Shown piece after piece: positions 1 through 64,000 of a DNA stretch of 64,000 nt (its first letter is position 1; every line of letters starts with the position of its first letter). The notes below the pieces were generated by a model. That model was not told where the DNA came from and searched no databases. It saw only the letters and a program-made list of their open reading frames with translations. Both the position numbers and the translations under genes were made by a program. The DNA comes from Phycisphaerae bacterium (lineage in GTDB: Bacteria > Planctomycetota > Phycisphaerae > UBA1845 > Fen-1342): positions 124,001 through 188,000 of the forward strand of contig JANQNU010000060.1 in NCBI GenBank assembly GCA_028279405.1, written 5' to 3'.

Positions 1-414
1 GACACCTGCGCGTGCATGCCGTACGATCTCGTGCTTCCCCATGTGCAGCTTGGCCTGTCGATGGATCGCACTGGTGGCCAGGAAAACATGCAAACGCGGG
101 CGCGCAGACGGCCGGACTGCCTCCCAGGCCCGGTCGATATCCTCGGGAATGCAGCGCGCCAGAACACAAATGACCGGTCCGTCGATGTCGGTCGCGATCT
201 GCCGTACCGATTCGAAGTCCCCGGGGGACGCGATCGGAAAACCGGCCTCGATAACGTCCACACCCAGACGAGCTAGTGCCCGTGCCACCTGCAGCTTCTC
301 GGCGACGTTCATGCTGCAGCCCGGCGATTGCTCGCCGTCGCGCAGCGTGGTGTCAAAGATGATCAGCTTCTGAGTGGTACGACGCGACTCGTCACGAACG
401 GGTGCGGATGACAT
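1..414 (-). CDS. leuA: 2-isopropylmalate synthase, N-terminal part (runs off the window edge)
   Basis: The first 138 codons are visible. Residues 20-32 read [13 protein letters not shown], the signature of the HMGL-like/LeuA family, followed by [10 protein letters not shown], the substrate/metal-site strand. The enzyme condenses acetyl-CoA with 2-oxoisovalerate, the first committed step of leucine synthesis. The ATG at 414 follows AAGGAAGGA. It lies 22 bases after the ilvA stop, so it is probably the last visible gene of the ilv operon. The C-terminal leucine-binding domain is outside the window, so homocitrate or citramalate synthase cannot be strictly excluded; the ilv context favours leuA. 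Confidence 0.9.
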
Positions 415-436
415 TGGACACATTCCTTCCTTTCTT

Positions 437-2080
437 CTAGGAGGCAACACTGGAACTCGATGGACCACGGTCGCGCGAACGATCGGAGCCCGGAACGCTG
501 CGGTGCCGCATGGGATACCCGCGCGCTCCTTTGAGACAAGACTGGTCGCTGTTGGTCAACGCGGCGATCTGTACCGCAAGGTCTGCTGAGCGTTGTCGCA
601 GCAGCGCAGCCCCGTCGGCATGGAGAAACTCGAGGCCGATCAACGCGCGCCCCGAGAGTTCGCCGGATGACTGAAAATTGAAGTAACAAATCGTCGCGAC
701 GTCGCTGATCCGGCGCATGAACTCATGGAGCGCGCCAGGACGATCCGGAAAATCGATCGTGACGAACAGTGGCCTGCCGCACAGCTCTTCGCGAAATGGA
801 ATCATGCGGAAGTCGACTGTCTGCGACCCCGTTACGTCGGCGGCACCGCCCGGGAGCGATGCGAGACCCGCACCGAATGCGGGTGCCTCAGCCCTGTCAA
901 CTTCGAATCCGATGACGGGCCAGGCCCGATCCTGGTCGACCTTGCCGTACTGGAAATCGATGATGTTCGCGGTGTCATCGAGGACGTCCAGCGCGTCTGC
1001 CAGGGAGCCTGCACGCTCGGCGATCTCCAAACGGTAGTATCGCCGGGTTCGACCCCCGATGCCGGCCCGGCGCGCGATCCGTCCGAGCGTTGTGAAGTCC
1101 ATGTTGGCACCGGTGACGATCGTCGCAGGTCGCGTCCCGGGATGTTCCCTGAGACCGCGCAGGGCGCCGGCGACGCCGATCGCGCCCGAGGGCTCAGGAA
1201 TGAGTCGGCGCTGTTCCCACAAGAGCTGAATGGCGTTGCACACCTCGTCTTCGCGAACGACCATTGTGTCGTCGAGCAGCGTGCGGCAGAGCGCGAAGGT
1301 GTGCACGCCGGGCATCCGGACCGCGGTGCCGTCGCAGAACCCACTGACGTCCGCAAGCCGGACCCGCCGGTCAGCCTGCAACGATCGCGTCATGCTGTCC
1401 TGACCCTCCACCTCCACGCCGATCAGTCGGATGCCGGGCGCACGGTCCTTGAGCACGCTCGCGACACCGGCCGCTAAGCCGCCGCCGCCCACTGGCATAT
1501 AGACCGTGTCGATGTCGGCGCTTGCTCGATGCAACTCGATTCCGATCGTCGCCTGGCCCGCGATGATTTGCGGATGGTCGTAGGGTTCGACGAGCGGCAC
1601 GCGCTGCGCGCGGCTGAAGTTCACAGCGGCCTCGGTCGTATCGTGAAAATGATCGCCGTCGAACACGATTTCCACGCAGTCGCCGCCAAAATCCGACACC
1701 TGTCGACGTTTGACGCGCGGCGTTGAGTGCGGCATGAAAATCGTCGCGTGCATGTTCAGCCGACAAGCGGCCAGCGCAACCCCCTGCGCGTGATTGCCCG
1801 CAGACGCGGCCACGATCCGCGCGATACCGCGCTCACGCAGCTTGCTGATGCGAAAGTACGCCCCACGCCACTTGTACGAACGGATTAGCGAGAGATCCTC
1901 CCGCTTAATCAGAATCGTGCCGCAGTCGGATTCGACGCGCTCTATCGGCGTGACCGGGAACAATCCATCGAGGCAACAGACGGCCTCCGCGACCAAGGGT
2001 CGAAGCGCAGCGAGTCCGATCGGATCCGGCACAGCGGACGTCCTCTCGTCCGCGGCACCGTTGGGATCGACAACAATCAT
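437..2080 (-). CDS. ilvA: Threonine ammonia-lyase (biosynthetic threonine dehydratase)
   Basis: This PLP enzyme converts threonine to 2-oxobutyrate, the entry to isoleucine. The 547-residue protein has the PLP lysine in SYKWRGAY (Lys70), SAGNHAQG at 93-100 and the phosphate-binding glycine loop [10 protein letters not shown] at 196-205. The C-terminal third looks like paired ACT-type regulatory domains ([18 protein letters not shown] and the [15 protein letters not shown] stretch), as in isoleucine-inhibited biosynthetic enzymes of about 510 residues. The last ~40 residues are Ser/Arg-rich and probably disordered. It follows ilvM by 15 bases in the ilv operon. Confidence 0.95.
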
Positions 2081-2095
2081 GGCGTGGTCCTCGCG

Positions 2096-2350
2096 TCAGG
2101 CGCACGTGGTGCGCGGCAGGGGGCCGAGTACGTTGACGGTCCGAACATCCGCCAGGTTCGCAATATGGTTCTGCAGCACCGTCGGGCAACGCGCTCCGTC
2201 GACGCACAAATCGACGTGGTATGCGTGCCGTTGTTCGTCATGCAGCGCGCTCAGCGCGGTCACGGTAAAGCCCCGTCGTCGGACAACGCCGAGCAGTCGC
2301 TGCAAGGCGGCCGGCTCGGACGACAAATAGACATCGAAATGGGCACTCAT
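2096..2350 (-). CDS. ilvM: Acetolactate synthase small (regulatory) subunit, IlvM-type
   Basis: This 84-residue protein is one ACT domain: an N-terminal strand, then LQRLLGVVRRRGFTVTALSA, then VDLCVDG. Its length and helix motif match enterobacterial IlvM (about 87 residues) rather than the longer IlvN/IlvH subunits. It would bind and activate the catalytic subunit encoded just upstream. Its ATG overlaps the ilvG stop by four bases (ATGA), which suggests translational coupling and 1:1 synthesis. Assignment rests on fold pattern and position, since ACT domains diverge quickly. Confidence 0.85.
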   Translation of the reverse strand: MSAHFDVYLSSEPAALQRLLGVVRRRGFTVTALSALHDEQRHAYHVDLCVDGARCPTVLQNHIANLADVRTVNVLGPLPRTTCA

Positions 2351-4074
2351 GGGTGAACTCCTTCGCGCGGCGGCGTGGCGCGGGAAGCCGCGCCGGCCGG
2401 ACGATTGTGGTCGGCGTACGTTTGGCGTTGTGGGTCGAGCATCTGCGTGTTGTCGGCGCCAGGCGGCACGAGCGGCCAGACGTTCGCCGCGCGATCGATT
2501 CGCGCGTGCAGAAGCATCGGACCCGGCGTATGTAACAGCGCGTGAAGTGCGTCCGGCACTTCGTCGGCGCGGGAGATCGACCGTGCCGGGATCCCGAACG
2601 CGCGCGAGATCTCGCCGAAGTCCGGATTGTCCGACAGATCAACGGCGCTCTCGCGATTCCGAAAGAACAGCTCCTGCCACTGCCGCACCATTCCCAGCGC
2701 GCTGTTGTCCAGGAGCAGGATCTTTACCGGCAGCGCATAGCGCTGAATCGTTGCCAATTCCTGAATGTTCATCATGATCGATCCGTCACCGGTAACGTTG
2801 ATCACCGTCGCAGCCGGCAATGCTGCCTGGACACCGATGGCTGCCGGCAGACCGAACCCCATCGATCCCAGCCCGCCGCTGGTCAGGTGGCGGCGCGGAT
2901 GCCGGAACGCGTAGTGCTGCGCTACCCACATCTGATGCTGCCCGACATCACAGCAGATAAAGGTCTCGTCGTCGGCCATCGCGGAAAGGTCGCGCAACAG
3001 GCGCGGCGCGTAGATCGCCTCGAACGGCGCGTCATAACGGAACGCGAACCGCGCTTTATCAGCCAGGCATTGACGGCGCCAGGAATCGATCTCGGGCGTG
3101 GACGTCAGTGCATCCAGTGCAGCGGTCAGATCGCCGCGCAGTGCGACCGTCGGCGTACGCAGCTTTCCCAGTTCGGCCGGGTCGATGTCCATATGAAGGA
3201 CGGCGGCTTCGGGGGCAAAAGCGGACAGTTTGCCGGTCGCGCGATCGTCGAAGCGCACACCGACCCCGATCAGCAGGTCGCAGGCGTGTACGGCACGGTT
3301 GGCCGCTTGCGTGCCGTGCATCCCAAGCATCCCCAGGAACAACTCGTTGTCACCGGCAACGGCGCCCAGCCCCTGGAGCGTATGGACCGTCGGCAGGCCC
3401 GCGGTGTGCACGAATCGGCGGAGCGCCTCCACCGCCTCGGCCTTTGCCACGCCACCACCGGCGTAGACCACGGGACGCCGCGCGCGCTGCAGCAGCCCTC
3501 GCGCTGCTTCCAGTTGCTTCGGATCCGGCGGCGGTGGACGCCGCTCGCAGCTTGGGCCGTCAATCGGCAACGCGTGCGTATCGGCGAGTGCCACGTCCTT
3601 TGGGAGGTCGATCACCACCGGACCCGGTCGGCCGTGGTGGGCGCGATCGAAAGCGTCGCGAACGACCGTCGGGATGTCGTCCACGTTCGCGATCAGATAG
3701 CTGTGCTTGACGATCGGCATGGTGATGCCAAGCACGTCGACTTCCTGAAAGGCGTCCGTGCCGAGCAGCGTGCTGGGCACCTGGCCCGTGATCGCCACGA
3801 TCGGGACCGAGTCCATCATCGCGTCGGCGATGCCCGTGATCAGGTTGGTTGCTCCGGGCCCGGACGTCGCGATGCATACGCCGACCGCGCCCGTACTGCG
3901 TGCGAAACCCTGGGCGGCGAAGACGGCACCCTGCTCGTGCCGCGTCAGGTAGTGGCGGATCGGCGAATCGAGCAGCGCGTCGTAGACGGGCATGATCGCC
4001 CCGCCCGGGTAGCCCCAGACGCGCTCGACCCTCTCGCGCTCGAGACAGCGAATCAGGAGTTGTGCACCGTTCAT
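2347..4074 (-). CDS. ilvG: Acetolactate synthase large (catalytic) subunit, IlvG-like
   Basis: This ThDP/FAD enzyme makes acetolactate and acetohydroxybutyrate. The 575 residues show the N-terminal pyrimidine-binding domain (GYPGGAIMPVYDAL, catalytic Glu47 in RHEQGA), the central domain, and the C-terminal ThDP domain with DVGQHQMWVAQHY and GDGSIMMNIQEL. The sequence near NVWPLVPPGADN resembles the IlvG branch. The chosen ATG at 4074 overlaps the ilvC stop (ATGA). The frame stays open further upstream, but that part lies inside ilvC. A Pro/Arg-rich tail follows the conserved end. Confidence 0.95.
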   Translation of the reverse strand: MNGAQLLIRCLERERVERVWGYPGGAIMPVYDALLDSPIRHYLTRHEQGAVFAAQGFARSTGAVGVCIATSGPGATNLITGIADAMMDSVPIVAITGQVPSTLLGTDAFQEVDVLGITMPIVKHSYLIANVDDIPTVVRDAFDRAHHGRPGPVVIDLPKDVALADTHALPIDGPSCERRPPPPDPKQLEAARGLLQRARRPVVYAGGGVAKAEAVEALRRFVHTAGLPTVHTLQGLGAVAGDNELFLGMLGMHGTQAANRAVHACDLLIGVGVRFDDRATGKLSAFAPEAAVLHMDIDPAELGKLRTPTVALRGDLTAALDALTSTPEIDSWRRQCLADKARFAFRYDAPFEAIYAPRLLRDLSAMADDETFICCDVGQHQMWVAQHYAFRHPRRHLTSGGLGSMGFGLPAAIGVQAALPAATVINVTGDGSIMMNIQELATIQRYALPVKILLLDNSALGMVRQWQELFFRNRESAVDLSDNPDFGEISRAFGIPARSISRADEVPDALHALLHTPGPMLLHARIDRAANVWPLVPPGADNTQMLDPQRQTYADHNRPAGAASRATPPREGVHP

Positions 4075-5081
4075 GGAGTCGTACCCGCTTTCTGTCGCAG
4101 CCAGGCGAATCGCTGCCGCAGTGCCGCGCCGACCGTCTCGATCGGATGCGACAGGTCTTCGGCGAGCATTTCTGCATACAGTCGACCGCCGGCCGCATGT
4201 TCCGACTGCCATTCGCGGGCGAACGTGCCGTCCTGGATCTCCTGCAACACCCGGCGCATATTGCGACGCGTCTCCTCCGTGATGATTCGCCCGCCGCGCG
4301 AGAGATCGCCGTATTTCGCCGTATCGCTGACGAACTCGTGCATGCGCGCCAGCCCGCCGGCATAGATCAGGTCGACAATGAGCTTGAGCTCGTGAGCGCA
4401 CTCGAAGTACGCCAGCTGCGGGTCGTAGCCGGCGGACACAAGCGTCTCCCAACCGGCGCAGATCAGCTCCGTCACGCCGCCACAGAGCACGGCCTGCTCG
4501 CCGAACAGGTCGGTCTCGGTTTCTTCGCGGAACGTCGTCTCGAGCACGCCCGCGCGCGTTCCGCCGATCGCATGTGCGTAGGCCAGGGCGATTTCAGCCG
4601 CGCGGCCACTGGCATCCTGATGGACGGCGAATAGGCACGGGACACCGCAACCCGCCGTGAACTGGTCCCGAACGAGCGCGCCGGGGCCCTTCGGTGCGAC
4701 GAGCACGACGTCAACGCCGCCGGGCGGCGCGATGGCGCCGTAGTGAATGTTGAAGCCGTGGCTGAACAGGATTGCGGCTCCCGAACGCATGCTGGGCGCG
4801 ACATGCTGTCGATACACACCAGGCTGCTCCATGTCGGGAACGAGGAGGCAGACCACGTCGGCGTCTCGAACGGCGGTATCGACGGCGACCGGCTCCCACC
4901 CTTCCCGTTCGGCCTGTTCCCACGAGCGTCCGCCTGGACGTCCGCCGATGACGACGTCAACGCCGGCGTCGCGCAGGTTGAGGGCCTGTCCGCGTCCTTG
5001 GCTGCCATAGCCGATCACGGCGACGCGCCGGTCGCGGAGGATCTGGTGATTCACATCTGCTTCGCAGTAAAACGTTGTCAT
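4071..5081 (-). CDS. ilvC: Ketol-acid reductoisomerase, class I (short)
   Basis: The enzyme isomerises and reduces acetolactate/acetohydroxybutyrate to the dihydroxy acids with NADPH and Mg. At 336 residues it has the short class I length. GYGSQGRGQALNLRDAG (residues 24-40) is the nucleotide loop; the following GGRPGGRSWE region carries the basic/serine residues expected for NADPH. The C-terminal knotted domain holds the acidic metal ligands (TETDLFGEQAVL and FECAHELKLIVDL). It sits between ilvD (11-base gap) and ilvG (4-base overlap). Confidence 0.96.
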   Translation of the reverse strand: MTTFYCEADVNHQILRDRRVAVIGYGSQGRGQALNLRDAGVDVVIGGRPGGRSWEQAEREGWEPVAVDTAVRDADVVCLLVPDMEQPGVYRQHVAPSMRSGAAILFSHGFNIHYGAIAPPGGVDVVLVAPKGPGALVRDQFTAGCGVPCLFAVHQDASGRAAEIALAYAHAIGGTRAGVLETTFREETETDLFGEQAVLCGGVTELICAGWETLVSAGYDPQLAYFECAHELKLIVDLIYAGGLARMHEFVSDTAKYGDLSRGGRIITEETRRNMRRVLQEIQDGTFAREWQSEHAAGGRLYAEMLAEDLSHPIETVGAALRQRFAWLRQKAGTTP

Positions 5082-5092
5082 TGGTGCCCTTC

Positions 5093-6778
5093 CTACATCA
5101 GGGACGTCGAGGTTTGGGTTAGCGCTGTCTGTGGCACCGGGCAGGTCGTCGCGCCCTCCGATGCTGAAGAAACGGTCGCGGCGTAGCGCGCCAGGACGCC
5201 GGTTCGATGGCGCGGTGCGGGCGGTGACCAGGATTCGCGCCGCGACACGAGGTCGGCCTCGACGTCGATGCGTCGCGCATGCACATCGATATGGATCGAA
5301 TCACCATCCCGCACCAGGGCCAACGGGCCACCGCTGGCCGCCTCGGGTGTCACGTGTCCCACGACGATGCCGTGCGTCGCGCCGCTGAAGCGGCCATCGG
5401 TAACGAGCGCTACACGATCGCCGAGCCCGGCACCGACGAGCGCAGCCGTCACAGCCAACATCTCGCGCATCCCGGGCCCGCCGCGGGGACCTTCATAGCG
5501 AATGATCAGGACGTCGCCCGCGCGGATCCGTCGCTGCTCGATTGCCTGGAAGCACTGTTCTTCGCAGTCGAAGACACGCGCCGGACCAGTGAACGCTGCC
5601 GGACAGTTGCGCGCTACCTTCATCACGGCGCCCTCCGGAGCGAGCGAGCCGCGCAGGACAGCGAAGTGGCCTCCCGCCTGGAGCGGCGCGTTTGCCGGAC
5701 GAACCACCTGCTGGCCATGAGGTTCGATCGCTTCCGACGCCTCGGCGATGATCGACCGTCCGCTCACGGTCAGGCTCTCCTGCAGCATTTTCAACTCGGC
5801 CAGGCGACGCAGAACGAGTCGCGTGCCGCCGGCCGCGTGGAGATCGACCGCGGTGAATCGACCGCTCGGCTTGAGATCCGCCAGCACCGGCGTTCCGGCA
5901 CTGATCGCCTCGATATCGTCGAGATCGAACGCCAGGCCGGCCTCGCGCGCGATTGCGAGCAAGTGCAACACGGCGTTCGTGGAGCCGCCGGTGAGCGCCA
6001 CTGCGGCAGTCGCGTTCTGCATGGCGGCCGGCGTCATGATGCGCCGCGCCGTCAGATCACGTCGAATCAGCTCGAGCACCGTCCGACCGGCATCGAAAGC
6101 GGCTGTCGACCGGTCTTCGTGGGTTGCCGGTAAGTCACTGGAAAACGGTGCAATTCCGAGTGCCGCGGCTGCCGTTGCCATGGTGTTCGCGGTGAATTGT
6201 CCGCCGCACGCGCCGGCGCCCGGGCACGCGGCGCATTCGATGCGAGTCAGCGTCGCGTCGCTGATCGTTCCTCGCGCATGACCGCCGACGGCCTCGAACA
6301 CATCCTGTATCGTGATGGTCCGTCCGTCGTGATGGCCCGGCTGAATCGAACCGCCATAGAGCATCAACCCCGGCAGATCGAGCCGCGCCAGCGCTTGAAT
6401 AGTGCCCGCAACCGTCTTGTCACAGCCGGAGATCGCGATCACACCGTCAAAACAGTGCCCGCGAACCGCCAGTTCAATGGAATCCGCGATGGTCTCGCGG
6501 CTGATGAGCGAGCAGCGCATCCCGTCAGTGCCCATCGCGATGCCGTCCGTTACGACGATCGTGTTGAACTCGATCGGAACCCCGCCCGCCGCCCGGATCC
6601 CGCGCTTTACGTGCTCGGCCAGCGTCCGCAGGTGCAGGTTGCAAGGCGTGACCTCGGCCCAGGTGTTGAGGATCGCGACGAACGGCTTGCCGAAGTCCTC
6701 GTCATTCAGACCGGCGGCCCGAAGCATGGCGCGCGCCGGCGCCCGCTGTGGACCGGTTTTGATGGCGTCTGATCGCAT
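5093..6778 (-). CDS. ilvD: Dihydroxy-acid dehydratase
   Basis: This Fe-S dehydratase carries out the third common step of Ile/Val synthesis. Cluster-ligand motifs are [17 protein letters not shown] and [20 protein letters not shown], with the family motifs [17 protein letters not shown] and GRFSGATHG further on. At 561 residues it is typical of the shorter IlvD proteins. I place the start at ATG 6778, preceded by AGGGAG at 6787-6792. The frame stays open upstream, but only across the leader/terminator region. It is the first structural gene after the attenuator. Confidence 0.96.
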
Positions 6779-6795
6779 GTCGGCGACTCCCTGGC

Positions 6796-6830
6796 AAAAA
6801 AAAAGCCCGCACATCGTTTGATGTGCGGGC
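6796..6830 (-). terminator. Attenuator terminator in front of ilvD
   Basis: On the minus strand an 11-bp perfect stem, GCCCGCACATC (6830-6820) with GATGTGCGGGC (6815-6805), closes a 4-base AAAC loop and is followed by nine T residues (6804-6796). It lies between the leader peptide and the ilvD ribosome site, so it would stop transcription before the structural genes unless the alternative pairing forms. Confidence 0.93.
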
Positions 6831-6858
6831 CGCTGAAAATCTCGATCGTGTTGATCAG

Positions 6859-7011
6859 TTACGTCCCGCACACTCCCGTCGGTAGAATGACTACGACTAG
6901 TACGACGACGATAATGGTGCGGCACACAGACGCAGCAGTGATGGCGCGCAACGCGGACGACGCTCGGCGAGCGATCGCGAATCTTGAATTGTGTGCAGAA
7001 CCACCGATCAT
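6859..7011 (-). CDS. ilvL: ilv leader peptide (attenuation)
   Basis: The frame ends in TAA at 6861-6859. Codons 6915-6883 read [11 protein letters not shown], eleven consecutive Ile, Val or Leu codons with no interruption, followed by PTGVCGT. Such a run is what leader peptides of ilv attenuators carry, because ribosome stalling there senses charged tRNA-Ile/Val/Leu. The upstream in-frame ATG at 7011 gives 50 residues. It lies only about 9 bases past the -10 box, so translation is either leaderless or starts at an internal TTG or GTG; no Shine-Dalgarno is visible. Codons such as CTA and GTA are unusual for this GC-rich DNA. Confidence 0.85.
6865..6922 (-). promoter_or_regulatory. Competing RNA segments 1 and 2 of the ilv attenuator
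   Basis: Segment 1, CCGCAC (6922-6917), lies just before the Ile/Val codon run. Segment 2, TGTGCGGG (6872-6865), lies at the end of the leader frame. Segment 2 can pair with segment 1 through GTGCGG, or with CCCGCACA (6829-6822) in the 5' arm of the terminator. A ribosome stalled in the run would cover segment 1 and free segment 2 to form the antiterminator. The pairings are read directly from the sequence; the switching is inferred from the classical model. Confidence 0.75.
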
Positions 7012-7019
7012 AATTTGCT

Positions 7020-7048
7020 AAAATAGCGATCGTCCATTGAGATGTCAA
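7020..7048 (-). promoter_or_regulatory. Sigma70-type promoter of the ilv operon
   Basis: On the minus strand, TTGACA (7048-7043) and TATTTT (7025-7020) are separated by exactly 17 bases. The position just upstream of the leader peptide fits the start of the ilv transcript at about 7012. Confidence 0.8.
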
Positions 7049-7160
7049 CGCGTAGCGGACGTAACCCCTCCTTTTTGCACTCACGTCGGACGCGCAAGCG
7101 GGCTATGGCTGGATCGACTTCCCGGAACCGGCGCAGTTCTAGCGATCGTCGGGAGCGTTT

Positions 7161-7739
7161 ATGGAAGACTGGATCACGACCTCGACCATTCTGGCGCGGC
7201 TGCGGGGCGAGGGCGACGACGACATCTGGGAGCACTTCTGTCGGCGGTTCCACCGACCGATCGTCGGGTTCGCGCGCAGTCTGGGCCTGAACGAGTCCGA
7301 TGCCGCCGACGCCGCCCAGGAAACGCTGGTCAGCTTTCTATCCGCACTGCGCCGCGGCGGCTATGACCCGCAAAAAGGTCGGTTAAACAAGTGGCTGTTC
7401 GGGATCGCATACCGGAAAACGCTCGCTGCCCGCAGGAAGCGTCCCTTGGCGACTCCGAACGATACGGCCTCGGACCTGCTCGCCTCGATCCCGGACGAGT
7501 CCGTTGCCGAGCAGGCCTGGGATGAGGAGTGGGAGCGGGCCGTGGTGGAAACGTGCCTCGGCCGGGTCCGTGCGGAAGTGAACGATAAGACGTATGCGGC
7601 ATTTGAGCTGGTGGTCCGTCAGGGTGTTTCCGCGGACGCCGCCGCAGACCGTCTGGGTATGTCGCGGGCAGCGATCTATACCGCCAAACACCGCGTCCTA
7701 CGACGCGCCCGCGAACTCGCAGCGACCTTTGACGACTAG
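7161..7739 (+). CDS. ECF-type RNA polymerase sigma factor
   Basis: This 192-residue protein has region 2 (WEHFCRRFHRPIVGFARSLG, DAADAAQETLVSFLSAL, then KWLFGIAYRK for -10 recognition) and region 4 (a helix-turn-helix near SADAAADRLGMSRAAIYTAK). GGGAG at 7151-7155 sits 5 bases before the ATG. It would direct polymerase to an unknown regulon. It diverges from the ilv promoter and converges on the large kinase gene, with only 13 bases between the stops. The kinase starts with a zinc-finger segment like those of anti-sigma factors, so the two may act together; that link is inferred. Confidence 0.9.
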   Translation: MEDWITTSTILARLRGEGDDDIWEHFCRRFHRPIVGFARSLGLNESDAADAAQETLVSFLSALRRGGYDPQKGRLNKWLFGIAYRKTLAARRKRPLATPNDTASDLLASIPDESVAEQAWDEEWERAVVETCLGRVRAEVNDKTYAAFELVVRQGVSADAAADRLGMSRAAIYTAKHRVLRRARELAATFDD

Positions 7740-7752
7740 CCCGTGTCCATGC

Positions 7753-10700
7753 CTAATTCCGGCGCTCTGTCGCCGATCGACGCTCCTCCTCCAAGGCCTT
7801 CCATTCATCGATCCGTGCGCGCCAGGCCGCTGCGCGATCGGACCATTTTGCCTCGCGACAGAGTTCCAGGCACCGACGGGCCGTCGTCCGATTCGGTGCC
7901 GAAAGCGGACCGGAAGTGCCGACCAGCGCGTCGTAGACGGTATCGATCGTCTCGGCCGCATCCGTCGTGCGATCGGCTGCAAGCTGCATCTGTCCGAGCG
8001 TCAGGCGGGTACGGTGTGCCCAGGCGTGCCCCTCGCCGAACAGCTCGAGCCGAAGCTCGAGCACCTCGCAAAGTAGTTCAACCGCCTCCGGCGCACGTCC
8101 GCTGCGCTCGTAGACCAGCGCCAGCCGCTCCATGGTCGGGGCCAGTGTGCGTTTCGGGGGTCCGCCCTGGGAGCTTCGGAGGCCGTCGATCGCGCGCTCG
8201 TACTCCCGGATCGCGTCGGCGAGGTTACCGAGCTTGGCGTGTACGTTGGCCAGATTGGCGCGTGTGATCGCGATACTGCGGTCGTCGGCGCCGCGTGCCG
8301 TGCGCTCGGCGAGGACCTGTTCAAGCAGGGCCCGCGCCTCATCGAAGCGTCCTTGGCCGCTATACAGCGTCCCCAGGTTGTTCAGGTTCGTTAGATGATC
8401 CGGATGATCCGGACCGAGCGTCGCCTGGTCCAGGTCACGCGCCCGCAGGTACAGCTCTTCGGCACGTGCCCACTGTTTTTGTCGACGATAGACGCTCGCC
8501 AACGACTTGATCACCGCGATCGTGCGCACGTGTCGCTCGCCGACGGTCGCCAGACGGGCTTCGAGCGCCTCTTCCAGTAGTGTCGCCGCTTGATCGAGAC
8601 GTCCCAGATTGCCATAGACCGCCGCCAACGCACGCATGGTGTTCAGCGTGCCAAATGCCTGCTCACCAAGGACGCGTCGTCGCCCGGCGAGCGCCGGCTC
8701 TAGCATCTCGAGCGCCGCGCGTGGCCGGCGCGCGGCCGAGAGCGTCGCTCCGAGATTGTGCATGGCCTCCAGAGTCTTGGGGTGCTCGGGGCCCAGCATC
8801 CGCTCCCGCCCGGCGAGGATTTGCTGCCCGAGCTGCACAGCATCGGAGTAACGCCGTTGTCCCTGGTAGCATGCCGCCAATGTTGTCTGGTAGTACAGTG
8901 TCTTCGCGTTGTCCGGCCCCAGGCGTTCCTGTAGCTGCTCCACGGCCTCAACCAGCAAAGGCTCGGCGAGGTCGTACAATCCCTGACGGTTGTATGTTTC
9001 GCCGAGATTCCGCCTGGCCCCGATCGTCCGATGGTGGTCCGGCCCGTAGGCCCGCGAGAACCCTTCGAGCACGTCGCGCTGCTGCGCCGCCGCTTCTGCG
9101 TAGCGTCCGACACTCTTATAGAACAAGGCTAGCCCTGTGCGGTGAAACAGCGTGGAGACGTGTGCAGAGCCATGAACCCGTTCCATCTCCCGAACTGCGG
9201 CCTGGTAATGCGCCTCGGCCCGCTCGAGATCGCCAATCTCGCCGTAAACCCGACCCAACTGGGTCTCGAATCGGCAGATGAGATCCGCTGACGCCGTGCT
9301 TTTGCGGGCGCGCTCCAGACCGTCCTCGCAGAGCGCCGCCCGGCGTTCGGCGCCGCCCGTCTCGAAGATGGACTCGACGTACCGGCTGAGCGTGTCGAGC
9401 GTCTCGGGATGGTCCGGACCGAGCTTCCGTCGTCGACGTTCCAGGAGCTCGTGGAAGATTCGCTCCGCCTCGGCGCGCTCGCCGGCCAACAAGTGAACAC
9501 TCGCAATCCCGGCGCGGGCGCGCAGCACGTGTCCATCGTCATCATCGAATGCATCGCTCGCGACGGTGTGTGCGGCCCGAAAGTGCATCGCGCTCGACTC
9601 ATAGTCGCTGAGGCTCAAGTAGGCTTGGCCGAGCGCGTTGTGCAGGCGTGCGGCAACGGCAGGGGCGTCAGGAATCCCGTCCTGCAGCAGTCGCGCCGCA
9701 TCATCGAGGACGTCAACCACCCGCACGTCGCGTCCCATGTCCGCTGGATCGGAAGCGGTCAGCATGTCCGTAAGGAACGTGATGACCGACTCGGCCTCGT
9801 CGCGCGCCACCTCGGCGCGTTGTTGGGCACGCTCGGCCCGCGACTGCCCGTCCACCGCGGCACGCTCGGCACGTGTCGCACGCACGGCCTGCCAGGTAGC
9901 GACCGCAGTGGTCCCGGCCAACAGTGCGATCGCAACGACGCTCACGCCCACCAGTAATCGATGCCGACGGGCAAACTTGTACAACTGATAAGCCGCGGTC
10001 GGCGGCCGGGCCACGATCGGCTCGTCCATCAGGAACCGCTGAATATCACTGGAGAATTCGGCAACGGTGGCGTAGCGCCGTGCAGGGTCTTTCTCCAGCG
10101 CCTTGAGCACGATCAGTTCGAGATCCGTCGGCAACCCCGGCACGAGCGCGCGCGGTCGCATCGGCGGCGTCTCGCAGATCACCCGTAGTCGCTCGACAAG
10201 CGACCCGCGTCCCAACGCATAGGGGGCCTCACCCGTCAGCAACTCGAACAGGATCACCCCCAGCGAATACACATCCGTTCGCAGGTCGATGCCGTCGTAC
10301 GCGCCACCAGCCTGCTCCGGGCTCATGTAGCGCAGCGTCCCTTGGAGCCGTCCGGCCTCAGTCGATTGCTGCGACCCCTCGTCGTCGACAATCCGTGCCA
10401 GCCCGAAGTCCAGCACCTTGGGCGCGCCGTCACGTTCGACCAGAACGTTCGTAGGCTTCAGGTCGCGATGCAACACGCCGCGCTGATGCGCGTGCGCGAC
10501 GCCGGCACAGATAGCCCGAAAGAGCCGGATTCGCCCCGGCAGCGATGGACTGGCTTCCGTAACGTAGCGATCGAGTGTCTGACCACGCACGAGTTCCATT
10601 GCAAGGTAGCGGCGTCCGTCATGAGTGTGTCCCGCTCCGATGACGGTCGCGACTGCGGGGTGCCGCAAGCGCGCGAGGGCTGCGGCTTCCCTCTGGAACA

Positions 10701-11052
10701 AGCGAAAGGCGTACTCGCCGGACTCGGCCGCGTTGCCCAGCAACTTGATCGCGACCGAACGAGGCGGATCGAGTTGTCGCGCCTCGTAGACTACGCCCAT
10801 TCCGCCGCGGCCGATTTCGCTGACAACCTCGAACCCGTCGAGCGCCGGCATGGCGCGCGGTGTGGTGTGGCGCGTTCTCTCCGACAGCGCGCCTTGAACT
10901 CGACGTTCGAACGAGAGATTGGACCCCACTTGGGCGACGCGGTCGGCGCAGCTCGAGCAGGAACGCAGGTGCGCGTCGATCGAGTCGCGAATCGACGGCG
11001 CCGCAGCACCCGCCGCAAAACGCTCCAGATCTTCGACGGCTGGGCAATTCAT
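7753..11052 (-). CDS. Membrane Ser/Thr protein kinase with N-terminal zinc-finger and C-terminal TPR repeats
   Basis: The 1099-residue protein has four parts. Residues 3-35 carry Cys3, His28, Cys32 and Cys35, the HxxxCxxC pattern of zinc-binding anti-sigma domains. Residues ~74-345 are a Hanks-type kinase: glycine loop GRGGMGVV at 81-88, Lys103, HRD 195-197, DFG 215-217 and RYMSPEQ. A transmembrane helix covers 366-388. The rest is about a dozen 42-residue TPR_10/12-type repeats (for example LGPDHPDHLTNLNNLGTLY). All catalytic residues are present. This kinase-TM-TPR layout is abundant in planctomycetes. The TPRs lie on the far side of the membrane from the kinase and may sense or bind a partner. 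Confidence 0.92.
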   Translation of the reverse strand: MNCPAVEDLERFAAGAAAPSIRDSIDAHLRSCSSCADRVAQVGSNLSFERRVQGALSERTRHTTPRAMPALDGFEVVSEIGRGGMGVVYEARQLDPPRSVAIKLLGNAAESGEYAFRLFQREAAALARLRHPAVATVIGAGHTHDGRRYLAMELVRGQTLDRYVTEASPSLPGRIRLFRAICAGVAHAHQRGVLHRDLKPTNVLVERDGAPKVLDFGLARIVDDEGSQQSTEAGRLQGTLRYMSPEQAGGAYDGIDLRTDVYSLGVILFELLTGEAPYALGRGSLVERLRVICETPPMRPRALVPGLPTDLELIVLKALEKDPARRYATVAEFSSDIQRFLMDEPIVARPPTAAYQLYKFARRHRLLVGVSVVAIALLAGTTAVATWQAVRATRAERAAVDGQSRAERAQQRAEVARDEAESVITFLTDMLTASDPADMGRDVRVVDVLDDAARLLQDGIPDAPAVAARLHNALGQAYLSLSDYESSAMHFRAAHTVASDAFDDDDGHVLRARAGIASVHLLAGERAEAERIFHELLERRRRKLGPDHPETLDTLSRYVESIFETGGAERRAALCEDGLERARKSTASADLICRFETQLGRVYGEIGDLERAEAHYQAAVREMERVHGSAHVSTLFHRTGLALFYKSVGRYAEAAAQQRDVLEGFSRAYGPDHHRTIGARRNLGETYNRQGLYDLAEPLLVEAVEQLQERLGPDNAKTLYYQTTLAACYQGQRRYSDAVQLGQQILAGRERMLGPEHPKTLEAMHNLGATLSAARRPRAALEMLEPALAGRRRVLGEQAFGTLNTMRALAAVYGNLGRLDQAATLLEEALEARLATVGERHVRTIAVIKSLASVYRRQKQWARAEELYLRARDLDQATLGPDHPDHLTNLNNLGTLYSGQGRFDEARALLEQVLAERTARGADDRSIAITRANLANVHAKLGNLADAIREYERAIDGLRSSQGGPPKRTLAPTMERLALVYERSGRAPEAVELLCEVLELRLELFGEGHAWAHRTRLTLGQMQLAADRTTDAAETIDTVYDALVGTSGPLSAPNRTTARRCLELCREAKWSDRAAAWRARIDEWKALEEERRSATERRN

Positions 11053-11192
11053 GATCGTACCTTAAGAACCGCTGCTCAGAGCATCAGTCTACCACGATCG
11101 CGGTCTGCAACGCAGTCGCCCCGCACCCACACGGCAGCGGTACCCGCTGGTTGCGGGAACCAGCTGCCGGCGGCAACGGGTGGTGCGCCGGG

Positions 11193-12539
11193 CTACTTGG
11201 CGTCCAGCGCGGCGTACCCCAGAAAGTAGTTGCGGCCGTCATCGTATTTGAAGGCTAGCATCCCGCCTGCGGTATTCGTCTGGACGTCGCCGGTCTCGAA
11301 ATCGCTGTCCGGCGAACGGGGATCAGCCACGGTCGACCAGGCGCCTCCGCCCGGACTGAACTGCATCGTATTGGTCGCGTCCTGGCTGCCGATGATGGCG
11401 TACGGTTCATCATCGATGACGCCGATGGCCAGCGAAACCCCGCTGCCGACACGCGTGGACGGGTCACTCTCGACTGGAGTCGTGTCGCTGAGATCGGCCG
11501 CGGTCGCTTTCCCGTTTGCGAGGATGGCGTAGAAATCGCCCCGGATGGCCGACCGACCGGCACCAAGTCGGGTCTTTTCGATCATGACCGGCGCAGTCGC
11601 GCCGCCGACCAGATCCCACATCCAGAAGTTCTCCTGCGCCCGATTGTCATAGTAGATCACGATCCCGTTTTCGTACGCGTGCTGTGTGTCGAACTGCTCG
11701 ACGCCGCCGAACGCGGACGTATCGAACGCGCGGGGCGCCGCGCTCGGATTGGTGATGTCGTAGAGATAGAATGTCTGACGCATCTGCGCCACCAGCGTCT
11801 GCGTTTCCGCGTCGACCATGATCATGTCGATCACCGCGTGTTCGTCGTCCCCGGGGTTGTGGTCGAAGACGACGACGCTCGGAACGGCGTCGGAAACATC
11901 GACCACGCGGAGCCGCCGCCGGTCGGCGACGCCGTCGAAACCGATCTTGTTGATGGTGCCGACGTAGGGACCGTCAACAACCATGAAGGCCGGCGAGTAG
12001 TTGCTCACCGGAATGGACTCGAGCCGAACGTCGTCCTTGGAGATGCTGTTCAACGTTCCCGTTTCCGTATCGAAGACCGATAGCGTGAAGACGAAGTCGT
12101 TGGTGGGACCACCCAGCAGGATGATCTTCGTGCCGGTCACCAGGAAGCTGTCGGCGTCCCACTGCTCGGCGTTTGGCAGCGCGCGGCCGGCGGTGTCCTT
12201 TTCAGATGGGACGATGTAACTCAGGCGGTTGCGATCGCCGAGGTCCTCGGTGAACGCAATGAGGTCGTCGCCGACCGCGATGCGCCCCTGGACATGGACG
12301 GGGATCCCGGTCAGCGTGAAGTCGAGATCGGTTGGGGATTGCGCTGTACCGTCGTTCGTCTCGCCGACGCTCTCGTTGCCTGTACTACCCCCATCGCGAT
12401 CGCCGACGGGCCGACCGCTGTTATCCGCTGCGTCGAACGTTTCGCTCGGAATGAGTTCCGGCACCGGACATCCGCCGAGCCCGCCGGCCAACAACAGCAC
12501 ACAACATGAGTAAGTCAGCATTTGATTCCGATTCAGCAT
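11193..12539 (-). CDS. Secreted lipoprotein, possibly beta-propeller, unknown function
   Basis: The start at ATG 12539 follows AAAGGAG. The N-terminus has a hydrophobic stretch ending in the lipobox LGGC, so the mature protein should be lipid-anchored. A Gly/Asp/Ser-rich linker follows. The remaining ~370 residues are strand-rich with repeated blocks (RIAVGDDLIAFTE, TKIILLGG, IRGDFYAILANGK, AIGVIDDEPYAIIG) of the kind found in beta-propellers. I do not recognise the family. The frame extends further upstream, but that part lacks a ribosome site and would bury the signal peptide. Confidence 0.7.
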   Translation of the reverse strand: MLNRNQMLTYSCCVLLLAGGLGGCPVPELIPSETFDAADNSGRPVGDRDGGSTGNESVGETNDGTAQSPTDLDFTLTGIPVHVQGRIAVGDDLIAFTEDLGDRNRLSYIVPSEKDTAGRALPNAEQWDADSFLVTGTKIILLGGPTNDFVFTLSVFDTETGTLNSISKDDVRLESIPVSNYSPAFMVVDGPYVGTINKIGFDGVADRRRLRVVDVSDAVPSVVVFDHNPGDDEHAVIDMIMVDAETQTLVAQMRQTFYLYDITNPSAAPRAFDTSAFGGVEQFDTQHAYENGIVIYYDNRAQENFWMWDLVGGATAPVMIEKTRLGAGRSAIRGDFYAILANGKATAADLSDTTPVESDPSTRVGSGVSLAIGVIDDEPYAIIGSQDATNTMQFSPGGGAWSTVADPRSPDSDFETGDVQTNTAGGMLAFKYDDGRNYFLGYAALDAK

Positions 12540-12622
12540 TTCGTTGCTCCTTTCAGGTGATTGATCGCTCTGGCGGTATTGCCGTGAGCGGAAGGTGTCT
12601 TTCAGAAAATCTCGATTCGGTG

Positions 12623-13909
12623 TTAGTTCAGCTTCGCTGCGAGAAACTGGTCTTCGGGTCCGGTGAGCCGCTTGTCTTCGCAAACGATCTTGAGTCGGTC
12701 GCGTTTCAGGTGGTCCTTGGTGAGGTATGCGATAAAGCGGGTCGCCAGCCGGGTGTCGGTTCGCACCACAACCTGCGCTTGTAGCTCGGAGTAGTCGTGC
12801 TTGGACCATTTTTCGGCGATCCCAAGCCACTGCCAGCCGGTCGATCGCTCCCAATCCTGCATGACGAAGCGAACCGAATGTACGTCGTCGTTCGGATAGG
12901 CTTCTTTCCAGGCGGCCGCGACCGCGACACGCAGCGTCTCCACATCATCCCCGGCATAGCGTTCCGTCGGTGGTTCGTTGCTCGCGATGATCGACTCCGT
13001 GAGGGCTGCCCGCATGTCGTCGATCGACGCAGCCGTAGCATCGCGGCGTGCGGCGAGCTGCGCCAGCTGAGGCGGCGCCAGGCCGACGGCTTCCAGCAAC
13101 GCGATCCGGTCGCTCGCCGACGTCAATGCACTCCCGGCGCCGCTGAAGAGCTGCGGCCGCTCCTGCTTTACCGCGTTGCCGGCGATCTCGAGCGCCTCGT
13201 TCAGTTGTTGTTCGATTTGCGGCGGGGCGGACTTCGTCAGCGCCGTGCGCGCTTTTTCGTAGCGCTCGACACGCAGATCGAAGCCTTTCAGGATGCCGGC
13301 CAATCGCCGGCCCCGTGGATTCTGCTGTTGAACGAGCGACGCATACTTGCTTGCCAGCGCCTTTCGAAAGCTCCCCATCGATGCGTATTGCCGCGCCGTC
13401 TCGGTTGCACGTCGAACGTGGGATTGCAGCATCGACGGCACCGCGATCATCAACCCGAGCGCCTCGAGTTGGGCAAACTCATCTTCTGCCTCCGGAAAGA
13501 CATCCGGACTGGACAATGCGTCCAGCTTCGCCTTTGCCGCCTTAAGCGCCGTTTCGGCCGCAAGCAGCGCCCGCGCTGCCTGCTGCGCTCGAGTGCTGAG
13601 CGCGGCCACGTTCGGATTGCCACCGGGAAGCTGGCCCAGCCGCGATAGGACGTTGTTGAGTTTCTGGCCCAGCCAGTTGACCTGGTTGAGCTTCGCGTGC
13701 AAGGATTGCGGATTCTCGCCGCTGACGTCCTCCAGGCCGGCGATTCGCTCCGCTTCACCTCGCAGCTTCGGCAGTTCACGGTCGACGTCCTTCATGTAAT
13801 ACGCGGCGTCCTTGAGCAGCCGTTGCTGGGCGGCATCCAGCGATTGGGCCAGCGCTGAGTGTGATAGGACCAGCGCCAGGCCGGCGAGTGCGATCCGGGA
13901 CCATTTCAT
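12623..13909 (-). CDS. Secreted coiled-coil protein of unknown function
   Basis: This 428-residue protein starts with a clear signal peptide (KWSRIALAGLALVLSHSALA, cleavage near Gln22). The next ~320 residues are Ala/Leu/Gln/Glu/Arg-rich and predicted helical, with long heptad-like segments. The last ~100 residues look globular (ERSTGWQWLGIAEKWSKHDY). It may be co-transcribed with the lipoprotein gene 83 bases downstream. I recognise no family; a periplasmic structural or chaperone-like role is only a guess. Confidence 0.65.
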   Translation of the reverse strand: MKWSRIALAGLALVLSHSALAQSLDAAQQRLLKDAAYYMKDVDRELPKLRGEAERIAGLEDVSGENPQSLHAKLNQVNWLGQKLNNVLSRLGQLPGGNPNVAALSTRAQQAARALLAAETALKAAKAKLDALSSPDVFPEAEDEFAQLEALGLMIAVPSMLQSHVRRATETARQYASMGSFRKALASKYASLVQQQNPRGRRLAGILKGFDLRVERYEKARTALTKSAPPQIEQQLNEALEIAGNAVKQERPQLFSGAGSALTSASDRIALLEAVGLAPPQLAQLAARRDATAASIDDMRAALTESIIASNEPPTERYAGDDVETLRVAVAAAWKEAYPNDDVHSVRFVMQDWERSTGWQWLGIAEKWSKHDYSELQAQVVVRTDTRLATRFIAYLTKDHLKRDRLKIVCEDKRLTGPEDQFLAAKLN

Positions 13910-14125
13910 CTGTCGTCTCCAGTCGTGTGCAAGGGGTTTGGTTTTTGCAGGGCGGTCGCTGACCGCAACCGCGGTGGTGCACGATTCCGTCTTTCGACGA
14001 GCCGTGTTGTGCCCGGTTATGTGACCGACAATCAGCGCGCGTCGACGGTCGGGCCCGGCTCCACTGAACGGAGGAGCGGGGCGCCGCCGTTACGACAAGT
14101 GAGGCAATGGATGGTGTCAGCGCCG

Positions 14126-14683
14126 CTAGCGGCGGCGCAGCAGAGGCAGGCCGGCAACCAGCAGCCCGATGGACGCAGGCTCAGGAACGACGTCGAGCGT
14201 CAGTCCCTGGAGGAAGCTCGCTTCCGCGGCGCTGAACGTCTGTGTTTCGAAGTGATAGACGTTCCCGGCCGTGAGTTTGAGCGGTCCGCCGACGAACGTA
14301 TGCGCGCCCCCAACGCTGGTATTGCCGATCGACGCTACGCCCGGGCCGGTGATGTCGAAGAGCGGCTCGTTGACGAAGTCCCGCGTGATGTAGCCGATGA
14401 GCATGACGTCGACGTCGAACATGAAGTCGAAGGCCTGCGCGCGGTTCGCGCCGCCGATTTGGAGTCCGTTGTTGTTGGTACTGACGAACTGATCCGGCCC
14501 GATCACCGTGATCGGATTGAAGAACGTCGCCGTCCCGCCGTCGACCGGACGCGCAAAGGACGTCTCGAAGTGGCCGACATTGTCGGTGAAATCAATCGTA
14601 GTCGTGTCCGCGTGTGCCGCCGTCAGCACCATGAGGGCCGAGAACGCGGTCGCTCGTGCGACAAGGGATACCGAAACGTGCAT
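14126..14683 (-). CDS. PEP-CTERM sorting-domain protein
   Basis: This 185-residue exported protein has a signal peptide cleaved after AHA near residue 25 and a beta-rich middle. Its C-terminus is VPEPASIGLLVAGLPLLRRR: the PEP motif, a hydrophobic helix and an arginine cluster. PEP-CTERM tails direct processing by an exosortase, usually for surface or exopolysaccharide-linked proteins; no exosortase is in this window. AAAGGAGG precedes the ATG closely. The substrate or binding partner is unknown. Confidence 0.85.
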   Translation of the reverse strand: MHVSVSLVARATAFSALMVLTAAHADTTTIDFTDNVGHFETSFARPVDGGTATFFNPITVIGPDQFVSTNNNGLQIGGANRAQAFDFMFDVDVMLIGYITRDFVNEPLFDITGPGVASIGNTSVGGAHTFVGGPLKLTAGNVYHFETQTFSAAEASFLQGLTLDVVPEPASIGLLVAGLPLLRRR

Positions 14684-15062
14684 TGTCCAACCTCCTTTTT
14701 CAGAGAAAGAGCTACTGCGGCTCGGGACGTCACCGTGACATCACCGCCGAGGCCGCCAAGACGTGTGCCGGCCAGGTCGCGGCTGGTTGCCACCGGTTCC
14801 GCGAGGAGGCCCTCCGGAAGGTGGTTGGGCGGCCGCGACCGCCACGCACGACGGGTATTGCCGCCGATCACACTGGTCTTTCACGAAATTCGGCAGAATC
14901 TAGAGGCGAATACGGCGCATCCCGCCAGGCGCCTGCCAAATCGGCTACGACGGCGCCCGTCGAAAAATTCAGGTATAATTCCGGCCTGAGGCGTCAATAA
15001 TGAATGGATAGAGTTGATTGCGGCGGTCGATCTGACGGCCGCGCCGGGACAAGCGAGGTGCC
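14684..15062 (+). other. Intergenic region between divergent genes
   Basis: These 379 bases separate the PEP-CTERM gene from the plus-strand accessory unit. A TATAAT hexamer at about 14974-14979 could be the -10 box for the gene at 15063, but no good -35 hexamer lies at the right distance. I see no RNA gene or repeat. Confidence 0.4.
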
Positions 15063-15626
15063 ATGTCGGCGATTCTCTACTCGGGATTCAATCGATATGA
15101 GTTGACCCGTCGGGGCTCGACACCCGCGGATGCGGACGTGGTGCCGCTGCGGGATCGTAGCTCGGCCCGGCGTTTCCTGGCCCGCTTCGTCGCGAACGGT
15201 TCGGCGCTTCGTTCGCTGCGCCGATACTATGCCGTCGCCCAAGGTCGACCGATCTCCGACCTGTCCGACGAGCAGGTGCTGGACGGCCTCGCTTGGCAGA
15301 TCGCGTCCGGCCGTATCGTCGTGATCGAAGGGAAGACGTTCTGGCCGAGCGGTGGGTCGGCCGAGCGGCCGGAGCCGGAAGAGCCCGAGCTGCGAGGACC
15401 GCCACCGGCGGATACCAAACACTGGATTCGGTTCAAGGTCATCGACGATGACACGAACGAACCGATAGCGGGAGTGACATTGCGCGTGCGGACGCCGAGA
15501 GGGATCGAGCGCGACTACCAAACCCGCGCCGACGGCAGCATCCAGGTCGATGAGATTAACATGGGGACCTGCGACATCATCGCGATGGTCGACGAGGACG
15601 GGCTGGAGGTCGTCTCCGTCGAGTAG
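15063..15626 (+). CDS. Unknown protein with C-terminal carboxypeptidase-regulatory-like beta domain
   Basis: The 187-residue protein has no signal peptide. Residues 1-95 are helical (SSARRFLARFVANG, LSDEQVLDGLAWQIASGRIV). A Pro/Glu linker follows. Residues ~120-187 form a small beta-sandwich of the carboxypeptidase-regulatory type (FKVIDDDTNEPIAGVTLRV, ending ITxxxMGTCDI-like). This architecture is familiar from genes that accompany OmpA/LysM proteins in contact-secretion or envelope clusters of other bacteria, matching the next gene here. It begins a likely four-gene unit (gap 32 bases to the next gene). The role is unknown, perhaps adaptor. Confidence 0.65.
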   Translation: MSAILYSGFNRYELTRRGSTPADADVVPLRDRSSARRFLARFVANGSALRSLRRYYAVAQGRPISDLSDEQVLDGLAWQIASGRIVVIEGKTFWPSGGSAERPEPEEPELRGPPPADTKHWIRFKVIDDDTNEPIAGVTLRVRTPRGIERDYQTRADGSIQVDEINMGTCDIIAMVDEDGLEVVSVE

Positions 15627-15658
15627 GCCCGACCGATCTACGGACCGGAGGTCCGACG

Positions 15659-17110
15659 ATGAGCTTTGACAACCGCGACAAGGCCCGGCGCTACAAGCCG
15701 CAGGATGGTGATACGCTCGAGGACATCGCCGCCCGGGAACGCGCCGGCGGGCGTGAGCTCACGCTGCAACAGTTGGCACGCTTCAACTGGGGAACCGACG
15801 ATCCGGATCAGATCAACGAGTTGATGCGCGACGAGCTCGGCTGCCGCAAGCGCGACGACGCCGGCAACTTCGTGATCGCGGACGACGATCGACCGCGAAA
15901 TCCGCTCCTGATTCCCGAGCCGTTTGCGCGACAGGGGTTGCCTGTCGATCGTGAGCATACGCTCCGCGTCCGGCGGAAGGCCTGCCCGCCGCAGTTCCTC
16001 GAGTGTTGCTCGATCCCGGGTATCACGTTCGAGTTCGACAAGTCCTTCATTCGTCCCAGCGTCGTGGGCGCGTTGAAAGAGCTGGAGGAGGCTGTCGGTC
16101 GTCATCCGGACGCGCGGGTCATGATTTTCGGTCACACGGACAAAGTCGGAAGCGACGCGTACAACAAGAGCCTCAGTGAACGCCGAGCCAAGAGCGTCTT
16201 TGCGTTCATTACGAACGACGTCGAGGCGTGGGAGCAGCTCTGCAGCCAGGAGGGATGGGGTACGAACGAAACAGATCAGATGCTGGCGGATCAGGGTTTC
16301 GACCGCGGCACACGGCCGGACGCCGTCCGGGAGTACCAGACCTCGCGCGGATTGACGGTTGACGGTTCCGTCGGACCCCAAACGCGCGCCCAGCTATTCA
16401 GCGACTATATGTCCGGCAAGCATGATCTCGCGCTGACGCCGGACCAGTTCATGGAGCCGCGGCATATGGGTTGCGGCGAGTTCAACCCGCAGGTCGCGAC
16501 GGACGCGGCCGAGGAACGCAATCGGCGTGTGACGTTCTTCCTTTTCCATCGCGAGCGTCTGCCAAATCTCCCCTGTGCGGCGGGCGATCTCGCGCCGTGT
16601 CAGCGACAGATGACCCCCGCGGCGCCACGGTTCAAGTCGTCGTTTCGATGCAGCTTTTTCGACAGTATCGCCGCCAAATGCCCGTGCGAAGGTGGCGACA
16701 CCAGGCAAGGCCGCGTCTGGATCGGCCTGCAACCGCTCTTTGAGGACGAGTTGCCGGAAGAGGCCACGATTCGAATCGAAGCATCCACCGGCGACGCGAT
16801 CGAGGAGCTCATCGAACGTGGCACGGACCACGGAGACGGACTCTTGTACTTTGCGCTGCCAAATCCGCTCGACGGCGTCGAATACCGCGTCACCCTGCGC
16901 AGCCGCGGCCAAGAGCCGCGCGTGCTGTTCGAGGGATGTCAGCTGTCGGAGTTCGTCCGTTGCCTGAACTCCCCGTCCGAAGTGCCGACCTACCCCGACG
17001 TGACACACGACGCCGTCCAGCACGACGACGAAGAGCCCTACGAAGATGGAGATTCCACGTCAGACCCCTACGAACTGGACGAGCTGGAATTCGGACCGAT
17101 CTATGGCTAG
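15659..17110 (+). CDS. LysM-like / OmpA-like / peptidoglycan-binding protein
   Basis: This 483-residue protein has a LysM-like N-terminal region (YKPQDGDTLEDIAARE, QQLARFNWGT). An OmpA C-terminal-type domain follows at about 121-185 (ITFEFDKSFIRPS, IFGHTDKVGS, SERRAKSVFAFI), then a PG_binding_1-like helix set at 215-250 (DAVREYQTSRGLTVDGSVGP). Several Cys-containing blocks follow (MGCGEFNP, FRCSFFDS, KCPCEGG). The C-terminus is acidic. OmpA-like domains bind the diaminopimelate of peptidoglycan. There is no signal peptide, so export would need another route. The family occurs beside contact-secretion genes in myxobacteria, to my recollection. Confidence 0.8.
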   Translation: MSFDNRDKARRYKPQDGDTLEDIAARERAGGRELTLQQLARFNWGTDDPDQINELMRDELGCRKRDDAGNFVIADDDRPRNPLLIPEPFARQGLPVDREHTLRVRRKACPPQFLECCSIPGITFEFDKSFIRPSVVGALKELEEAVGRHPDARVMIFGHTDKVGSDAYNKSLSERRAKSVFAFITNDVEAWEQLCSQEGWGTNETDQMLADQGFDRGTRPDAVREYQTSRGLTVDGSVGPQTRAQLFSDYMSGKHDLALTPDQFMEPRHMGCGEFNPQVATDAAEERNRRVTFFLFHRERLPNLPCAAGDLAPCQRQMTPAAPRFKSSFRCSFFDSIAAKCPCEGGDTRQGRVWIGLQPLFEDELPEEATIRIEASTGDAIEELIERGTDHGDGLLYFALPNPLDGVEYRVTLRSRGQEPRVLFEGCQLSEFVRCLNSPSEVPTYPDVTHDAVQHDDEEPYEDGDSTSDPYELDELEFGPIYG

Positions 17111-17645
17111 CGTCGCGGCAAACAGACTTGCGCGATCAACTCGCGCGCCCCTCCAATGGACGATCGTGACGGCCGCTTTCGTCGCTGGTTGCCACGGCCC
17201 GCGCGCGACGCCGATCAATGCCGGCGGCGCGCCCGCACTCCTGGCGGCGGCGCGCGACCTGGATGCCTTGGAGGTCCTCGATCGCGAGACGGGCAATCGT
17301 CGCTACACCATGAATTCCGACGAAAGGGATCGCTTCCGGTGCATGCTCGCACGGTCTGTTCCGACCGAAAGTCTGGCAACCGTCGCCCCTTCATGGCAAA
17401 TTGTGCTGCGCTTACAGCTAGGGGATCGTGGTACGTTCGTCCTGCACCCGATTGATTCGGTGCTGCGCCTCAACTGCGAAGCGCCGTTCTCGGCGGCGGT
17501 GGTGGATGCCGCCGGCAACTTCAATCCACCCACCATTCGTGACCTTCTGCTCGAATACGACGACTGGGATTGGCTGCATAATGTGCTCGAACAGCAGCTT
17601 GGACCGCCGACGTCAAACGAAGTCATTGTTTCGCCTGTCTACTAG
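17103..17645 (+). CDS. Small lipoprotein of unknown function
   Basis: I take ATG 17103, overlapping the previous stop by 8 bases. A longer in-frame start at 17046 would place a charged stretch before the signal peptide. The N-terminus (WTIVTAAFVAGC) ends in a lipobox, so the ~155-residue mature part should be membrane-anchored. The rest is a small mixed domain without motifs I know. The overlap with the OmpA/LysM gene suggests coupled translation and a shared envelope job. Confidence 0.65.
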   Translation: MASVAANRLARSTRAPLQWTIVTAAFVAGCHGPRATPINAGGAPALLAAARDLDALEVLDRETGNRRYTMNSDERDRFRCMLARSVPTESLATVAPSWQIVLRLQLGDRGTFVLHPIDSVLRLNCEAPFSAAVVDAAGNFNPPTIRDLLLEYDDWDWLHNVLEQQLGPPTSNEVIVSPVY

Positions 17646-17663
17646 TTCTGGAAAGTAGCTACC

Positions 17664-19004
17664 GTGGCCAAGCCGACACCATTGCGAGTCGATTTCAAGG
17701 ACGCAGGCGCCAAGCCGGTAACCGTAGATCGCGTGGTGCTGGAGATTGGCGGGGCCAAGACGGAACTGAAGAAGAGCCCGTTCGAGTTCTCCTTGAGCGC
17801 TGCGGGAACGGGGACGCTGCTGTTCGAGAAAGCAAAGCACCATACCTACACATTCCTGGTGGAGGTCGTGGATGGAGGCAGCGAATTCACGCTGAAATTC
17901 CACAAGGATGGAATCGACAAGCCGCGCATGGGACACCTCGCGAAGGTGATGGCGGTCGGCGCTGGCGGGGCATCCATTGGTGTGAACAGCCTGACCTTCA
18001 CCATCGAGGAGTGTAAGGAGGTCCTGCTGGTCACCGGCTACGACTATTCGGGCGGTAGCAAGTACCGCGCCTTCGCGACCACGCGGATGCACGACTTGGC
18101 CAAGGCCGGGACGATCGACGACAGCACCGTCATCACGCTGATGGAGTTCGAGACCGGGAAGAAAACGCGCTGGGTGCGCGGACGCGGCAAGGAGCGTGTG
18201 AAGAGCCACATGTGGTCGTCAGGTTGGTGCCGGATGACCGACGAGCTGGTCGGCACGGCGGCGCCGGTACCGGTGCGGGGCGGGGGCGATCCCGGTACCG
18301 GCTCAATCAGCATGCCACACGTCCACGAACACATCGTCTCGATCGGCAAGGCGCGCAAGGGCACGCTGATCGAGTACAGCATCTTCAGTCACTCGACGGC
18401 CAAGGGGCCGATCATGTTCAACACGTACGAAGGTCCCGATTTCGCGCCCGGTGGGGCCCGAGCCGCGGAGCGCGACCCCGATGATCATGACGGCCGATTC
18501 TGGAAGGACTTCACGGCTGTCAATCTGCCGGACGTCGCCGACTTCAAGGCGGCCTTCAGCATCGATCCACTGGTAAAGATTTGGGGCTGCCTTGCCATCA
18601 CGGCTTGGCGACGAATGCTCAATGCCGCTCGCCGTGCAAAGAACGATACCGACAAGCTTGGCGTCTCTGCCGCCAATCGAACGAGTATCTTCACGGCGGC
18701 AAAGGTGTACCCCGATACGCGACCGGGAATCCTGGAGTTCTTCCGCGAGGAAGCTTTCAAAGCGACCTACATGTTCTTCATGTCGAAGACCATCGGGCAC
18801 CCCGTCTGGGGTGGTCCGCCTGGAACCGGATCACTGATTCTGTCATCGGGCAAGTGGGTCTGGCACTACGTCCCGGAGTACGAGTTCAAAATGAGTGGCG
18901 GCAAGCGCGTCAAGGTCCGCAAGTACTACTACAACGAGCTCCATTACATGGAGAAGGAGCTCGGCTGGACGTTCTCTCCGGACTGGTACATGAAGTACTC
19001 GTAA
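17664..19004 (+). CDS. Unknown 446-residue protein, candidate His/Cys-type effector
   Basis: The GTG start at 17664 is the only reasonable one. Residues 1-110 look like a beta-rich N-terminal domain. Residues ~120-310 contain VLLVTGYDYSGGSKY, then His243 in EYSIFSHSTAKGPIMF and Cys309 in VKIWGCLAI. A strand-SH...G block followed later by a strand-xxGC block resembles DUF4347/CHAT-like caspase-fold proteins, though the spacing (66 residues) is somewhat long. The C-terminal ~130 residues are Tyr/Trp/Lys-rich. There is no signal peptide. It ends the unit with the OmpA/LysM gene, so a secreted enzyme is possible but unproven. Confidence 0.6.
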   Translation: MAKPTPLRVDFKDAGAKPVTVDRVVLEIGGAKTELKKSPFEFSLSAAGTGTLLFEKAKHHTYTFLVEVVDGGSEFTLKFHKDGIDKPRMGHLAKVMAVGAGGASIGVNSLTFTIEECKEVLLVTGYDYSGGSKYRAFATTRMHDLAKAGTIDDSTVITLMEFETGKKTRWVRGRGKERVKSHMWSSGWCRMTDELVGTAAPVPVRGGGDPGTGSISMPHVHEHIVSIGKARKGTLIEYSIFSHSTAKGPIMFNTYEGPDFAPGGARAAERDPDDHDGRFWKDFTAVNLPDVADFKAAFSIDPLVKIWGCLAITAWRRMLNAARRAKNDTDKLGVSAANRTSIFTAAKVYPDTRPGILEFFREEAFKATYMFFMSKTIGHPVWGGPPGTGSLILSSGKWVWHYVPEYEFKMSGGKRVKVRKYYYNELHYMEKELGWTFSPDWYMKYS

Positions 19005-19337
19005 AGAAGTCGTACCAATCGCCCGGAAGTGAGCCTGTTTGAGCGGCCGTCGACGTCCGCTCGGTCAGGCCCCAACCACTCTTCCCCGCCGATCAATCAC
19101 GAGTGAAACTGCTCACGGCGGCAGCGAACGGTACGGCGGCATCGGATTTCGTCGCTCGCCAGCGTGCGAACAATTCTCCCGAAACACCTCGCCAACGGTT
19201 CGACTGCGCTCGGAACAAGGCACCAACTGGAATCACGTCGGCAGCGGATGGCGAACCTGACGCCGATAGCCCAGGCCTGACCTCTCACCGATCGGCGCGC
19301 AGCGCTCTTTGGTTCGCCATGGGGCTCTTGCAGGGCA
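19005..19337 (+). other. Gene-free stretch between the accessory unit and the lipase promoter
   Basis: About 330 bases follow the 446-residue protein gene. No convincing frame, tRNA or terminator hairpin is visible. The 3' half leads into the promoter at 19338. Confidence 0.4.
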
Positions 19338-19366
19338 TTGACACAATGCAGCCTCGTTTTGATAAT
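19338..19366 (+). promoter_or_regulatory. Sigma70-type promoter of the lipase-like gene
   Basis: TTGACA (19338-19343) and GATAAT (19361-19366) are spaced by 17 bases in an A/T-rich stretch. The predicted start near 19373 lies upstream of GTG 19428, with AAGGGG just before it. This argues against any translation start upstream of the promoter. Confidence 0.78.
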
Positions 19367-19427
19367 TATCATTCTGTTTATCAACGATAGCTTGCATACG
19401 TCACGAATTTTCAAAAAGGGGTTATCT

Positions 19428-20990
19428 GTGCAACTCTCGCCGCCGCATTACCCAATCATCTACGTTCGAGGCTACGCCGGCAACGACCGAGAAATCGAGG
19501 ACACGGTGGCCACTCCGTACATGGGCTTTAACCTCGGTTCGACAAAGATGCGGCAGACCTGGGAAGGCAACGCGGTGCGTCAATACTTTGAGTCGCCGCT
19601 CATCCGGCTCATGAAAGAGCATGGATACCGGGATGTTTACTCGGGGGGCGAAGAGATGCCGCACGACCTCGAGTTGGCACCGCGGTCAATATTCATCTAC
19701 CGCTACTACGATGGGGCTTCGACGGAGCTCGGCACCGGAAAACGCGAAGAGATAGAGGACTACGCAGGTGGGCTCAGCGAGCTCGTGCTCCGTATTCGGG
19801 ATCGCATGTGCGCGTCTGCGGCGGAACGGCGCGCATTCCGTGTATGCCTTGTGGCGCACTCCATGGGAGGGCTCGTCTGCCGCTGTTTTCTCCAGAACGG
19901 CGATTGTGGCGCGGACGAAGCACGGGCCTGCGTGGACAAGGTATTCACCTACGCAACTCCTCACAATGGCATCGACATGAACATCGTCGGGAACGTGCCA
20001 GGGTTCTTTTCGCGAAACAACGCTGACAACTTCAACCGGGACCGGATGCGGTCCTATCTCGCGCTGCCCCCAAGGGAAGAGAACGTCGCGAGTCTGAACG
20101 GCCGGTTCGATCCGAACCGCTTCTTCTGTCTGGTTGGCACAAACGATCGCGACTACGACGTTGCGTCGGGCTGGGCGCGGCGCATGGTCGGGCCGATGAG
20201 TGATGGACTCGTTCGCATCGCGAACGCCACGGTACACGGTAGCTGGCCGGCAACAGATTCGACTGCGGTGCGACAACGACGGATCCAATCGCCGCGCGCG
20301 TATGTATACCGGAGCCATTCCGGGCATTATGGAATCGTGAATTCGGAAGATGGGTATCAGAATCTGACACGATTCCTGTTTGGCAATGTGCGGGTAGACG
20401 GCGTACTCAGGATCAATAGGCTCACGCTCCCGCCAAAAATTGAAACCGCCCAGGAAGCTGGGAAGCGGATTCGGGCTTCCTATCATTTCGAGGTCATCGT
20501 ACGCGTTCGGGGTGCTCAGTGGGACTTGCATCGAAGAACGGTGCAGGAGCAATCGGCAGTGTTTCGCACCTTCGATGAGATGTTTGGAGCGGCTTCGGAT
20601 GAGGCCCGATACCCCCATCTTTTTTCGGCATACCTCGACAGTGGTGCACGGGTGAACAAACGACGCAATACGCTAGGGTTCTCCGTAGATCTCGGTGTGC
20701 AGGTGCCGCTGTACGAGATCGACCACCGCCTCTGGTTTGATGACTATTATGATGGAAGCTATCTCTTCCGGGACAAGATCAACCTCGAGGCGGTCCCACC
20801 GAGTGGAGAGGGAACAGCGTGGCGAATCAAGTATGGTTTCAACTCACGGACCCCCGACCGCACAACCACCTACGTAGACGGCGAGCCGGAAGCGGACGGC
20901 TTGGTCTTCCGCATTCCGGTTTCGCAAAACACCCGACCGGGGCTCGATGGGGAGCTCGTACTTTCGGCGAGGCAATGGAACATGACTTGA
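19428..20990 (+). CDS. Alpha/beta-hydrolase, lipase/esterase-like
   Basis: From GTG 19428 (AAGGGG at 19416-19421) the protein has 520 residues. PIIYVRGYAG near the N-terminus is the first strand and oxyanion region. VAHSMGG at 142-148 is the nucleophile elbow (Ser145; a variant of GxSxG with Ala for the first Gly). HSGHYGIVN around residue 305 could supply the catalytic His. The C-terminal ~190 residues are beta-rich and unassigned. There is no signal peptide. Lipases of this kind act on phospholipids or acyl esters; some are contact-secretion effectors, but nothing here proves that. Confidence 0.75.
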   Translation: MQLSPPHYPIIYVRGYAGNDREIEDTVATPYMGFNLGSTKMRQTWEGNAVRQYFESPLIRLMKEHGYRDVYSGGEEMPHDLELAPRSIFIYRYYDGASTELGTGKREEIEDYAGGLSELVLRIRDRMCASAAERRAFRVCLVAHSMGGLVCRCFLQNGDCGADEARACVDKVFTYATPHNGIDMNIVGNVPGFFSRNNADNFNRDRMRSYLALPPREENVASLNGRFDPNRFFCLVGTNDRDYDVASGWARRMVGPMSDGLVRIANATVHGSWPATDSTAVRQRRIQSPRAYVYRSHSGHYGIVNSEDGYQNLTRFLFGNVRVDGVLRINRLTLPPKIETAQEAGKRIRASYHFEVIVRVRGAQWDLHRRTVQEQSAVFRTFDEMFGAASDEARYPHLFSAYLDSGARVNKRRNTLGFSVDLGVQVPLYEIDHRLWFDDYYDGSYLFRDKINLEAVPPSGEGTAWRIKYGFNSRTPDRTTTYVDGEPEADGLVFRIPVSQNTRPGLDGELVLSARQWNMT

Positions 20991-21079
20991 GCTGGGAAGG
21001 TTGGGCGTGTGATTTGGCTTCGTCGGGCCGGTACCTGGCACTGACGTACGCCCCGTGCACCAAGGAGGTCGGCTGGGAC

Positions 21080-21235
21080 TCATTGCGACGAGGGCCATGT
21101 TTCCAGATGTGCGGCGCTGATTGATTGCAGTTCTGTGTAGACTAGCTCGAACAGTGATGATTCGGCCGAACGGTCACCACCGACAGATGCCAACAGGAGA
21201 CGCGTAAGCGGTTGATTGTTCTCGTTGTTTTCCAT
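21080..21235 (-). pseudogene. Truncated ECF sigma factor fragment
   Basis: The frame from ATG 21235 encodes 51 residues. LTRLLLASVGGDRSAESSLF followed by ELVYTELQSISAAHL matches the first region-2 helices of the planctomycete ECF sigma family (pattern TxLLxAxxxGDxxAxxxLFxLVYxELRxLAxxHL). Similarity stops after HLETW, a stop codon follows, and no reading frame downstream continues the family. I read it as the decayed 5' end of a sigma gene. Confidence 0.65.
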
Positions 21236-21470
21236 GCAGGGAATTGTAAGGCACACGCCGTTCCTCCTCGTCAGCAGGCGCCCCTTCCAGAACACCTACC
21301 CCGACAAAACCAAACCAGAGGCGGCTCAAGACCCTTCGTATCGACACCCATAGAATCGCAAAGGGCTTCGGCGCTTTACATTATCGCTTGAGCGAGGTAC
21401 CACAATGAAATCGCAATGCTACTAAGGTTCTCGGTCGTACAATACAACGTCGCAGAACGGAGGTCCGGAC

Positions 21471-22916
21471 GTGCGATCATTTTTTTGTCTCGTGCTTTGT
21501 GTCGTGCTCATCTGCTGTCCAAGTTGCTCTCGTATCACAGCGCGTAACTTGGACAGGAACGCAAACGAAAGGGCTGGGATCCCATTCTATTTGCCGAAGC
21601 CGTACTTGGTTGTGACGAAGAACGTGCGGCACGTACCCGCGCCCACTGTAGGTTTGACGCAGCCTGCACCTGTTCCTGATTCCTTCGACCCGGCGGGCAA
21701 CGAACTCGCGATTAGCGCTGCGATCACTCAGGGCCGAACACTGACCTTGGAGCGAAAACTGGCTGAGGAAACCAAGTATTCCCGAGAGCTTCAAGAGAAG
21801 TACGAGCAGCTGCTCGAAGAAAAGTACAATCGTACCGAGTCGGATACACGGAGCGACACGAACACGACAGCCACCACCACGACGCGCTCTGAAACTGATG
21901 CGAACAACGTTACTACCACAGTAAGCGAGCAGACCAGTAACAGCACTACCACGAACAACAACACGAACACCACGAACACGAACACTGGAGGAGGGGCGAA
22001 CTCGAGTGGTGTGACCGGGCTTCAAGGCGGCAGCACCCAATTGCAAGGTAACAGCGGACCAAGCTCAGGCCGGACGGCGAGCGCTATCGCTGCCGACAAA
22101 CAGATACTTGGTGTAAGCGACCAGTCCGTGGTGCCAGCTTCCAGCATCCCCGATGGGCTGATGCCGGAAACATTCTATACGTACCAGATTGTTTACTTGC
22201 CGGATCTTACGCAGAAGTACGGACTAGAGATTCATAACGGCCCAGGTGAGTTTCGTTCAACGATGAACCTCGTCAACGGCTGGATGCACACTGGGGCGGG
22301 GCCGGTTTACATGCGTGACAGCACGAGCGCAGCGCGGACAGTTGCAGGGGGTGTTGCTCTTGGGAATGTCATCGACTCGATTGCTGGGCTTGGTTTTGCC
22401 ACGGCTGGTTCATTCACGCCGAGCCCAGCAGTCGCTGCCGTCCCGAGTATTGTGCCCGGGCTTGCAGATACAACTGGCAGGGCACAGTTGCAAGGAAGCG
22501 GCGGGACACCTGAGATTGAGACGATTCCCAACTATGCCCAGATTTGGGTTTTTGAGCCGGTGCTGGACAAGAGGACGAAGACGGTTACGTGGCGAAAATT
22601 GCCGGATATGCCTATCGAAATGAACCGTGACTATCTTTCTATCAGCGGCGACACGCGCCGCACGGAGAACAACGGCGGGAGTGAGCTTGAAACCGTCAGA
22701 GAGCGGGTTGAGAACGAGCTGCCTGAAATCCTCGATCGTGAGGCGATCAAGACGGTCACCGGTGAGAGCGCCAAGTTGGTTCCAAACGGTGTTGTGTTAC
22801 GTAGGCAGTCAGTCGTGATTACATTGAGCGGTGCTCTCGATGACGCGAACAAGAAGAAGCTCAAGGCTGCGCTGATCTTGATCGACCACCGTGTCTCCTA
22901 CGACTTTGATTCCTAA
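21471..22916 (+). CDS. Lipoprotein with Thr/Asn-rich low-complexity linker
   Basis: The GTG start at 21471 has GGAGG 7 bases upstream. The signal peptide ends at a cysteine-rich box (LICCPSC), so Cys19 is the likely lipid site. Residues ~95-125 are a short coiled coil (LAEETKYSRELQEKYEQLLE). Residues ~125-175 are almost only Thr, Asn, Ser, Asp and Gly, a flexible spacer. The C-terminal ~280 residues are folded (ETFYTYQIVYLPDLTQKYGL) and end in an amphipathic segment. DNA here is visibly richer in A/T than its neighbours. Unknown family. Confidence 0.7.
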   Translation: MRSFFCLVLCVVLICCPSCSRITARNLDRNANERAGIPFYLPKPYLVVTKNVRHVPAPTVGLTQPAPVPDSFDPAGNELAISAAITQGRTLTLERKLAEETKYSRELQEKYEQLLEEKYNRTESDTRSDTNTTATTTTRSETDANNVTTTVSEQTSNSTTTNNNTNTTNTNTGGGANSSGVTGLQGGSTQLQGNSGPSSGRTASAIAADKQILGVSDQSVVPASSIPDGLMPETFYTYQIVYLPDLTQKYGLEIHNGPGEFRSTMNLVNGWMHTGAGPVYMRDSTSAARTVAGGVALGNVIDSIAGLGFATAGSFTPSPAVAAVPSIVPGLADTTGRAQLQGSGGTPEIETIPNYAQIWVFEPVLDKRTKTVTWRKLPDMPIEMNRDYLSISGDTRRTENNGGSELETVRERVENELPEILDREAIKTVTGESAKLVPNGVVLRRQSVVITLSGALDDANKKKLKAALILIDHRVSYDFDS

Positions 22917-22929
22917 TTCAGGTGTCCGA

Positions 22930-23916
22930 ATGGCCTCGCGTCGGCATGCTGCGGCTCTACTGAAGCATTACGGCAAAAAACTCCTGAGCTACCCGAATGT
23001 GGTGGCTGTAGCGATCGGTCGTAAATCTTCAAACGGTGAAATCGACGAGCGCGGCTGGTGCCTCCGTGTTCATGTGACTCGAAAGACCAAGCGGCGCTCC
23101 GCGCGAAGTGTGCCGCGAGAGCTTACAGCGCCGCGCGGCCGCCCGCACTTGGGAAGTATCGAGCTTGATGTGGTACAGACCGGGGGTACGGAGCTTCATG
23201 CTGAGGTCCGCCCCGGTCTTGGGCTATATGTTTCCGAAACGGGCGTAATTGCCTGTCTGCTTCAGGACGAGCACGGGCAGAGGTATGTGCTGACCGCAGG
23301 GCATGTCGTGGGACGATCGCTTGTAGTCGATAGAGCTCGCAACGGAGGTTTACCATTTGGCGACCAACCGGAGGCATACTTGGTGGCTCCGTTCACCGGC
23401 GAGCGTGCTTTCATTGGGCCGTGCGTGAAGTGCTCGGCGCGAGAGCCAATTGACCTTGGGCTTGTGCTCGTGACCGCTCGCGAATCAGATTCAATACCGC
23501 AAATCGCCGGTGTGCGTGATGTGGGCGAAGGAGCTGAACCGCTACGGGCCGGTGAGCCTGTGCGAGTGCTTCGGGCAAGTGGTCGGTTTGAAACGAGCTT
23601 CCACCCGGGCGGTGATGCGGACGGGAGTGTCGGCTTTGGCTATCCGAGGCCGGGCGGCGGGATTGAGACGGTTGTCTACCACAATATGGTGTTCTATCCG
23701 AGAAGCGGGCGGGGTGGCGAGCTGAGCAGGGGTGATAGTGGCTCCCCTGTGATTGATGGTGAGAACCGGCTGATAGGCGTACACATTGGGGCAAGTACGG
23801 AGCAAGCTGAAGGGGACACGCTCTTGGTCGGTTACGCAATTGGCTGCCGTGCAATAGCCCGGTGGGTTCGTGGGATGTTTCTATTGACACCAGCGGGAAG
23901 CGTGGCGCTGGAATAA
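22930..23916 (+). CDS. Trypsin-like serine peptidase-fold protein
   Basis: I choose ATG 22930; a GTG at 22891 would overlap the previous gene by 26 bases. The 328-residue protein has the chymotrypsin-fold triad in order: LTAGHVV (His125), PIDLGLV (Asp175) and SRGDSGSPV (Ser270, in the GDSGSP signature). Residues 1-75 include KHYGKKLLSYPNVVAVAIG, a pattern seen before trypsin-like domains in bacterial proteins. No signal peptide is evident. It lies 13 bases after the lipoprotein gene and is probably co-transcribed; the substrate is unknown. Confidence 0.8.
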   Translation: MASRRHAAALLKHYGKKLLSYPNVVAVAIGRKSSNGEIDERGWCLRVHVTRKTKRRSARSVPRELTAPRGRPHLGSIELDVVQTGGTELHAEVRPGLGLYVSETGVIACLLQDEHGQRYVLTAGHVVGRSLVVDRARNGGLPFGDQPEAYLVAPFTGERAFIGPCVKCSAREPIDLGLVLVTARESDSIPQIAGVRDVGEGAEPLRAGEPVRVLRASGRFETSFHPGGDADGSVGFGYPRPGGGIETVVYHNMVFYPRSGRGGELSRGDSGSPVIDGENRLIGVHIGASTEQAEGDTLLVGYAIGCRAIARWVRGMFLLTPAGSVALE

Positions 23917-24379
23917 TGCCAGGCGCATGAACGGGAGCACGGGACTCGGTGGCGGATTCATGTGGCGCATTGTAACTGTTTTTCAGCAAAGAGGTTAAGG
24001 GCTCGAAGGCCGCGGGGCTAATAAGTGTTGCGAGACTGGCTAGACGGGGTGTCGGAGCCTGGCGCGGGGGAGGAGGCGCATACAGCAGAAAAACGACGGA
24101 TGATCGGCAGGGGAGCTACGCCAGTTCGTCGAACGTCCAGGCGCAACGCCGCTCTTGCCGTGAGGTACGGCCGATCGGGACCGGGCAAGATGACTTCCGG
24201 GTAAGGACTGCGGCAGTCTTACTGGCGCGTTGTGTCAGTTTTGCTGTCGCATACCACACATACCAACCAATTTATGCCGGCCGCTCCACCAACCAACCGC
24301 TAAATAATGTTTATCCTTGCAATCTGCGAAAGCCGCGAATATCGTGACTGAGGATTCATTCATTTTCGAGAGGTCTCTG
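23917..24379 (+). other. Gene-free stretch before the TetR gene
   Basis: About 460 bases contain no convincing coding frame. The first part is G-rich. Bases ~24230-24320 are A/T-richer (repeated CCAACCAA and CATACC words, then TAAATAATGTTTATC) and may hold the TetR-gene promoter and operator, but no clean hexamer pair or palindrome is visible. Confidence 0.4.
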
Positions 24380-24997
24380 ATGGCTCGGCCGATCGTCAAA
24401 CGTCCGCTGATCGAACAGGGGGTTGTCCGGGTGGTTGCTCAGAAGGGGCTTCACGCGACAACGATTCAGGACATCGCGTTGGCGGCGGAAGTGTCGCCGG
24501 GCCTGCTATACCGCTATTGGGCCAACCGGGACGAGTTGGCGGGGGAGGTGTACCGTCGACATTACGAAACGGCCTTGGCGATGATCGACGCCCGTGTGGC
24601 GGTGGAGACACAGTTCTGGCGGAAAATCGCGGCGGCGGTCGAAGTCTTTTTTGCGTTCGCCGACGCGGAACCTGTGCTGTTGCGGTTCTTGCTGCTCAGT
24701 CAGCACGACCTTGCAGACCATGTGCCGCGCGAGCGGAACGTGCACCAGTGGCTCGGCCGCCTGTTGAGCGAGGGAATCGCCCAGAAACAGGTGCGTCCCC
24801 TTGATCTTGACCTCGCCTGCGGGCTCGCGACCGGCGTGTTCTTGCAGCCGGTGATCAGCTCACTCTATGGTCGGCTCTCGACGCCGGTCTCGCAGCACGT
24901 GCCAGAAGTCGTTGCTGCGTTGAAGCGTGTGCTATCACCTGAGAAGAAGCCGGCACGTCAGGCGCGGCCACGACGCCCGCGCGCAATGGAGGCCTGA
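24380..24997 (+). CDS. TetR/AcrR-family transcriptional regulator
   Basis: From ATG 24380 (GAGAGG at 24368-24373) the protein has 205 residues. The N-terminal helix-turn-helix reads GVVRVVAQKGLHATTIQDIA then AEVSPGLLYRYWANRDEL, the TetR signature. The ligand-binding C-terminal half is divergent, as usual. It ends in a basic tail (KKPARQARPRRPRAMEA). It precedes the large secreted protein gene by about 280 bases and may control it or itself; the effector is unknown. Confidence 0.88.
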   Translation: MARPIVKRPLIEQGVVRVVAQKGLHATTIQDIALAAEVSPGLLYRYWANRDELAGEVYRRHYETALAMIDARVAVETQFWRKIAAAVEVFFAFADAEPVLLRFLLLSQHDLADHVPRERNVHQWLGRLLSEGIAQKQVRPLDLDLACGLATGVFLQPVISSLYGRLSTPVSQHVPEVVAALKRVLSPEKKPARQARPRRPRAMEA

Positions 24998-25277
24998 AGA
25001 TGCACACCGCGGTACGTTCGCCGGCAATCACAACGTACGGCATTGGCTGTCAACAAAGCACGCCGAAAGTCGACAGCCCTCGGGGGGTGCGCGCGCCTTG
25101 CCCCGATCGCCCTCCTTACAGGATCCAACACCAAAACAGTTAATCGAGCGTGACAATCGAAAAAGACGGGGCGTAAAAATGAATAAATATTTGTTCACAA
25201 ATTCGACTGGCCCGGGGAGTTGGCGGGGGACGATCGTCGCGCGGCGGGGCGCTGCGCGGCATTGTCGCGTTGCGGCG

Positions 25278-28205
25278 ATGATCGGGGCCGACTGGGACCG
25301 GGAGGGATCGGCGGAGCGGCGACCATGCAGCTCCTCCGTCCGGGCGCTGATCGCGGTGGTGGCCACGGTGCTGTTGGCCGCGTTGTTTGCCGAAGCGCAC
25401 GAGCCACCCGCGTTCAGCGTCGAAGTGACGACCTATCGGAGCGCAGACGGCGACCTGGCATTTGCACTCGATCTCGAGTTGCCGTTCGGTACTGAAGATT
25501 CTTCACGACCCCACGTCGTTCGGGCGCGACCGATCTCCGGTAATGCCTATCTGGTGTACCCCCGTTCGACCCAGTTCACCAAGCGACATACGGCCTTCCA
25601 TGGCCGGTTGCGCGGGACGGGAGTGGCGCGCATACAGATCGAGCATGACATCGAGCACGCACGACCCGACGGATCGCGCGCACTCAAAACGCGTCGATTG
25701 GTGGTGGATGTGCCGATTCCGACCGCCCCCGTGGGCGAGCGGGAGACGCTCGTGGCGTGGGCCGGCAGTCAGGCGGCACACTTCCGCGCAGGGCTGCTCC
25801 GGCTGCCGGGTGATTCGTTCTTGCAGTATCTGGCGCCGCATTCGCAATGGCGCTACGGTCTCCTCCCGGACCCGGCCCGCCGACCCCCGCCCACCGTGTG
25901 GAATTGGGGGCGGGCGCCTGACGGCCGATACAGCATCTTAGAGGTAGCCGGTACACTTCAAGACCAACTGCTTCAATCGCCCTTTTCCACAACGCATCCT
26001 CAGGATCCACCGGCAAAGACGATTCCGATTCAACAGTTGACGGCATCGGACTTGCCCATGCACGGGATCGAAGCACGGGTGGCGAAGAACGGTCCTCCCG
26101 CGCCCGTTCCGGTGCCGGTGATAACAAAGTGGATTCCGGCCGACCAGTGCGTGATCCTGCTGAACTCGAGCGAATCCGTCGAGCGCTTGTTGACGCTCGC
26201 GGATGATATCGGCGTGAGGCTGGCCGGTTCGGCTCGTCGGCCGATCGAGCGGCTGCAGCGGCAACTGGGCGTGCGGACTGACGACCTGCGAGCGCTGTTT
26301 GCTGAGGGGGCCGTCAGGTCGCTGGCCGTGACCAGCCCGGATTCGCCGCTGGATACGGCCCACGCCGTTTCGTTGGTGTTCGATGTCGCAGCGCCAGAAG
26401 TTTTCGACGCGCTACTAATGCGGCGTGCGCAGCAGATGATCGGACAACACCCGGCGATTCAGATGCGGACGTTCACCTATCGCGGGCAGCGGGTGGCAGC
26501 ATTGTCGAGAGTTGACCGTGTGGTCAGCGCGTATCTGACACGCCGCGAGAACGTGGCAGTCCTCTCCAACTCGGAGACGGCAATTCGGCGGATGATCGAT
26601 ACACAGCGCGGGAAGGTCCCGGCGATCGCGGGGTCGGCCAGCTTCCGAGATCTGGTCACGAGGATACCGCCATCGTCAGAGCCGGTCGGGGGATACTTTG
26701 CGATTCCGGAAGGCTTTGTTCGCCGGCAGATCTCGCCCGCGACGCGGATCGCGGAGGCACGTCGGCGTGTGTGTCGCGGTCATCTCACGGAGTTGAGCCA
26801 TGCGGCACTGTTCTACCGACTCGAGAACGGACGCTGGCCCACCGATGTGAACGCGTTGTTGACGCAGCGCTACTTGCGGCCGACCCTTGCGCGTTGTCCG
26901 CATGACGGCGTCTACACCCTCGATCCTTTGACGGCTACCCCGAGCTGCTCGGTGCACAACCGTCTTTCGGTGTCGACGCCCGCTTCGGAACTCGTTGTCT
27001 CGCACGTGACTGAGAACGAGCATTCGCTGTACAAACGATTCAAAGAGCAATACACGGAATTCTGGCAGAACGCGCTCGATCCGGTGGCGATTCGTTGGCA
27101 CGCCGGAGAGCCGTTCGTGCTCGACGCCTGCGTGCTACCGCTTTCGGTTCGCCACAGCCATATCAACGCGCGAACCGACGGACCACCGCTTCCTCCGACG
27201 CATGGGAACATCCCGTCAACGGCATTCCTTTCGTTCAATGCAGCTTCGATCGGGTCCATGATGAAATCGAAACTCCGGGAATTTCCGTTGGTTCGCGAAC
27301 TGGCCGCTGTCGATCCGACCCTCGGCGATCTCGGTTGGCTCGGAGAGCGATTCAGCGTTCATCTTTGCGACGCCGATCCGATCGTCGAAATTGATCCCGA
27401 ATGGATGTACGCAAATTCTTCCAGTCTTCCATACGCGATCTTCGGAGCACTCACTTTTGTCGTGGAACTGCCGATATGCGCCACGGTCGATCTCGAAGAT
27501 GCAGACCAGGCGACCCATGCTCTCGAGCAGCTCGCCTCGCGTGCTCCACTGCGGGAAATCGTGATCTTGTGGCGTTCTGAGCTGGAGGTGTACCGTCTCC
27601 TAACCTACCGTGGATACGCGCGCTATGTGCTGACTTGTCGCTTCAGTCCGCTACGACTTCGTGCGTACATGGCGATCGTTGACAAGCAGTTGGTGGCGAC
27701 GTCAACGCCTGCGTTGCTCGAGCGGCTGCTCGATGCCCGCATCGATAGTCATGCCGCAACGCCGCAGAGCGCTACTCCGGCGCACGCGACGATGACGTTG
27801 CGGCCTGCGATTATCAGCAAAATGCGCGAAGATCTGCGCGTGTACTGGTTGGAGAAGGCGCGCCGCGCTTGTCATGCCAGTATCGTGCCGCTCGAGATGA
27901 TGCATCGACTGTACGATGATCCGTCGGTGACGCCGGAGGAACGCTACGAACGACGGTTCGGCGTTCACTTGATATGCCCTGCGACAGGTGTCTACGAATG
28001 GGATACGGAGCGCGGCACACTGGAATGTACGATTCACCGCGATCGACAGTACTCGCGTCAGGGTGACCGATCGGACTCGGCGACGCCGATCGATGCGCTG
28101 ATCGAGGGATTCGACCGAATTCATGCGAGCATCCGATTCGCGGACGACGCGTTGCTCACGCGCGTCGAGATCGACCGGGCGGAACACACGCCCAAGGCTC
28201 GGTGA
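25278..28205 (+). CDS. Large exported protein with duplicated Cys/His segments, unknown function
   Basis: I take ATG 25278, giving 975 residues with a signal peptide or anchor (VRALIAVVATVLLAALFAEA). An ATG at 25179 is also in frame, but its codons are unusually A/T-rich and the DNA there looks non-coding. Two segments carry a related pattern, CPHDGVYTLDP...CSVH and CPATGVYEWDT...CTIH, like the CPxxGxYxxD zinc-ribbon-type blocks of planctomycete secreted proteins. The rest has repeated alpha/beta blocks (AVSLVFDVAAPEVFDALL and similar) reminiscent of DUF3352-type proteins. Function unknown. Confidence 0.65.
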   Translation: MIGADWDREGSAERRPCSSSVRALIAVVATVLLAALFAEAHEPPAFSVEVTTYRSADGDLAFALDLELPFGTEDSSRPHVVRARPISGNAYLVYPRSTQFTKRHTAFHGRLRGTGVARIQIEHDIEHARPDGSRALKTRRLVVDVPIPTAPVGERETLVAWAGSQAAHFRAGLLRLPGDSFLQYLAPHSQWRYGLLPDPARRPPPTVWNWGRAPDGRYSILEVAGTLQDQLLQSPFSTTHPQDPPAKTIPIQQLTASDLPMHGIEARVAKNGPPAPVPVPVITKWIPADQCVILLNSSESVERLLTLADDIGVRLAGSARRPIERLQRQLGVRTDDLRALFAEGAVRSLAVTSPDSPLDTAHAVSLVFDVAAPEVFDALLMRRAQQMIGQHPAIQMRTFTYRGQRVAALSRVDRVVSAYLTRRENVAVLSNSETAIRRMIDTQRGKVPAIAGSASFRDLVTRIPPSSEPVGGYFAIPEGFVRRQISPATRIAEARRRVCRGHLTELSHAALFYRLENGRWPTDVNALLTQRYLRPTLARCPHDGVYTLDPLTATPSCSVHNRLSVSTPASELVVSHVTENEHSLYKRFKEQYTEFWQNALDPVAIRWHAGEPFVLDACVLPLSVRHSHINARTDGPPLPPTHGNIPSTAFLSFNAASIGSMMKSKLREFPLVRELAAVDPTLGDLGWLGERFSVHLCDADPIVEIDPEWMYANSSSLPYAIFGALTFVVELPICATVDLEDADQATHALEQLASRAPLREIVILWRSELEVYRLLTYRGYARYVLTCRFSPLRLRAYMAIVDKQLVATSTPALLERLLDARIDSHAATPQSATPAHATMTLRPAIISKMREDLRVYWLEKARRACHASIVPLEMMHRLYDDPSVTPEERYERRFGVHLICPATGVYEWDTERGTLECTIHRDRQYSRQGDRSDSATPIDALIEGFDRIHASIRFADDALLTRVEIDRAEHTPKAR

Positions 28206-28226
28206 GCGCGCATGGCGCCGGGGGCG

Positions 28227-28922
28227 CTACTCGGTCAGCGCACGATGGAACGGCTCGGCGTCGACGGAAACCTTGGAGAACAGCATGGCTCGGTAGTACG
28301 GACCGACGCCTGTCGGCTTGACTGGAATGCTCTCATCCAGCAACAGTCGAGCGTCGCTCGTGTCGCCCAGTTCGTAGTAGTTGTGAAGATAGGAGTAGGG
28401 CACCACGCGTCGATCATCGCTGGCGCGCTCCGGTTCCTCGATCTTCCCGACCCGGCCGCGCACACAAGGTTCGTACAGCAGCATGTACTTCCGACTGACG
28501 CGGAGCAATTCGTTGGCGATCGGGCGGTGGTCAGGGACATGATCGAGTACGGAGATCGTGAACGTCAGATCCCAGGAATTGTCGGGGAACCCGGCGAGGA
28601 TGCGCTCGTCGCCGACCCAGATATCGAAGCCGCGCGATCGGCCGAAGCGGATCGATGCCGCGTTGATGTCGACACCCGCAAGCCGCGCTGACGGTAACAG
28701 CGTCCTCAACTGTTCGAGATTGCGTCCGGCGTTGCAGCCGAACTCAAATACCGATTCCGGCTGCCCGGCGGCAATCAACCGTGCGATCTTAAGGGCATAT
28801 TCCGGCGGCCGCGCGCCATAGCTCTTGCCCATCAGCTCGGTCTGGCGCCAGAACTGTTTGGCGTCTTCGGTTTCCGACGGACCAAGATCGGTCGTCAATC
28901 GAATTCCGTCCAGTTCGCTCAC
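28227..28922 (-). CDS. Class I SAM-dependent methyltransferase
   Basis: The GTG start at 28922 follows GGAAGGAG. The 231-residue protein has motif I (VFEFGCNAGRNLEQL), the acidic end of strand 2 (LAGVDIN) and motif IV-like ISVLDHVPDH. It would transfer a methyl group from SAM. Its position at the end of a glycosyltransferase cluster suggests a sugar or lipid-linked glycan substrate. The order of genes 34795 to 28227 with short gaps suggests one transcript. The gene is convergent with the large secreted protein. Confidence 0.85.
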   Translation of the reverse strand: MSELDGIRLTTDLGPSETEDAKQFWRQTELMGKSYGARPPEYALKIARLIAAGQPESVFEFGCNAGRNLEQLRTLLPSARLAGVDINAASIRFGRSRGFDIWVGDERILAGFPDNSWDLTFTISVLDHVPDHRPIANELLRVSRKYMLLYEPCVRGRVGKIEEPERASDDRRVVPYSYLHNYYELGDTSDARLLLDESIPVKPTGVGPYYRAMLFSKVSVDAEPFHRALTE

Positions 28923-28949
28923 GGTGACTCCTTCCAGCAGCGCCGGATG

Positions 28950-30116
28950 TCAGGGGGACGCGATACTCGGCTGGCGTTTCGTGTTGATATTGTCCGCCCA
29001 CCGCAGCATCTCGGCGGCCCGGTTGGCCCACGTGTGCTCCGTCAGAAACGCGTCCAGGACCGCGGGGTCGGGCTCGGTGTCGATCGCGTCGTCGAGGGCA
29101 TCGAGGAAGGCTTCTGGCGTGTCGACCGTCTGGGTGTACGGATAGTCCGCGATCTGGGGCATGCGCAGCGAGACGACAGGCAAGCCAAGGCCGAAGTACT
29201 CGTAGATCTTGATCGGGTCGACGCCGTCTGCGAGCCGGCTCGGGCGAAACGGTATGATCCCGACGTGCCAACGGGCTGCCAGCTTGCAGATCTCCGGATG
29301 GGTCTTCGGTCCCAGCAGCACCATGTTGCGCGGCAGATCGAGGTCCTCGGGGGCGCCGTGCCCGATGATCTCAAAGCGGTACTCCGGGCGCTGTCGCGCA
29401 ATCCAGGTTAGCGATTCCCAATCGAACCAGCGATTCGTCAAATGTCCGAAGTAGCCGATCACGATCTGATCGCCGGGGCGGTGCTGGTATCCCGGTGCCA
29501 GAAAGCCCGGATCATATGCGTTCGGGGAAAGCCGGACTGTTCGGCGCTCCGTATAGGCGCCGAGCTTGGTTTGCAGCGGTCGCGATACGCAACAGGTCGT
29601 GTCGCAGCGGTCTACGACGAATTGCTCGACTGGCTTACGGTACCAGTTCGCCATCCCCACTTTCTCGAACTCCTCCCAGTCGTCGCGCGCGTCGTACAGG
29701 GTCACCCAGCCGTTTGCGCTGGCCATCGTAACAAGCCGGCAGACAGAAGGATGAGGGTATGACACGATGAAAACGCCGAGGGTTGCGCCGAGATCGCGCA
29801 CGAGCAGTCGTTCGACCAGCTGGGGCGTTTGGTCGATCGGCGATTGCAGCACCAGGCCGCCGTCGTAGTCCGGAATATGCTGTGTCGGCGTCCAGCGGTG
29901 AAAGTTGAACAGTACGGGCGTCCCCTCCTCGGCGAGGCACTTCGTCAGCCGGATCGGCCGGTTGGCGCGCACTCCCTGTATGAAGGTCGTCCCGCCGAAC
30001 ATCACGACGACGTGCCGATAGTCGCCACGCTGAACGCGCGTGACGAATGCGTCAAAATCCGCGTGGAGTTGCTTGATGCGGTTCTCGACTTCGGCAGCCG
30101 GAATCGGATCGCTCAT
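28950..30116 (-). CDS. Glycosyltransferase, family 4/GT-B type
   Basis: The 388-residue protein starts at ATG 30116, preceded by GAGG. An N-terminal Rossmann-like half is followed by IVIGYFGHLTNRWFDWESL and the donor-site region GVDPIKIYEYFGLGLPVVSL, the EX7E-like segment typical of GT-B retaining enzymes. It should move a nucleotide-activated sugar onto a growing glycan at the cytoplasmic face. It is flanked by the methyltransferase and the coiled-coil protein. Confidence 0.85.
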   Translation of the reverse strand: MSDPIPAAEVENRIKQLHADFDAFVTRVQRGDYRHVVVMFGGTTFIQGVRANRPIRLTKCLAEEGTPVLFNFHRWTPTQHIPDYDGGLVLQSPIDQTPQLVERLLVRDLGATLGVFIVSYPHPSVCRLVTMASANGWVTLYDARDDWEEFEKVGMANWYRKPVEQFVVDRCDTTCCVSRPLQTKLGAYTERRTVRLSPNAYDPGFLAPGYQHRPGDQIVIGYFGHLTNRWFDWESLTWIARQRPEYRFEIIGHGAPEDLDLPRNMVLLGPKTHPEICKLAARWHVGIIPFRPSRLADGVDPIKIYEYFGLGLPVVSLRMPQIADYPYTQTVDTPEAFLDALDDAIDTEPDPAVLDAFLTEHTWANRAAEMLRWADNINTKRQPSIASP

Positions 30117-30126
30117 GGTAGTTGCC

Positions 30127-31587
30127 TCAACGTGCCGACGTGGGCTGAACCATAACCACAGCGTAGGGGCTCGTCGACGTAACCGCGCTTGTCGGGCCGC
30201 CTTCGATCGGCTCATGGCGAATGTCCGACACATGCAACCGTCCGGCGCGACCGAAACTCCATGGCTTGCAGTTCACGACAGCCAGTGTGCGCACCGTCAG
30301 CCGGTAGGGCGTGTCGCGACCCGCCAGGAAGACGCGAATCAACGACTTGTGGGGCCATGAAGAACAGTCCTCTTCCAACACCGGCTTGCCGTCGACGAGC
30401 ACCTGCCACGCGATGTTGCCCGACACCTTGTCGGATGAATAGGGCGAATGTACCCACAATGATGTTACCCAACGCGCCGCCTTCCGCGGCGGTAGGGTCA
30501 ATGGGACGGTAAGCTCCGCAAAATCACCGGCGCGCGGATCGCTGGCTTCCAGGTGAAACGCAACTTCGTCCGCCGAATGCTCGAGTACCACGATCCGTGG
30601 CAGCTTGCCCCGCGCAGCACCGGCGCGCACCTCACCGTGCTTCAGCAGGTCGACACGAGGCGCCGCGAGACCCAAGGTCTTCCCGCGTTCTTCGAGACGA
30701 CGCGATTGTTGCCGCAACTCCTGGATCTGCTGGTCCTTGTCCTTGCGAATACTGGCCAGCTCTTCGGTCAATGATTGCACCTGCCGCTGCCAAACCTCCG
30801 CCTGTCTCTTGAGGTCTTCGAGCCGTTTCTCGACAGCACTGCGGTCGCCGATCGCGTGCCGCAGCTGAACGTCGTACGTGTTGCGCGCTGCAACGGCACC
30901 CTCAAGCTGTGCCCGCAACCGTTGCGCGTCGCGTTCGTTCGACGTGAGCCGCTGGCGCAGCATCATGCTCAGACCGCGGTGGAGCGCAGCGGCGAAGATG
31001 GTAAGCAGATCATCGACTTGCGCAGGTGGTTCCGCTGCTTCGCCGTTTTCGATCGGTTCGTGGCGGCGCTGACTGGCGATCACGACCGCCCCCGCGACCG
31101 TGTCGATTGCGATCTGGTCGAAATAGCCGGCGAGCAGCGACCAGGATTCGCGGCCCGCATCCATAGGGTCCCCGCCAAGACCTTCCGGCGCAAGCGGGAT
31201 GACGATCCGGTATCGGCCACCGGCCTCGAGCCGCGCGTGACGAATGCGCGGGTCCGGCATGCACCAGCCGCCAGCGTCATCGAGCACCTCGATGATCTGA
31301 CTGAACTGTCCGCTCGCGGGCAGCGCCGCAAGCTCGTCGTGCCGCAGCGTAAGCCGGGAACGAACAGCATGTGGAAACTCGTCAAGCTGTTGCCGGCCGG
31401 CCTCGGCAGCGGTCTGCGTGGCGACCAGCAGGGTCACCTCGTCTCCGTTGCGCGCCATGCGAATAGCAGCTGACGTCGCCCCGGCACCGATGACCAGGAC
31501 CGACCCGCTCGCCGGGGCGCGACCCACGGCCGCCTCCCACGCAACGGATGCCGGGGTCGGCGCTGGTTGGTCCGCGGTGTGCTGCAT
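30127..31587 (-). CDS. Methyltransferase-like / coiled-coil / beta-domain protein of the glycan cluster
   Basis: The 486-residue protein has three parts. Residues ~25-165 look like a degenerate Rossmann methyltransferase (SGSVLVIGAGATSAAIRMAR). Residues ~205-305 form a coiled coil (EKRLEDLKRQAEVWQRQVQS). The last ~150 residues look like a carbohydrate-binding-type beta-sandwich (VTSLWVHSPYSSD, NIAWQVLVDGKPV). Motif I lacks the usual acidic residue, so activity is uncertain. It resembles glycan-chain length/scaffold proteins in layout; that role is inferred. GGAGAGGA precedes the ATG. Confidence 0.6.
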   Translation of the reverse strand: MQHTADQPAPTPASVAWEAAVGRAPASGSVLVIGAGATSAAIRMARNGDEVTLLVATQTAAEAGRQQLDEFPHAVRSRLTLRHDELAALPASGQFSQIIEVLDDAGGWCMPDPRIRHARLEAGGRYRIVIPLAPEGLGGDPMDAGRESWSLLAGYFDQIAIDTVAGAVVIASQRRHEPIENGEAAEPPAQVDDLLTIFAAALHRGLSMMLRQRLTSNERDAQRLRAQLEGAVAARNTYDVQLRHAIGDRSAVEKRLEDLKRQAEVWQRQVQSLTEELASIRKDKDQQIQELRQQSRRLEERGKTLGLAAPRVDLLKHGEVRAGAARGKLPRIVVLEHSADEVAFHLEASDPRAGDFAELTVPLTLPPRKAARWVTSLWVHSPYSSDKVSGNIAWQVLVDGKPVLEEDCSSWPHKSLIRVFLAGRDTPYRLTVRTLAVVNCKPWSFGRAGRLHVSDIRHEPIEGGPTSAVTSTSPYAVVMVQPTSAR

Positions 31588-31622
31588 TTGGTTATCCTCT
31601 CCTCACCATCGAATCACCGCCG

Positions 31623-33143
31623 TCAGGCATGCTGTAGCGTCGCCGACGGTCGAAACAACGTATTCTCGAGTCGAGCCAGAACCTCTGGCGTATCGAATTG
31701 GGCACGAACATAGTCCTGCGCGACGCGCCCTTCGATCTCTCGCTCCATGTTCTGCTGTAGTTGATCGACGCGGAGCGCGGCTTCGCCGACCGACCGAACG
31801 ATCCATCGCGACGAAAAGATCGATGCCGCGCCACCCCAGTCGAAAATGATCGGCACCGCGCCGCTGGCCATCCCCTCGGCCGCTGCGAGGTGAAAGCTCT
31901 CGGTGTCGCTCGTCGACAGGATGTACCCTACATCGCGGAACCAGGCGCCGACCCGTTCGTCGTGCGGGTCGAAACGAACCGCACCGCGCAGCAACGGGCT
32001 GGTGTTGATGCGTTCGATACACTCCTGATAGTGTTTCTGCTCCGCCGGCCGGGACCAGACCCAACTGAACTCCCAGGGCATGCGGCTCTTGACGCGCAGT
32101 CGGTAGCGCAGATCGCGCGCTCGTAACTGTTCGAGCAGATCCAGGCAACGATCGAAACGCTTGAGCATCGGCACGATGCCGACGACGCCGAGTGTGAACG
32201 CCGCGTCGGGCCGTTTCGGGCGGTCGTACTGCGGAACGTCGACGAAGTTCGGCAAGACGTAGAGCTTCTCCTCGGGCCAGCCGAAGCGCGCCATGACGCT
32301 GCGACGCTTGTGATCTCCGACGAAGAAGACGGCGTCAACCGCATCAATATCAAGTTCGGTCGGATACTGGGTGCGCTCTTCAAAGGCATGAAAGCGAATC
32401 ACCAGCCGCTGGTCATCGCGTTTGTGACGACTGTACCATGCCGCATTGCCAATGCACCATTCGCAGAAGATGCAATCCGCCCAGTCGAGGAGTCGATCGG
32501 TATGCGGACCGCACCGGCCGGCGGCCTCCCATCGGTCGAACCGTAGCGTCACTTGCCGGCGCCGCTGGAAAAACTGCTCGAGTTCGTCAAAGAACTTGAA
32601 ATCATGACCGGCCGCAACGACCCGGGTCGGTGGATCGAAGGTGTGCCCGAGGCGTCGTTCGCGCGCCAGCAACCCCCGCAACACCGTTCCCGCATGTCCC
32701 GCGCCATTCACAGCAGCCTCCCTGGCCCCCGGCAAAACGACCGTCTTGCGCGAGCACTGGGGAAAACGCTGTTCGAATCGGGCTCTGTCCGCTTCCAAGA
32801 AGAACAAGATCCGCCGTGGGAGCCGAACCGACTCCGCCTCCAACCGCTCGGCCAGCGCCGCTTCGACAGGGTCGTCGTAGTGCGGGATGATCCAATGCAG
32901 AAAAGGCGCGATTTCCGGTCGTTCCGCGACCATACCGATCGCTTCCGATCCGATCGCGACGTACGCGTCCGCGGCGTCCGTATCGAGATCGACTCCTCCG
33001 CTCGGAACAACGACGGATACGTCGTTTCCGCCACGGGTGAGCCAGCTGGCCAAACGTTCGGCAGTCGGGTCTCCGGCCACGGACGTCAGACAGACGATAC
33101 GCAGGGTAGTGGAAGTCCGTAACGGCGCCGCACTCTCGATCAT
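31623..33143 (-). CDS. Glycosyltransferase, GT-B group 1 type
   Basis: This 506-residue protein has an N-terminal acceptor half and a C-terminal half with LYVLPNFVDVPQYDR, FTLGVVGIVPMLKRFDRCLD, and the donor loop EGMASGAVPIIFDWGGAASI, diagnostic of GT4-like enzymes. It overlaps the preceding gene by four bases (ATGA), indicating coupled expression. The acceptor and donor are unknown; surface polysaccharide or protein glycan assembly is likely. Confidence 0.85.
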   Translation of the reverse strand: MIESAAPLRTSTTLRIVCLTSVAGDPTAERLASWLTRGGNDVSVVVPSGGVDLDTDAADAYVAIGSEAIGMVAERPEIAPFLHWIIPHYDDPVEAALAERLEAESVRLPRRILFFLEADRARFEQRFPQCSRKTVVLPGAREAAVNGAGHAGTVLRGLLARERRLGHTFDPPTRVVAAGHDFKFFDELEQFFQRRRQVTLRFDRWEAAGRCGPHTDRLLDWADCIFCEWCIGNAAWYSRHKRDDQRLVIRFHAFEERTQYPTELDIDAVDAVFFVGDHKRRSVMARFGWPEEKLYVLPNFVDVPQYDRPKRPDAAFTLGVVGIVPMLKRFDRCLDLLEQLRARDLRYRLRVKSRMPWEFSWVWSRPAEQKHYQECIERINTSPLLRGAVRFDPHDERVGAWFRDVGYILSTSDTESFHLAAAEGMASGAVPIIFDWGGAASIFSSRWIVRSVGEAALRVDQLQQNMEREIEGRVAQDYVRAQFDTPEVLARLENTLFRPSATLQHA

Positions 33144-34795
33144 CGTGGAGACTCGATGATGGCTTCCGAATCGTGCTGGTCCACGACTTCCGATGCGGCG
33201 CGCGTCTGTTGTGCCAGCGGCGGCGCTGCGGCGGCGATCGCGTCACCCTGGAACAATCGCACGCCGACGCGGAACATCTCAGGCATCATCGCGTCGGCAT
33301 CCTGGTCGGTGGTGGGCCAGCCGAAGCGGCGCAGGACCGCCGTTCCTACCAGGCAATTCTCGGGGCTCAGTCGGTCGACGTACGAGAACGGGAGCGCGTC
33401 GGGATGTATCGTTCGGGGGATACCGACAACGTCGGCGTCGCAACAGCGCTCCGAAAGCAACAAGCTTGCAAAATGGTCGGGCGCGTACGTCGCAACAGCG
33501 TGCGGTACCAGTACGGCCGTATGGTCCACGGTGCACAGGCCCGCCAACTCCGCGAATCGCGCGTGGTCGGGGGCCGGCGATTGGCTGACAAGCTCGACAT
33601 GCGTCTCGAGCGGGCACGCCTGTGTCAGCGCCTCGAGCAACTCGGGTGGCGGTGCCGCGATTGTCGTTCCAACGACGAGTTGGGACGGATGCGATTGCTG
33701 GTGGCGCAAGAATGCAACGAGTGGATCCAGATCATCGAGCGCATCGACCAGCGCCACCGCCGCAAACGCCTCGGATGAATCCGCGATCGCCAGACCGGCG
33801 TGCCGCAACAGCTGTTGCAGCCGATGACCATACGTATGCGCGCTCAGCAATAGCGATTGCACCGGGCGCAACAGGGCGCGAATCTCTTCGCACGACGGGT
33901 CCGGGCCGATCCGATCCGCCACCGCCGCGCGAACCAGCGGAATATCCGCCACCGTCGGATCGAAGCGGCCGGTGTTCGCGTTGCGCACGAACGCGCCCGA
34001 CGCAAGCAAATCGAGTCGGCGGCGCTCGTGACGGAACTCCCCGCGAATCGGGCAATGCAAAAAGAAGTCACACGCTGACCGCGCCTGATCCACGTCCGCA
34101 ACGCAGCGCAAGCGCCGATAATGCACCGTAACGTGCTCGTCGTCGAACGCGCCCGCCCACGTCCGATCCAGGTCCATCAGCCAAAGGTCGGTCGGCGCCG
34201 GCAACCGTCGACCGAATTTCGGCAACGGTCGATCCTCAGCCAGCCGAAGCCCCACCAGGTCGAGACAGCCCACCCGCCGCGAGGCATCGTACGCACGCGG
34301 CAACGGCCGCGCACGCTTCGGCTGGACCGCGAGCGGCAAGTGGACCAAACGAGCCGATAACGCGGGTCGCGCCGCCAGGTACTGCCGATACACATCGCGA
34401 CTCGCCGCGCAAACCAGATCGAATCGCCCACTGATCGCTCGCCAGCGCTCAAAGGCGTTCGTGCCGTCCACATTCCAAAACACTGTCGGAACACCACGCG
34501 CGCGACACCATCGCAGAATACCATCCAGCTCCGGTGGACACTCGGGTTCGGAGTCCGATAATGCCGCCGACCACGCACCCGGATAGTCCCAGCCGGCCGA
34601 CTCCATCAAAAACAGGTGCGGCGGCTGACACTCGAGTGTCACGCTAAAATCGTGGGGATCGATCGGAAGTACGCGGACTTCGGGCTCCAGGCAGGCGCGG
34701 AGGTCGTCCCCCACGATCGTGGCAACCCAGGTCTGCGTCAGCGCAATCGGGACACAGCTGCGGCCCGCACTCAAATGTCGGTCGGATGAGTCCAT
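33140..34795 (-). CDS. CgeB-like glycosyltransferase with second C-terminal domain
   Basis: The 551-residue protein begins with a CgeB/DUF3880-type half (PPHLFLMESAGWDYPGAWSA, VPTVFWNVDGTNAFERW, FDLVCAASRDVYRQYLAARP, ALLRPVQSLLLSAHTYGHRL). The C-terminal ~180 residues look like a second glycosyltransferase-like or accessory domain (ADVVGIPRTIHPDALPFSYV, ENCLVGTAVLRRFGWP). It begins the minus-strand glycan cluster, so the promoter should lie between 34796 and 35031, although no clear hexamers are seen there. Confidence 0.72.
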   Translation of the reverse strand: MDSSDRHLSAGRSCVPIALTQTWVATIVGDDLRACLEPEVRVLPIDPHDFSVTLECQPPHLFLMESAGWDYPGAWSAALSDSEPECPPELDGILRWCRARGVPTVFWNVDGTNAFERWRAISGRFDLVCAASRDVYRQYLAARPALSARLVHLPLAVQPKRARPLPRAYDASRRVGCLDLVGLRLAEDRPLPKFGRRLPAPTDLWLMDLDRTWAGAFDDEHVTVHYRRLRCVADVDQARSACDFFLHCPIRGEFRHERRRLDLLASGAFVRNANTGRFDPTVADIPLVRAAVADRIGPDPSCEEIRALLRPVQSLLLSAHTYGHRLQQLLRHAGLAIADSSEAFAAVALVDALDDLDPLVAFLRHQQSHPSQLVVGTTIAAPPPELLEALTQACPLETHVELVSQSPAPDHARFAELAGLCTVDHTAVLVPHAVATYAPDHFASLLLSERCCDADVVGIPRTIHPDALPFSYVDRLSPENCLVGTAVLRRFGWPTTDQDADAMMPEMFRVGVRLFQGDAIAAAAPPLAQQTRAASEVVDQHDSEAIIESPR

Positions 34796-35031
34796 GAAAT
34801 TCCAGCCGCGCTGCTAGCGGAACGGCACACGGATCGATTTTTCGCCCGGCAACAAACTTCACGGAACGTGTACGATGCGTGCCCGAAAACCGCATGCATT
34901 CGCGATGCGTCGATCGAACCCTTCTAGAACAACCGAAAACCACGGACGGCTTGTTCGCGAGACCGCATTACATCCTATCGTACGGGGGGTCGTCAAGGAG
35001 GCGGCGCCAGCATCACCGACTGGAAGACGCA

Positions 35032-35823
35032 TTAGCCGCGCGCACGACCGATCTGACGCACGAAAACCGTACCCGCGCACGCCAGGATTCCGAGCAGGAC
35101 CGCTGCACCGGCGGCTGTCGTCGTCGGCACGGACGGCGGCGGCGGCGTAAACTCGATCGTCAGCATCGGTCGCCGATCGGGGACCGGGTACTCCCGGCTG
35201 TCGAATCGTTTGGCCGTCCCCGTCGCCGACTCATCGCCAATCAGAATCCAGCCGAAGTTGAGTTCAGGCTGATCCACCCACACCTGGACATCCGCCACCA
35301 TCCCGGACGCGGACCACGAGTAGAAACTGGAAAAATCCACAGGTGTCGTGGCACTTGCCGTAGCGGCAAAATCGCCCCCCTCAGTGCTCCAGAACTGGTC
35401 CGGCGAAAAGGTGTGAAGCCACGTCGCATCCCCCGGCATAGCGAGGCCCCCGATGCCCTCCTGGCCGGGGGCGTCTGAATCGCCTTCACCCCAATCCGCC
35501 AGAACCCGGTGAGCGCTGACATCGATGCGCCCCGGCCTGCCCCGCGACACGAACAGCCGTAGGGAAACCGACTCGATCGTCGACCCGGGTGGGATCACGC
35601 TGGCCAAGTCAAACGCCAGCAACGCACGACGCGCCAGCGGAAACGCCGTCGCCCCGGCGAAGAGGTGCGACCCGCGGCCGTTGCTGTTGACGTCCGTCTG
35701 TGGTTCGTAAATCGTGTTGTCGCGCGCCGGCGTGAGCGTGACTTCCTCAGCCGCGACCGGCGCCACCATCAACATCAACGCAGCGATAGACAGCACACTT
35801 CGCACGGCTTCCTCCAGTCCCAC
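35032..35823 (-). CDS. Secreted DNRLRE-like protein with IPTL-CTERM-like tail
   Basis: This 263-residue exported protein has a signal peptide ending PVAAEE. The first strand carries ARDNTIYE, the hallmark of DNRLRE-type beta-sandwich domains, followed by RRALLAFDLASVIPPGSTIE and FGWILIGDESATGTAKRFDS. The tail (VPTTTAAGAAVLLGILACAG, then basic residues) has the VPT-helix-Arg layout of IPTL-CTERM sorting signals. It is a paralogue of the next gene, with 17 bases between them. Likely surface-anchored; ligand unknown. Confidence 0.78.
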   Translation of the reverse strand: MGLEEAVRSVLSIAALMLMVAPVAAEEVTLTPARDNTIYEPQTDVNSNGRGSHLFAGATAFPLARRALLAFDLASVIPPGSTIESVSLRLFVSRGRPGRIDVSAHRVLADWGEGDSDAPGQEGIGGLAMPGDATWLHTFSPDQFWSTEGGDFAATASATTPVDFSSFYSWSASGMVADVQVWVDQPELNFGWILIGDESATGTAKRFDSREYPVPDRRPMLTIEFTPPPPSVPTTTAAGAAVLLGILACAGTVFVRQIGRARG

Positions 35824-35840
35824 TCATCAAGACTGCCCCG

Positions 35841-36602
35841 CTAGGCGATTACCCGCCGAACGGTCCAGGCACCCGCAAGTGCCAGCAGCAATGCCAGTGT
35901 CCCGACTCCGACGGTCGTCGTCGCGGGGACAGCGGGGGCCTCGGTGAACTCGATCGTCAACGTCGGTCGCGCGCTGACCGCGCCATTTTCGCGGCTCTCG
36001 AAACGTTTCGAGGTCGAGCTGGTGCTCTCGTCCCCGATGACGACCCAGCCGAAATTCTGACCCGGGTCGTCCAGCCAACCCTGGGCGTCCGTCGCCATCT
36101 GGGCCGAAGACCAGGTGTAGGCCGCCTCGAACCCGACAGGGATCGTGGCGCTGGGCGTGGCCGCGAAATCGCCGCCGGCGCTCGCCCAGAACTGCCCGGG
36201 CGAAAATGTGTGAATCCATGTCGCATCGCCGGGCGCGGCTGGAGCGCCGCCACCTTCGTTCGCGGGTGCATCCGAGGCACCTTCGCCCCAGTCCGCTAGC
36301 GCACGGTGCAGCGCGACGGGCACGTCGCCGGAGATCGAGCGCGACACGGTCATCGTCAGCGAAACGGAATCGATCGTCGCACCGGCCGGGACCGCACTCG
36401 CAACATCAAAGGCCAGCAGGCCGCGCCGAATCGCCGGTACCCCGGTTGTGCCGGCGAAGAAGTGGTCGCCGATCCCGTTGCTGAGGTCGCCTTTGTCCGA
36501 TTCGTAGAGCGTGTTGTCCTTCGACGGCTCCAACGTGACCTGGCCGGCCAACGCCGAGCCAACCAGAACCAGCGTCGAACCCATGATGTAGACCGCCTTC
36601 AC
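35841..36602 (-). CDS. Secreted DNRLRE-like protein, tandem paralogue
   Basis: I take GTG 36602 with GGAGGAG immediately upstream; a longer frame would precede the signal peptide by about 28 residues. The 253-residue protein repeats the neighbour's order: SKDNTLYES, RRGLLAFDVASAVPAGATID, LADWGEGASDAPA, FGWVVIGDES, and a VPATTT tail with hydrophobic helix and RRVIA. The pair arose by tandem duplication, judging from collinear motifs. Confidence 0.78.
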   Translation of the reverse strand: MKAVYIMGSTLVLVGSALAGQVTLEPSKDNTLYESDKGDLSNGIGDHFFAGTTGVPAIRRGLLAFDVASAVPAGATIDSVSLTMTVSRSISGDVPVALHRALADWGEGASDAPANEGGGAPAAPGDATWIHTFSPGQFWASAGGDFAATPSATIPVGFEAAYTWSSAQMATDAQGWLDDPGQNFGWVVIGDESTSSTSKRFESRENGAVSARPTLTIEFTEAPAVPATTTVGVGTLALLLALAGAWTVRRVIA

Positions 36603-36917
36603 ATTCTCCTCCAAACGGCCCGCCGATCTGTCTCCAAGGGCAAAGCGCCCAATCTCGTTGTACAACAAACACGGTTCCGGATTCAACCGGATTCGGCGGA
36701 CCCACTCACCGGCCGTAGCCCGGAATCATTGTCGAAACACCCGCCAGCCAATTATCCACGACACTCGAAAGCGGTCCGTCGGCGTCGCATGAAAGTCTCG
36801 TAAAACCAAGCCGAGCTGTGGACCCTCGCGCTCGAACCCGCACGACCGGGCTGCCAAACCACGGAGACGCGTGTACGATTGGGCCAAGGCTAGTGAAACC
36901 TCGTCAGGGCGTGCTCA
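36603..36917. other. Divergent intergenic region
   Basis: About 315 bases separate the DNRLRE pair from rmuC. Apart from the possible minus-strand promoter, I see no RNA gene, repeat or hairpin. No plus-strand promoter for rmuC stands out. Confidence 0.4.
36657..36686 (-). promoter_or_regulatory. Possible promoter of the DNRLRE gene pair
   Basis: On the minus strand TTGAAT (36686-36681) and TACAAC (36662-36657) are 18 bases apart, about 55 bases before GTG 36602. Both boxes are imperfect. Confidence 0.35.
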
Positions 36918-38291
36918 ATGGATCCTGTCCTGCTGCTCGAAATCCTGATCCTGCTCGCACTGCTGGTCGTCATCGGGCTGCAGCTCTGGGGTCGCTCCCG
37001 GCCCGATCCGGCAACGTGCGCCCGCTTCGATGCGCTCGAGAAAAACCAGGAGCGGGCCGAACGCGGGCTGCGCGAGGAATTGGGGCGCAATCGAGAGGAG
37101 CTGACCGGGGCGCTGGGGCAAACCGCGCAAGCCGTGACGACCCGGCTCGATCAATCCTCCACAACCCAACAGACGCGGCTCGATCGGTTTGCGGACGGTT
37201 TGGCCGCTTTGCGAGACGAAGTGCAGAAGAAACTCGAGACCGGTCAGCAACAGATCGGCGAAATCCGCGAAAAAACGCTCGCTTCAATGGCCGACGTCCG
37301 AACGACAGTCGACACGCGCCTCAAGGCGCTGCAGGAGGAGAACGCGGGCAAACTCGAGCAGATGCGGGCGGTCGTCGACGAGAAGCTCCAGACGACCCTC
37401 GATCGACGACTCAGCGAGTCGTTTCGCGTCGTCAGCGAGCGGCTCGAACTCGTCCACAAAGGACTGGGCGAGATGCAGACGCTGGCGCACGATGTCGGCA
37501 ACCTGCAACGCGTGCTCACCAACGTCAAGACGCGCGGCGTCTGGGGCGAGATTCAGCTCGGCACGTTGCTCGAGCAGGTGTTGACCCCGGATCAGTACGC
37601 GACAAACGTAGCGGTACAATCTCAACAGAGCGAGCGCGTGGAGTACGCCATCCGGCTACCCGGCACCTCCCGCGACGAGAGCACGCCGATCTGGCTGCCA
37701 ATCGACGCGAAGTTCCCGCTTGAGGAATATCAGCGGCTGACCGACGCGGCCGAACGGGCCGACGCCGGCGCCGCCGACCAGGCTGGACGACAACTGGAGA
37801 CGCAGATCCGCGGCCAAGCCCGGCTGATTCGCGAACGCTACATTCATCCGCCACAGACCACGGACTTCGCGATCATGTTCTTGCCGACCGAAGGGCTGTA
37901 CGCCGAGGTCCTCCGCCGACCCGGCCTCGCGAGCGGGTTGCAGCGGGATTACCGCGTCGTCGTTGCCGGTCCGACCACACTCGCCGCCCTGCTGAACAGC
38001 TTGCAAATGGGCTTCCGGACGCTCGCGATCGAACGTCGCTCGAGCGAGGTCTGGCAGGTACTGGGTGGCGTCAAGAAAGAATTTCAGACCTATCAGGAGT
38101 TGCTGGTAAAGGTCCAAAAGAAGCTCAGCGAGGCCAGCAACGTGATCGAGGACGAACTCGGTCGTCGGACGCGCGTAATCAACCGACGCCTGCGTGCGGT
38201 CGAGGAGCGTCCGGTCGAAACACAACTCGCACTGGAGGGGTTCGAGCCCGAAACGGAGGACGCGGCCGCGTCGCGGTTCGTATCCGAGTAG
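36918..38291 (+). CDS. rmuC: DNA recombination protein RmuC
   Basis: The 457-residue protein has one N-terminal membrane helix (LLLEILILLALLVVIGLQLW), then ~170 residues of coiled coil, then the RmuC nuclease-like domain: VKTRGVWGEIQLGTLLEQVL, LPIDAKFPLEEYQRL, TDFAIMFLPTEGLYAEVLRR and GPTTLAALLNSLQMGFRTLA. RmuC limits certain inversions and repairs damaged DNA ends. Length and motif order match the family. It begins a run with the PPIase gene 11 bases downstream. Confidence 0.93.
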   Translation: MDPVLLLEILILLALLVVIGLQLWGRSRPDPATCARFDALEKNQERAERGLREELGRNREELTGALGQTAQAVTTRLDQSSTTQQTRLDRFADGLAALRDEVQKKLETGQQQIGEIREKTLASMADVRTTVDTRLKALQEENAGKLEQMRAVVDEKLQTTLDRRLSESFRVVSERLELVHKGLGEMQTLAHDVGNLQRVLTNVKTRGVWGEIQLGTLLEQVLTPDQYATNVAVQSQQSERVEYAIRLPGTSRDESTPIWLPIDAKFPLEEYQRLTDAAERADAGAADQAGRQLETQIRGQARLIRERYIHPPQTTDFAIMFLPTEGLYAEVLRRPGLASGLQRDYRVVVAGPTTLAALLNSLQMGFRTLAIERRSSEVWQVLGGVKKEFQTYQELLVKVQKKLSEASNVIEDELGRRTRVINRRLRAVEERPVETQLALEGFEPETEDAAASRFVSE

Positions 38292-38302
38292 GAGTATCGG
38301 CG

Positions 38303-39253
38303 ATGTGGAAGAGAATCACGACGTTCGCGCTACTGCTGACGACCCTTTCGGCGGTGGCCGACGAGCCGGCAATCGCATTCGTCAACGGGCGCCCGTTGCG
38401 TAAGAAGGAAGTGCTCGAGTTGCTGCTCGAGGCGCACGGACTGGAGGCGATGCAGCAACTCATCGCCCGCGACCTGGCGCGCCAGGAGGCCCATCGGCGA
38501 AACATCTCGGTCGGCAGCGACGACATTCGTGCCGAGCAGCGCCGTGCGCTGGATCGAATGATGCCCGAACAAAGCGAAGACGGCGTCAAGCTCACCGACG
38601 AGCAAAAGATGCAGGCACTAAAGACCATCCTGGATGAGCGCGGATTGTCGATGCAGGAGTTCCGCGTCGGGATGGAGCGCAACGCGTACCTGCGCAAGAT
38701 CGTGGAGCGCGATCTGGTCCTGACGGAGGACCAACTTCGCAAGGAGTTCGCGCGCCAGTACGGCGAAAAACGGCAGATCCGACACATCCAGATCTCAGCC
38801 CGCGATCGGGCGCGATTGCAGGACGCCGTCGCGCGGCTGGCGCGCGGTGAGCGATTCGAAGATGTGGCCCGCGCGGTTTCGGAGAATCGCACGACGGCCG
38901 AGAACAAGGGACTGATGGAGCCATTCGCTTACACGGACGATCGAATACCCGGCTCCATTCGTGAATGGGCGTTCATCCACGAGCCCGGTGATCCGCACGA
39001 GCAGCTCACCGTCGAACAGAAGGTGCACATCCTCAGGCTCGAGCGGGTCATACCGTCGGAGAGCCATCGCTATGACGACGTTCGGAGCGAGGTTCGCAAG
39101 AAGTTCAAGGAGCGGATCATGCCGCTCGAGATGAACAAACTGATCACCAGCCTCTTCCAGCGTGCGAAGATCAAGATCCTGGATCCGAAGCTACGGCGCG
39201 AATACGAGGAGTTGATGCGCAGCATTCAATTGCCCGGCCAAGCCGGCGGCTGA
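38303..39253 (+). CDS. Parvulin-type (SurA/PpiC-like) peptidyl-prolyl isomerase, exported
   Basis: The 316-residue protein has a signal peptide ending near SAVADE, then a helical chaperone-like N-terminal part ([20 protein letters not shown]) as in SurA and PrsA. A parvulin-like domain ([40 protein letters not shown]) follows. It should assist folding outside the cytoplasm. The parvulin part is shortened and lacks a clear canonical His pair, so the isomerase activity may be weak. Confidence 0.82.
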
Positions 39254-39322
39254 CGGCCGTTACCGCAGCAGGGCCCGCGTGGCCCGCCGGTCGTCGAGTC
39301 GATCAATACGATCCCGAGCCTT

Positions 39323-40033
39323 CTATCCGCCCGCGACCTCGGCCTCGACCAGCACTCCGAGCGCCTCGAGCGCGATGCGGGCCGCCTTCTGCTCGGCGTC
39401 TTTCTTGCTCGGTCCCCAGGCACCGGGGAACTGCCGGTGCCCGATGCGGACGGCGATCTCGAAGCATTTGGCGTGGTCGGGCCCCTTTTCGTCGAGCAAC
39501 TCGTACGTCGGGGTGATGTTCATTTCCTTTTGGGCGTGCTGCTGCAGTTGCGACTTGAAGTTGAAGTGGTGTTCGGAGGCCGAAGCGGCTTCGATTTCCT
39601 CCTGCATCGCGCGGACCACGAATTCCCGCGCGGGCTCGAGGCCGCTGTCGAGATAAATGGCCGCAGTGATGGCTTCCAGGGCCGCGGCAAGGATCGAGCG
39701 CGGCAGGTGGGCGTCCGGCGTCATTCCTTGTCCCAGCGAAAGGCAATCGGCGAGGTCCAGGCGCTCTGCCGCCGTCGCGCAGGCCCGTCGCGAGACCACC
39801 GCGGACTTAATCTTCGTGAGGTCGCCTTCCTGCGCATTGGGCAAGCGATGGTATAGCTCGGTGCAGACCACCATTCCGAGGATGGCATCGCCGAGAAACT
39901 CCATCCGTTCGTTGCTGTCACCGCGGTGATCGGCGGAAGACGAGTGGGTAAGGGCTGCAATGAGCAGCGATTCATCCTGAAACGAGTAGCCGAGACGCTC
40001 CTGGCAGGCCTCGAGCTGCGACAACTCCGCCAT
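39323..40033 (-). CDS. rnc: Ribonuclease III
   Basis: This endonuclease cleaves double-stranded RNA in rRNA maturation. The 236-residue protein has the signature [16 protein letters not shown] with the catalytic acidic residues, then [22 protein letters not shown]-terminal double-stranded-RNA-binding domain follows ([40 protein letters not shown]). AAAGGGG precedes the ATG at 40033. Size and domain order are standard. Confidence 0.95.
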
Positions 40034-40270
40034 GTTCTGCCCCTTTTGCAGGGGGCCGGGAGCGTCAAACGCCCGCCGATCGGGCGGCTGGCGCTACCGG
40101 CCTGGGCTGCGTGGACAACGTATCTGCGTGCCGCGTCGCGGGCATGATCGGGCGACCGTCTCGGCGGGGAGGGCTCGGCGGACCGACCCTGGCCTGCTCG
40201 CGGGATCAATTCTCGTGTGTTATCGGCACGAAGCGACGAGCGCTTCATGAATCTTCTCGCGGGGCACGAC

Positions 40271-40299
40271 TTGAATCAACTCCGTGCAACTGCTAGATT
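40271..40299 (+). promoter_or_regulatory. Promoter of the small basic protein gene
   Basis: TTGAAT (40271-40276) and TAGATT (40294-40299) are spaced by 17 bases. The gene's ribosome site TAGGAG (40315-40320) follows. Confidence 0.7.
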
Positions 40300-40329
40300 A
40301 CGCGATTCCTAGTGTAGGAGACAAGCAAA

Positions 40330-40536
40330 ATGTCTATCGACCGATCTCTCCGTAGTGCTGGCTCTCTGGTCCGCCATCGTAACGTGCTGACCCGCGCCGA
40401 GCGCGTGCAGCGCCTGCGTGAGAACGACAAATGGACCGACGAGATGAGCCCGCTCGGGATGCCCAAGGTCGGAAACCGCAAGGTCAAGGCCGCGGGTAAG
40501 AAGAAGAAGAAGGAAGAAGAGGCCTCGGGGTCCTGA
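40330..40536 (+). CDS. Small basic protein, Chlamydiae/Verrucomicrobia/Planctomycetes type (TIGR04137-like)
   Basis: The 68-residue protein starts MSIDRSLRSAGSLVRHRNVL and continues LTRAERVQRLRENDKW, matching the small basic protein family of the PVC superphylum. The C-terminal third is Lys/Glu-rich (AAGKKKKKEEEASGS). The gene has its own promoter and a strong terminator, which suggests high, constitutive expression; the family is thought to be ribosome-associated. It is the best lineage marker in the window. Confidence 0.92.
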   Translation: MSIDRSLRSAGSLVRHRNVLTRAERVQRLRENDKWTDEMSPLGMPKVGNRKVKAAGKKKKKEEEASGS

Positions 40537-40567
40537 GCCGCGCATTCAGCTGTCAACATTCGTTTGG

Positions 40568-40602
40568 GCCGCTCCCGTTTGTCGGAAGCGGCTCATTTTT
40601 TT
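40568..40602 (+). terminator. Rho-independent terminator after the small basic protein gene
   Basis: GCCGCTCCCG (40568-40577) pairs with CGGAAGCGGC (40583-40592) with one mismatch around loop TTTGT. A run of seven T follows (40596-40602). Confidence 0.88.
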
Positions 40603-40717
40603 GAACTGTTATCGGCCAGCGGGCGTACTACGCTACACCGCGCGATTCGTCCGGCGCGGTCCAGTTGTCGTAAGTCATTATCCACGAGAAACTTGCAATC
40701 AGTGCGAGGCGATGGGC

Positions 40718-41692
40718 TCAGCCGACTTCTCGTTTCTGGAACATTGCAACGCCGAGGAGCACGATTCCGAGCGCGTACAGGGACGCGTACGCCATAACAA
40801 TCAAGACCTGCCAGATCGGAATCGTCGTGCCCTGAACGAGTGGATCGCCGAGCCAGAAGAACTGGAAGTTGGGCACGGACTGATAGAGCAGTGCGTAGCC
40901 GAATCCGTCATCGCGGTACTGGCCGAAGTAGTAGTCGGAAAGCAGGCCCAGCAGAAAGACACCGGCGCAGAGGATCAGCGTGAGCACCTGGCTGAAGCGG
41001 GTTGCGAGCGCGACCGCGAAGGCGATCAGGATCAAGACTCCGGAGAATGCGCAGCTGACCGCGTAGAGGAGTTGCCCGTCGCCGAAGTCGTGCAGTGGCG
41101 ACTGGATCGCCCACTTGGGGCTGATGCAGAGCGTGCAAGCGACGGCGACCAGCCCCAGTGGTACGACCCACGCAAGCAAGGTCGTGGGGTAGTTCCACCC
41201 GTATACGTAGTTGCACCACAACGCAGCCAGCAGGCTCGCGAACACAGCCCCGAGCCCGAAGATCAGTACGGGCTGGTCGGCTTTCTGAGAGACCGACTCG
41301 AGCACACCATGACGGATCGTCATGAGAAAAACGAGCGTCAGGAACAGGTAGCCGACCGCGACGGCGACCGCGACGCCAAGGAATTTTCCAACCAGAAAGG
41401 TCGGTCGGCCCACCGGCTTGGAAACGACGGTCAGTACGGTTCGGCTTTCGATCTCACGCGTGATGACGCCGACCGCGCTGAAGACACTGGTCAGCAGCCC
41501 GTAGAGCATGAGCGTCGAGAGTCCGACGTCTTTAACGACCTTGATGTCGCTGCCCTTCTCGAGCGAGTACGCCGCGAGCGACGGGCTGATGAACAGCAGG
41601 CCCGCCGCGATCCACAGGAGAATGTGGAAGATCGGTTGGCGCACGGTTTCATGAAAAGTGTTCTGGGCTATTGCGAAAAGCTTGAAAAGCAT
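40718..41692 (-). CDS. ABC-2 type transporter permease
   Basis: The 324-residue protein has about six to seven hydrophobic helices (ILLWIAAGLLFISPSLAAY, LMLYGLLTSVFSAVGVI, FLGVAVAVAVGYLFLTLVFL and others). The VVSKPVGRPTFLVGKFLGV stretch is typical of gliding/NosY-like ABC-2 permeases. No ATPase lies next to it on this strand; one is encoded at 46693. The permease at 47847 shares the same Lys-Pro motif, so the two may be related parts of one transporter. Confidence 0.85.
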   Translation of the reverse strand: MLFKLFAIAQNTFHETVRQPIFHILLWIAAGLLFISPSLAAYSLEKGSDIKVVKDVGLSTLMLYGLLTSVFSAVGVITREIESRTVLTVVSKPVGRPTFLVGKFLGVAVAVAVGYLFLTLVFLMTIRHGVLESVSQKADQPVLIFGLGAVFASLLAALWCNYVYGWNYPTTLLAWVVPLGLVAVACTLCISPKWAIQSPLHDFGDGQLLYAVSCAFSGVLILIAFAVALATRFSQVLTLILCAGVFLLGLLSDYYFGQYRDDGFGYALLYQSVPNFQFFWLGDPLVQGTTIPIWQVLIVMAYASLYALGIVLLGVAMFQKREVG

Positions 41693-41924
41693 ACATCCTT
41701 CCCGATCGAGCGTTCCGATCCAGAGCCGACGTGGGCCCGTTTGCCAGCCAGCGCATTATGGGTACACCTGATCGTTCAGACAAGCAAACGTACGCCGCCC
41801 GGCGTCGAGGGTTCGGCGGGTCGCGGATTCTTCGGGCCGGCTATCGACGTATCCATGCAAACCGGTGGAATAGAATGCCCTCGCTGGGCGGTTGTGTCTT
41901 GATATCCTGCTTGCGGGAGTGACA

Positions 41925-44345
41925 GTGAACGAAACGAAGCATACGCGGTCCCGCCTCGCGGCGCTGTTCGGCTTGATCTTGCAGCTCGCCGCCTTCGCGG
42001 CCCTGTTGGTCATCGATCAGCTTACGTCCAGCGCCAGTGCGGCGCGCCTGGCGTGGTACCTGCTCGGCGGCGTTCCACTCTGGTTCGCGACGTTGCTGGT
42101 CATGCGGCAGAAGGAGCTTGCAGAGTTCGAAGCCGAGGACCTCGACGCGCTTCGGCGGGAGAGAGCGGCCAGCGGGGCTTCCACCGAATTGTTCGAACGC
42201 GAAGCCGGTACGGTCGGGATCCAGGTCGCGGCGACCCGTCTCGAGTGGATGCTGCGCTGGCTCGTGCCGGCCTTCAGCTTGATCTCGGCAGTTTTCCTGG
42301 CCTGGGCCGGGTTCCAGTGGCTCCGACAGCCCGTCGATGCCTTGACCGCGACATCCGCGCTGCCCGTCTCACTGGCCGTTGCCTGCGTGGTGATGCTCCT
42401 GCTGTTCCTTGGCTCGCGTTATGCGGCCGGACTGGCGCGCGTGCCGGAGTGGCAGTTGCTCCGCGGTTGCGGCTCCTACATGCTGGGAAATGCCGTGCTG
42501 TGCGCCGCGGTCGTCGTCGGCATCACGGCTTACCTGTACGCGAACGTCACGATCGTCGAGCGGCTCGTCGCACTCGCGATCCCGTATCTGATGCTGCTGC
42601 TGGCGGCAGAGACGACGTTCAATTTCGTGATCGACGTCTACCGTCCGCGCGAGGCGGGGGTCGAGCCGCGGGCGGCCTTCGACAGTCGCCTATTGGGTCT
42701 GATCGGCGAGCCCGGCGGAATCGCGTCGTCGATCGCGGAGACCGTCAACTATCAGTTCGGTTTCGAGGTTTCCCAGACTTGGTTCTACCAACTATTGCAG
42801 CGCGCGCTGCTGCCGCTCATGGCGGCGGGCGTCATGGCCCTCTGGTTGTTGACGTGCATTCTGATCGTCGGCCCCGATCAGCACGCGGTCATCGAGCGTT
42901 TCGGCCGGCAACTCAACGCGGACGATCCACTGGGGCCCGGTCTGCACTGGAAATACCCCTGGCCGATCGATGTCGGGGTGAAGATCAACACTGGCACGCT
43001 TCATCAGATCGTGGTCGGTTATCAGGATTACGATGCGAGTCCGCAGGAGCCGGAAACGCCGGAGGAGCGCCAGCGGGCGCGCGTGGTATTGTGGACGGAT
43101 GAAAAGCACCGGAACCTCCGGCACTTCAATTTCGTGATCTACCCCAAGGATTTCGAGTTGGACGAGGCGGCCCAGGCACTCGTACGCGACGAAGCAACCA
43201 ACCAGTCCGTGCCGGTCAACCTGGTTCGGATGGAAGTTGCGGTGCAGTTCCGCATTGACCCGACGCGGCTCGCGGCGCTTACGCAGGTGCACACGAATCC
43301 GGTCCGGATGCTGCGCAATATCGCTTGGTCTGAGGTGGGCCAGTACAACGCGGCGCACGACATCGACATGTTGCTGGGCGAAAACCGCGAGCGCTACGGG
43401 CAGTTGCTGCGCAATCGCATCGCGAAACGCGTACGCGAGCAGCAGCTCGGGCTCGAAATCGTCTATGTCGGACTGTACAACGTACATCCGGACGCGTCGG
43501 TCGCCGAGTCCTATCGCTCGGTGATCAACGCGGATCAGGAAAAGAACGCTGTCATTCGCGAAGCGTTGGTGCTCGAGAAGGCGCTGTTGTCGAGCGCCGC
43601 GGGCGATCCACAATTCGCCCGGCGGTTCGCGCTGGCGGTCGATCAGATGAAGGCTGCCGACCTCGACATGAATCGTTCCGGGCAGAAGCTCGAGTCCGAC
43701 TCGCCGGCGGGATTGGAGCGGTCATTGCGCGACCTGCGTCCGTTGTTCGAAGCCGTCGTGCGGGCGGACGCAGAGCTGCGGCTGGCGCGGCTGCACCGTG
43801 ACGAGGTCGAGCTCGAGTTCGAGCTGGATATCGGTGGCGACATCGGCCGGCGCGCGGAAGCGGGGGCGCGTATGGCGTCGGCCGAGGCCGCCCTCACTGC
43901 GGCGCGCGAGGCGCGTGACGCGGCGGTGGAAAAGGTTGCGGAGCAATCGCCGAGCGTCGCGTCCGAGACGGTGGCGCTGGTCGTGCGGCATGTGCAGTCA
44001 CAGGTGGCGCTGGGGCACTGGCTGGCTGATCTCGGTGCGAAGCTCGAGCGGCTCGAAGGCGAGTCGGCGATGATTCTCGCTGACGCGCAGGCCGAGCGCT
44101 GGGAGATCGAAATGCGGACCGAGGCAAACTTCAACCGCTACTTGAACGAGCGCGAGGTGTTTCGTCGGGCCCCGCGGGTGTACAAATCGATGATGTTGCT
44201 GGAAACGTTGGCCCAGGGCCTCCAGAAGGCGCGGAAGTTCTTCCTCGCTTTCGATCCCGGTGATCGGAAGGTCACCGTTCGGTTCGTGGCCGAGGACGAG
44301 CAGGATGTCGGCGTGCTTTCCATGCCGACCGGTCCCGCCCAGTAG
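41925..44345 (+). CDS. Polytopic SPFH-domain protein (HflK-like)
   Basis: The GTG start at 41925 follows GGGAG by 5 bases. The 806-residue protein has about six to seven hydrophobic helices in the first ~320 residues, an unusually large membrane region for an SPFH protein. An SPFH domain follows (GPDQHAVIERFGRQLNADDP, GLHWKYPWPIDVGVKIN). The C-terminal ~300 residues form a long coiled coil. HflK-like proteins scaffold membrane domains and modulate FtsH. It begins a three-gene SPFH series with an ABC transporter. Confidence 0.85.
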   Translation: MNETKHTRSRLAALFGLILQLAAFAALLVIDQLTSSASAARLAWYLLGGVPLWFATLLVMRQKELAEFEAEDLDALRRERAASGASTELFEREAGTVGIQVAATRLEWMLRWLVPAFSLISAVFLAWAGFQWLRQPVDALTATSALPVSLAVACVVMLLLFLGSRYAAGLARVPEWQLLRGCGSYMLGNAVLCAAVVVGITAYLYANVTIVERLVALAIPYLMLLLAAETTFNFVIDVYRPREAGVEPRAAFDSRLLGLIGEPGGIASSIAETVNYQFGFEVSQTWFYQLLQRALLPLMAAGVMALWLLTCILIVGPDQHAVIERFGRQLNADDPLGPGLHWKYPWPIDVGVKINTGTLHQIVVGYQDYDASPQEPETPEERQRARVVLWTDEKHRNLRHFNFVIYPKDFELDEAAQALVRDEATNQSVPVNLVRMEVAVQFRIDPTRLAALTQVHTNPVRMLRNIAWSEVGQYNAAHDIDMLLGENRERYGQLLRNRIAKRVREQQLGLEIVYVGLYNVHPDASVAESYRSVINADQEKNAVIREALVLEKALLSSAAGDPQFARRFALAVDQMKAADLDMNRSGQKLESDSPAGLERSLRDLRPLFEAVVRADAELRLARLHRDEVELEFELDIGGDIGRRAEAGARMASAEAALTAAREARDAAVEKVAEQSPSVASETVALVVRHVQSQVALGHWLADLGAKLERLEGESAMILADAQAERWEIEMRTEANFNRYLNEREVFRRAPRVYKSMMLLETLAQGLQKARKFFLAFDPGDRKVTVRFVAEDEQDVGVLSMPTGPAQ

Positions 44346-44379
44346 GGCCGGCGGGTGTACGGATAACGGAGAAATCTGA

Positions 44380-45309
44380 ATGTCGCGGATGCCATTTCTC
44401 ACGCTGTTGATTGCGATTGTGATCATCCTGGTCTACGGGATGACGGAGCGCGTCAAGTTCTCCGAACGGGCAGTGCGGGTGACCCTCGGCCGGGCGTCGG
44501 AGGAGAGCGTCATTAGCAAGCCCGGGCTCTATTTCCGCTGGCCGCCGCCGATCGAATTCATTCGGACTTATGATGTCCGATTGCATACGACGGACACGCC
44601 GGAAAGCGAGATCAAGACGCGCGACGGCAAGAACCTGATCGTCAGTTGCTATCTGCTGTGGCAGATTGAGGACCCGTACAAGTTTTACGTGCGGGTGAAG
44701 GACGTCGGAGAGGCGGAGCGCCAGTTGCGAACGCGCGTCGGTCAGATTCGCTCGGCTGCGATCGGCAAACGCGACATGTCCTTCTTCGTCAACCTGGACG
44801 AACAGACGGTGAGCGCGAACTATGTGGCGCTCGAAGAGGAAATGTTGACGGATGCCGCGGCGTCGATCCTGAACGACTACGGGATTGTGGTGAAGAAAAT
44901 CGGCATTCGGCGGATTTCATTGCCCGAACAGGTCACCGAGACCGTGTTCAAAGCGATGATCGCGAACGCCAACAAGCAAGCGACGACCTATCGCGAGGTC
45001 GGCAAGGCCAAGGCGGAGGAAATTCGAGCGAGAGCCAATAGCGATCGGCGGCAGATTCTCGCGTTTGCCGACGCCAAAGCGGAAGAGATTCGCTCGACAG
45101 GAGTTCAGGCCAGCACCAACATCCTGAGCCAGATCCCGACCGAGGATCGCGACTTTTTCGAGTTCCTGCGGCAACTCGAGGCCCTGGAGATCGCATTGGC
45201 CGAGCAGTCCACGATCTTCCTCGACTCGAACAGCATTCTGTCGGACGTGTTCATCAACAACCTGCTCGGCGGCGACACGACGCCGAGACGCGCCGGGCGC
45301 GAGGAGTAG
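44380..45309 (+). CDS. SPFH-domain protein, HflC-like
   Basis: The 309-residue protein has one N-terminal membrane helix (LTLLIAIVIILVYGM), the SPFH domain (FSERAVRVTLGRA, GLYFRWPPPIEFIRTYDVRL, LIVSCYLLWQIEDPYKFYV) and a C-terminal helix with AEEIRARANSDRRQILAFAD. This is the HflC layout and size. It lies 34 bases after the polytopic SPFH gene and 3 bases before the third one, so the three products probably assemble together. Confidence 0.9.
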   Translation: MSRMPFLTLLIAIVIILVYGMTERVKFSERAVRVTLGRASEESVISKPGLYFRWPPPIEFIRTYDVRLHTTDTPESEIKTRDGKNLIVSCYLLWQIEDPYKFYVRVKDVGEAERQLRTRVGQIRSAAIGKRDMSFFVNLDEQTVSANYVALEEEMLTDAAASILNDYGIVVKKIGIRRISLPEQVTETVFKAMIANANKQATTYREVGKAKAEEIRARANSDRRQILAFADAKAEEIRSTGVQASTNILSQIPTEDRDFFEFLRQLEALEIALAEQSTIFLDSNSILSDVFINNLLGGDTTPRRAGREE

Positions 45310-45312
45310 GCC

Positions 45313-46575
45313 ATGGCGGACGTGCCGACGCAAACCACGGTCGAACCCGCGATGGACCCGGTGCAGCAGTCGCTCTTCGGCGCGCTGCGGACGGGCTTCA
45401 ACGTGCTGTTGACGGTAATGGGCGTGCTGATGATCGCCTACTTGCTATCGGGCCTGTTCCGAATCGATGCCGGCGAGCAGGGACTGATCGTGCGTTTTGG
45501 CAAGCTCGTGACCAACAGTGGTCAAACCGACAGCGAGATCGGCCCCAAAGTCTTCACGCAAGGCCTCGAAGTCGCGCTGCCTGACCCGTTCGACGAGAAG
45601 ATCCGCGTTCCGACGCGAAAGTTCGTCATGGAGCTGGATACGTTCAGCTTCCAGCGCGACGAAGCAGACCGCGACAAGCCGCTCTCGCAAATCGAGCGCA
45701 GACGGATCGGCCTCAAGCCGGGCCTGGACGGCGCATTGCTGACCGGCGACAAGAATCTCGCGCACGCGATCTGGAAGATCGAATACAACATCTTCGACGC
45801 GCAGCGCTTCATCGAACACGTCCGAGCCGACGTGCCGACCCGCGAAGGCCGCTATCCCGCACTCGAGGAGATTCTCGGACGCCTGGCAGAGTCGGTGATC
45901 ATCACGGAAAGCGCGTGGCGCCGCTTCGAAGATATCACCCGCGGTGAATCGAGTGCGTTCGCGGCCGGCGTGCGACGTCGACTGCAATCCGAGATCGACG
46001 CGCTCGATCTCGGTGTGGCGCTTGGGGCCGTGACGGTCGATACGGCCGAGCCGCAGGGCGTTCGCAATGCCTATCGCGGCGTAACCCAGGCCGAGAACGA
46101 ACTCAAGGAACAGATCGACAACGCGCAGGCCGAAGCGAACGCGATTCTCAACAAGACCGCCGGTGCGGGACATACCGAACTCTTGCGGATCATTCGCGCG
46201 TACGGGGCGCAGCAGGCCGTCGGCGCCGCGCCCGCGGAGTTGGCGCCGGTTCGAGGACGAATCGAGCAGGCGCTCGACCGCTCTGGCGGCGAAGTTGCGA
46301 TTCGGCTTCGCGACGCGGCGTCCGCGGCAAACGAGATTCGACAGCGGGTGGAAGGGCAGTTCTCGGAATTTCAGAACCGATTGAAGCAGTATCGCAAGTA
46401 TCCCCGGATCACGACGTTGGAACTGCAGAACCAAATGCGCAGGAAGATCCTGACGTCGTTGCAGAACGAGATGTTCTTTGTCCCGGACGTCGACGATCTT
46501 CAGATCTTGCTGAACCGCGATCCGAACAAGAAGGCCCGACGGGAGATGGAGGCATTGCAGAAGAGCCCCCGTTGA
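45313..46575 (+). CDS. SPFH-domain protein, HflK-like
   Basis: The 420-residue protein has one membrane helix (LLTVMGVLMIAYLLSGLF) followed by GEQGLIVRFGKLVTNSG, the start of the SPFH domain, and GVALGAVTVDTAEPQGVRNA near its end. A coiled-coil tail follows. The gene starts 3 bases after the HflC-like stop. It differs from the first SPFH gene in having a single membrane helix, so the two HflK-like paralogues are not simple duplicates. Confidence 0.86.
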   Translation: MADVPTQTTVEPAMDPVQQSLFGALRTGFNVLLTVMGVLMIAYLLSGLFRIDAGEQGLIVRFGKLVTNSGQTDSEIGPKVFTQGLEVALPDPFDEKIRVPTRKFVMELDTFSFQRDEADRDKPLSQIERRRIGLKPGLDGALLTGDKNLAHAIWKIEYNIFDAQRFIEHVRADVPTREGRYPALEEILGRLAESVIITESAWRRFEDITRGESSAFAAGVRRRLQSEIDALDLGVALGAVTVDTAEPQGVRNAYRGVTQAENELKEQIDNAQAEANAILNKTAGAGHTELLRIIRAYGAQQAVGAAPAELAPVRGRIEQALDRSGGEVAIRLRDAASAANEIRQRVEGQFSEFQNRLKQYRKYPRITTLELQNQMRRKILTSLQNEMFFVPDVDDLQILLNRDPNKKARREMEALQKSPR

Positions 46576-46692
46576 GGGCCGTGGCCGGGGGCGTGAGATG
46601 TGATTTGACGTGCGGCGCGTCCGTGTCGATCATCGCGAGCGAGTCGTGCTGGCGCTAGCGCGACACCCAGCTAACCGGATTCGAGGCGTTTC

Positions 46693-47850
46693 GTGAACAA
46701 CTCCGTTATTCAGGTGGCCGGACTGACCAAGGTATTCCGCGATTTCTGGCGGCGTGCACGGGTCCGCGCCGTGCACGATCTCGACCTCGAGATTCATCCC
46801 GGCGAGATCTACGGACTGCTGGGCCCCAACGGTTCCGGTAAGAGCACGACGATCAAGGTCCTGCTCGGCCTGCTCTATCCGACGCGTGGCAAGGTGCTCG
46901 TCTTCGGCAAGCCGACGCACGACGTGGCGATCAAGTCGCGCATTGGCTACCTCCCTGAAGAGTCGTATCTCTATCGATTCCTGAACGCGCGCGAAACGCT
47001 CGACTATTACGGCCAGCTCTTCCAGATTCCGCGGCGAGAACGACGTCGTCGGACCGAGGAGTTGCTTGAAATGGTCGGGCTGAAATCCGTCGCGCGGCGG
47101 CCGGTGGGCGAGTACTCCAAGGGCATGGCACGCCGAATCGGGCTGGCGCAGGCGCTGATCAACAATCCCGAGTTGCTGATCCTCGACGAGCCGACCAGCG
47201 GCCTCGACCCGATCGGCTCCAAGCTCGTCAAGGACATCATTGTGCGACTCGGGACCGTTCACCGGAAGACGATCGTGCTGTCCAGCCACCTGCTGGCCGA
47301 TGTCGAGGAAGTGTGCGGCCGCGTCACGATTCTCTACGGCGGAAGGGTTCAGGTGCAGGGCCAGATGGAGGACGTGCTGACCCGGCAGGATCAGATACAG
47401 TTCACGACCGAGGCGCTCTCCGACGAAACGGTCGCCGAGATCGAGAAGCTGGTGCTGCAGCGCGAGGGCAAATCGTTGCGATTGAGTAAGCCCCGCGATC
47501 GCTTGGAGAACCTCTTCCTGCGGGTGGTGCGCGAAGCGCACGAGCAGAAGGTGGAGACCGCGGGCAGCGCTCAGACCGGTGAGTTCGCGACGTACCTCGA
47601 TAGCGGCGATTCTGAGGGTCGCGCCGTCATCGAATCGCTGGTACGGGCCGACAAGCCGAGCTCGGGCAATGTCGACGCTCCTTCGGCGCAGACGGCCGCC
47701 AAACCCGACGAGTCCGTGCTGACCGAGCTGACCCAGTCGGCGGATAGCGACGCACCGGCCGAGGATCAGCACAAACCAAAGCCGTCACAGGTGGACCGGT
47801 CGTTCCTGGATGATCTCGCAGGCTCATCCGATGACAAGGATCGGCCATGA
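46693..47850 (+). CDS. ABC transporter ATP-binding protein
   Basis: The GTG start at 46693 has GAGG 6 bases upstream. The 385-residue protein shows Walker A (LLGPNGSGKSTTIKVLLGLL), the Q-loop region (IGYLPEESYLYRFLNARE), the signature region (GEYSKGMARRIGLAQALINN), Walker B (LLILDEPTSGLDPIG) and the H-loop (IVLSSHLLADVEEV). The C-terminal ~150 residues are an acidic, low-complexity extension. It overlaps the permease start by four bases. It probably drives an ABC-2 exporter. Confidence 0.94.
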   Translation: MNNSVIQVAGLTKVFRDFWRRARVRAVHDLDLEIHPGEIYGLLGPNGSGKSTTIKVLLGLLYPTRGKVLVFGKPTHDVAIKSRIGYLPEESYLYRFLNARETLDYYGQLFQIPRRERRRRTEELLEMVGLKSVARRPVGEYSKGMARRIGLAQALINNPELLILDEPTSGLDPIGSKLVKDIIVRLGTVHRKTIVLSSHLLADVEEVCGRVTILYGGRVQVQGQMEDVLTRQDQIQFTTEALSDETVAEIEKLVLQREGKSLRLSKPRDRLENLFLRVVREAHEQKVETAGSAQTGEFATYLDSGDSEGRAVIESLVRADKPSSGNVDAPSAQTAAKPDESVLTELTQSADSDAPAEDQHKPKPSQVDRSFLDDLAGSSDDKDRP

Positions 47851-49241
47851 GCCGGGTGTGGGCGATTGCACGGCTTACATTCTGGGAAGGCATCCGGATG
47901 CGGATCGTCCTGACCTGTCTGGTCGTCCTGGCGTTGATTCTGGTTCAGCTGCCGGCCGTCCGCGGCGACAACACGCTTGCCGGACGAATTCAGAACTTCC
48001 TCGCATACTCGCTGGGCTGTATGGGGGCATTGCTGGCGATGGCGACGATCTTCATGTCGAGCGCTACGCTCAGTAACGAAATCAAGACCAACGTCATTCA
48101 CCTGGTCGTGACCAAGCCGGTCTCGCGCTTCCAGATCCTGTTCGGAAAATGGCTCGGGATCAATCTGCTCAACATACTGCTCGTGGGGATCTGTGGCGTC
48201 TCGATCTACGCCGCCGCCCGCTACATGCGGAACTTGCCCGTCGAGTTCGAGCGCGATCGTGTCAAAGTGCGAGACGTCGTCTGGACTGCGCGAATGTCAA
48301 AAGAGCCTGAGGTGCCCGAGGAACAGTTCCGCGCGCAGGCCGACGAAGAAGTCCGGGCGATGATCGAGGAGGGCACGATTGATGAGAAAAACCTGGAAGT
48401 CGTCGGGGAGGCGTTAAAGGAGAAGTACGCCGAGATCCGCAATCGCTGGTGGCGGCTCACGAATGGCGAGAGTCGCATATTTCGTTTCGAAGGCTTAGCG
48501 CCCCCTGAAAGTGCGGAACAAACCGTCGAGGTGCGCTTCAAGGCCCGCGGGTTGCCGATCCCGCTGGACGAGATGTTGCAGGTCGGTTGGGCGTTTCTCG
48601 ATCCCGATACGGGAGCGGCCCTCGGGCGGCCGATGGTGACACACGAGCGCAACGCGCAACGCCACAGCTTCCTGGTCCGCGGCGAGCGCGTGATCCGCGA
48701 AGGCCGGGCCCAACTCGAGGTGATCAATCCGCCTACGCCAACCGACGACACCAAGGTTTTCTTCGAAGGCGCCAGCTCGCTCGAAATCCTCTATCGCGTC
48801 AGCTCGTTCGAGGCCAATTACGTGAAGGCACTCGTGATGACGCTCTTCCAACTCGGGTTTCTGAGCGCTGTCGCACTGTTCTTCAGCACTTTCGTATCGT
48901 TCCCGGTCGCGTGCCTTTGCGCGATCACGGCTTATCTGATGTCGATCGCCTGGCCCTTCTGGTATGAGTCGATCGGCGCCACGATGGAGATCTGGACGGC
49001 CGATCTGGATCCTTTCGGTCGCTTCGGCCCGTACGTCCGATATCTACTGGTGCCGATCCTGCATCTGTTCCCCGATTTCGCGAAATACAACGGTGCCGGG
49101 CGGCTCATCGAGGGTGAGTACATTTCGTACAGCCTGCTGATCGAGAGCGGGGCCTGGGTGATCGCGGCCGGCGGGGTCTTGTTGCTGGTGGTTGGCTGGT
49201 TCATCTTCCGGGAGCGCGAGATCGCCAGCGTGCAGGTGTAG
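47847..49241 (+). CDS. ABC transporter permease with large extramembrane insert
   Basis: The 464-residue protein has an N-terminal helix pair (RIVLTCLVVLALILVQLPAV, then MGALLAMATIFMSSAT) and the HLVVTKPVSRFQILFGKWLG motif. A ~180-residue hydrophilic, beta-rich insert follows, then several C-terminal helices. ABC-2/GldF-type permeases with large external domains are known to move substrates through the envelope. It overlaps the ATPase gene by four bases (ATGA). Confidence 0.87.
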   Translation: MSRVWAIARLTFWEGIRMRIVLTCLVVLALILVQLPAVRGDNTLAGRIQNFLAYSLGCMGALLAMATIFMSSATLSNEIKTNVIHLVVTKPVSRFQILFGKWLGINLLNILLVGICGVSIYAAARYMRNLPVEFERDRVKVRDVVWTARMSKEPEVPEEQFRAQADEEVRAMIEEGTIDEKNLEVVGEALKEKYAEIRNRWWRLTNGESRIFRFEGLAPPESAEQTVEVRFKARGLPIPLDEMLQVGWAFLDPDTGAALGRPMVTHERNAQRHSFLVRGERVIREGRAQLEVINPPTPTDDTKVFFEGASSLEILYRVSSFEANYVKALVMTLFQLGFLSAVALFFSTFVSFPVACLCAITAYLMSIAWPFWYESIGATMEIWTADLDPFGRFGPYVRYLLVPILHLFPDFAKYNGAGRLIEGEYISYSLLIESGAWVIAAGGVLLLVVGWFIFREREIASVQV

Positions 49242-49391
49242 GGGGCCGGTTGAGTAGACGCGCGGCGAACTGAGCTGGTCGGCGGTTCGTATAGAATCCG
49301 TGCCAGGGGTTGCGTTCGTGGCTTCCCGGCGGATTGTCTCCATTGTCGGGCAAACGCGACATCGCGGCGTGAACGGTAGCGGGAGAGCGTG

Positions 49392-51575
49392 ATGAACAAC
49401 GCGACGATCGTCCAAATCGTTTCGGTGCTGGGCTGTGTCGGTCTGATCTCGGCGTCGTCCTTGCTGGTGCCGCGCATCAACCAGACCCGCAACGACTTGA
49501 ACATGGTGGGGACCGAGGAGGTGGTGGAGAACACGCCTCCGGAATATGTCTTCGCGATTCAGGCACTGGGCGCCTTTCGCAGCCTGATCACCGATATCGC
49601 GTTCATGCGTGCCGAGCGCTTCAAGGAGCAGGGACGCTACTACGATGCGATGCAGTTGCACACATGGATCTGCAAGCTTCAGCCGCGGTTCCAGACGGTG
49701 TGGGAGTACTCCGCGTGGAACATGGCCTGGAACATTTCGGTAACGACCTTCACACCCGAGGAACGGTGGAACTGGGTCTATAGCGGTGCGAAGCTGCTGC
49801 GCGATCAGGGGCTGCGGTACAATCCGCGCGGGCTGAACATGTACAAGCAGCTCGCCTGGATCTTCGTTAACAAGATGGGGGAGACGATCGACGACTATCA
49901 TTGGGCCTATAAGTCCAACTGGGCTTGGCGGATGCACCTGGTGCTTGGGGCACCGCCGGATCCGGAGTTGGACGATCTCGACGGCGACGTGAAGCCGATG
50001 GATATCGACGACCCGTTGTTGCAAGCGGCTCGTCGGGCTAGTGAGATGGTCGACGCCAAACGCCGCGCGGAAGCCGAACGTGAGGGGTGGCGCTACATCG
50101 AGCGCGAGGTCGCTGATGTTTCGACCGGCGTGATGCACTCCGATGAGTTTCTTGCAGCAAAACAGGCTGCGTACGATTTCATCAAGCGGGTCGACGATGC
50201 ACCGGATTCGCTTGCGACCCTCTACGAGCAGTTTCCCGAGTCGAAACCGCTGGTGGCGCGGATGCGGGCCGCGGGCATCAACATTCCGCCGGACGATGAG
50301 CGAGTGACCGAGGAGATGCACTTTGCGGAAGACGGCCTGGCATGGTCGTTCTTCTATCCGTATCGACGGGTGATCGAGCCGATTACGTTTCGCAAGTCGA
50401 TCGAGAAGGAGTCGGCTACGCCGGCACCGGAGTTCGCGACCGTCCCGGTCGAGACGTTGCGGGAGCTGCTCGGTTATCCGGACATGACGCCGGCGGCGGA
50501 CGCGGTGGTCCGCTACTTGCAGCGGCGCGTGCTGGTCGACGTGTACAAGCTGGATCCGGCGCAGATGGTGTACGTCGTCCAGCAGTTCGGCCCGGTGGAC
50601 TGGCGGCTCTGCTCCAGTCACAGCCTTTACTGGGTAACGCAGGCGCTGATCAAGGGCGGCGAGACCGTTCACGACTTCCAGAACGACCGCACCAACACTT
50701 CGCGTCTGTTGTTCTTCAGTTTGCGGAACCTCTTCCAACGCAACAAGTTCGTCTTCGAGCCGCTACCCGAGGACATTCACCGATCGTACATCGACTTCGG
50801 GATCGACGTGAACTTCATCGAGTCGTTGCAGTCGGCGTTCCTCAGCTACGGCCGGTATCTCGACCCGCGGCCGACGGAGGACACGCAGGGCGAGGGCGTG
50901 GGCGACATCTACCGCGTCGGGCACATCAACTTCCTCACGGAGGGCATTATCACGCTCTATCTGCTGGGTCGTGAGGACGAAGCGGAGTACTACCTCTCTT
51001 ATCTGCGGGAGACCTACGGCCGCAATCCCGACGGAAGCGTTCGGGAAAACTATGCAAAGAACCTCGCGGACTATGTCCGTGATAACCTGGAAGACATTCT
51101 GGGTACCCAGCGGGCGGCGTTCGAAACCGTGGCAGCGGTCCTCGACAATGCTTACGAGCAGCTGACCGATGGGCGCATTCGGCAGTACAACAAGACGGTG
51201 GAGAAGGCCAAGGAGTTTCACGAAATGTACATGCAGGACGTGCGGGAGGACCTCGGCGATCGACGCAAGATGCCGCCGTTCCGCGACCTGCAGATCGACC
51301 GGCTGAATGTGAAACTGGCTTCGCTGGGTCTCACGGCGAACCTGGTTGTTCGCAAGGCTCGGCTCTGGGCGCGGGCGCCGCTCAACATGAAGCAATACGT
51401 TTACGATGAGCGAATCGAGCAGTTCCAGTACGAGTGTGATCAGCTCGGGTTTGACGTCGCGAAGGCCTTTCCCGAGCCGCCCGGAATGGCGCAGTTTCGC
51501 AAGGACCACCCCGAACGCGCCCGGCAGGAGCGCGAGCGGACCGCGGAAACGACCGTGCAGCCGTCGTTTGAGTAG
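49392..51575 (+). CDS. Large membrane-anchored helical protein, unknown function
   Basis: I take ATG 49392 (GGGAG just upstream); GTG 49389 is one codon earlier. The 727-residue protein has one N-terminal hydrophobic segment (IVQIVSVLGCVGLISASSLL). The rest is helical and aromatic-rich, with TPR-like spacing: AIQALGAFRSLITDIAFMRA, GRYYDAMQLHTWICKLQPRF, SAWNMAWNISVTT. I know no enzymatic motif in it. It follows the SPFH/ABC unit and may belong to the same envelope apparatus; that is inference from position. Confidence 0.65.
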   Translation: MNNATIVQIVSVLGCVGLISASSLLVPRINQTRNDLNMVGTEEVVENTPPEYVFAIQALGAFRSLITDIAFMRAERFKEQGRYYDAMQLHTWICKLQPRFQTVWEYSAWNMAWNISVTTFTPEERWNWVYSGAKLLRDQGLRYNPRGLNMYKQLAWIFVNKMGETIDDYHWAYKSNWAWRMHLVLGAPPDPELDDLDGDVKPMDIDDPLLQAARRASEMVDAKRRAEAEREGWRYIEREVADVSTGVMHSDEFLAAKQAAYDFIKRVDDAPDSLATLYEQFPESKPLVARMRAAGINIPPDDERVTEEMHFAEDGLAWSFFYPYRRVIEPITFRKSIEKESATPAPEFATVPVETLRELLGYPDMTPAADAVVRYLQRRVLVDVYKLDPAQMVYVVQQFGPVDWRLCSSHSLYWVTQALIKGGETVHDFQNDRTNTSRLLFFSLRNLFQRNKFVFEPLPEDIHRSYIDFGIDVNFIESLQSAFLSYGRYLDPRPTEDTQGEGVGDIYRVGHINFLTEGIITLYLLGREDEAEYYLSYLRETYGRNPDGSVRENYAKNLADYVRDNLEDILGTQRAAFETVAAVLDNAYEQLTDGRIRQYNKTVEKAKEFHEMYMQDVREDLGDRRKMPPFRDLQIDRLNVKLASLGLTANLVVRKARLWARAPLNMKQYVYDERIEQFQYECDQLGFDVAKAFPEPPGMAQFRKDHPERARQERERTAETTVQPSFE

Positions 51576-51616
51576 ACGCGCCGCGACGAGGCGTGGTTGC
51601 AGGAAGGACGATCCAG

Positions 51617-52372
51617 ATGAACACCGTGACGCGTTACGGGAGCCTGCTGGCGTTGACGCTCTGTCTGACGTCGGTGCGCGCTGCAGATTCTAATGATCGT
51701 GCTCATGCGACGTTCGATCGCCTGCTGAAGAAGCATGTCGGGGCCGATGGCACAGTGGACTACAAGCAGCTTCGCGGGGATCGGGCCGCGCTCGAACAGT
51801 ACACACGGTATCTGGGCGGCGTCGAGCTGGGATCATTGAGTCGCGACGAGAAGCTCGCGACGTACATCAATGCGTACAACGCGTTCACGCTCCAATTGAT
51901 CCTCGATCATTGGCCGCTCAAGTCGATCATGGACATCCCCGAGCAGAAGCGCTGGAAGGACCAGCGGTGGCGGCTCGGCGGCCGCAAGGTCAGTCTCGAT
52001 CAACTGGAAAACGAGATCATTCGCAAGGAGTTCGCGGAGCCGCGGATTCACTTCGCGGTGAATTGTGCCAGCATCGGCTGCCCGCCGCTGCGTCCAGAGG
52101 CGTACGTGGGCGCTCGGCTCGACCACCAGCTTGAAGAACAAACGCGTCGCGTCCTCAATGACCCACGCTGGGCGCGGTACGACACCGATCAACACCGCGT
52201 TCACGTCACCAAGCTCTTTGACTGGTACAAGGCGGACTTCACCCGTGGCGGTGGATCCGTAGTTGAGTTCGTGCGGAAGTACAACCGCGCCATGCAGCGT
52301 CCGACGTTCGAGCCCGTGGAAACACGAGTAGCGTTTGTGGAGTGGGACTGGGCTCTCAACGTGAAGCGCTAA
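51617..52372 (+). CDS. DUF547 domain protein, exported
   Basis: ATG 51617 follows AGGAAGGA; a short upstream in-frame codon is less likely. The 251-residue protein has a signal peptide ending VRAADS and the DUF547 motifs YINAYNAFTLQLILDHWP, FAVNCASIGCPPLRPEAY and WDWALN. Conserved Asn/Cys/Trp positions are present. The family's biochemical role is unknown to me. It follows the large helical protein by 41 bases. Confidence 0.88.
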   Translation: MNTVTRYGSLLALTLCLTSVRAADSNDRAHATFDRLLKKHVGADGTVDYKQLRGDRAALEQYTRYLGGVELGSLSRDEKLATYINAYNAFTLQLILDHWPLKSIMDIPEQKRWKDQRWRLGGRKVSLDQLENEIIRKEFAEPRIHFAVNCASIGCPPLRPEAYVGARLDHQLEEQTRRVLNDPRWARYDTDQHRVHVTKLFDWYKADFTRGGGSVVEFVRKYNRAMQRPTFEPVETRVAFVEWDWALNVKR

Positions 52373-52537
52373 CGCACGCCCTATCGAAACAACCCCCACG
52401 ACCTGACGATTGGTACGGACCCGAACGCGTTCGATATCGGGTTCGATGGTGCGGTGCTCACGCCCGGACCCAAAAGTCTGGTTCTGTTGGTGCTCGTCGG
52501 GGGCGGGGCTGCGCCGCCGATAGGATTGCACCCCGTG
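52373..52537 (+). pseudogene. Possible remnant of a CTERM-type protein tail
   Basis: Immediately after the DUF547 stop, an open frame reads DLTIGTDPNAFDIGFDGAVL then TPGPKSLVLLVLVGGGA. The linker, near-PEP motif and hydrophobic run resemble the end of a PEP-CTERM protein, but there is no start codon or signal peptide and the basic end is blurred. It may be decayed coding sequence; it could also be chance. Confidence 0.3.
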
Positions 52538-54601
52538 CTACGGCTTTGCTGGCTGCGAAGCCGTGGTCGGAGCGATCAGGGCCGGGCCAGGATCGCGTTG
52601 TCGCGAGCGGCGGGGCAGTTCCACCAGCAGATAGGCCTGCGGTACGTTCGATCGTTGTTGATCGAAGAAGAGCACCTTGCCCGCCAGGCGGCCGATCGCC
52701 GTCACGCGACGCAGCATCTGGATCGGGTCGACGAAAGGAATCGGGACCCGCTTACGGCGTGTCGGGGCGGCTTTGGGCTCGACCAACACGTCCAGTCGTT
52801 GCGCGTATGGCCGCTGTTGAATCGCGTCGCGGAACTCAGAGACGGGATCGTCGCTGGAAAAGCGCCGATCATTGCACCCGACAATGATGTCGCCGGCCTC
52901 GATCACGCCATCGCTCAGGCCGTTGGGCAGGACCGACTCAACGCGGACCGCCGACTTCCCTTCGACGCGGGAGACAGTCACGCCCAAGCGAACGCTGCGT
53001 CCTCCCGGCTGATAGGGTCGCCACCAATTCTGGTCCAGGACCGCGGGCGCGACCGTCTTCAGGAAGTCCAGCCAGGATCGGCTCAACCTCCCCAGCCGGG
53101 CCGTGTCGGCCGTCACCAGGGTTCCGCACGAGTCAGGCGGTCGTCCCATCCGAAACGCGCGCCGAGCAGCCCCGGGCTTCGCACGCGCGGCCAGAATCTG
53201 CGCCAGCCACTCGCGATGTGTCGCAATGATCAACGCATCGCCATCGACGATGCCGCAAAGATGCAGTTCGCCGAGGAGACTCTTCTCCGGCGCCTCCCCG
53301 AGCGTTCGACTGAGATCGACAAAGCTCCCGCGTCGGCTACCGTCGAACTCGATCGCGGTCGATTCGACAGTCGGCCAGTCGTTGCCGAGGGCCAGCAGGT
53401 TGTACAGTGACGTCGACACTTCAAACATGCGGTCGAACTCGTCCTGCGCAGCCTCCGCATGATCCGGGTGGATTCCCAGGAGCAGTGCCGCTGCCGGAAC
53501 GGCTGGTGCGTCCGGCCATTGCCGTGCGACCTGGACGGTGCCGAGTGCGACGACGGTTCGCTGGTCCAACGCCTCGGTCAGACCCTGGAGGTCGCCGGCC
53601 CGATCCGCCTGCAGCAGCACGCGCAGAATGTTCCGTGAAGGCAGCCGCGCCGTCTGTTCTGCCAAAGCCGAAAAGTCCGTGTATCCGCCCCAGGCCACGA
53701 GCGTCTCCGACGGCAACGTACCGACCAGATTCGCCAATGGCGCTCGTTTCGAAGGCTTGGCGGCGGAAGGAGTGTCGCCAACGAACCGGAAATGGACCCC
53801 ATCTGACTCTTCATGGAGTGAGACGAGGATGTTCTGCGAGGACTGCAGCGCTCCCGGAAGGAGCGGAAACGCACGCGGCCGCGAGACGCGCTGTGTGGTC
53901 GGACGGGAAGTCGGTCGCGACGTCGCCCGAATCGTCGGCGACGCCTTGCCCAGACGGGCGAACAGAACCACTTCCGGATCGGGCGGAACATGTTTGTACA
54001 ACGCGCGAAATACCTCATCGCGCGCCAGCGTCTCTTCCGGCTTGGGCGCGTCGAGCTGCGCGAGCAACTCCTCCCAGATCCCATGGTCCTGAAGATCGCC
54101 GAAGAACATGTGTTTGTCGGAGACCGCCAGCCCCGCACCACTCTGTAACTGATACAGCGCCGGCCGACCGGCATAAGGCTGACGTTGCGCTCCCCACTGT
54201 TCCGCAAGCTTAGCTGGATCGCTGCGCGGTACACAGATCACGGCAGCATTCTGCGAGCGGCCCACGCCATTGCCCAGATAGGCCACGCGATCGGAGAACA
54301 GCGCACGAATTGCCTGCCGCGGGTTCATCCCGATCGCGAGCCGGATGTTGGCCCGCCATAACTCGAGTTCGGCCGACGGCGCCGGTTGGCCTGCAAGCTC
54401 CGCCAGACCCAGCCAGATCTCCGGCTCGGTCAACGCGACGAGCAGGTCGCCCGCGTCCGACGCCTCAACAAACAATCCGACGTCCGCGGGTACGAGCGCC
54501 GCCAGACTTTCCTTTGGTACGTCAGCCGACCGGCTGGAAACCGGGAACAGCCCCAGCCCGAGCGCGGCGATCGCGATGCATTGAGTCCAACCAGCTTTCA
54601 A
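52538..54601 (-). CDS. Exported PDZ-domain protein of unknown function
   Basis: The only suitable start is TTG 54601. The 687-residue protein has a signal peptide ending SSRSADV. The long middle has repeated alpha/beta blocks (LAALVPADVGLFVEASDAGD, TLPSETLVAWGGYTDFSALA) like DUF3352-type proteins. Near residues 545-610 lies a PDZ domain (VRLGVTVSRVEGKSAVRVES then GVIEAGDIIVGCNDRRF). No protease triad is seen. It follows an ECF sigma and anti-sigma gene by 21 bases, so it may belong to that envelope-stress-like unit. Confidence 0.7.
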   Translation of the reverse strand: MKAGWTQCIAIAALGLGLFPVSSRSADVPKESLAALVPADVGLFVEASDAGDLLVALTEPEIWLGLAELAGQPAPSAELELWRANIRLAIGMNPRQAIRALFSDRVAYLGNGVGRSQNAAVICVPRSDPAKLAEQWGAQRQPYAGRPALYQLQSGAGLAVSDKHMFFGDLQDHGIWEELLAQLDAPKPEETLARDEVFRALYKHVPPDPEVVLFARLGKASPTIRATSRPTSRPTTQRVSRPRAFPLLPGALQSSQNILVSLHEESDGVHFRFVGDTPSAAKPSKRAPLANLVGTLPSETLVAWGGYTDFSALAEQTARLPSRNILRVLLQADRAGDLQGLTEALDQRTVVALGTVQVARQWPDAPAVPAAALLLGIHPDHAEAAQDEFDRMFEVSTSLYNLLALGNDWPTVESTAIEFDGSRRGSFVDLSRTLGEAPEKSLLGELHLCGIVDGDALIIATHREWLAQILAARAKPGAARRAFRMGRPPDSCGTLVTADTARLGRLSRSWLDFLKTVAPAVLDQNWWRPYQPGGRSVRLGVTVSRVEGKSAVRVESVLPNGLSDGVIEAGDIIVGCNDRRFSSDDPVSEFRDAIQQRPYAQRLDVLVEPKAAPTRRKRVPIPFVDPIQMLRRVTAIGRLAGKVLFFDQQRSNVPQAYLLVELPRRSRQRDPGPALIAPTTASQPAKP

Positions 54602-54622
54602 GGATACACGCGCGTTACACCA

Positions 54623-55249
54623 TCAGAGCGGGTACACGTTCGGCGGCAATTCCGCCGACGACTCACTCTCCGGTTCAGGAATGGCACCCAACATCTCTAT
54701 CACTACCGAAAGCGGATCGCCGAATCCGGCAACCGCGGCGTTCTCCGGCAACGACGAGCGGGTCGCGTAGCCCCCCAACTGCTGCATCTGATCGAGATCC
54801 GCGAGCAAACCGGCCTGCGCCAGCGAAACCTGATCGTGGATGTACCGAACGAGATCCGCCGGGCTCACATCCTTGACCACGATCGCTTCCGCCGGCTGAT
54901 CCAGCGGAATCCCGACGTGCGGCGTGTTCTGTTGCAGGAGGAACGCGAAGACCAGAACCGCCGCCGCACTAAGCACCGCGACGATCCCGATTTCATAGCG
55001 CGTCGTTCGCAAGCGCAGCGGTGCGCGCTCGCCCTCGACTTGTCCCATCACGCGATCCGCGAAACTGTCGGACAACGACGGCACGTCCCGATCGTTCGCA
55101 ACCACGTGCCCCACCGACTCGAGCATCGTGACCACACGCTGACACCGGCTGCACTGCAACCGATGCGCGTCGAACTCCAGCCGCAACGAACCGGACAGCT
55201 CGCCGTCGAGATACGCATCCAACAGGTTCTCAAAATCCGGGCATCTCAT
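54623..55249 (-). CDS. Anti-sigma factor with zinc-finger motif
   Basis: From ATG 55249 the protein has 208 residues. CPDFENLLDAYLDGELSG and FDAHRLQCSRC give the C...HxxxCxxC zinc-binding layout of the ZAS domain. One membrane helix (IGIVAVLSAAAVLVFAFLL) follows, then a Pro/Glu-rich extracytoplasmic part. Such proteins hold their sigma factor at the membrane until signalled. It starts 11 bases after the sigma gene stop. Confidence 0.87.
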   Translation of the reverse strand: MRCPDFENLLDAYLDGELSGSLRLEFDAHRLQCSRCQRVVTMLESVGHVVANDRDVPSLSDSFADRVMGQVEGERAPLRLRTTRYEIGIVAVLSAAAVLVFAFLLQQNTPHVGIPLDQPAEAIVVKDVSPADLVRYIHDQVSLAQAGLLADLDQMQQLGGYATRSSLPENAAVAGFGDPLSVVIEMLGAIPEPESESSAELPPNVYPL

Positions 55250-55260
55250 CACGTTCTCTT

Positions 55261-55845
55261 TTACCCGCTTCTCGCCTGTAGGATGCTCCAATCTTCCGCT
55301 TGGTCACTCAACAATCCGCGCAATCGCTCACGCGCTCGATGCAAATGGCTCTTCACCGTTACCGCCGGGATGCTCAGAATCTGGCTGATTTCCTGACAGC
55401 TCAGGCCCTCGCGGTAGAACAGCACCACCGCGTTACGTTGCTGCGGGCTCAACTGCTCGACCGCGCTCCAGATCTCGTCTTTCAGTTTGCGCGCCTGTTC
55501 GGTGTTCGCCACCTCGTGCGCCACATCCTCTGAACCACTACCGAAGCCGGCGAAGTCGACTTCGCCAGTCCAGTGCCGTTTGCGCCGCAGTTGGTTCAGG
55601 CACAGCCGATAAGCGATCGTGAACAACCACGTACTGAACGCGTATTTATCGGAGTAGGAGTCGAGCGACTCGTATGCTTTGACGAATGCCGCCTGGCAGA
55701 GGTCTTCCGCCTCATGATGATCGCGCAGGATCTTCCACACGAACGCGAAGAGGCGATCCTTGTACGCCTCGACGATCGTTCGAAACGCATCCGTGCGACC
55801 CTGTCGGGCACGCTGGACGAGTTTGCTGATCTCTGCACGCGTCAT
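55261..55845 (-). CDS. ECF RNA polymerase sigma factor, RpoE-like
   Basis: I choose ATG 55845, preceded by GAGGA; the open frame extends 29 codons upstream without a ribosome site. The 194-residue protein has region 2 (AFRTIVEAYKDRLFAFVWKI, HHEAEDLCQAAFVKAYESL, FSTWLFTIAYRLCLNQLRRK) and region 4 (LSPQQRNAVVLFYREGLSCQ, EISQILSIPAVTVKSHLHRA). It is the partner of the anti-sigma factor downstream. Confidence 0.92.
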   Translation of the reverse strand: MTRAEISKLVQRARQGRTDAFRTIVEAYKDRLFAFVWKILRDHHEAEDLCQAAFVKAYESLDSYSDKYAFSTWLFTIAYRLCLNQLRRKRHWTGEVDFAGFGSGSEDVAHEVANTEQARKLKDEIWSAVEQLSPQQRNAVVLFYREGLSCQEISQILSIPAVTVKSHLHRARERLRGLLSDQAEDWSILQARSG

Positions 55846-55918
55846 ACTGGTCCTCGTTGCCGGCAACGAGTGGCAGGGTTCGTGCTTCAATCTGTCTACG
55901 CAGCCGAACCCATCCCGG

Positions 55919-55946
55919 TTGCAGGCACGCACCGGTCACCTACAAT
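55919..55946 (+). promoter_or_regulatory. Promoter of smpB
   Basis: TTGCAG (55919-55924) and TACAAT (55941-55946) are 16 bases apart. The ATG at 55957 is only 11 bases past the -10 box, so the mRNA should be leaderless or nearly so. Confidence 0.7.
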
Positions 55947-55956
55947 ATATCTTATT

Positions 55957-56427
55957 ATGGCCCAGCCGTCCGTGACGACCCCCAAAATCGACAATCGCAA
56001 GGCCCGCCACGAATTCGAGATCATCGAGCAGGTCGAGGCCGGTATTGCTCTAACTGGTAGTGAAGTCAAGAGCTTACGGAACGGACGCTGTTCGATCGAC
56101 GAGGCCTACGCTGTCATCCGCCAGAACGAGGCCTTTCTGCGAGATCTGAACATATCTCCTTATGAAATGGCAGGTTACGCACAGCACACCCCCAAGCGGG
56201 AGCGGAAGCTGCTGCTCCATCGCCGACAGATCAAGAAATGGCACGAAAAAGTCACGCAAAAGGGACTCACCCTTGTTCCGTTATCGGTCTATTTCAGCGA
56301 ACGGGGGCTGGTGAAGGTCAAGCTCGGGCTCGCGCGCGGCAAGAAAACGCACGACAAGCGGGCCACGATCAAGGAACGTGAGGTTCGGCGCGAGATGGAC
56401 CGCGCGATCAAACACTTCAAGCGGTAG
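55957..56427 (+). CDS. smpB: SsrA-binding protein SmpB
   Basis: SmpB binds tmRNA and rescues stalled ribosomes. The 156-residue protein has NRKARHEFEIIEQVEAGIAL, GSEVKSLRNGRCSIDEAY, GYAQHTPKRERKLLLHRRQI and the C-terminal KKTHDKRATIKEREVRREMD tail that inserts in the decoding site. Length is standard. No Shine-Dalgarno precedes the ATG, consistent with a leaderless transcript. No tmRNA gene is visible in the window. Confidence 0.95.
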   Translation: MAQPSVTTPKIDNRKARHEFEIIEQVEAGIALTGSEVKSLRNGRCSIDEAYAVIRQNEAFLRDLNISPYEMAGYAQHTPKRERKLLLHRRQIKKWHEKVTQKGLTLVPLSVYFSERGLVKVKLGLARGKKTHDKRATIKEREVRREMDRAIKHFKR

Positions 56428-56560
56428 TGCGATGTACGGGCACCGCGGAGGCAGGGCGTGATGCGGGTGCGGACGTTGTGACGGGGAGTGCGAAGGTCTC
56501 GTCCGTCAGTTCGGACAATCGGCGGAACGATCGAGGACGCAGTTTCGAGGAAGGGCATCC

Positions 56561-57763
56561 GTGACCGTGTTCAGTGTTTTGTTGCTGTTGACCACGTTGC
56601 AGTCCGCGACTGCGCCGAGCACGCAGCCGTCTGCGGACGCCCTCGCGCATACGGTTCCCGCGTTGCCGACCGTTGGCGTCGTCGCGTTCACCGCGGGTGA
56701 GCCGCACGCGGCGGTCGATCACGTCGCGAGCGTGATCAGGGATCTCGCGAAGGAGATTGGCACGTTCCGGGTGATCGAGCTGACGCCGAAGCAGAACGCG
56801 CGGGATTTGCGCAAGCTCGACGCCGCACGCCTCGCGAGCCTCAACGGCCTCGTCTGGCTGAGTACCACCGGGCCCGATACGACCAAGTTGCTGACCGACG
56901 AGCAGCGTTCGGCGTTGTTGTCGGCGGTAAAGAGTGGCATGGGTTTCGTCGCGATCCACAGCACGGCGAATTCGTTCCGCGACTGGCCCGCGTTCGCCGA
57001 GTTGCTGGGTGCCCGGGCCGAGGCGACGCCGTGGACCGCGGACGGGTTGCCGGTGACGGTGCGCGTCGAGGATCAGTTTCACCCGGCGTGCGAGCGCCTG
57101 TCGTTGACCGCGAGTTGGTTCCTGCTCGAGGAGATATACCAGTTCGGCTCGCCGTACGATCGGGAGCGGCTTCACCTCCTGATGAGCCTCGATCCGACAG
57201 CGACCGACTTTTCCGTGCCGGGAGCGACACGGACCGACAATGACTACGCGATCGCGTGGAGCAAGCTGTTTGGCGAGGGTCGCGTGTTCTACACGACGCT
57301 GGGCGCGTCGGCGGAGACCTGGGAGGATCCGATTTTCCACCAGCACTTGCTCGGCGGCATCCGTTGGTCGGTGGGGCAGGTCGCGGGCAAGCCCGACCCG
57401 CGTGAGCAGTGGGAGGTCCTTCCGAGCGGCGTACGGATTCGTGACCTGGTGGTCGGCGAGGGGGAATTGCCGAAGCGTTACGACAAGTTGATGGTGGCGT
57501 ACAAGTGTCGTCGGCTGGACGGGACGGTGATCAGCGAGTCGGAGGGCGGGGAGCCGTTGGAGGTAACGATCGGCTACAAGGACGTGATCGACGGCCTGGA
57601 GTACGGCGTGACGACGATGAAGCTCGGCGGCAAGCGGAAGATCCTGATCCCGGCCGAGCTGGCCTACGGCGTCAAAGGCGCCGGCGACGACATTCCGCCG
57701 AACACGCCGCTGGTCTTCGAGGTCGAGGTCGTCGAGATCAAGCGCCACACGACCAAGCCGTGA
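56561..57763 (+). CDS. ThuA-like / FKBP-type PPIase fusion protein, exported
   Basis: The GTG start at 56561 follows AAGGGC closely. The 400-residue protein has a signal peptide (VFSVLLLLTTLQSATAP). Residues ~35-270 match the ThuA-like glutamine-amidotransferase fold (VGVVAFTAGEPHAAVDHV, FVAIHSTANSFRDWPAFAEL, GRVFYTTLGASAETW). Residues ~285-395 form an FKBP domain (YDKLMVAYKCRRLDGTVIS, VIDGLEYGVTTMKLGGKRKI, LIPAELAYGVKGAGDDIPPN, TPLVFEVEVVEI). The FKBP residues look intact. The pairing of the two domains is unusual, so its role is unknown. Confidence 0.85.
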   Translation: MTVFSVLLLLTTLQSATAPSTQPSADALAHTVPALPTVGVVAFTAGEPHAAVDHVASVIRDLAKEIGTFRVIELTPKQNARDLRKLDAARLASLNGLVWLSTTGPDTTKLLTDEQRSALLSAVKSGMGFVAIHSTANSFRDWPAFAELLGARAEATPWTADGLPVTVRVEDQFHPACERLSLTASWFLLEEIYQFGSPYDRERLHLLMSLDPTATDFSVPGATRTDNDYAIAWSKLFGEGRVFYTTLGASAETWEDPIFHQHLLGGIRWSVGQVAGKPDPREQWEVLPSGVRIRDLVVGEGELPKRYDKLMVAYKCRRLDGTVISESEGGEPLEVTIGYKDVIDGLEYGVTTMKLGGKRKILIPAELAYGVKGAGDDIPPNTPLVFEVEVVEIKRHTTKP

Positions 57764-57820
57764 TTGGGCGATCCGGGGCGCGCCGGAGGGGCATTGGAGC
57801 CCACATGTCCATTATTAGAA

Positions 57821-57870
57821 ACCATTAGGACGAGCCGCGAGCGCAAGCGAGCGGTCCGGGTGGCACTGGC
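57821..57870 (+). repeat. Dispersed repeat D, copy 1
   Basis: Bases 57831-57870 contain CGAGCCGCGAGCGCAAGCGA and lead to TCCGGGTGGCAC. A related copy lies at 58101-58150. The purine-rich GAGCC-GCGAGCG word recalls dispersed intergenic repeats of planctomycete genomes. Confidence 0.6.
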
Positions 57871-57956
57871 CGCGCAAAGGGGCGGTGCCCCCTTGTCCGC
57901 CAGTGGGGAGGAGGCTCTCATCGCCAAGCCCGATCCCAGCACCAGCCGGACGCATT

Positions 57957-57993
57957 GGTGCCCCACCCCATCTTGGGGTGGGGGACTGACCAA
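57957..57993 (+). repeat. Inverted repeat A, left copy
   Basis: This 37-base unit contains the hairpin CCCCACCCCATCTTGGGGTG. Its inverted partner at 58689-58725 matches 35 of 37 positions. Confidence 0.8.
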
Positions 57994-58050
57994 GCGGGTG
58001 GGGCCGACATTGGTGCCCTACCTTCTACGGTGGGGGACTGACCAAAGAGA

Positions 58051-58075
58051 GGGTGGGGCGGGCGTCTCGCCCGCC
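58051..58075 (+). repeat. Inverted repeat B, left copy
   Basis: GGGTGGGGCGGGCGTCTCGC then CCGCC; it is the exact reverse complement of 58642-58666 (25 of 25) and contains a self-complementary GGCGGGCG/CGCCCGCC core. Confidence 0.85.
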
Positions 58076-58100
58076 ATTGGGGAGCCCGAACCCAGACTGC

Positions 58101-58150
58101 ACCACTAAACGAGCCCCGAGCGCGAGCGAGGGGATCCAGCCGGGTGCCAC
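58101..58150 (+). repeat. Dispersed repeat D, copy 2
   Basis: The copy of 57821-57870 in direct orientation, with CGAGCCCCGAGCGCGAGCGA and CCGGGTGCCAC. It differs by a few substitutions and small gaps. Confidence 0.6.
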
Positions 58151-58220
58151 GCCGACGCGTAGCGCTCGGCGTGTTTGCGAACGCGCCCGCCGCTGTTCGC
58201 GAGAGGTGTCCAGCCTCTTC

Positions 58221-58340
58221 CTCGGGCTCTGGAGCTGACCGGGCCGGCCCCCGCAGCCCCGTCCCCTCGACGCCGGCCCAAACTTGGTGAGACCGACGCC
58301 GAGGGCGACGGAGCTGGTGGGCCGGAGAATCCGATTGTGT
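58221..58340 (+). repeat. Inverted repeat C, left copy
   Basis: About 115 bases match the reverse complement of 58736-58852 with scattered mismatches and short gaps. Shared words include CTCGGGCTCTGGA, GACGCCGGCCCAA and GTGAGACCGACGCCGAGGGC. No coding sense is seen. Confidence 0.75.
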
Positions 58341-58471
58341 GGGTCCCGCAGGGTGCGTTCCTTTCAAGAACGCACTAGCTTTTCCCAGATCACACTCATA
58401 GTGGGTAGACCTTTCGTGCCTGGTGGAGCGACCCTAGTGGATCAACAATTCCACTGATTGGAGGTCGACAC

Positions 58472-58729
58472 ATGGATCACGAAGCAATGGCCGAGATTTC
58501 GTTGCCACACGAGTGGGCGCAACGCGCACACGCCGCCGCGGATGCGTACGGCGTGAGTGTTGAGGTATTTCTGGAGGCGGCGGTTCGGGGGTTGTTGAGC
58601 GCGCCGGGGGCGCGGGAAAGGGTGCTGGAGTTCGAGCAATCGGCGGGCGAGACGCCCGCCCCACCCGAGGCGGCGCCCGTTTCACCCGTTGATCGGTCCC
58701 CCACCCCAAGATGGGGTGGGGCACCGTAG
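58472..58729 (+). CDS. Small protein whose C-terminus is encoded by inserted repeats
   Basis: GGAGG at 58460-58464 lies 7 bases before ATG 58472. Residues 1-55 (SLPHEWAQRAHAAADAYGVS, VEVFLEAAVRGLLS) are helical and look like an independent small domain, perhaps ribbon-helix-helix-like. The C-terminal ~30 residues (AGETPAPPEAAPVSPVDRSP) come from repeats B and A, and the stop at 58727 follows repeat A. So the original end was probably replaced by repeat insertion. Function unknown. Confidence 0.6.
   Translation: MDHEAMAEISLPHEWAQRAHAAADAYGVSVEVFLEAAVRGLLSAPGARERVLEFEQSAGETPAPPEAAPVSPVDRSPTPRWGGAP
58642..58666 (-). repeat. Inverted repeat B, right copy
   Basis: Exact reverse complement of 58051-58075. 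It lies inside the small gene and encodes AGETPAPP in that frame. Confidence 0.85.
58689..58725 (-). repeat. Inverted repeat A, right copy
   Basis: Reverse complement of 57957-57993 with two differences. It spans the end of the small gene, just before its stop. Confidence 0.8.
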
Positions 58730-58735
58730 CGCGCA

Positions 58736-58852
58736 AATCTGTTCCTCTGGCCCTGCAGTTCCGTCGCCCTCGGCGTCGGTCTCACCCGGGCGTTGGGCCG
58801 GCGTCGGGGGTGACGGGGCTGTGGGGCCAGCCTGTCAGTTCCAGAGCCCGAG
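58736..58852 (-). repeat. Inverted repeat C, right copy
   Basis: Reverse complement of the element at 58221-58340. Another GACGAGACGCCCGCC word (partial B) follows at about 58865-58880. The rest of 58730-59085 holds no gene that I can support. Confidence 0.7.
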
Positions 58853-59085
58853 GCCGAGGTTCGGGACGAGACGCCCGCCTTGACACCAACCGCCGCGCGC
58901 CGCTACTTTACTGGGCCTCGGTTTCCGCCATGGACCGAGCATTACCCGCAAGCGGGGCCGCGACATTGTGTCGCAGTGGGTCGACTGACACGCGGCAGTC
59001 GGCACAAGCCTCAGCGCGGGTCCTCGAGGCCGCGCAGCGAACTCGACCGCATGGCGACGGGTCAGAGCGGAACTTCTGACGCGAT

Positions 59086-59157
59086 AACCCGGTGGTGTAA
59101 TTGGCAACACACCAGGTTTTGGTCCTGGCATTCCTGGTTCGAGTCCAGGCCGGGTTG
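59086..59157 (+). tRNA. tRNA-Gln (anticodon UUG)
   Basis: The cloverleaf is complete: acceptor AACCCGG with CCGGGTT, D stem GTGT/ACAC, anticodon stem CCAGG/CCTGG around loop TTTTGGT (anticodon TTG at 59119-59121), variable loop CATT, and T arm CCTGG-TTCGAGT-CCAGG. The discriminator is G59157, and CCA is not encoded. UUG reads CAA and, by wobble, CAG. Confidence 0.96.
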
Positions 59158-59191
59158 CTTGTGTTGCTCTCGATAAATGCAAGGGAACGTA

Positions 59192-60157
59192 ATGGGACAA
59201 GCGCGCACGGCGGCGGTGATTCTCGCCGCGGGCAAGGGCACTCGCCTCAAGACCGAGCTTCCGAAGGTGCTGCACGAGGTCTGCGGGCGGCCGATGCTCG
59301 CGTACGTGCTCGACGCCTGCCGTCAGGCCGGGATCGATGACTGCATCGTCGTCGTCGGCTACGGCAAGCAACTGGTGATGGACGCCTTCACCCACGACGA
59401 GCGGATCACCTGGGTCGAGCAGACCGAGCAGCGTGGCACCGGACATGCGGTCATGGTCTGTCGCGAGCAGCTCGCGGGCTACGACGAGGCGGTCGTGCTG
59501 TGCGGCGACGGCCCTTTGATCCGGGCCGAGACGCTGACGGCGCTGTTGGAGAAGCATCGTGCCGAGCAGTCGGCGGCCACGCTCGCGACCGCGATTCTCG
59601 ACGACCCGACCGGTTACGGGCGCATTCACCGCGACGAGGCGGGCAACTTGCGGGCGATCGTCGAGCACGGCGACTGCACCGAGGAGCAGCGGCGCATTCG
59701 CGAGGTGAACCCGAGCTACTACTGCTTCGACGGTCCCAAGCTGTTGAAGTCGCTCGACCAGCTCAAGCCGAATAACGTCAAGAACGAGTATTACATCACG
59801 GATTGCATCGCGATTCTGCTCAGCGCCGGCGATCGGGCGCATGCGATCACGTCGGTCCCGCCGGAAGATATCTTCAGTATCAATTCGCGCAAGGATCTGG
59901 CGTTGGTCAACGCGGTGATGCGCGACCGGGTCGTGTCCCATTGGCAGGACAACGGCGTGACGGTGGTCGATCCGGCAACGACGTGGATTGATACGCGGGC
60001 GTCGATCGGCATGGACACGATTCTCTATCCGAACGTTTCGATCCAGGGTGCGGCACAGGTCGGCGCGAACTGCCGCGTCGGTCCCTTCGCGGTGTTGAAC
60101 GACGGGGACGAGATTGCGGACGGCGCCCTGGTGCAGCCGTTTACGGGAGGGCGTTGA
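59192..60157 (+). CDS. GlmU-like UDP-GlcNAc pyrophosphorylase, short form without acetyltransferase domain
   Basis: ATG 59192 has AAGGGA 5 bases upstream. The 321-residue protein has the uridylyltransferase motif LAAGKGTRLKTELPKVLHEV, then GTGHAVMVCRE, LCGDGPLI and NPSYYCFDG. Only the first hexapeptide turns remain (YPNVSIQGAAQVGANCRVGP), so the ~130-residue left-handed-helix acetyltransferase part of a full GlmU (about 450 residues) is absent. GlcN-1-P acetylation must then come from elsewhere. It precedes prs with a 1-base overlap. Confidence 0.85.
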   Translation: MGQARTAAVILAAGKGTRLKTELPKVLHEVCGRPMLAYVLDACRQAGIDDCIVVVGYGKQLVMDAFTHDERITWVEQTEQRGTGHAVMVCREQLAGYDEAVVLCGDGPLIRAETLTALLEKHRAEQSAATLATAILDDPTGYGRIHRDEAGNLRAIVEHGDCTEEQRRIREVNPSYYCFDGPKLLKSLDQLKPNNVKNEYYITDCIAILLSAGDRAHAITSVPPEDIFSINSRKDLALVNAVMRDRVVSHWQDNGVTVVDPATTWIDTRASIGMDTILYPNVSIQGAAQVGANCRVGPFAVLNDGDEIADGALVQPFTGGR

Positions 60158-61101
60158 TGGAGTTTCGCGCGTTCGCCGGTCGCAGCCACCACGAGCTGGC
60201 CAACAAGATCTCGCAGTACATTGGCGTACCGTTCGGCAAGGCGGCGCTGGATAACTTCCCCGACGGCGAGATCTCGTTGAAGTTGTTCGAAGACGTCCGC
60301 GGGCGCGACACGTTCATCGTGCAGTCGACGTGTACGCCGGTGAACGACAATCTGATGGAGCTGCTGATCTATATCGATTGCGTGAAGCGCGCGTCGGCGC
60401 AGCGGATCACGGCGGTGATGCCATACTTCGGCTACGCCCGGCAGGATCGCAAGGATGAGGGTCGCGTACCGATCACGGCCAAGCTGGTAGCGAACATGCT
60501 CGCGGTCTCGGGTGTCGACCGTGTGCTGACGCTGGAATTGCATGCGGCACAGATTCAGGGCTTCTTCGATATGCCGGTCGATAATTTGTCGGCCGAGCCG
60601 GTGTTCAGCGCGTTCTTCGAGTCGCACAAGGATTTGCATCCGCTGACGCTGGTGAGTCCGGACATTGGGAATGCGAAGGCGGCCCGGGTGTACGCGAATC
60701 ATCTGGGCGGCGATCTGGCGATCATCGACAAGCGTCGCGTGAGTGGTTCGGAGACGGAGAGTTTTGCGATCATCGGCGACGTGAAGAATCGCACGGTGCT
60801 GATGATCGATGACATGATCGCGACCGCAGGCACTGTCGTGCAGGCGTGCAAGTTGGTGAAGGAGCAGGGCGCGCGGAAGATCATCGTGGCGGCGACGCAC
60901 GGCGTTTTGTGCGGGCCGGCGGTGGAGCGGCTGGCGAGTGCCCCGATCGACCATTTGCTGTTGACGGACACGATTCCGTTGCCGGCGGAGAAGCGTCGAC
61001 GGTTGCCGAACCTGACCATTCTGTCGGTCAGCTCGTTGTTGGGCGAGGCGATTCGGCGGATCCATCGGAACGAGTCGGTGAGCAGTCTGTTCATCAAGTG
61101 A
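60157..61101 (+). CDS. prs: Ribose-phosphate pyrophosphokinase
   Basis: This enzyme makes PRPP from ribose-5-phosphate and ATP. ATG 60157 follows GGGAGG by 6 bases and overlaps the previous stop by one base. The 314-residue protein has DNFPDGEISLKLFEDVRGRD, YFGYARQDRKDEGRVPITAK and the PRPP loop IDDMIATAGTVVQACKL. The length matches class I Prs. It is coupled with the GlmU-like gene, both feeding nucleotide-sugar and nucleotide synthesis. Confidence 0.96.
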   Translation: MEFRAFAGRSHHELANKISQYIGVPFGKAALDNFPDGEISLKLFEDVRGRDTFIVQSTCTPVNDNLMELLIYIDCVKRASAQRITAVMPYFGYARQDRKDEGRVPITAKLVANMLAVSGVDRVLTLELHAAQIQGFFDMPVDNLSAEPVFSAFFESHKDLHPLTLVSPDIGNAKAARVYANHLGGDLAIIDKRRVSGSETESFAIIGDVKNRTVLMIDDMIATAGTVVQACKLVKEQGARKIIVAATHGVLCGPAVERLASAPIDHLLLTDTIPLPAEKRRRLPNLTILSVSSLLGEAIRRIHRNESVSSLFIK

Positions 61102-61149
61102 GCGAATTCGCGCCGTGACGGTCCGGCGCAGCAATAAGGAGTATCGTCA

Positions 61150-61797
61150 ATGGAAATCGCGAAGTTAGTTTCGGAAACGCGGCAGCCCGGCGGGAAGCAC
61201 GCCAACGATCGGCTTCGGCAGCGCGGTCTGCTGCCGGCGGTGATCTACGGTCACAACGAGCCGCCGGAGCACGTGTCGCTGTCGCGGCACGATCTCGATA
61301 TCGCGCTCGACCACCAGGCGCACGTCGTCGAGCTGGCATTCGCCGGCGCGCCGCAGACGTTTCTGATCAAGGAGATCCAGTACGACCACTTGCAGCGGGA
61401 TCCGCTGCACGTGGACCTGATGCGCGTCTCGCAGGACGAGCGGGTCGAAGTGACAATCCCGATCGTGCTCAAGGGGACCGCGAAGGGCACCACCGAAGGT
61501 GGCGAGCTGGTGCACATCATCAACGATCTGGAGGTGAGCTGCCTGCTGACCGCGATTCCCGATCAGGTGGTATACAACATCTCGGATATGGCGATCGGCG
61601 ACGCGTTGCACGTTCGCGATTTGTCCTTGCCCGAGGGCGTGACGCCGATTCCGGGTGCCGACGAGACAATCGTTGCGGTCCGAGCGAAGCGCGGCGTTGT
61701 CGAAGAAGCGCCGGCTGTGGAAGGCGAAGAGGGCGCGACGGCCGAGCCGGAAGTCATCAGCAAGGGCAAGAGTGAAGAAGAGGATGGCGGAGCATAG
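61150..61797 (+). CDS. rplY: 50S ribosomal protein bL25, CTC-type
   Basis: This protein binds 5S rRNA. The 215 residues include the N-terminal L25 domain (RQPGGKHANDRLRQRGLLPA then VIYGHNEPPE) and the TL5/CTC C-terminal domain (HVDLMRVSQDERVEVTIPIV, EVSCLLTAIPDQVVYNISDM). An acidic tail follows. It precedes pth by 2 bases, a common gene order in bacteria. Confidence 0.93.
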   Translation: MEIAKLVSETRQPGGKHANDRLRQRGLLPAVIYGHNEPPEHVSLSRHDLDIALDHQAHVVELAFAGAPQTFLIKEIQYDHLQRDPLHVDLMRVSQDERVEVTIPIVLKGTAKGTTEGGELVHIINDLEVSCLLTAIPDQVVYNISDMAIGDALHVRDLSLPEGVTPIPGADETIVAVRAKRGVVEEAPAVEGEEGATAEPEVISKGKSEEEDGGA

Positions 61798-61799
61798 CG

Positions 61800-62414
61800 G
61801 TGAAGCTCGTTGCCGGACTGGGCAATCCCGGCCCGCGATACGCCGAGTCGAGGCACAACCTCGGCTTCATGGTGGTCGACGCGCTGGCACAGCGCTGGCG
61901 AGTGGACGCGTCGGCATACGAGAAGCGCTTCGAAGCGCAGCTCGGCGAAGCGATGCGTTCCGGACAACGGGTGTTCCTGCTCAAGCCGCAGACGTATATG
62001 AACCTCAGTGGTCGCAGCGTGGCGGCCTTGGCGCGTTTTTATCGCGTTCCACTGGCGGATGTCCTGGTTGTCTACGACGAGTTGGACTTGCCACTGGGGA
62101 CGATTCGCGTCCGGGCGCGGGGCTCGGCCGGCGGGCACAACGGCATGTCCGACGTGATCCGTCATCTGAGCAGCGATCAGGTGGCGCGGGTACGCGTGGG
62201 GATCGGCAAGGTGCACTCGGCGGCGACCGTCGAGCATGTGCTGAGCCGCTTCATGCCGAGCGAGCGCGAGGCCGCGGAGCAGGTGATCGACCTGGCGGCG
62301 GACGCTGTGGAGTGCTGGCTGGCGCGTGGCGCCACTGAGGCGATGAACCAGTTTAATCGGAAGCCGGGCGGCCGGCGGAACACCGACGAGCCGTCCAAAG
62401 GAGATCAGCGTTGA
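61800..62414 (+). CDS. pth: Peptidyl-tRNA hydrolase
   Basis: This enzyme recycles peptidyl-tRNA released from ribosomes. The GTG start at 61800 gives MKLVAGLGNPGPRYAESRHN, with the catalytic His in the RHNLGF motif. LLKPQTYMNLSGRSVAALAR and YDELDLPLGTIRVRARGSAG with GGHNGMSDVI follow. The 204 residues include a slightly extended C-terminus. It overlaps rpsF by four bases (TTGA). Confidence 0.95.
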   Translation: MKLVAGLGNPGPRYAESRHNLGFMVVDALAQRWRVDASAYEKRFEAQLGEAMRSGQRVFLLKPQTYMNLSGRSVAALARFYRVPLADVLVVYDELDLPLGTIRVRARGSAGGHNGMSDVIRHLSSDQVARVRVGIGKVHSAATVEHVLSRFMPSEREAAEQVIDLAADAVECWLARGATEAMNQFNRKPGGRRNTDEPSKGDQR

Positions 62415-62965
62415 GACGTTACGAAGGCATGTTCCTGTTCGACAACAACGCGGCCCGCGAATGGTCCGGCGTCGAGCAGGAAGTCCGGCGATTATGCGAT
62501 CGCATCGGTGCGGAACTGGAAGTGTGCGTCAAGTTCGACGAGCGCAAGCTCGCGTACGAGATCGACAAGCGCAAGCGTGGCACGTTCGTGCTGACCTATT
62601 TCCAGGCGCCGCCCGATCGGATCACGGACATGGAGCGCGACGTTCGGCTGAGCGAGGCGGTCCTGCGGATCCTGGTGCTGAAGGCCGAGGTCAAGGAGGA
62701 GCGCATCGAGGAGCTCAAGGCGCGCAACGCCGAGGAGCCGCTTGATCCGGCCGGCGACGGTCGGCGTGAGGACGGCGATCGGCCGCGTCACGGTCGTGAT
62801 CGAGACCGGGATCGAGACCGGGATCGTGATCGTGGACCGCGCGATCGTGACGATCGCGGCCCGCGTGAAGAGCGCAGTGCCGCGCCTGCCGGTGCGAGCG
62901 CCGGTGATGACGGTGCGGCCGCGCCGGTCGCCGAAAGCGGCGGCGAAAGTGGCGGCGGCGAATAG
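62411..62965 (+). CDS. rpsF: 30S ribosomal protein bS6 with Arg/Asp-rich C-terminal extension
   Basis: The TTG start at 62411 follows AAAGGAG by 7 bases. Residues 1-105 are the S6 domain (RRYEGMFLFDNNAAREWSGV, DERKLAYEIDKRKRGTFVLT). The rest is an extension with RD dipeptides (RDRDRDRDRDRDRG) and a Gly/Ser/Ala tail. Usual bS6 is about 95-135 residues. S6 pairs with S18 in the 30S platform, and ssb and rpsR follow, the conserved order. Confidence 0.93.
   Translation: MRRYEGMFLFDNNAAREWSGVEQEVRRLCDRIGAELEVCVKFDERKLAYEIDKRKRGTFVLTYFQAPPDRITDMERDVRLSEAVLRILVLKAEVKEERIEELKARNAEEPLDPAGDGRREDGDRPRHGRDRDRDRDRDRDRGPRDRDDRGPREERSAAPAGASAGDDGAAAPVAESGGESGGGE
62792..62850 (+). repeat. Short tandem repeat inside rpsF
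   Basis: The 12-mer GATCGAGACCGG occurs twice at 62798-62821, followed by related GATCGTGATCGTGGACC units. It encodes the Arg-Asp repeat of the bS6 tail and could vary by slippage. Confidence 0.65.
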
Positions 62966-63086
62966 GTCGAATGTGCTCGCCGCGCGACGCTGAGACGGGT
63001 TCCGGAAGGGCCGCGAGTCGAGGCGTATCGACGGTGCGTTCTCGACCTGAGGCGGAACAGCGCGACGTTTGCGCAAGGAGGCTGAT

Positions 63087-63551
63087 ATGGCCAGCTTTAA
63101 CCGAATCATCCTGCTGGGCAACCTGACCCGCGACCCCGAGCTGCGCTATCTGCCGAGCAACACGGCGGTCTGCAATTTCGGCCTGGCCACGAATCACAAG
63201 TGGCGGGACCGCGAAGGGAACCAGAAGGAAGAGACGTGTTTCGTCGACTGCTCGGCGTTCGGTCGAGCCGGCGAGACGATCAACCAGTACATGACCAAGG
63301 GGCGGCCGTTGCTGGTCGAGGGTCGCTTGCGACTGGAGACCTGGACGGCCCAGGACGGTGGCAAGCGGTCGCGCCACAGCGTCATCGTCGACAACTTCCA
63401 GTTTGTCGGCGGTCGTGGCGAGGGTGGCGGAGCCCCTGGTGGCGGCGGTGGCGCTCGCGTGGCGCGCGGAGGCGGCGACCGTCCGCCGATGGACGACAGT
63501 TACGAACGTGAGTCGCCGATGGCCGGCGGCGCTGATGATATTCCGTTCTAG
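63087..63551 (+). CDS. ssb: Single-stranded DNA-binding protein
   Basis: ATG 63087 has AAGGAGG 5 bases upstream. The 154-residue protein has the OB fold (SFNRIILLGNLTRDPELRYL, FGLATNHKWRDREGNQKEET, ETINQYMTKGRPLLVEGRL). A Gly-rich linker follows, then the acidic tip DDIPF that recruits repair proteins. It coats single-stranded DNA during replication and repair. Confidence 0.96.
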   Translation: MASFNRIILLGNLTRDPELRYLPSNTAVCNFGLATNHKWRDREGNQKEETCFVDCSAFGRAGETINQYMTKGRPLLVEGRLRLETWTAQDGGKRSRHSVIVDNFQFVGGRGEGGGAPGGGGGARVARGGGDRPPMDDSYERESPMAGGADDIPF

Positions 63552-63577
63552 TTTGGATTCACGAGGAGAGATGATCC

Positions 63578-63820
63578 ATGGCAGCACCTGTTCGACGAAA
63601 GCGCCGTAGCCGACGCCCCGACGTGGGCCGGTTTCGCACGGTGCCGATCAAGCCTGACGAGATCAACTATAAGAACGTACAGCTCTTGCAGCGGCTGACC
63701 AGCACGCAGGGCAAACTGTTTTCGCGCAAGCGGACTGGTTTGAACGCACAGCTTCAACGGAAGCTTGCCGCTGAGCTGAAGCTGGCGCGTTTCATCGGCC
63801 TGATGCCGTACGTTTCCTAG
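63578..63820 (+). CDS. rpsR: 30S ribosomal protein bS18
   Basis: The 80-residue protein has a basic N-terminus (RRKRRSRRPDVGRF) and the S18 core (IKPDEINYKNVQLLQRLTS, GLNAQLQRKLAAELKLARFI, GLMPYVS). Length and motif order are standard. It lies between ssb and rplI as in most bacteria. Confidence 0.96.
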   Translation: MAAPVRRKRRSRRPDVGRFRTVPIKPDEINYKNVQLLQRLTSTQGKLFSRKRTGLNAQLQRKLAAELKLARFIGLMPYVS

Positions 63821-63953
63821 TCATTGTGCGCCGGACGATGTTAACTTGAATGGCGGATGCAGTCGGCGAGGGTAACGTCTCGCAGTGCTTCGCTCGTTTG
63901 CATAGCGGAGAGCGGCTCAGCTGAGGGTTGGGCGGTTCCAGCGGAGATTGATG

Positions 63954-64000
63954 ATGAAGATGCTGTTACTCAAGGACGTGCGCAAGCTCGGCTATGTCGG
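63954..64000 (+). CDS. rplI: 50S ribosomal protein bL9, N-terminal part (runs off the window edge)
   Basis: The visible codons read MKMLLLKDVRKLGYVG, the start of bL9 (KxxLLxDVxxLGxxG). GGAG at 63943-63946 sits 7 bases before ATG 63954; ATG 63951 is also in frame. The bS6-ssb-bS18-bL9 order supports the call. Confidence 0.88.
   Translation, partial: MKMLLLKDVRKLGYV

Follow-up and report, generated by a model that had tools for sequence, protein, structure and literature searches.

The attenuators of the enterobacterial ilvGMEDA (ilvL) and ilvBN operons, whose layout in E. coli we used for comparison, combine a leader bearing a run of isoleucine, valine and leucine codons, competing hairpins, and a terminator before the first structural gene of the matching pathway. 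Leader peptides have been described in Proteobacteria, Actinobacteria and Firmicutes (PMC2965389, PMC1262725, PMC9413887); according to a 2010 survey, which added the Firmicutes, such systems had until then been known only from the first two phyla (PMC2965389). Two of the described systems, C. glutamicum ilvBNC (PMC11857589) and Sinorhizobium trpL (PMC7298713), have transcripts that start at the leader ATG or one nucleotide before it, control codons that match the product of the operon, and a terminator paired with an antiterminator. For planctomycetes, the accessible part of one study counts leader genes by distance alone and assigns no amino-acid attenuation to them (PMC4833913), and we found no description of an attenuator from this phylum in open-licence papers, in agreement with the initial annotation of this DNA, which knew of no described case.

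The locus presented here lies on the minus strand of the window, the whole 64-kb stretch of planctomycete DNA that was analysed. It shares with the enterobacterial systems the codon run, the competing hairpins, the position of the terminator and the pathway, and differs from them in its host and in its gene order, ilvD-ilvC-ilvG-ilvM-ilvA-leuA-leuC-leuD-leuB. The initial annotation had read it as a complete ilv attenuator, a reading that our analysis upholds: all parts stand in the right order and geometry before the matching pathway and are conserved with the operon. We estimate at roughly 0.9 the probability that the feature is, like those of ilvGMEDA and ilvBN, a ribosome-mediated transcription attenuator, its function being predicted from a leader codon run, a terminator, an antiterminator, a 1:2 pairing and a suitable stall geometry. 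This would extend ribosome-mediated attenuation, in itself a known mechanism, to the Planctomycetota, for which it seems to be undescribed.

Direct reading of the minus strand gives a sigma-70-type promoter at 7020-7048, with TTGACA at 7048-7043, a 17-nt spacer and TATTTT at 7025-7020 (10 of 12 consensus matches; shuffle p 0.01). The leader ORF, ilvL, occupies 6859-7011 and has 50 codons; its ATG at 7011 is in frame and lies 8 nt 3' of the -10 box, with no Shine-Dalgarno sequence found upstream. Eleven consecutive Ile/Val/Leu codons follow at 6915-6883 (ATT ATC GTC GTC GTA CTA GTC GTA GTC ATT CTA), and the frame ends at a TAA codon at 6861-6859. Promoter, codon run and stop had all been proposed earlier, and each was recovered at the same place; the leader start and the antiterminator described below are additions to that description. 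The run exceeds chance: it is the longest of its kind over the six frames of the 64-kb window, where the runner-up has 8 codons, and no run of at least 11 was obtained in 120 Markov-simulated windows (order 2 and 5), in which the maximum was 8. A scan for Ile/Leu/Val-rich leaders followed by a terminator returned this single match within the window. Both leucine codons of the run are CTA, a codon that makes up 2.3% of the Leu codons in the operon; the leu attenuator of Salmonella likewise uses CUA for control (PMC1183508).

Downstream of the leader an intrinsic terminator is predicted at 6796-6831, with a 12-bp stem, a 4-nt loop and a stability of about -23.2 kcal/mol. Its stem consists of 11 perfect base pairs, GCCCGCACATC/GATGTGCGGGC, and a terminal G-U, closed by the loop AAAC and followed by nine T at 6804-6796, so that the perfect 11-bp hairpin with nine T seen earlier is borne out. 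The ilvD start noted after it is likewise in place, with the ATG at 6778, 17 nt from the T tract. So short a distance, together with the fact that intergenic terminators are common, would suit a plain terminator that ends an upstream or antisense transcript and lies beside a fortuitous hydrophobic micro-ORF, with the ilvD promoter lying downstream of the hairpin. We regard this as extremely unlikely: the interval 6796-6778 is too short to hold a promoter, the upstream gene (7161-7739) is on the opposite strand so that the hairpin ends no neighbouring gene, the codon run exceeds chance, and the leader-terminator unit precedes ilvD in many taxa.

Alternative pairings are predicted around this terminator. 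Region 1 (6991-7010) includes the leader start, and region 2 (6865-6873), GUGUGCGGG, lies within the last leader codons and repeats the terminator 3' arm; region 3 (6821-6829), CCCGCACAU, is the terminator 5' arm, which can pair with region 2 or with region 4. The duplicate, GTGTGCGGG at 6873-6865, would pair with the 5' arm as an antiterminator of 9 bp and about -21.6 kcal/mol. The pairings 1:2, 2:3 and 3:4 are all predicted, 2:3 being mutually exclusive with each of the other two; the 1:2 pairing, an anti-antiterminator, forms part of the lowest-energy structure predicted for the complete leader RNA (-82 kcal/mol, z -2.98). Rfam covariance models gave no leader or riboswitch family at threshold for the ilv leader, where the best match scored 20 bits against a cut-off of 59, while a tRNA elsewhere in the window did reach threshold; a T-box or another regulator described in Rfam was rejected on this basis.

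A simulated ribosome was placed codon by codon on the leader and the RNA refolded, a procedure that tests geometry only. A ribosome stalled anywhere from the first to the ninth codon of the run leaves an antiterminator of -21.6 kcal/mol or better as long as region 4 is still to be made; one codon further on, at the tenth, the antiterminator stands at -19.6 kcal/mol, at the eleventh and last it drops to -10.6 kcal/mol, and at the stop codon to -1.9 kcal/mol, where the terminator (-23.2) alone remains. At equilibrium the terminator outcompetes the antiterminator in every simulated ribosome state, and the switch must therefore be kinetic, as the choice between hairpins is in known attenuators.

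From these elements we infer the transcription start, the translation, the stalling and the amino-acid response of the leader. RNA polymerase would start about 1-3 nt 5' of the leader ATG, and a ribosome would initiate at the 5' end without a Shine-Dalgarno sequence. Under a shortage of charged Ile-, Val- or Leu-tRNA, the ribosome would stall in the run at 6915-6883, leaving region 2 free to pair with region 3 once that is made; the terminator would be blocked and the nine-gene ilv-leu operon transcribed. With charged tRNA in ample supply, the ribosome would reach the TAA at 6861-6859 and cover region 2, regions 3 and 4 would form the terminator, and transcription would stop before ilvD. A leader left untranslated would pair its regions 1 and 2, and the terminator would again form.

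The start proposed for transcription follows from a spacing that recurs elsewhere. Of 22 ilv and his attenuators considered jointly, 20 have a leader that begins 6-10 nt 3' of the -10 box and lacks a Shine-Dalgarno sequence; these 22 are those whose promoter is clear (shuffle p up to 0.15), the set contains several close Wenzhouxiangella copies, and the leader start was taken as the first in-frame start following the best promoter. At such a distance transcription should begin at or just before the ATG, and most of these leaders, the window's included, are probably leaderless mRNAs. Precedents are C. glutamicum ilvL (PMC11857589) and S. meliloti trpL, whose RNA rnTrpL begins with ATG (PMC7298713); their operons are different ones, and their leader sequences are unrelated to that of the window. 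With respect to enterobacterial ilvL, the planctomycete leader thus differs in being probably leaderless and in its longer N-terminal part.

The three amino acids of the leader are the products of the pathway encoded downstream, where nine genes run in a single direction on the minus strand. Dihydroxy-acid dehydratase, IlvD (5093-6778), matches NCBIfam TIGR00110 and NF002068 above cut-off and is followed by the ketol-acid reductoisomerase gene ilvC (4071-5081; NCBIfam NF004017, TIGR00465), by ilvG for an acetolactate synthase large subunit of the PRK08978 type (2347-4074; NCBIfam NF006524, TIGR00118), which overlaps the ilvC stop codon, and by an ilvM-like gene for a small subunit of 84 aa with an ACT domain (2096-2350, or 16097-16351 of the extended locus L110; Pfam PF13710). 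Threonine ammonia-lyase, ilvA (437-2080), was assigned from an NCBIfam match of E 1.6e-105 that is below the curated cut-off, and the start of leuA (1-423) from Pfam matches; leuA-leuC-leuD-leuB extend past the left edge of the window, as Pfam matches in L110 indicate. The gene upstream of the attenuator, at 7161-7739 on the strand opposite to the operon, encodes an ECF sigma factor. Adjoining it, at 7753-11052, is a large protein kinase-TPR fusion with a Ser/Thr kinase domain and an FxSxx-type TPR part.

The assembly has 5.6 Mb in 92 contigs (95.5% complete, 0.94% contaminated), and its 16S carries a perfect target site for EUB338-II, which we take to mark planctomycetes. The prs gene on the window's contig is 69-76% identical to those of the family and at most 64% identical to those of the rest of the order. 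By these sequence markers the host is a planctomycete. Misassembly or contamination of the contig was considered and rejected, given the grouping of prs with the host family, the planctomycete-like 16S and the similar GC of operon (0.65) and flanks (0.625).

The PF00920 domain (N-terminal part of IlvD) was absent from all 26 other family genomes searched. A strong ilvC match was present in 23 of 27 family genomes, host included; outside the operon, the host genome contains another ilvC, of native type. In a family without detectable ilvD, either Val/Ile synthesis is incomplete or another dehydratase performs the step. One family genome, G004, has at the end of contig C156 (L129, 1-219) a C-terminal ilvD fragment 53% identical to the window's, and this member may also carry the operon.

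Among related planctomycete loci, the leader-terminator unit was found nowhere in 614 kb of ilv loci of the family and order (partly overlapping loci, with both strands counted); the other members of the family have no attenuator because the operon is absent there. A phylum-wide search of 392 genomes recovered, in four other planctomycete families (f22, f87, f59 and f45), IlvD proteins 57-68% identical to the window's, always with ilvC and then ilvG downstream. All five such loci with upstream DNA (L188, L189, L190, L192 and L195) have an Ile/Leu/Val leader and a terminator, and two further loci with the window-type operon, L191 and L197, are cut by contig ends; no leader was found before planctomycete IlvD of other types (families f65, f78, f24, f61, f80 and f11). 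The search upstream of ilvD in relatives that had been suggested as a check thus shows codon run and hairpin kept in operon-bearing planctomycetes of four other families, against the lack of conservation that had been named as refuting the reading. In named genomes, the unit stands directly before ilvD in the Phycisphaerae MAG SAT56 (L030) and in 21 other loci, all except one from Xanthomonadales, Wenzhouxiangella, other Proteobacteria or Alphaproteobacteria (20 proteobacterial). As judged from these loci, the arrangement is kept wherever the operon and DNA upstream of it are present, and the attenuator travels with the operon.

The competing structures were compared in a swap test over 25 loci, thinned of most near-copies, in which each locus's own 2:3 pairing averaged -18.7 kcal/mol and swapped pairings -15.5 kcal/mol (0 of 20,000 permutations). 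For the planctomycete loci alone (n=7) the difference was not significant (p = 0.16). The 2:3 helix of SAT56 is weak, its own pairing coming 16th among the 25 and being surpassed by that of an upstream control stretch.

The homologous ilvD-C-G operons of Wenzhouxiangella, Lysobacterales and some Alphaproteobacteria have attenuators with the same promoter-to-ATG distance, the same leader layout (a long N-terminus, the run, and a Gly-rich end encoding region 2) and the same CCCGC-type terminator arm as the window's. Their runs are rich in Leu, whereas the window's is dominated by Val, and ilvA, present in the window's operon, was undetected between ilvG and leuA in the proteobacterial loci compared. 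This leader layout bears on the possibility of a main role in trans for the leader peptide or the short attenuated RNA, like that of Sinorhizobium peTrpL and rnTrpL (PMC7298713), with attenuation secondary. The leader is indeed long, at 50 codons, its N-terminal part, of about 32 residues up to the run, is variable, each termination event would release a stable short RNA, and S. meliloti rnTrpL likewise begins with ATG. However, the N-terminal part has no visible conservation between distant loci, where only the Ile/Leu/Val run and the Gly-rich end encoding region 2 are conserved, and we consider a main role in trans highly improbable.

Attenuation in this host would not be confined to ilv. 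The genome-wide search for codon runs in the host covered His codons only, and found a leader, MEMKRNMFHLGHHHHHHHPR*, followed by a terminator upstream of hisG (L137, about 1466-1590; G000:C23:148283-148407). In all seven family genomes with the host-type HisG (L152-L157 among the loci), a His-rich leader with a terminator-like hairpin is present. Further planctomycete hisG loci (L220-L245) have a His-rich leader ORF in 22 of 29 cases and a terminator too in 18 of 29, while among 4000 random planctomycete stretches a His-rich leader occurred in 2.3% and leader plus terminator in none. The hisG attenuators span 11 planctomycete families, the host's and 10 others. At the hisG locus, Rfam gave His_leader and Thr_leader matches only below threshold. 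The principle is the same as in the His-leader attenuators of Firmicutes and gammaproteobacteria (PMC9413887, PMC2965389), two papers in which planctomycetes are unmentioned. Judged from these loci, the ilv case belongs to a wider use of attenuation in Planctomycetota.

In the IlvD tree, all attenuator-bearing sequences fall in one clade of 39 rows (support 98/93), and the order's own ilvD types fall outside it. Within this clade f87 is basal, the window, f22 and SAT56 form one group (100/99), and f59 and f45 are sister to the Pseudomonadota. The window's IlvD belongs with the proteobacterial-type ilvD-C-G set by its shared clade, its ilvD-ilvC-ilvG order and its leader directly upstream. The ilvC and ilvG trees, for which the loci were found mostly via ilvD and the sampling is biased, likewise set the window's genes apart from those native to the order. 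By these trees the operon is foreign to the host family, and they indicate that it has moved between phyla together with its attenuator, in one direction or the other. The ilv case would then be one in which a regulator moves with its operon and keeps its competing RNA structures.

A foreign operon could have brought along an attenuator that is now an inactive relic in this host, which would fit both the gene trees and the 26 other family genomes without a PF00920 domain. Yet the 11-codon run, both alternative pairings, the promoter and the nine-T tract are all intact, and they have been kept in spite of a divergence that leaves IlvD at most 68% identical to any relative found. The host also retains an independent and complete his attenuator, so that the machinery of attenuation is probably in use. 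We therefore think a relic very unlikely and favour an attenuator that probably functions in its present host.

A simple import from gammaproteobacteria is weakened by the planctomycete families, which occupy the base of the attenuator clade as well as positions within it. It is possible, if doubtful, that attenuator-controlled operons are old and common in Planctomycetota (his attenuators are present in at least 11 families and ilv attenuators in at least 5) and that the ilvD-C-G operon of Xanthomonadales and Alphaproteobacteria came from planctomycete-like donors, not the reverse. Attenuation requires translation close behind transcription, and the conserved his and ilv attenuators would thus be genomic evidence for coupling in planctomycetes, where membrane-bounded compartments around the nucleoid have been claimed and disputed (PMC3660258). 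Were such attenuators indeed old and common, coupling would hold in a phylum whose cell organisation was once described as keeping the two processes apart.

Two further observations concern the named genomes. A MAG labelled Cyanobacteria (DS2.3.42; L031, 4700-5010) has the same ilvD-C-G operon with its attenuator; the bin may be mislabelled or mixed. Run over the other strand of the 80 named loci (802 kb), the scanner returned only three matches, all in alphaproteobacterial loci of the same set: L045, L052 and L105 have, on the minus strand opposite to ilvD (about 11384, 11487 and 6939 of the reverse strand), attenuators with Ile/Leu/Val leaders, of which the one in L052 is at the edge of the locus, the one in L045 is near an ilvC-like match and the one in L105 adjoins ilvC/ilvG.
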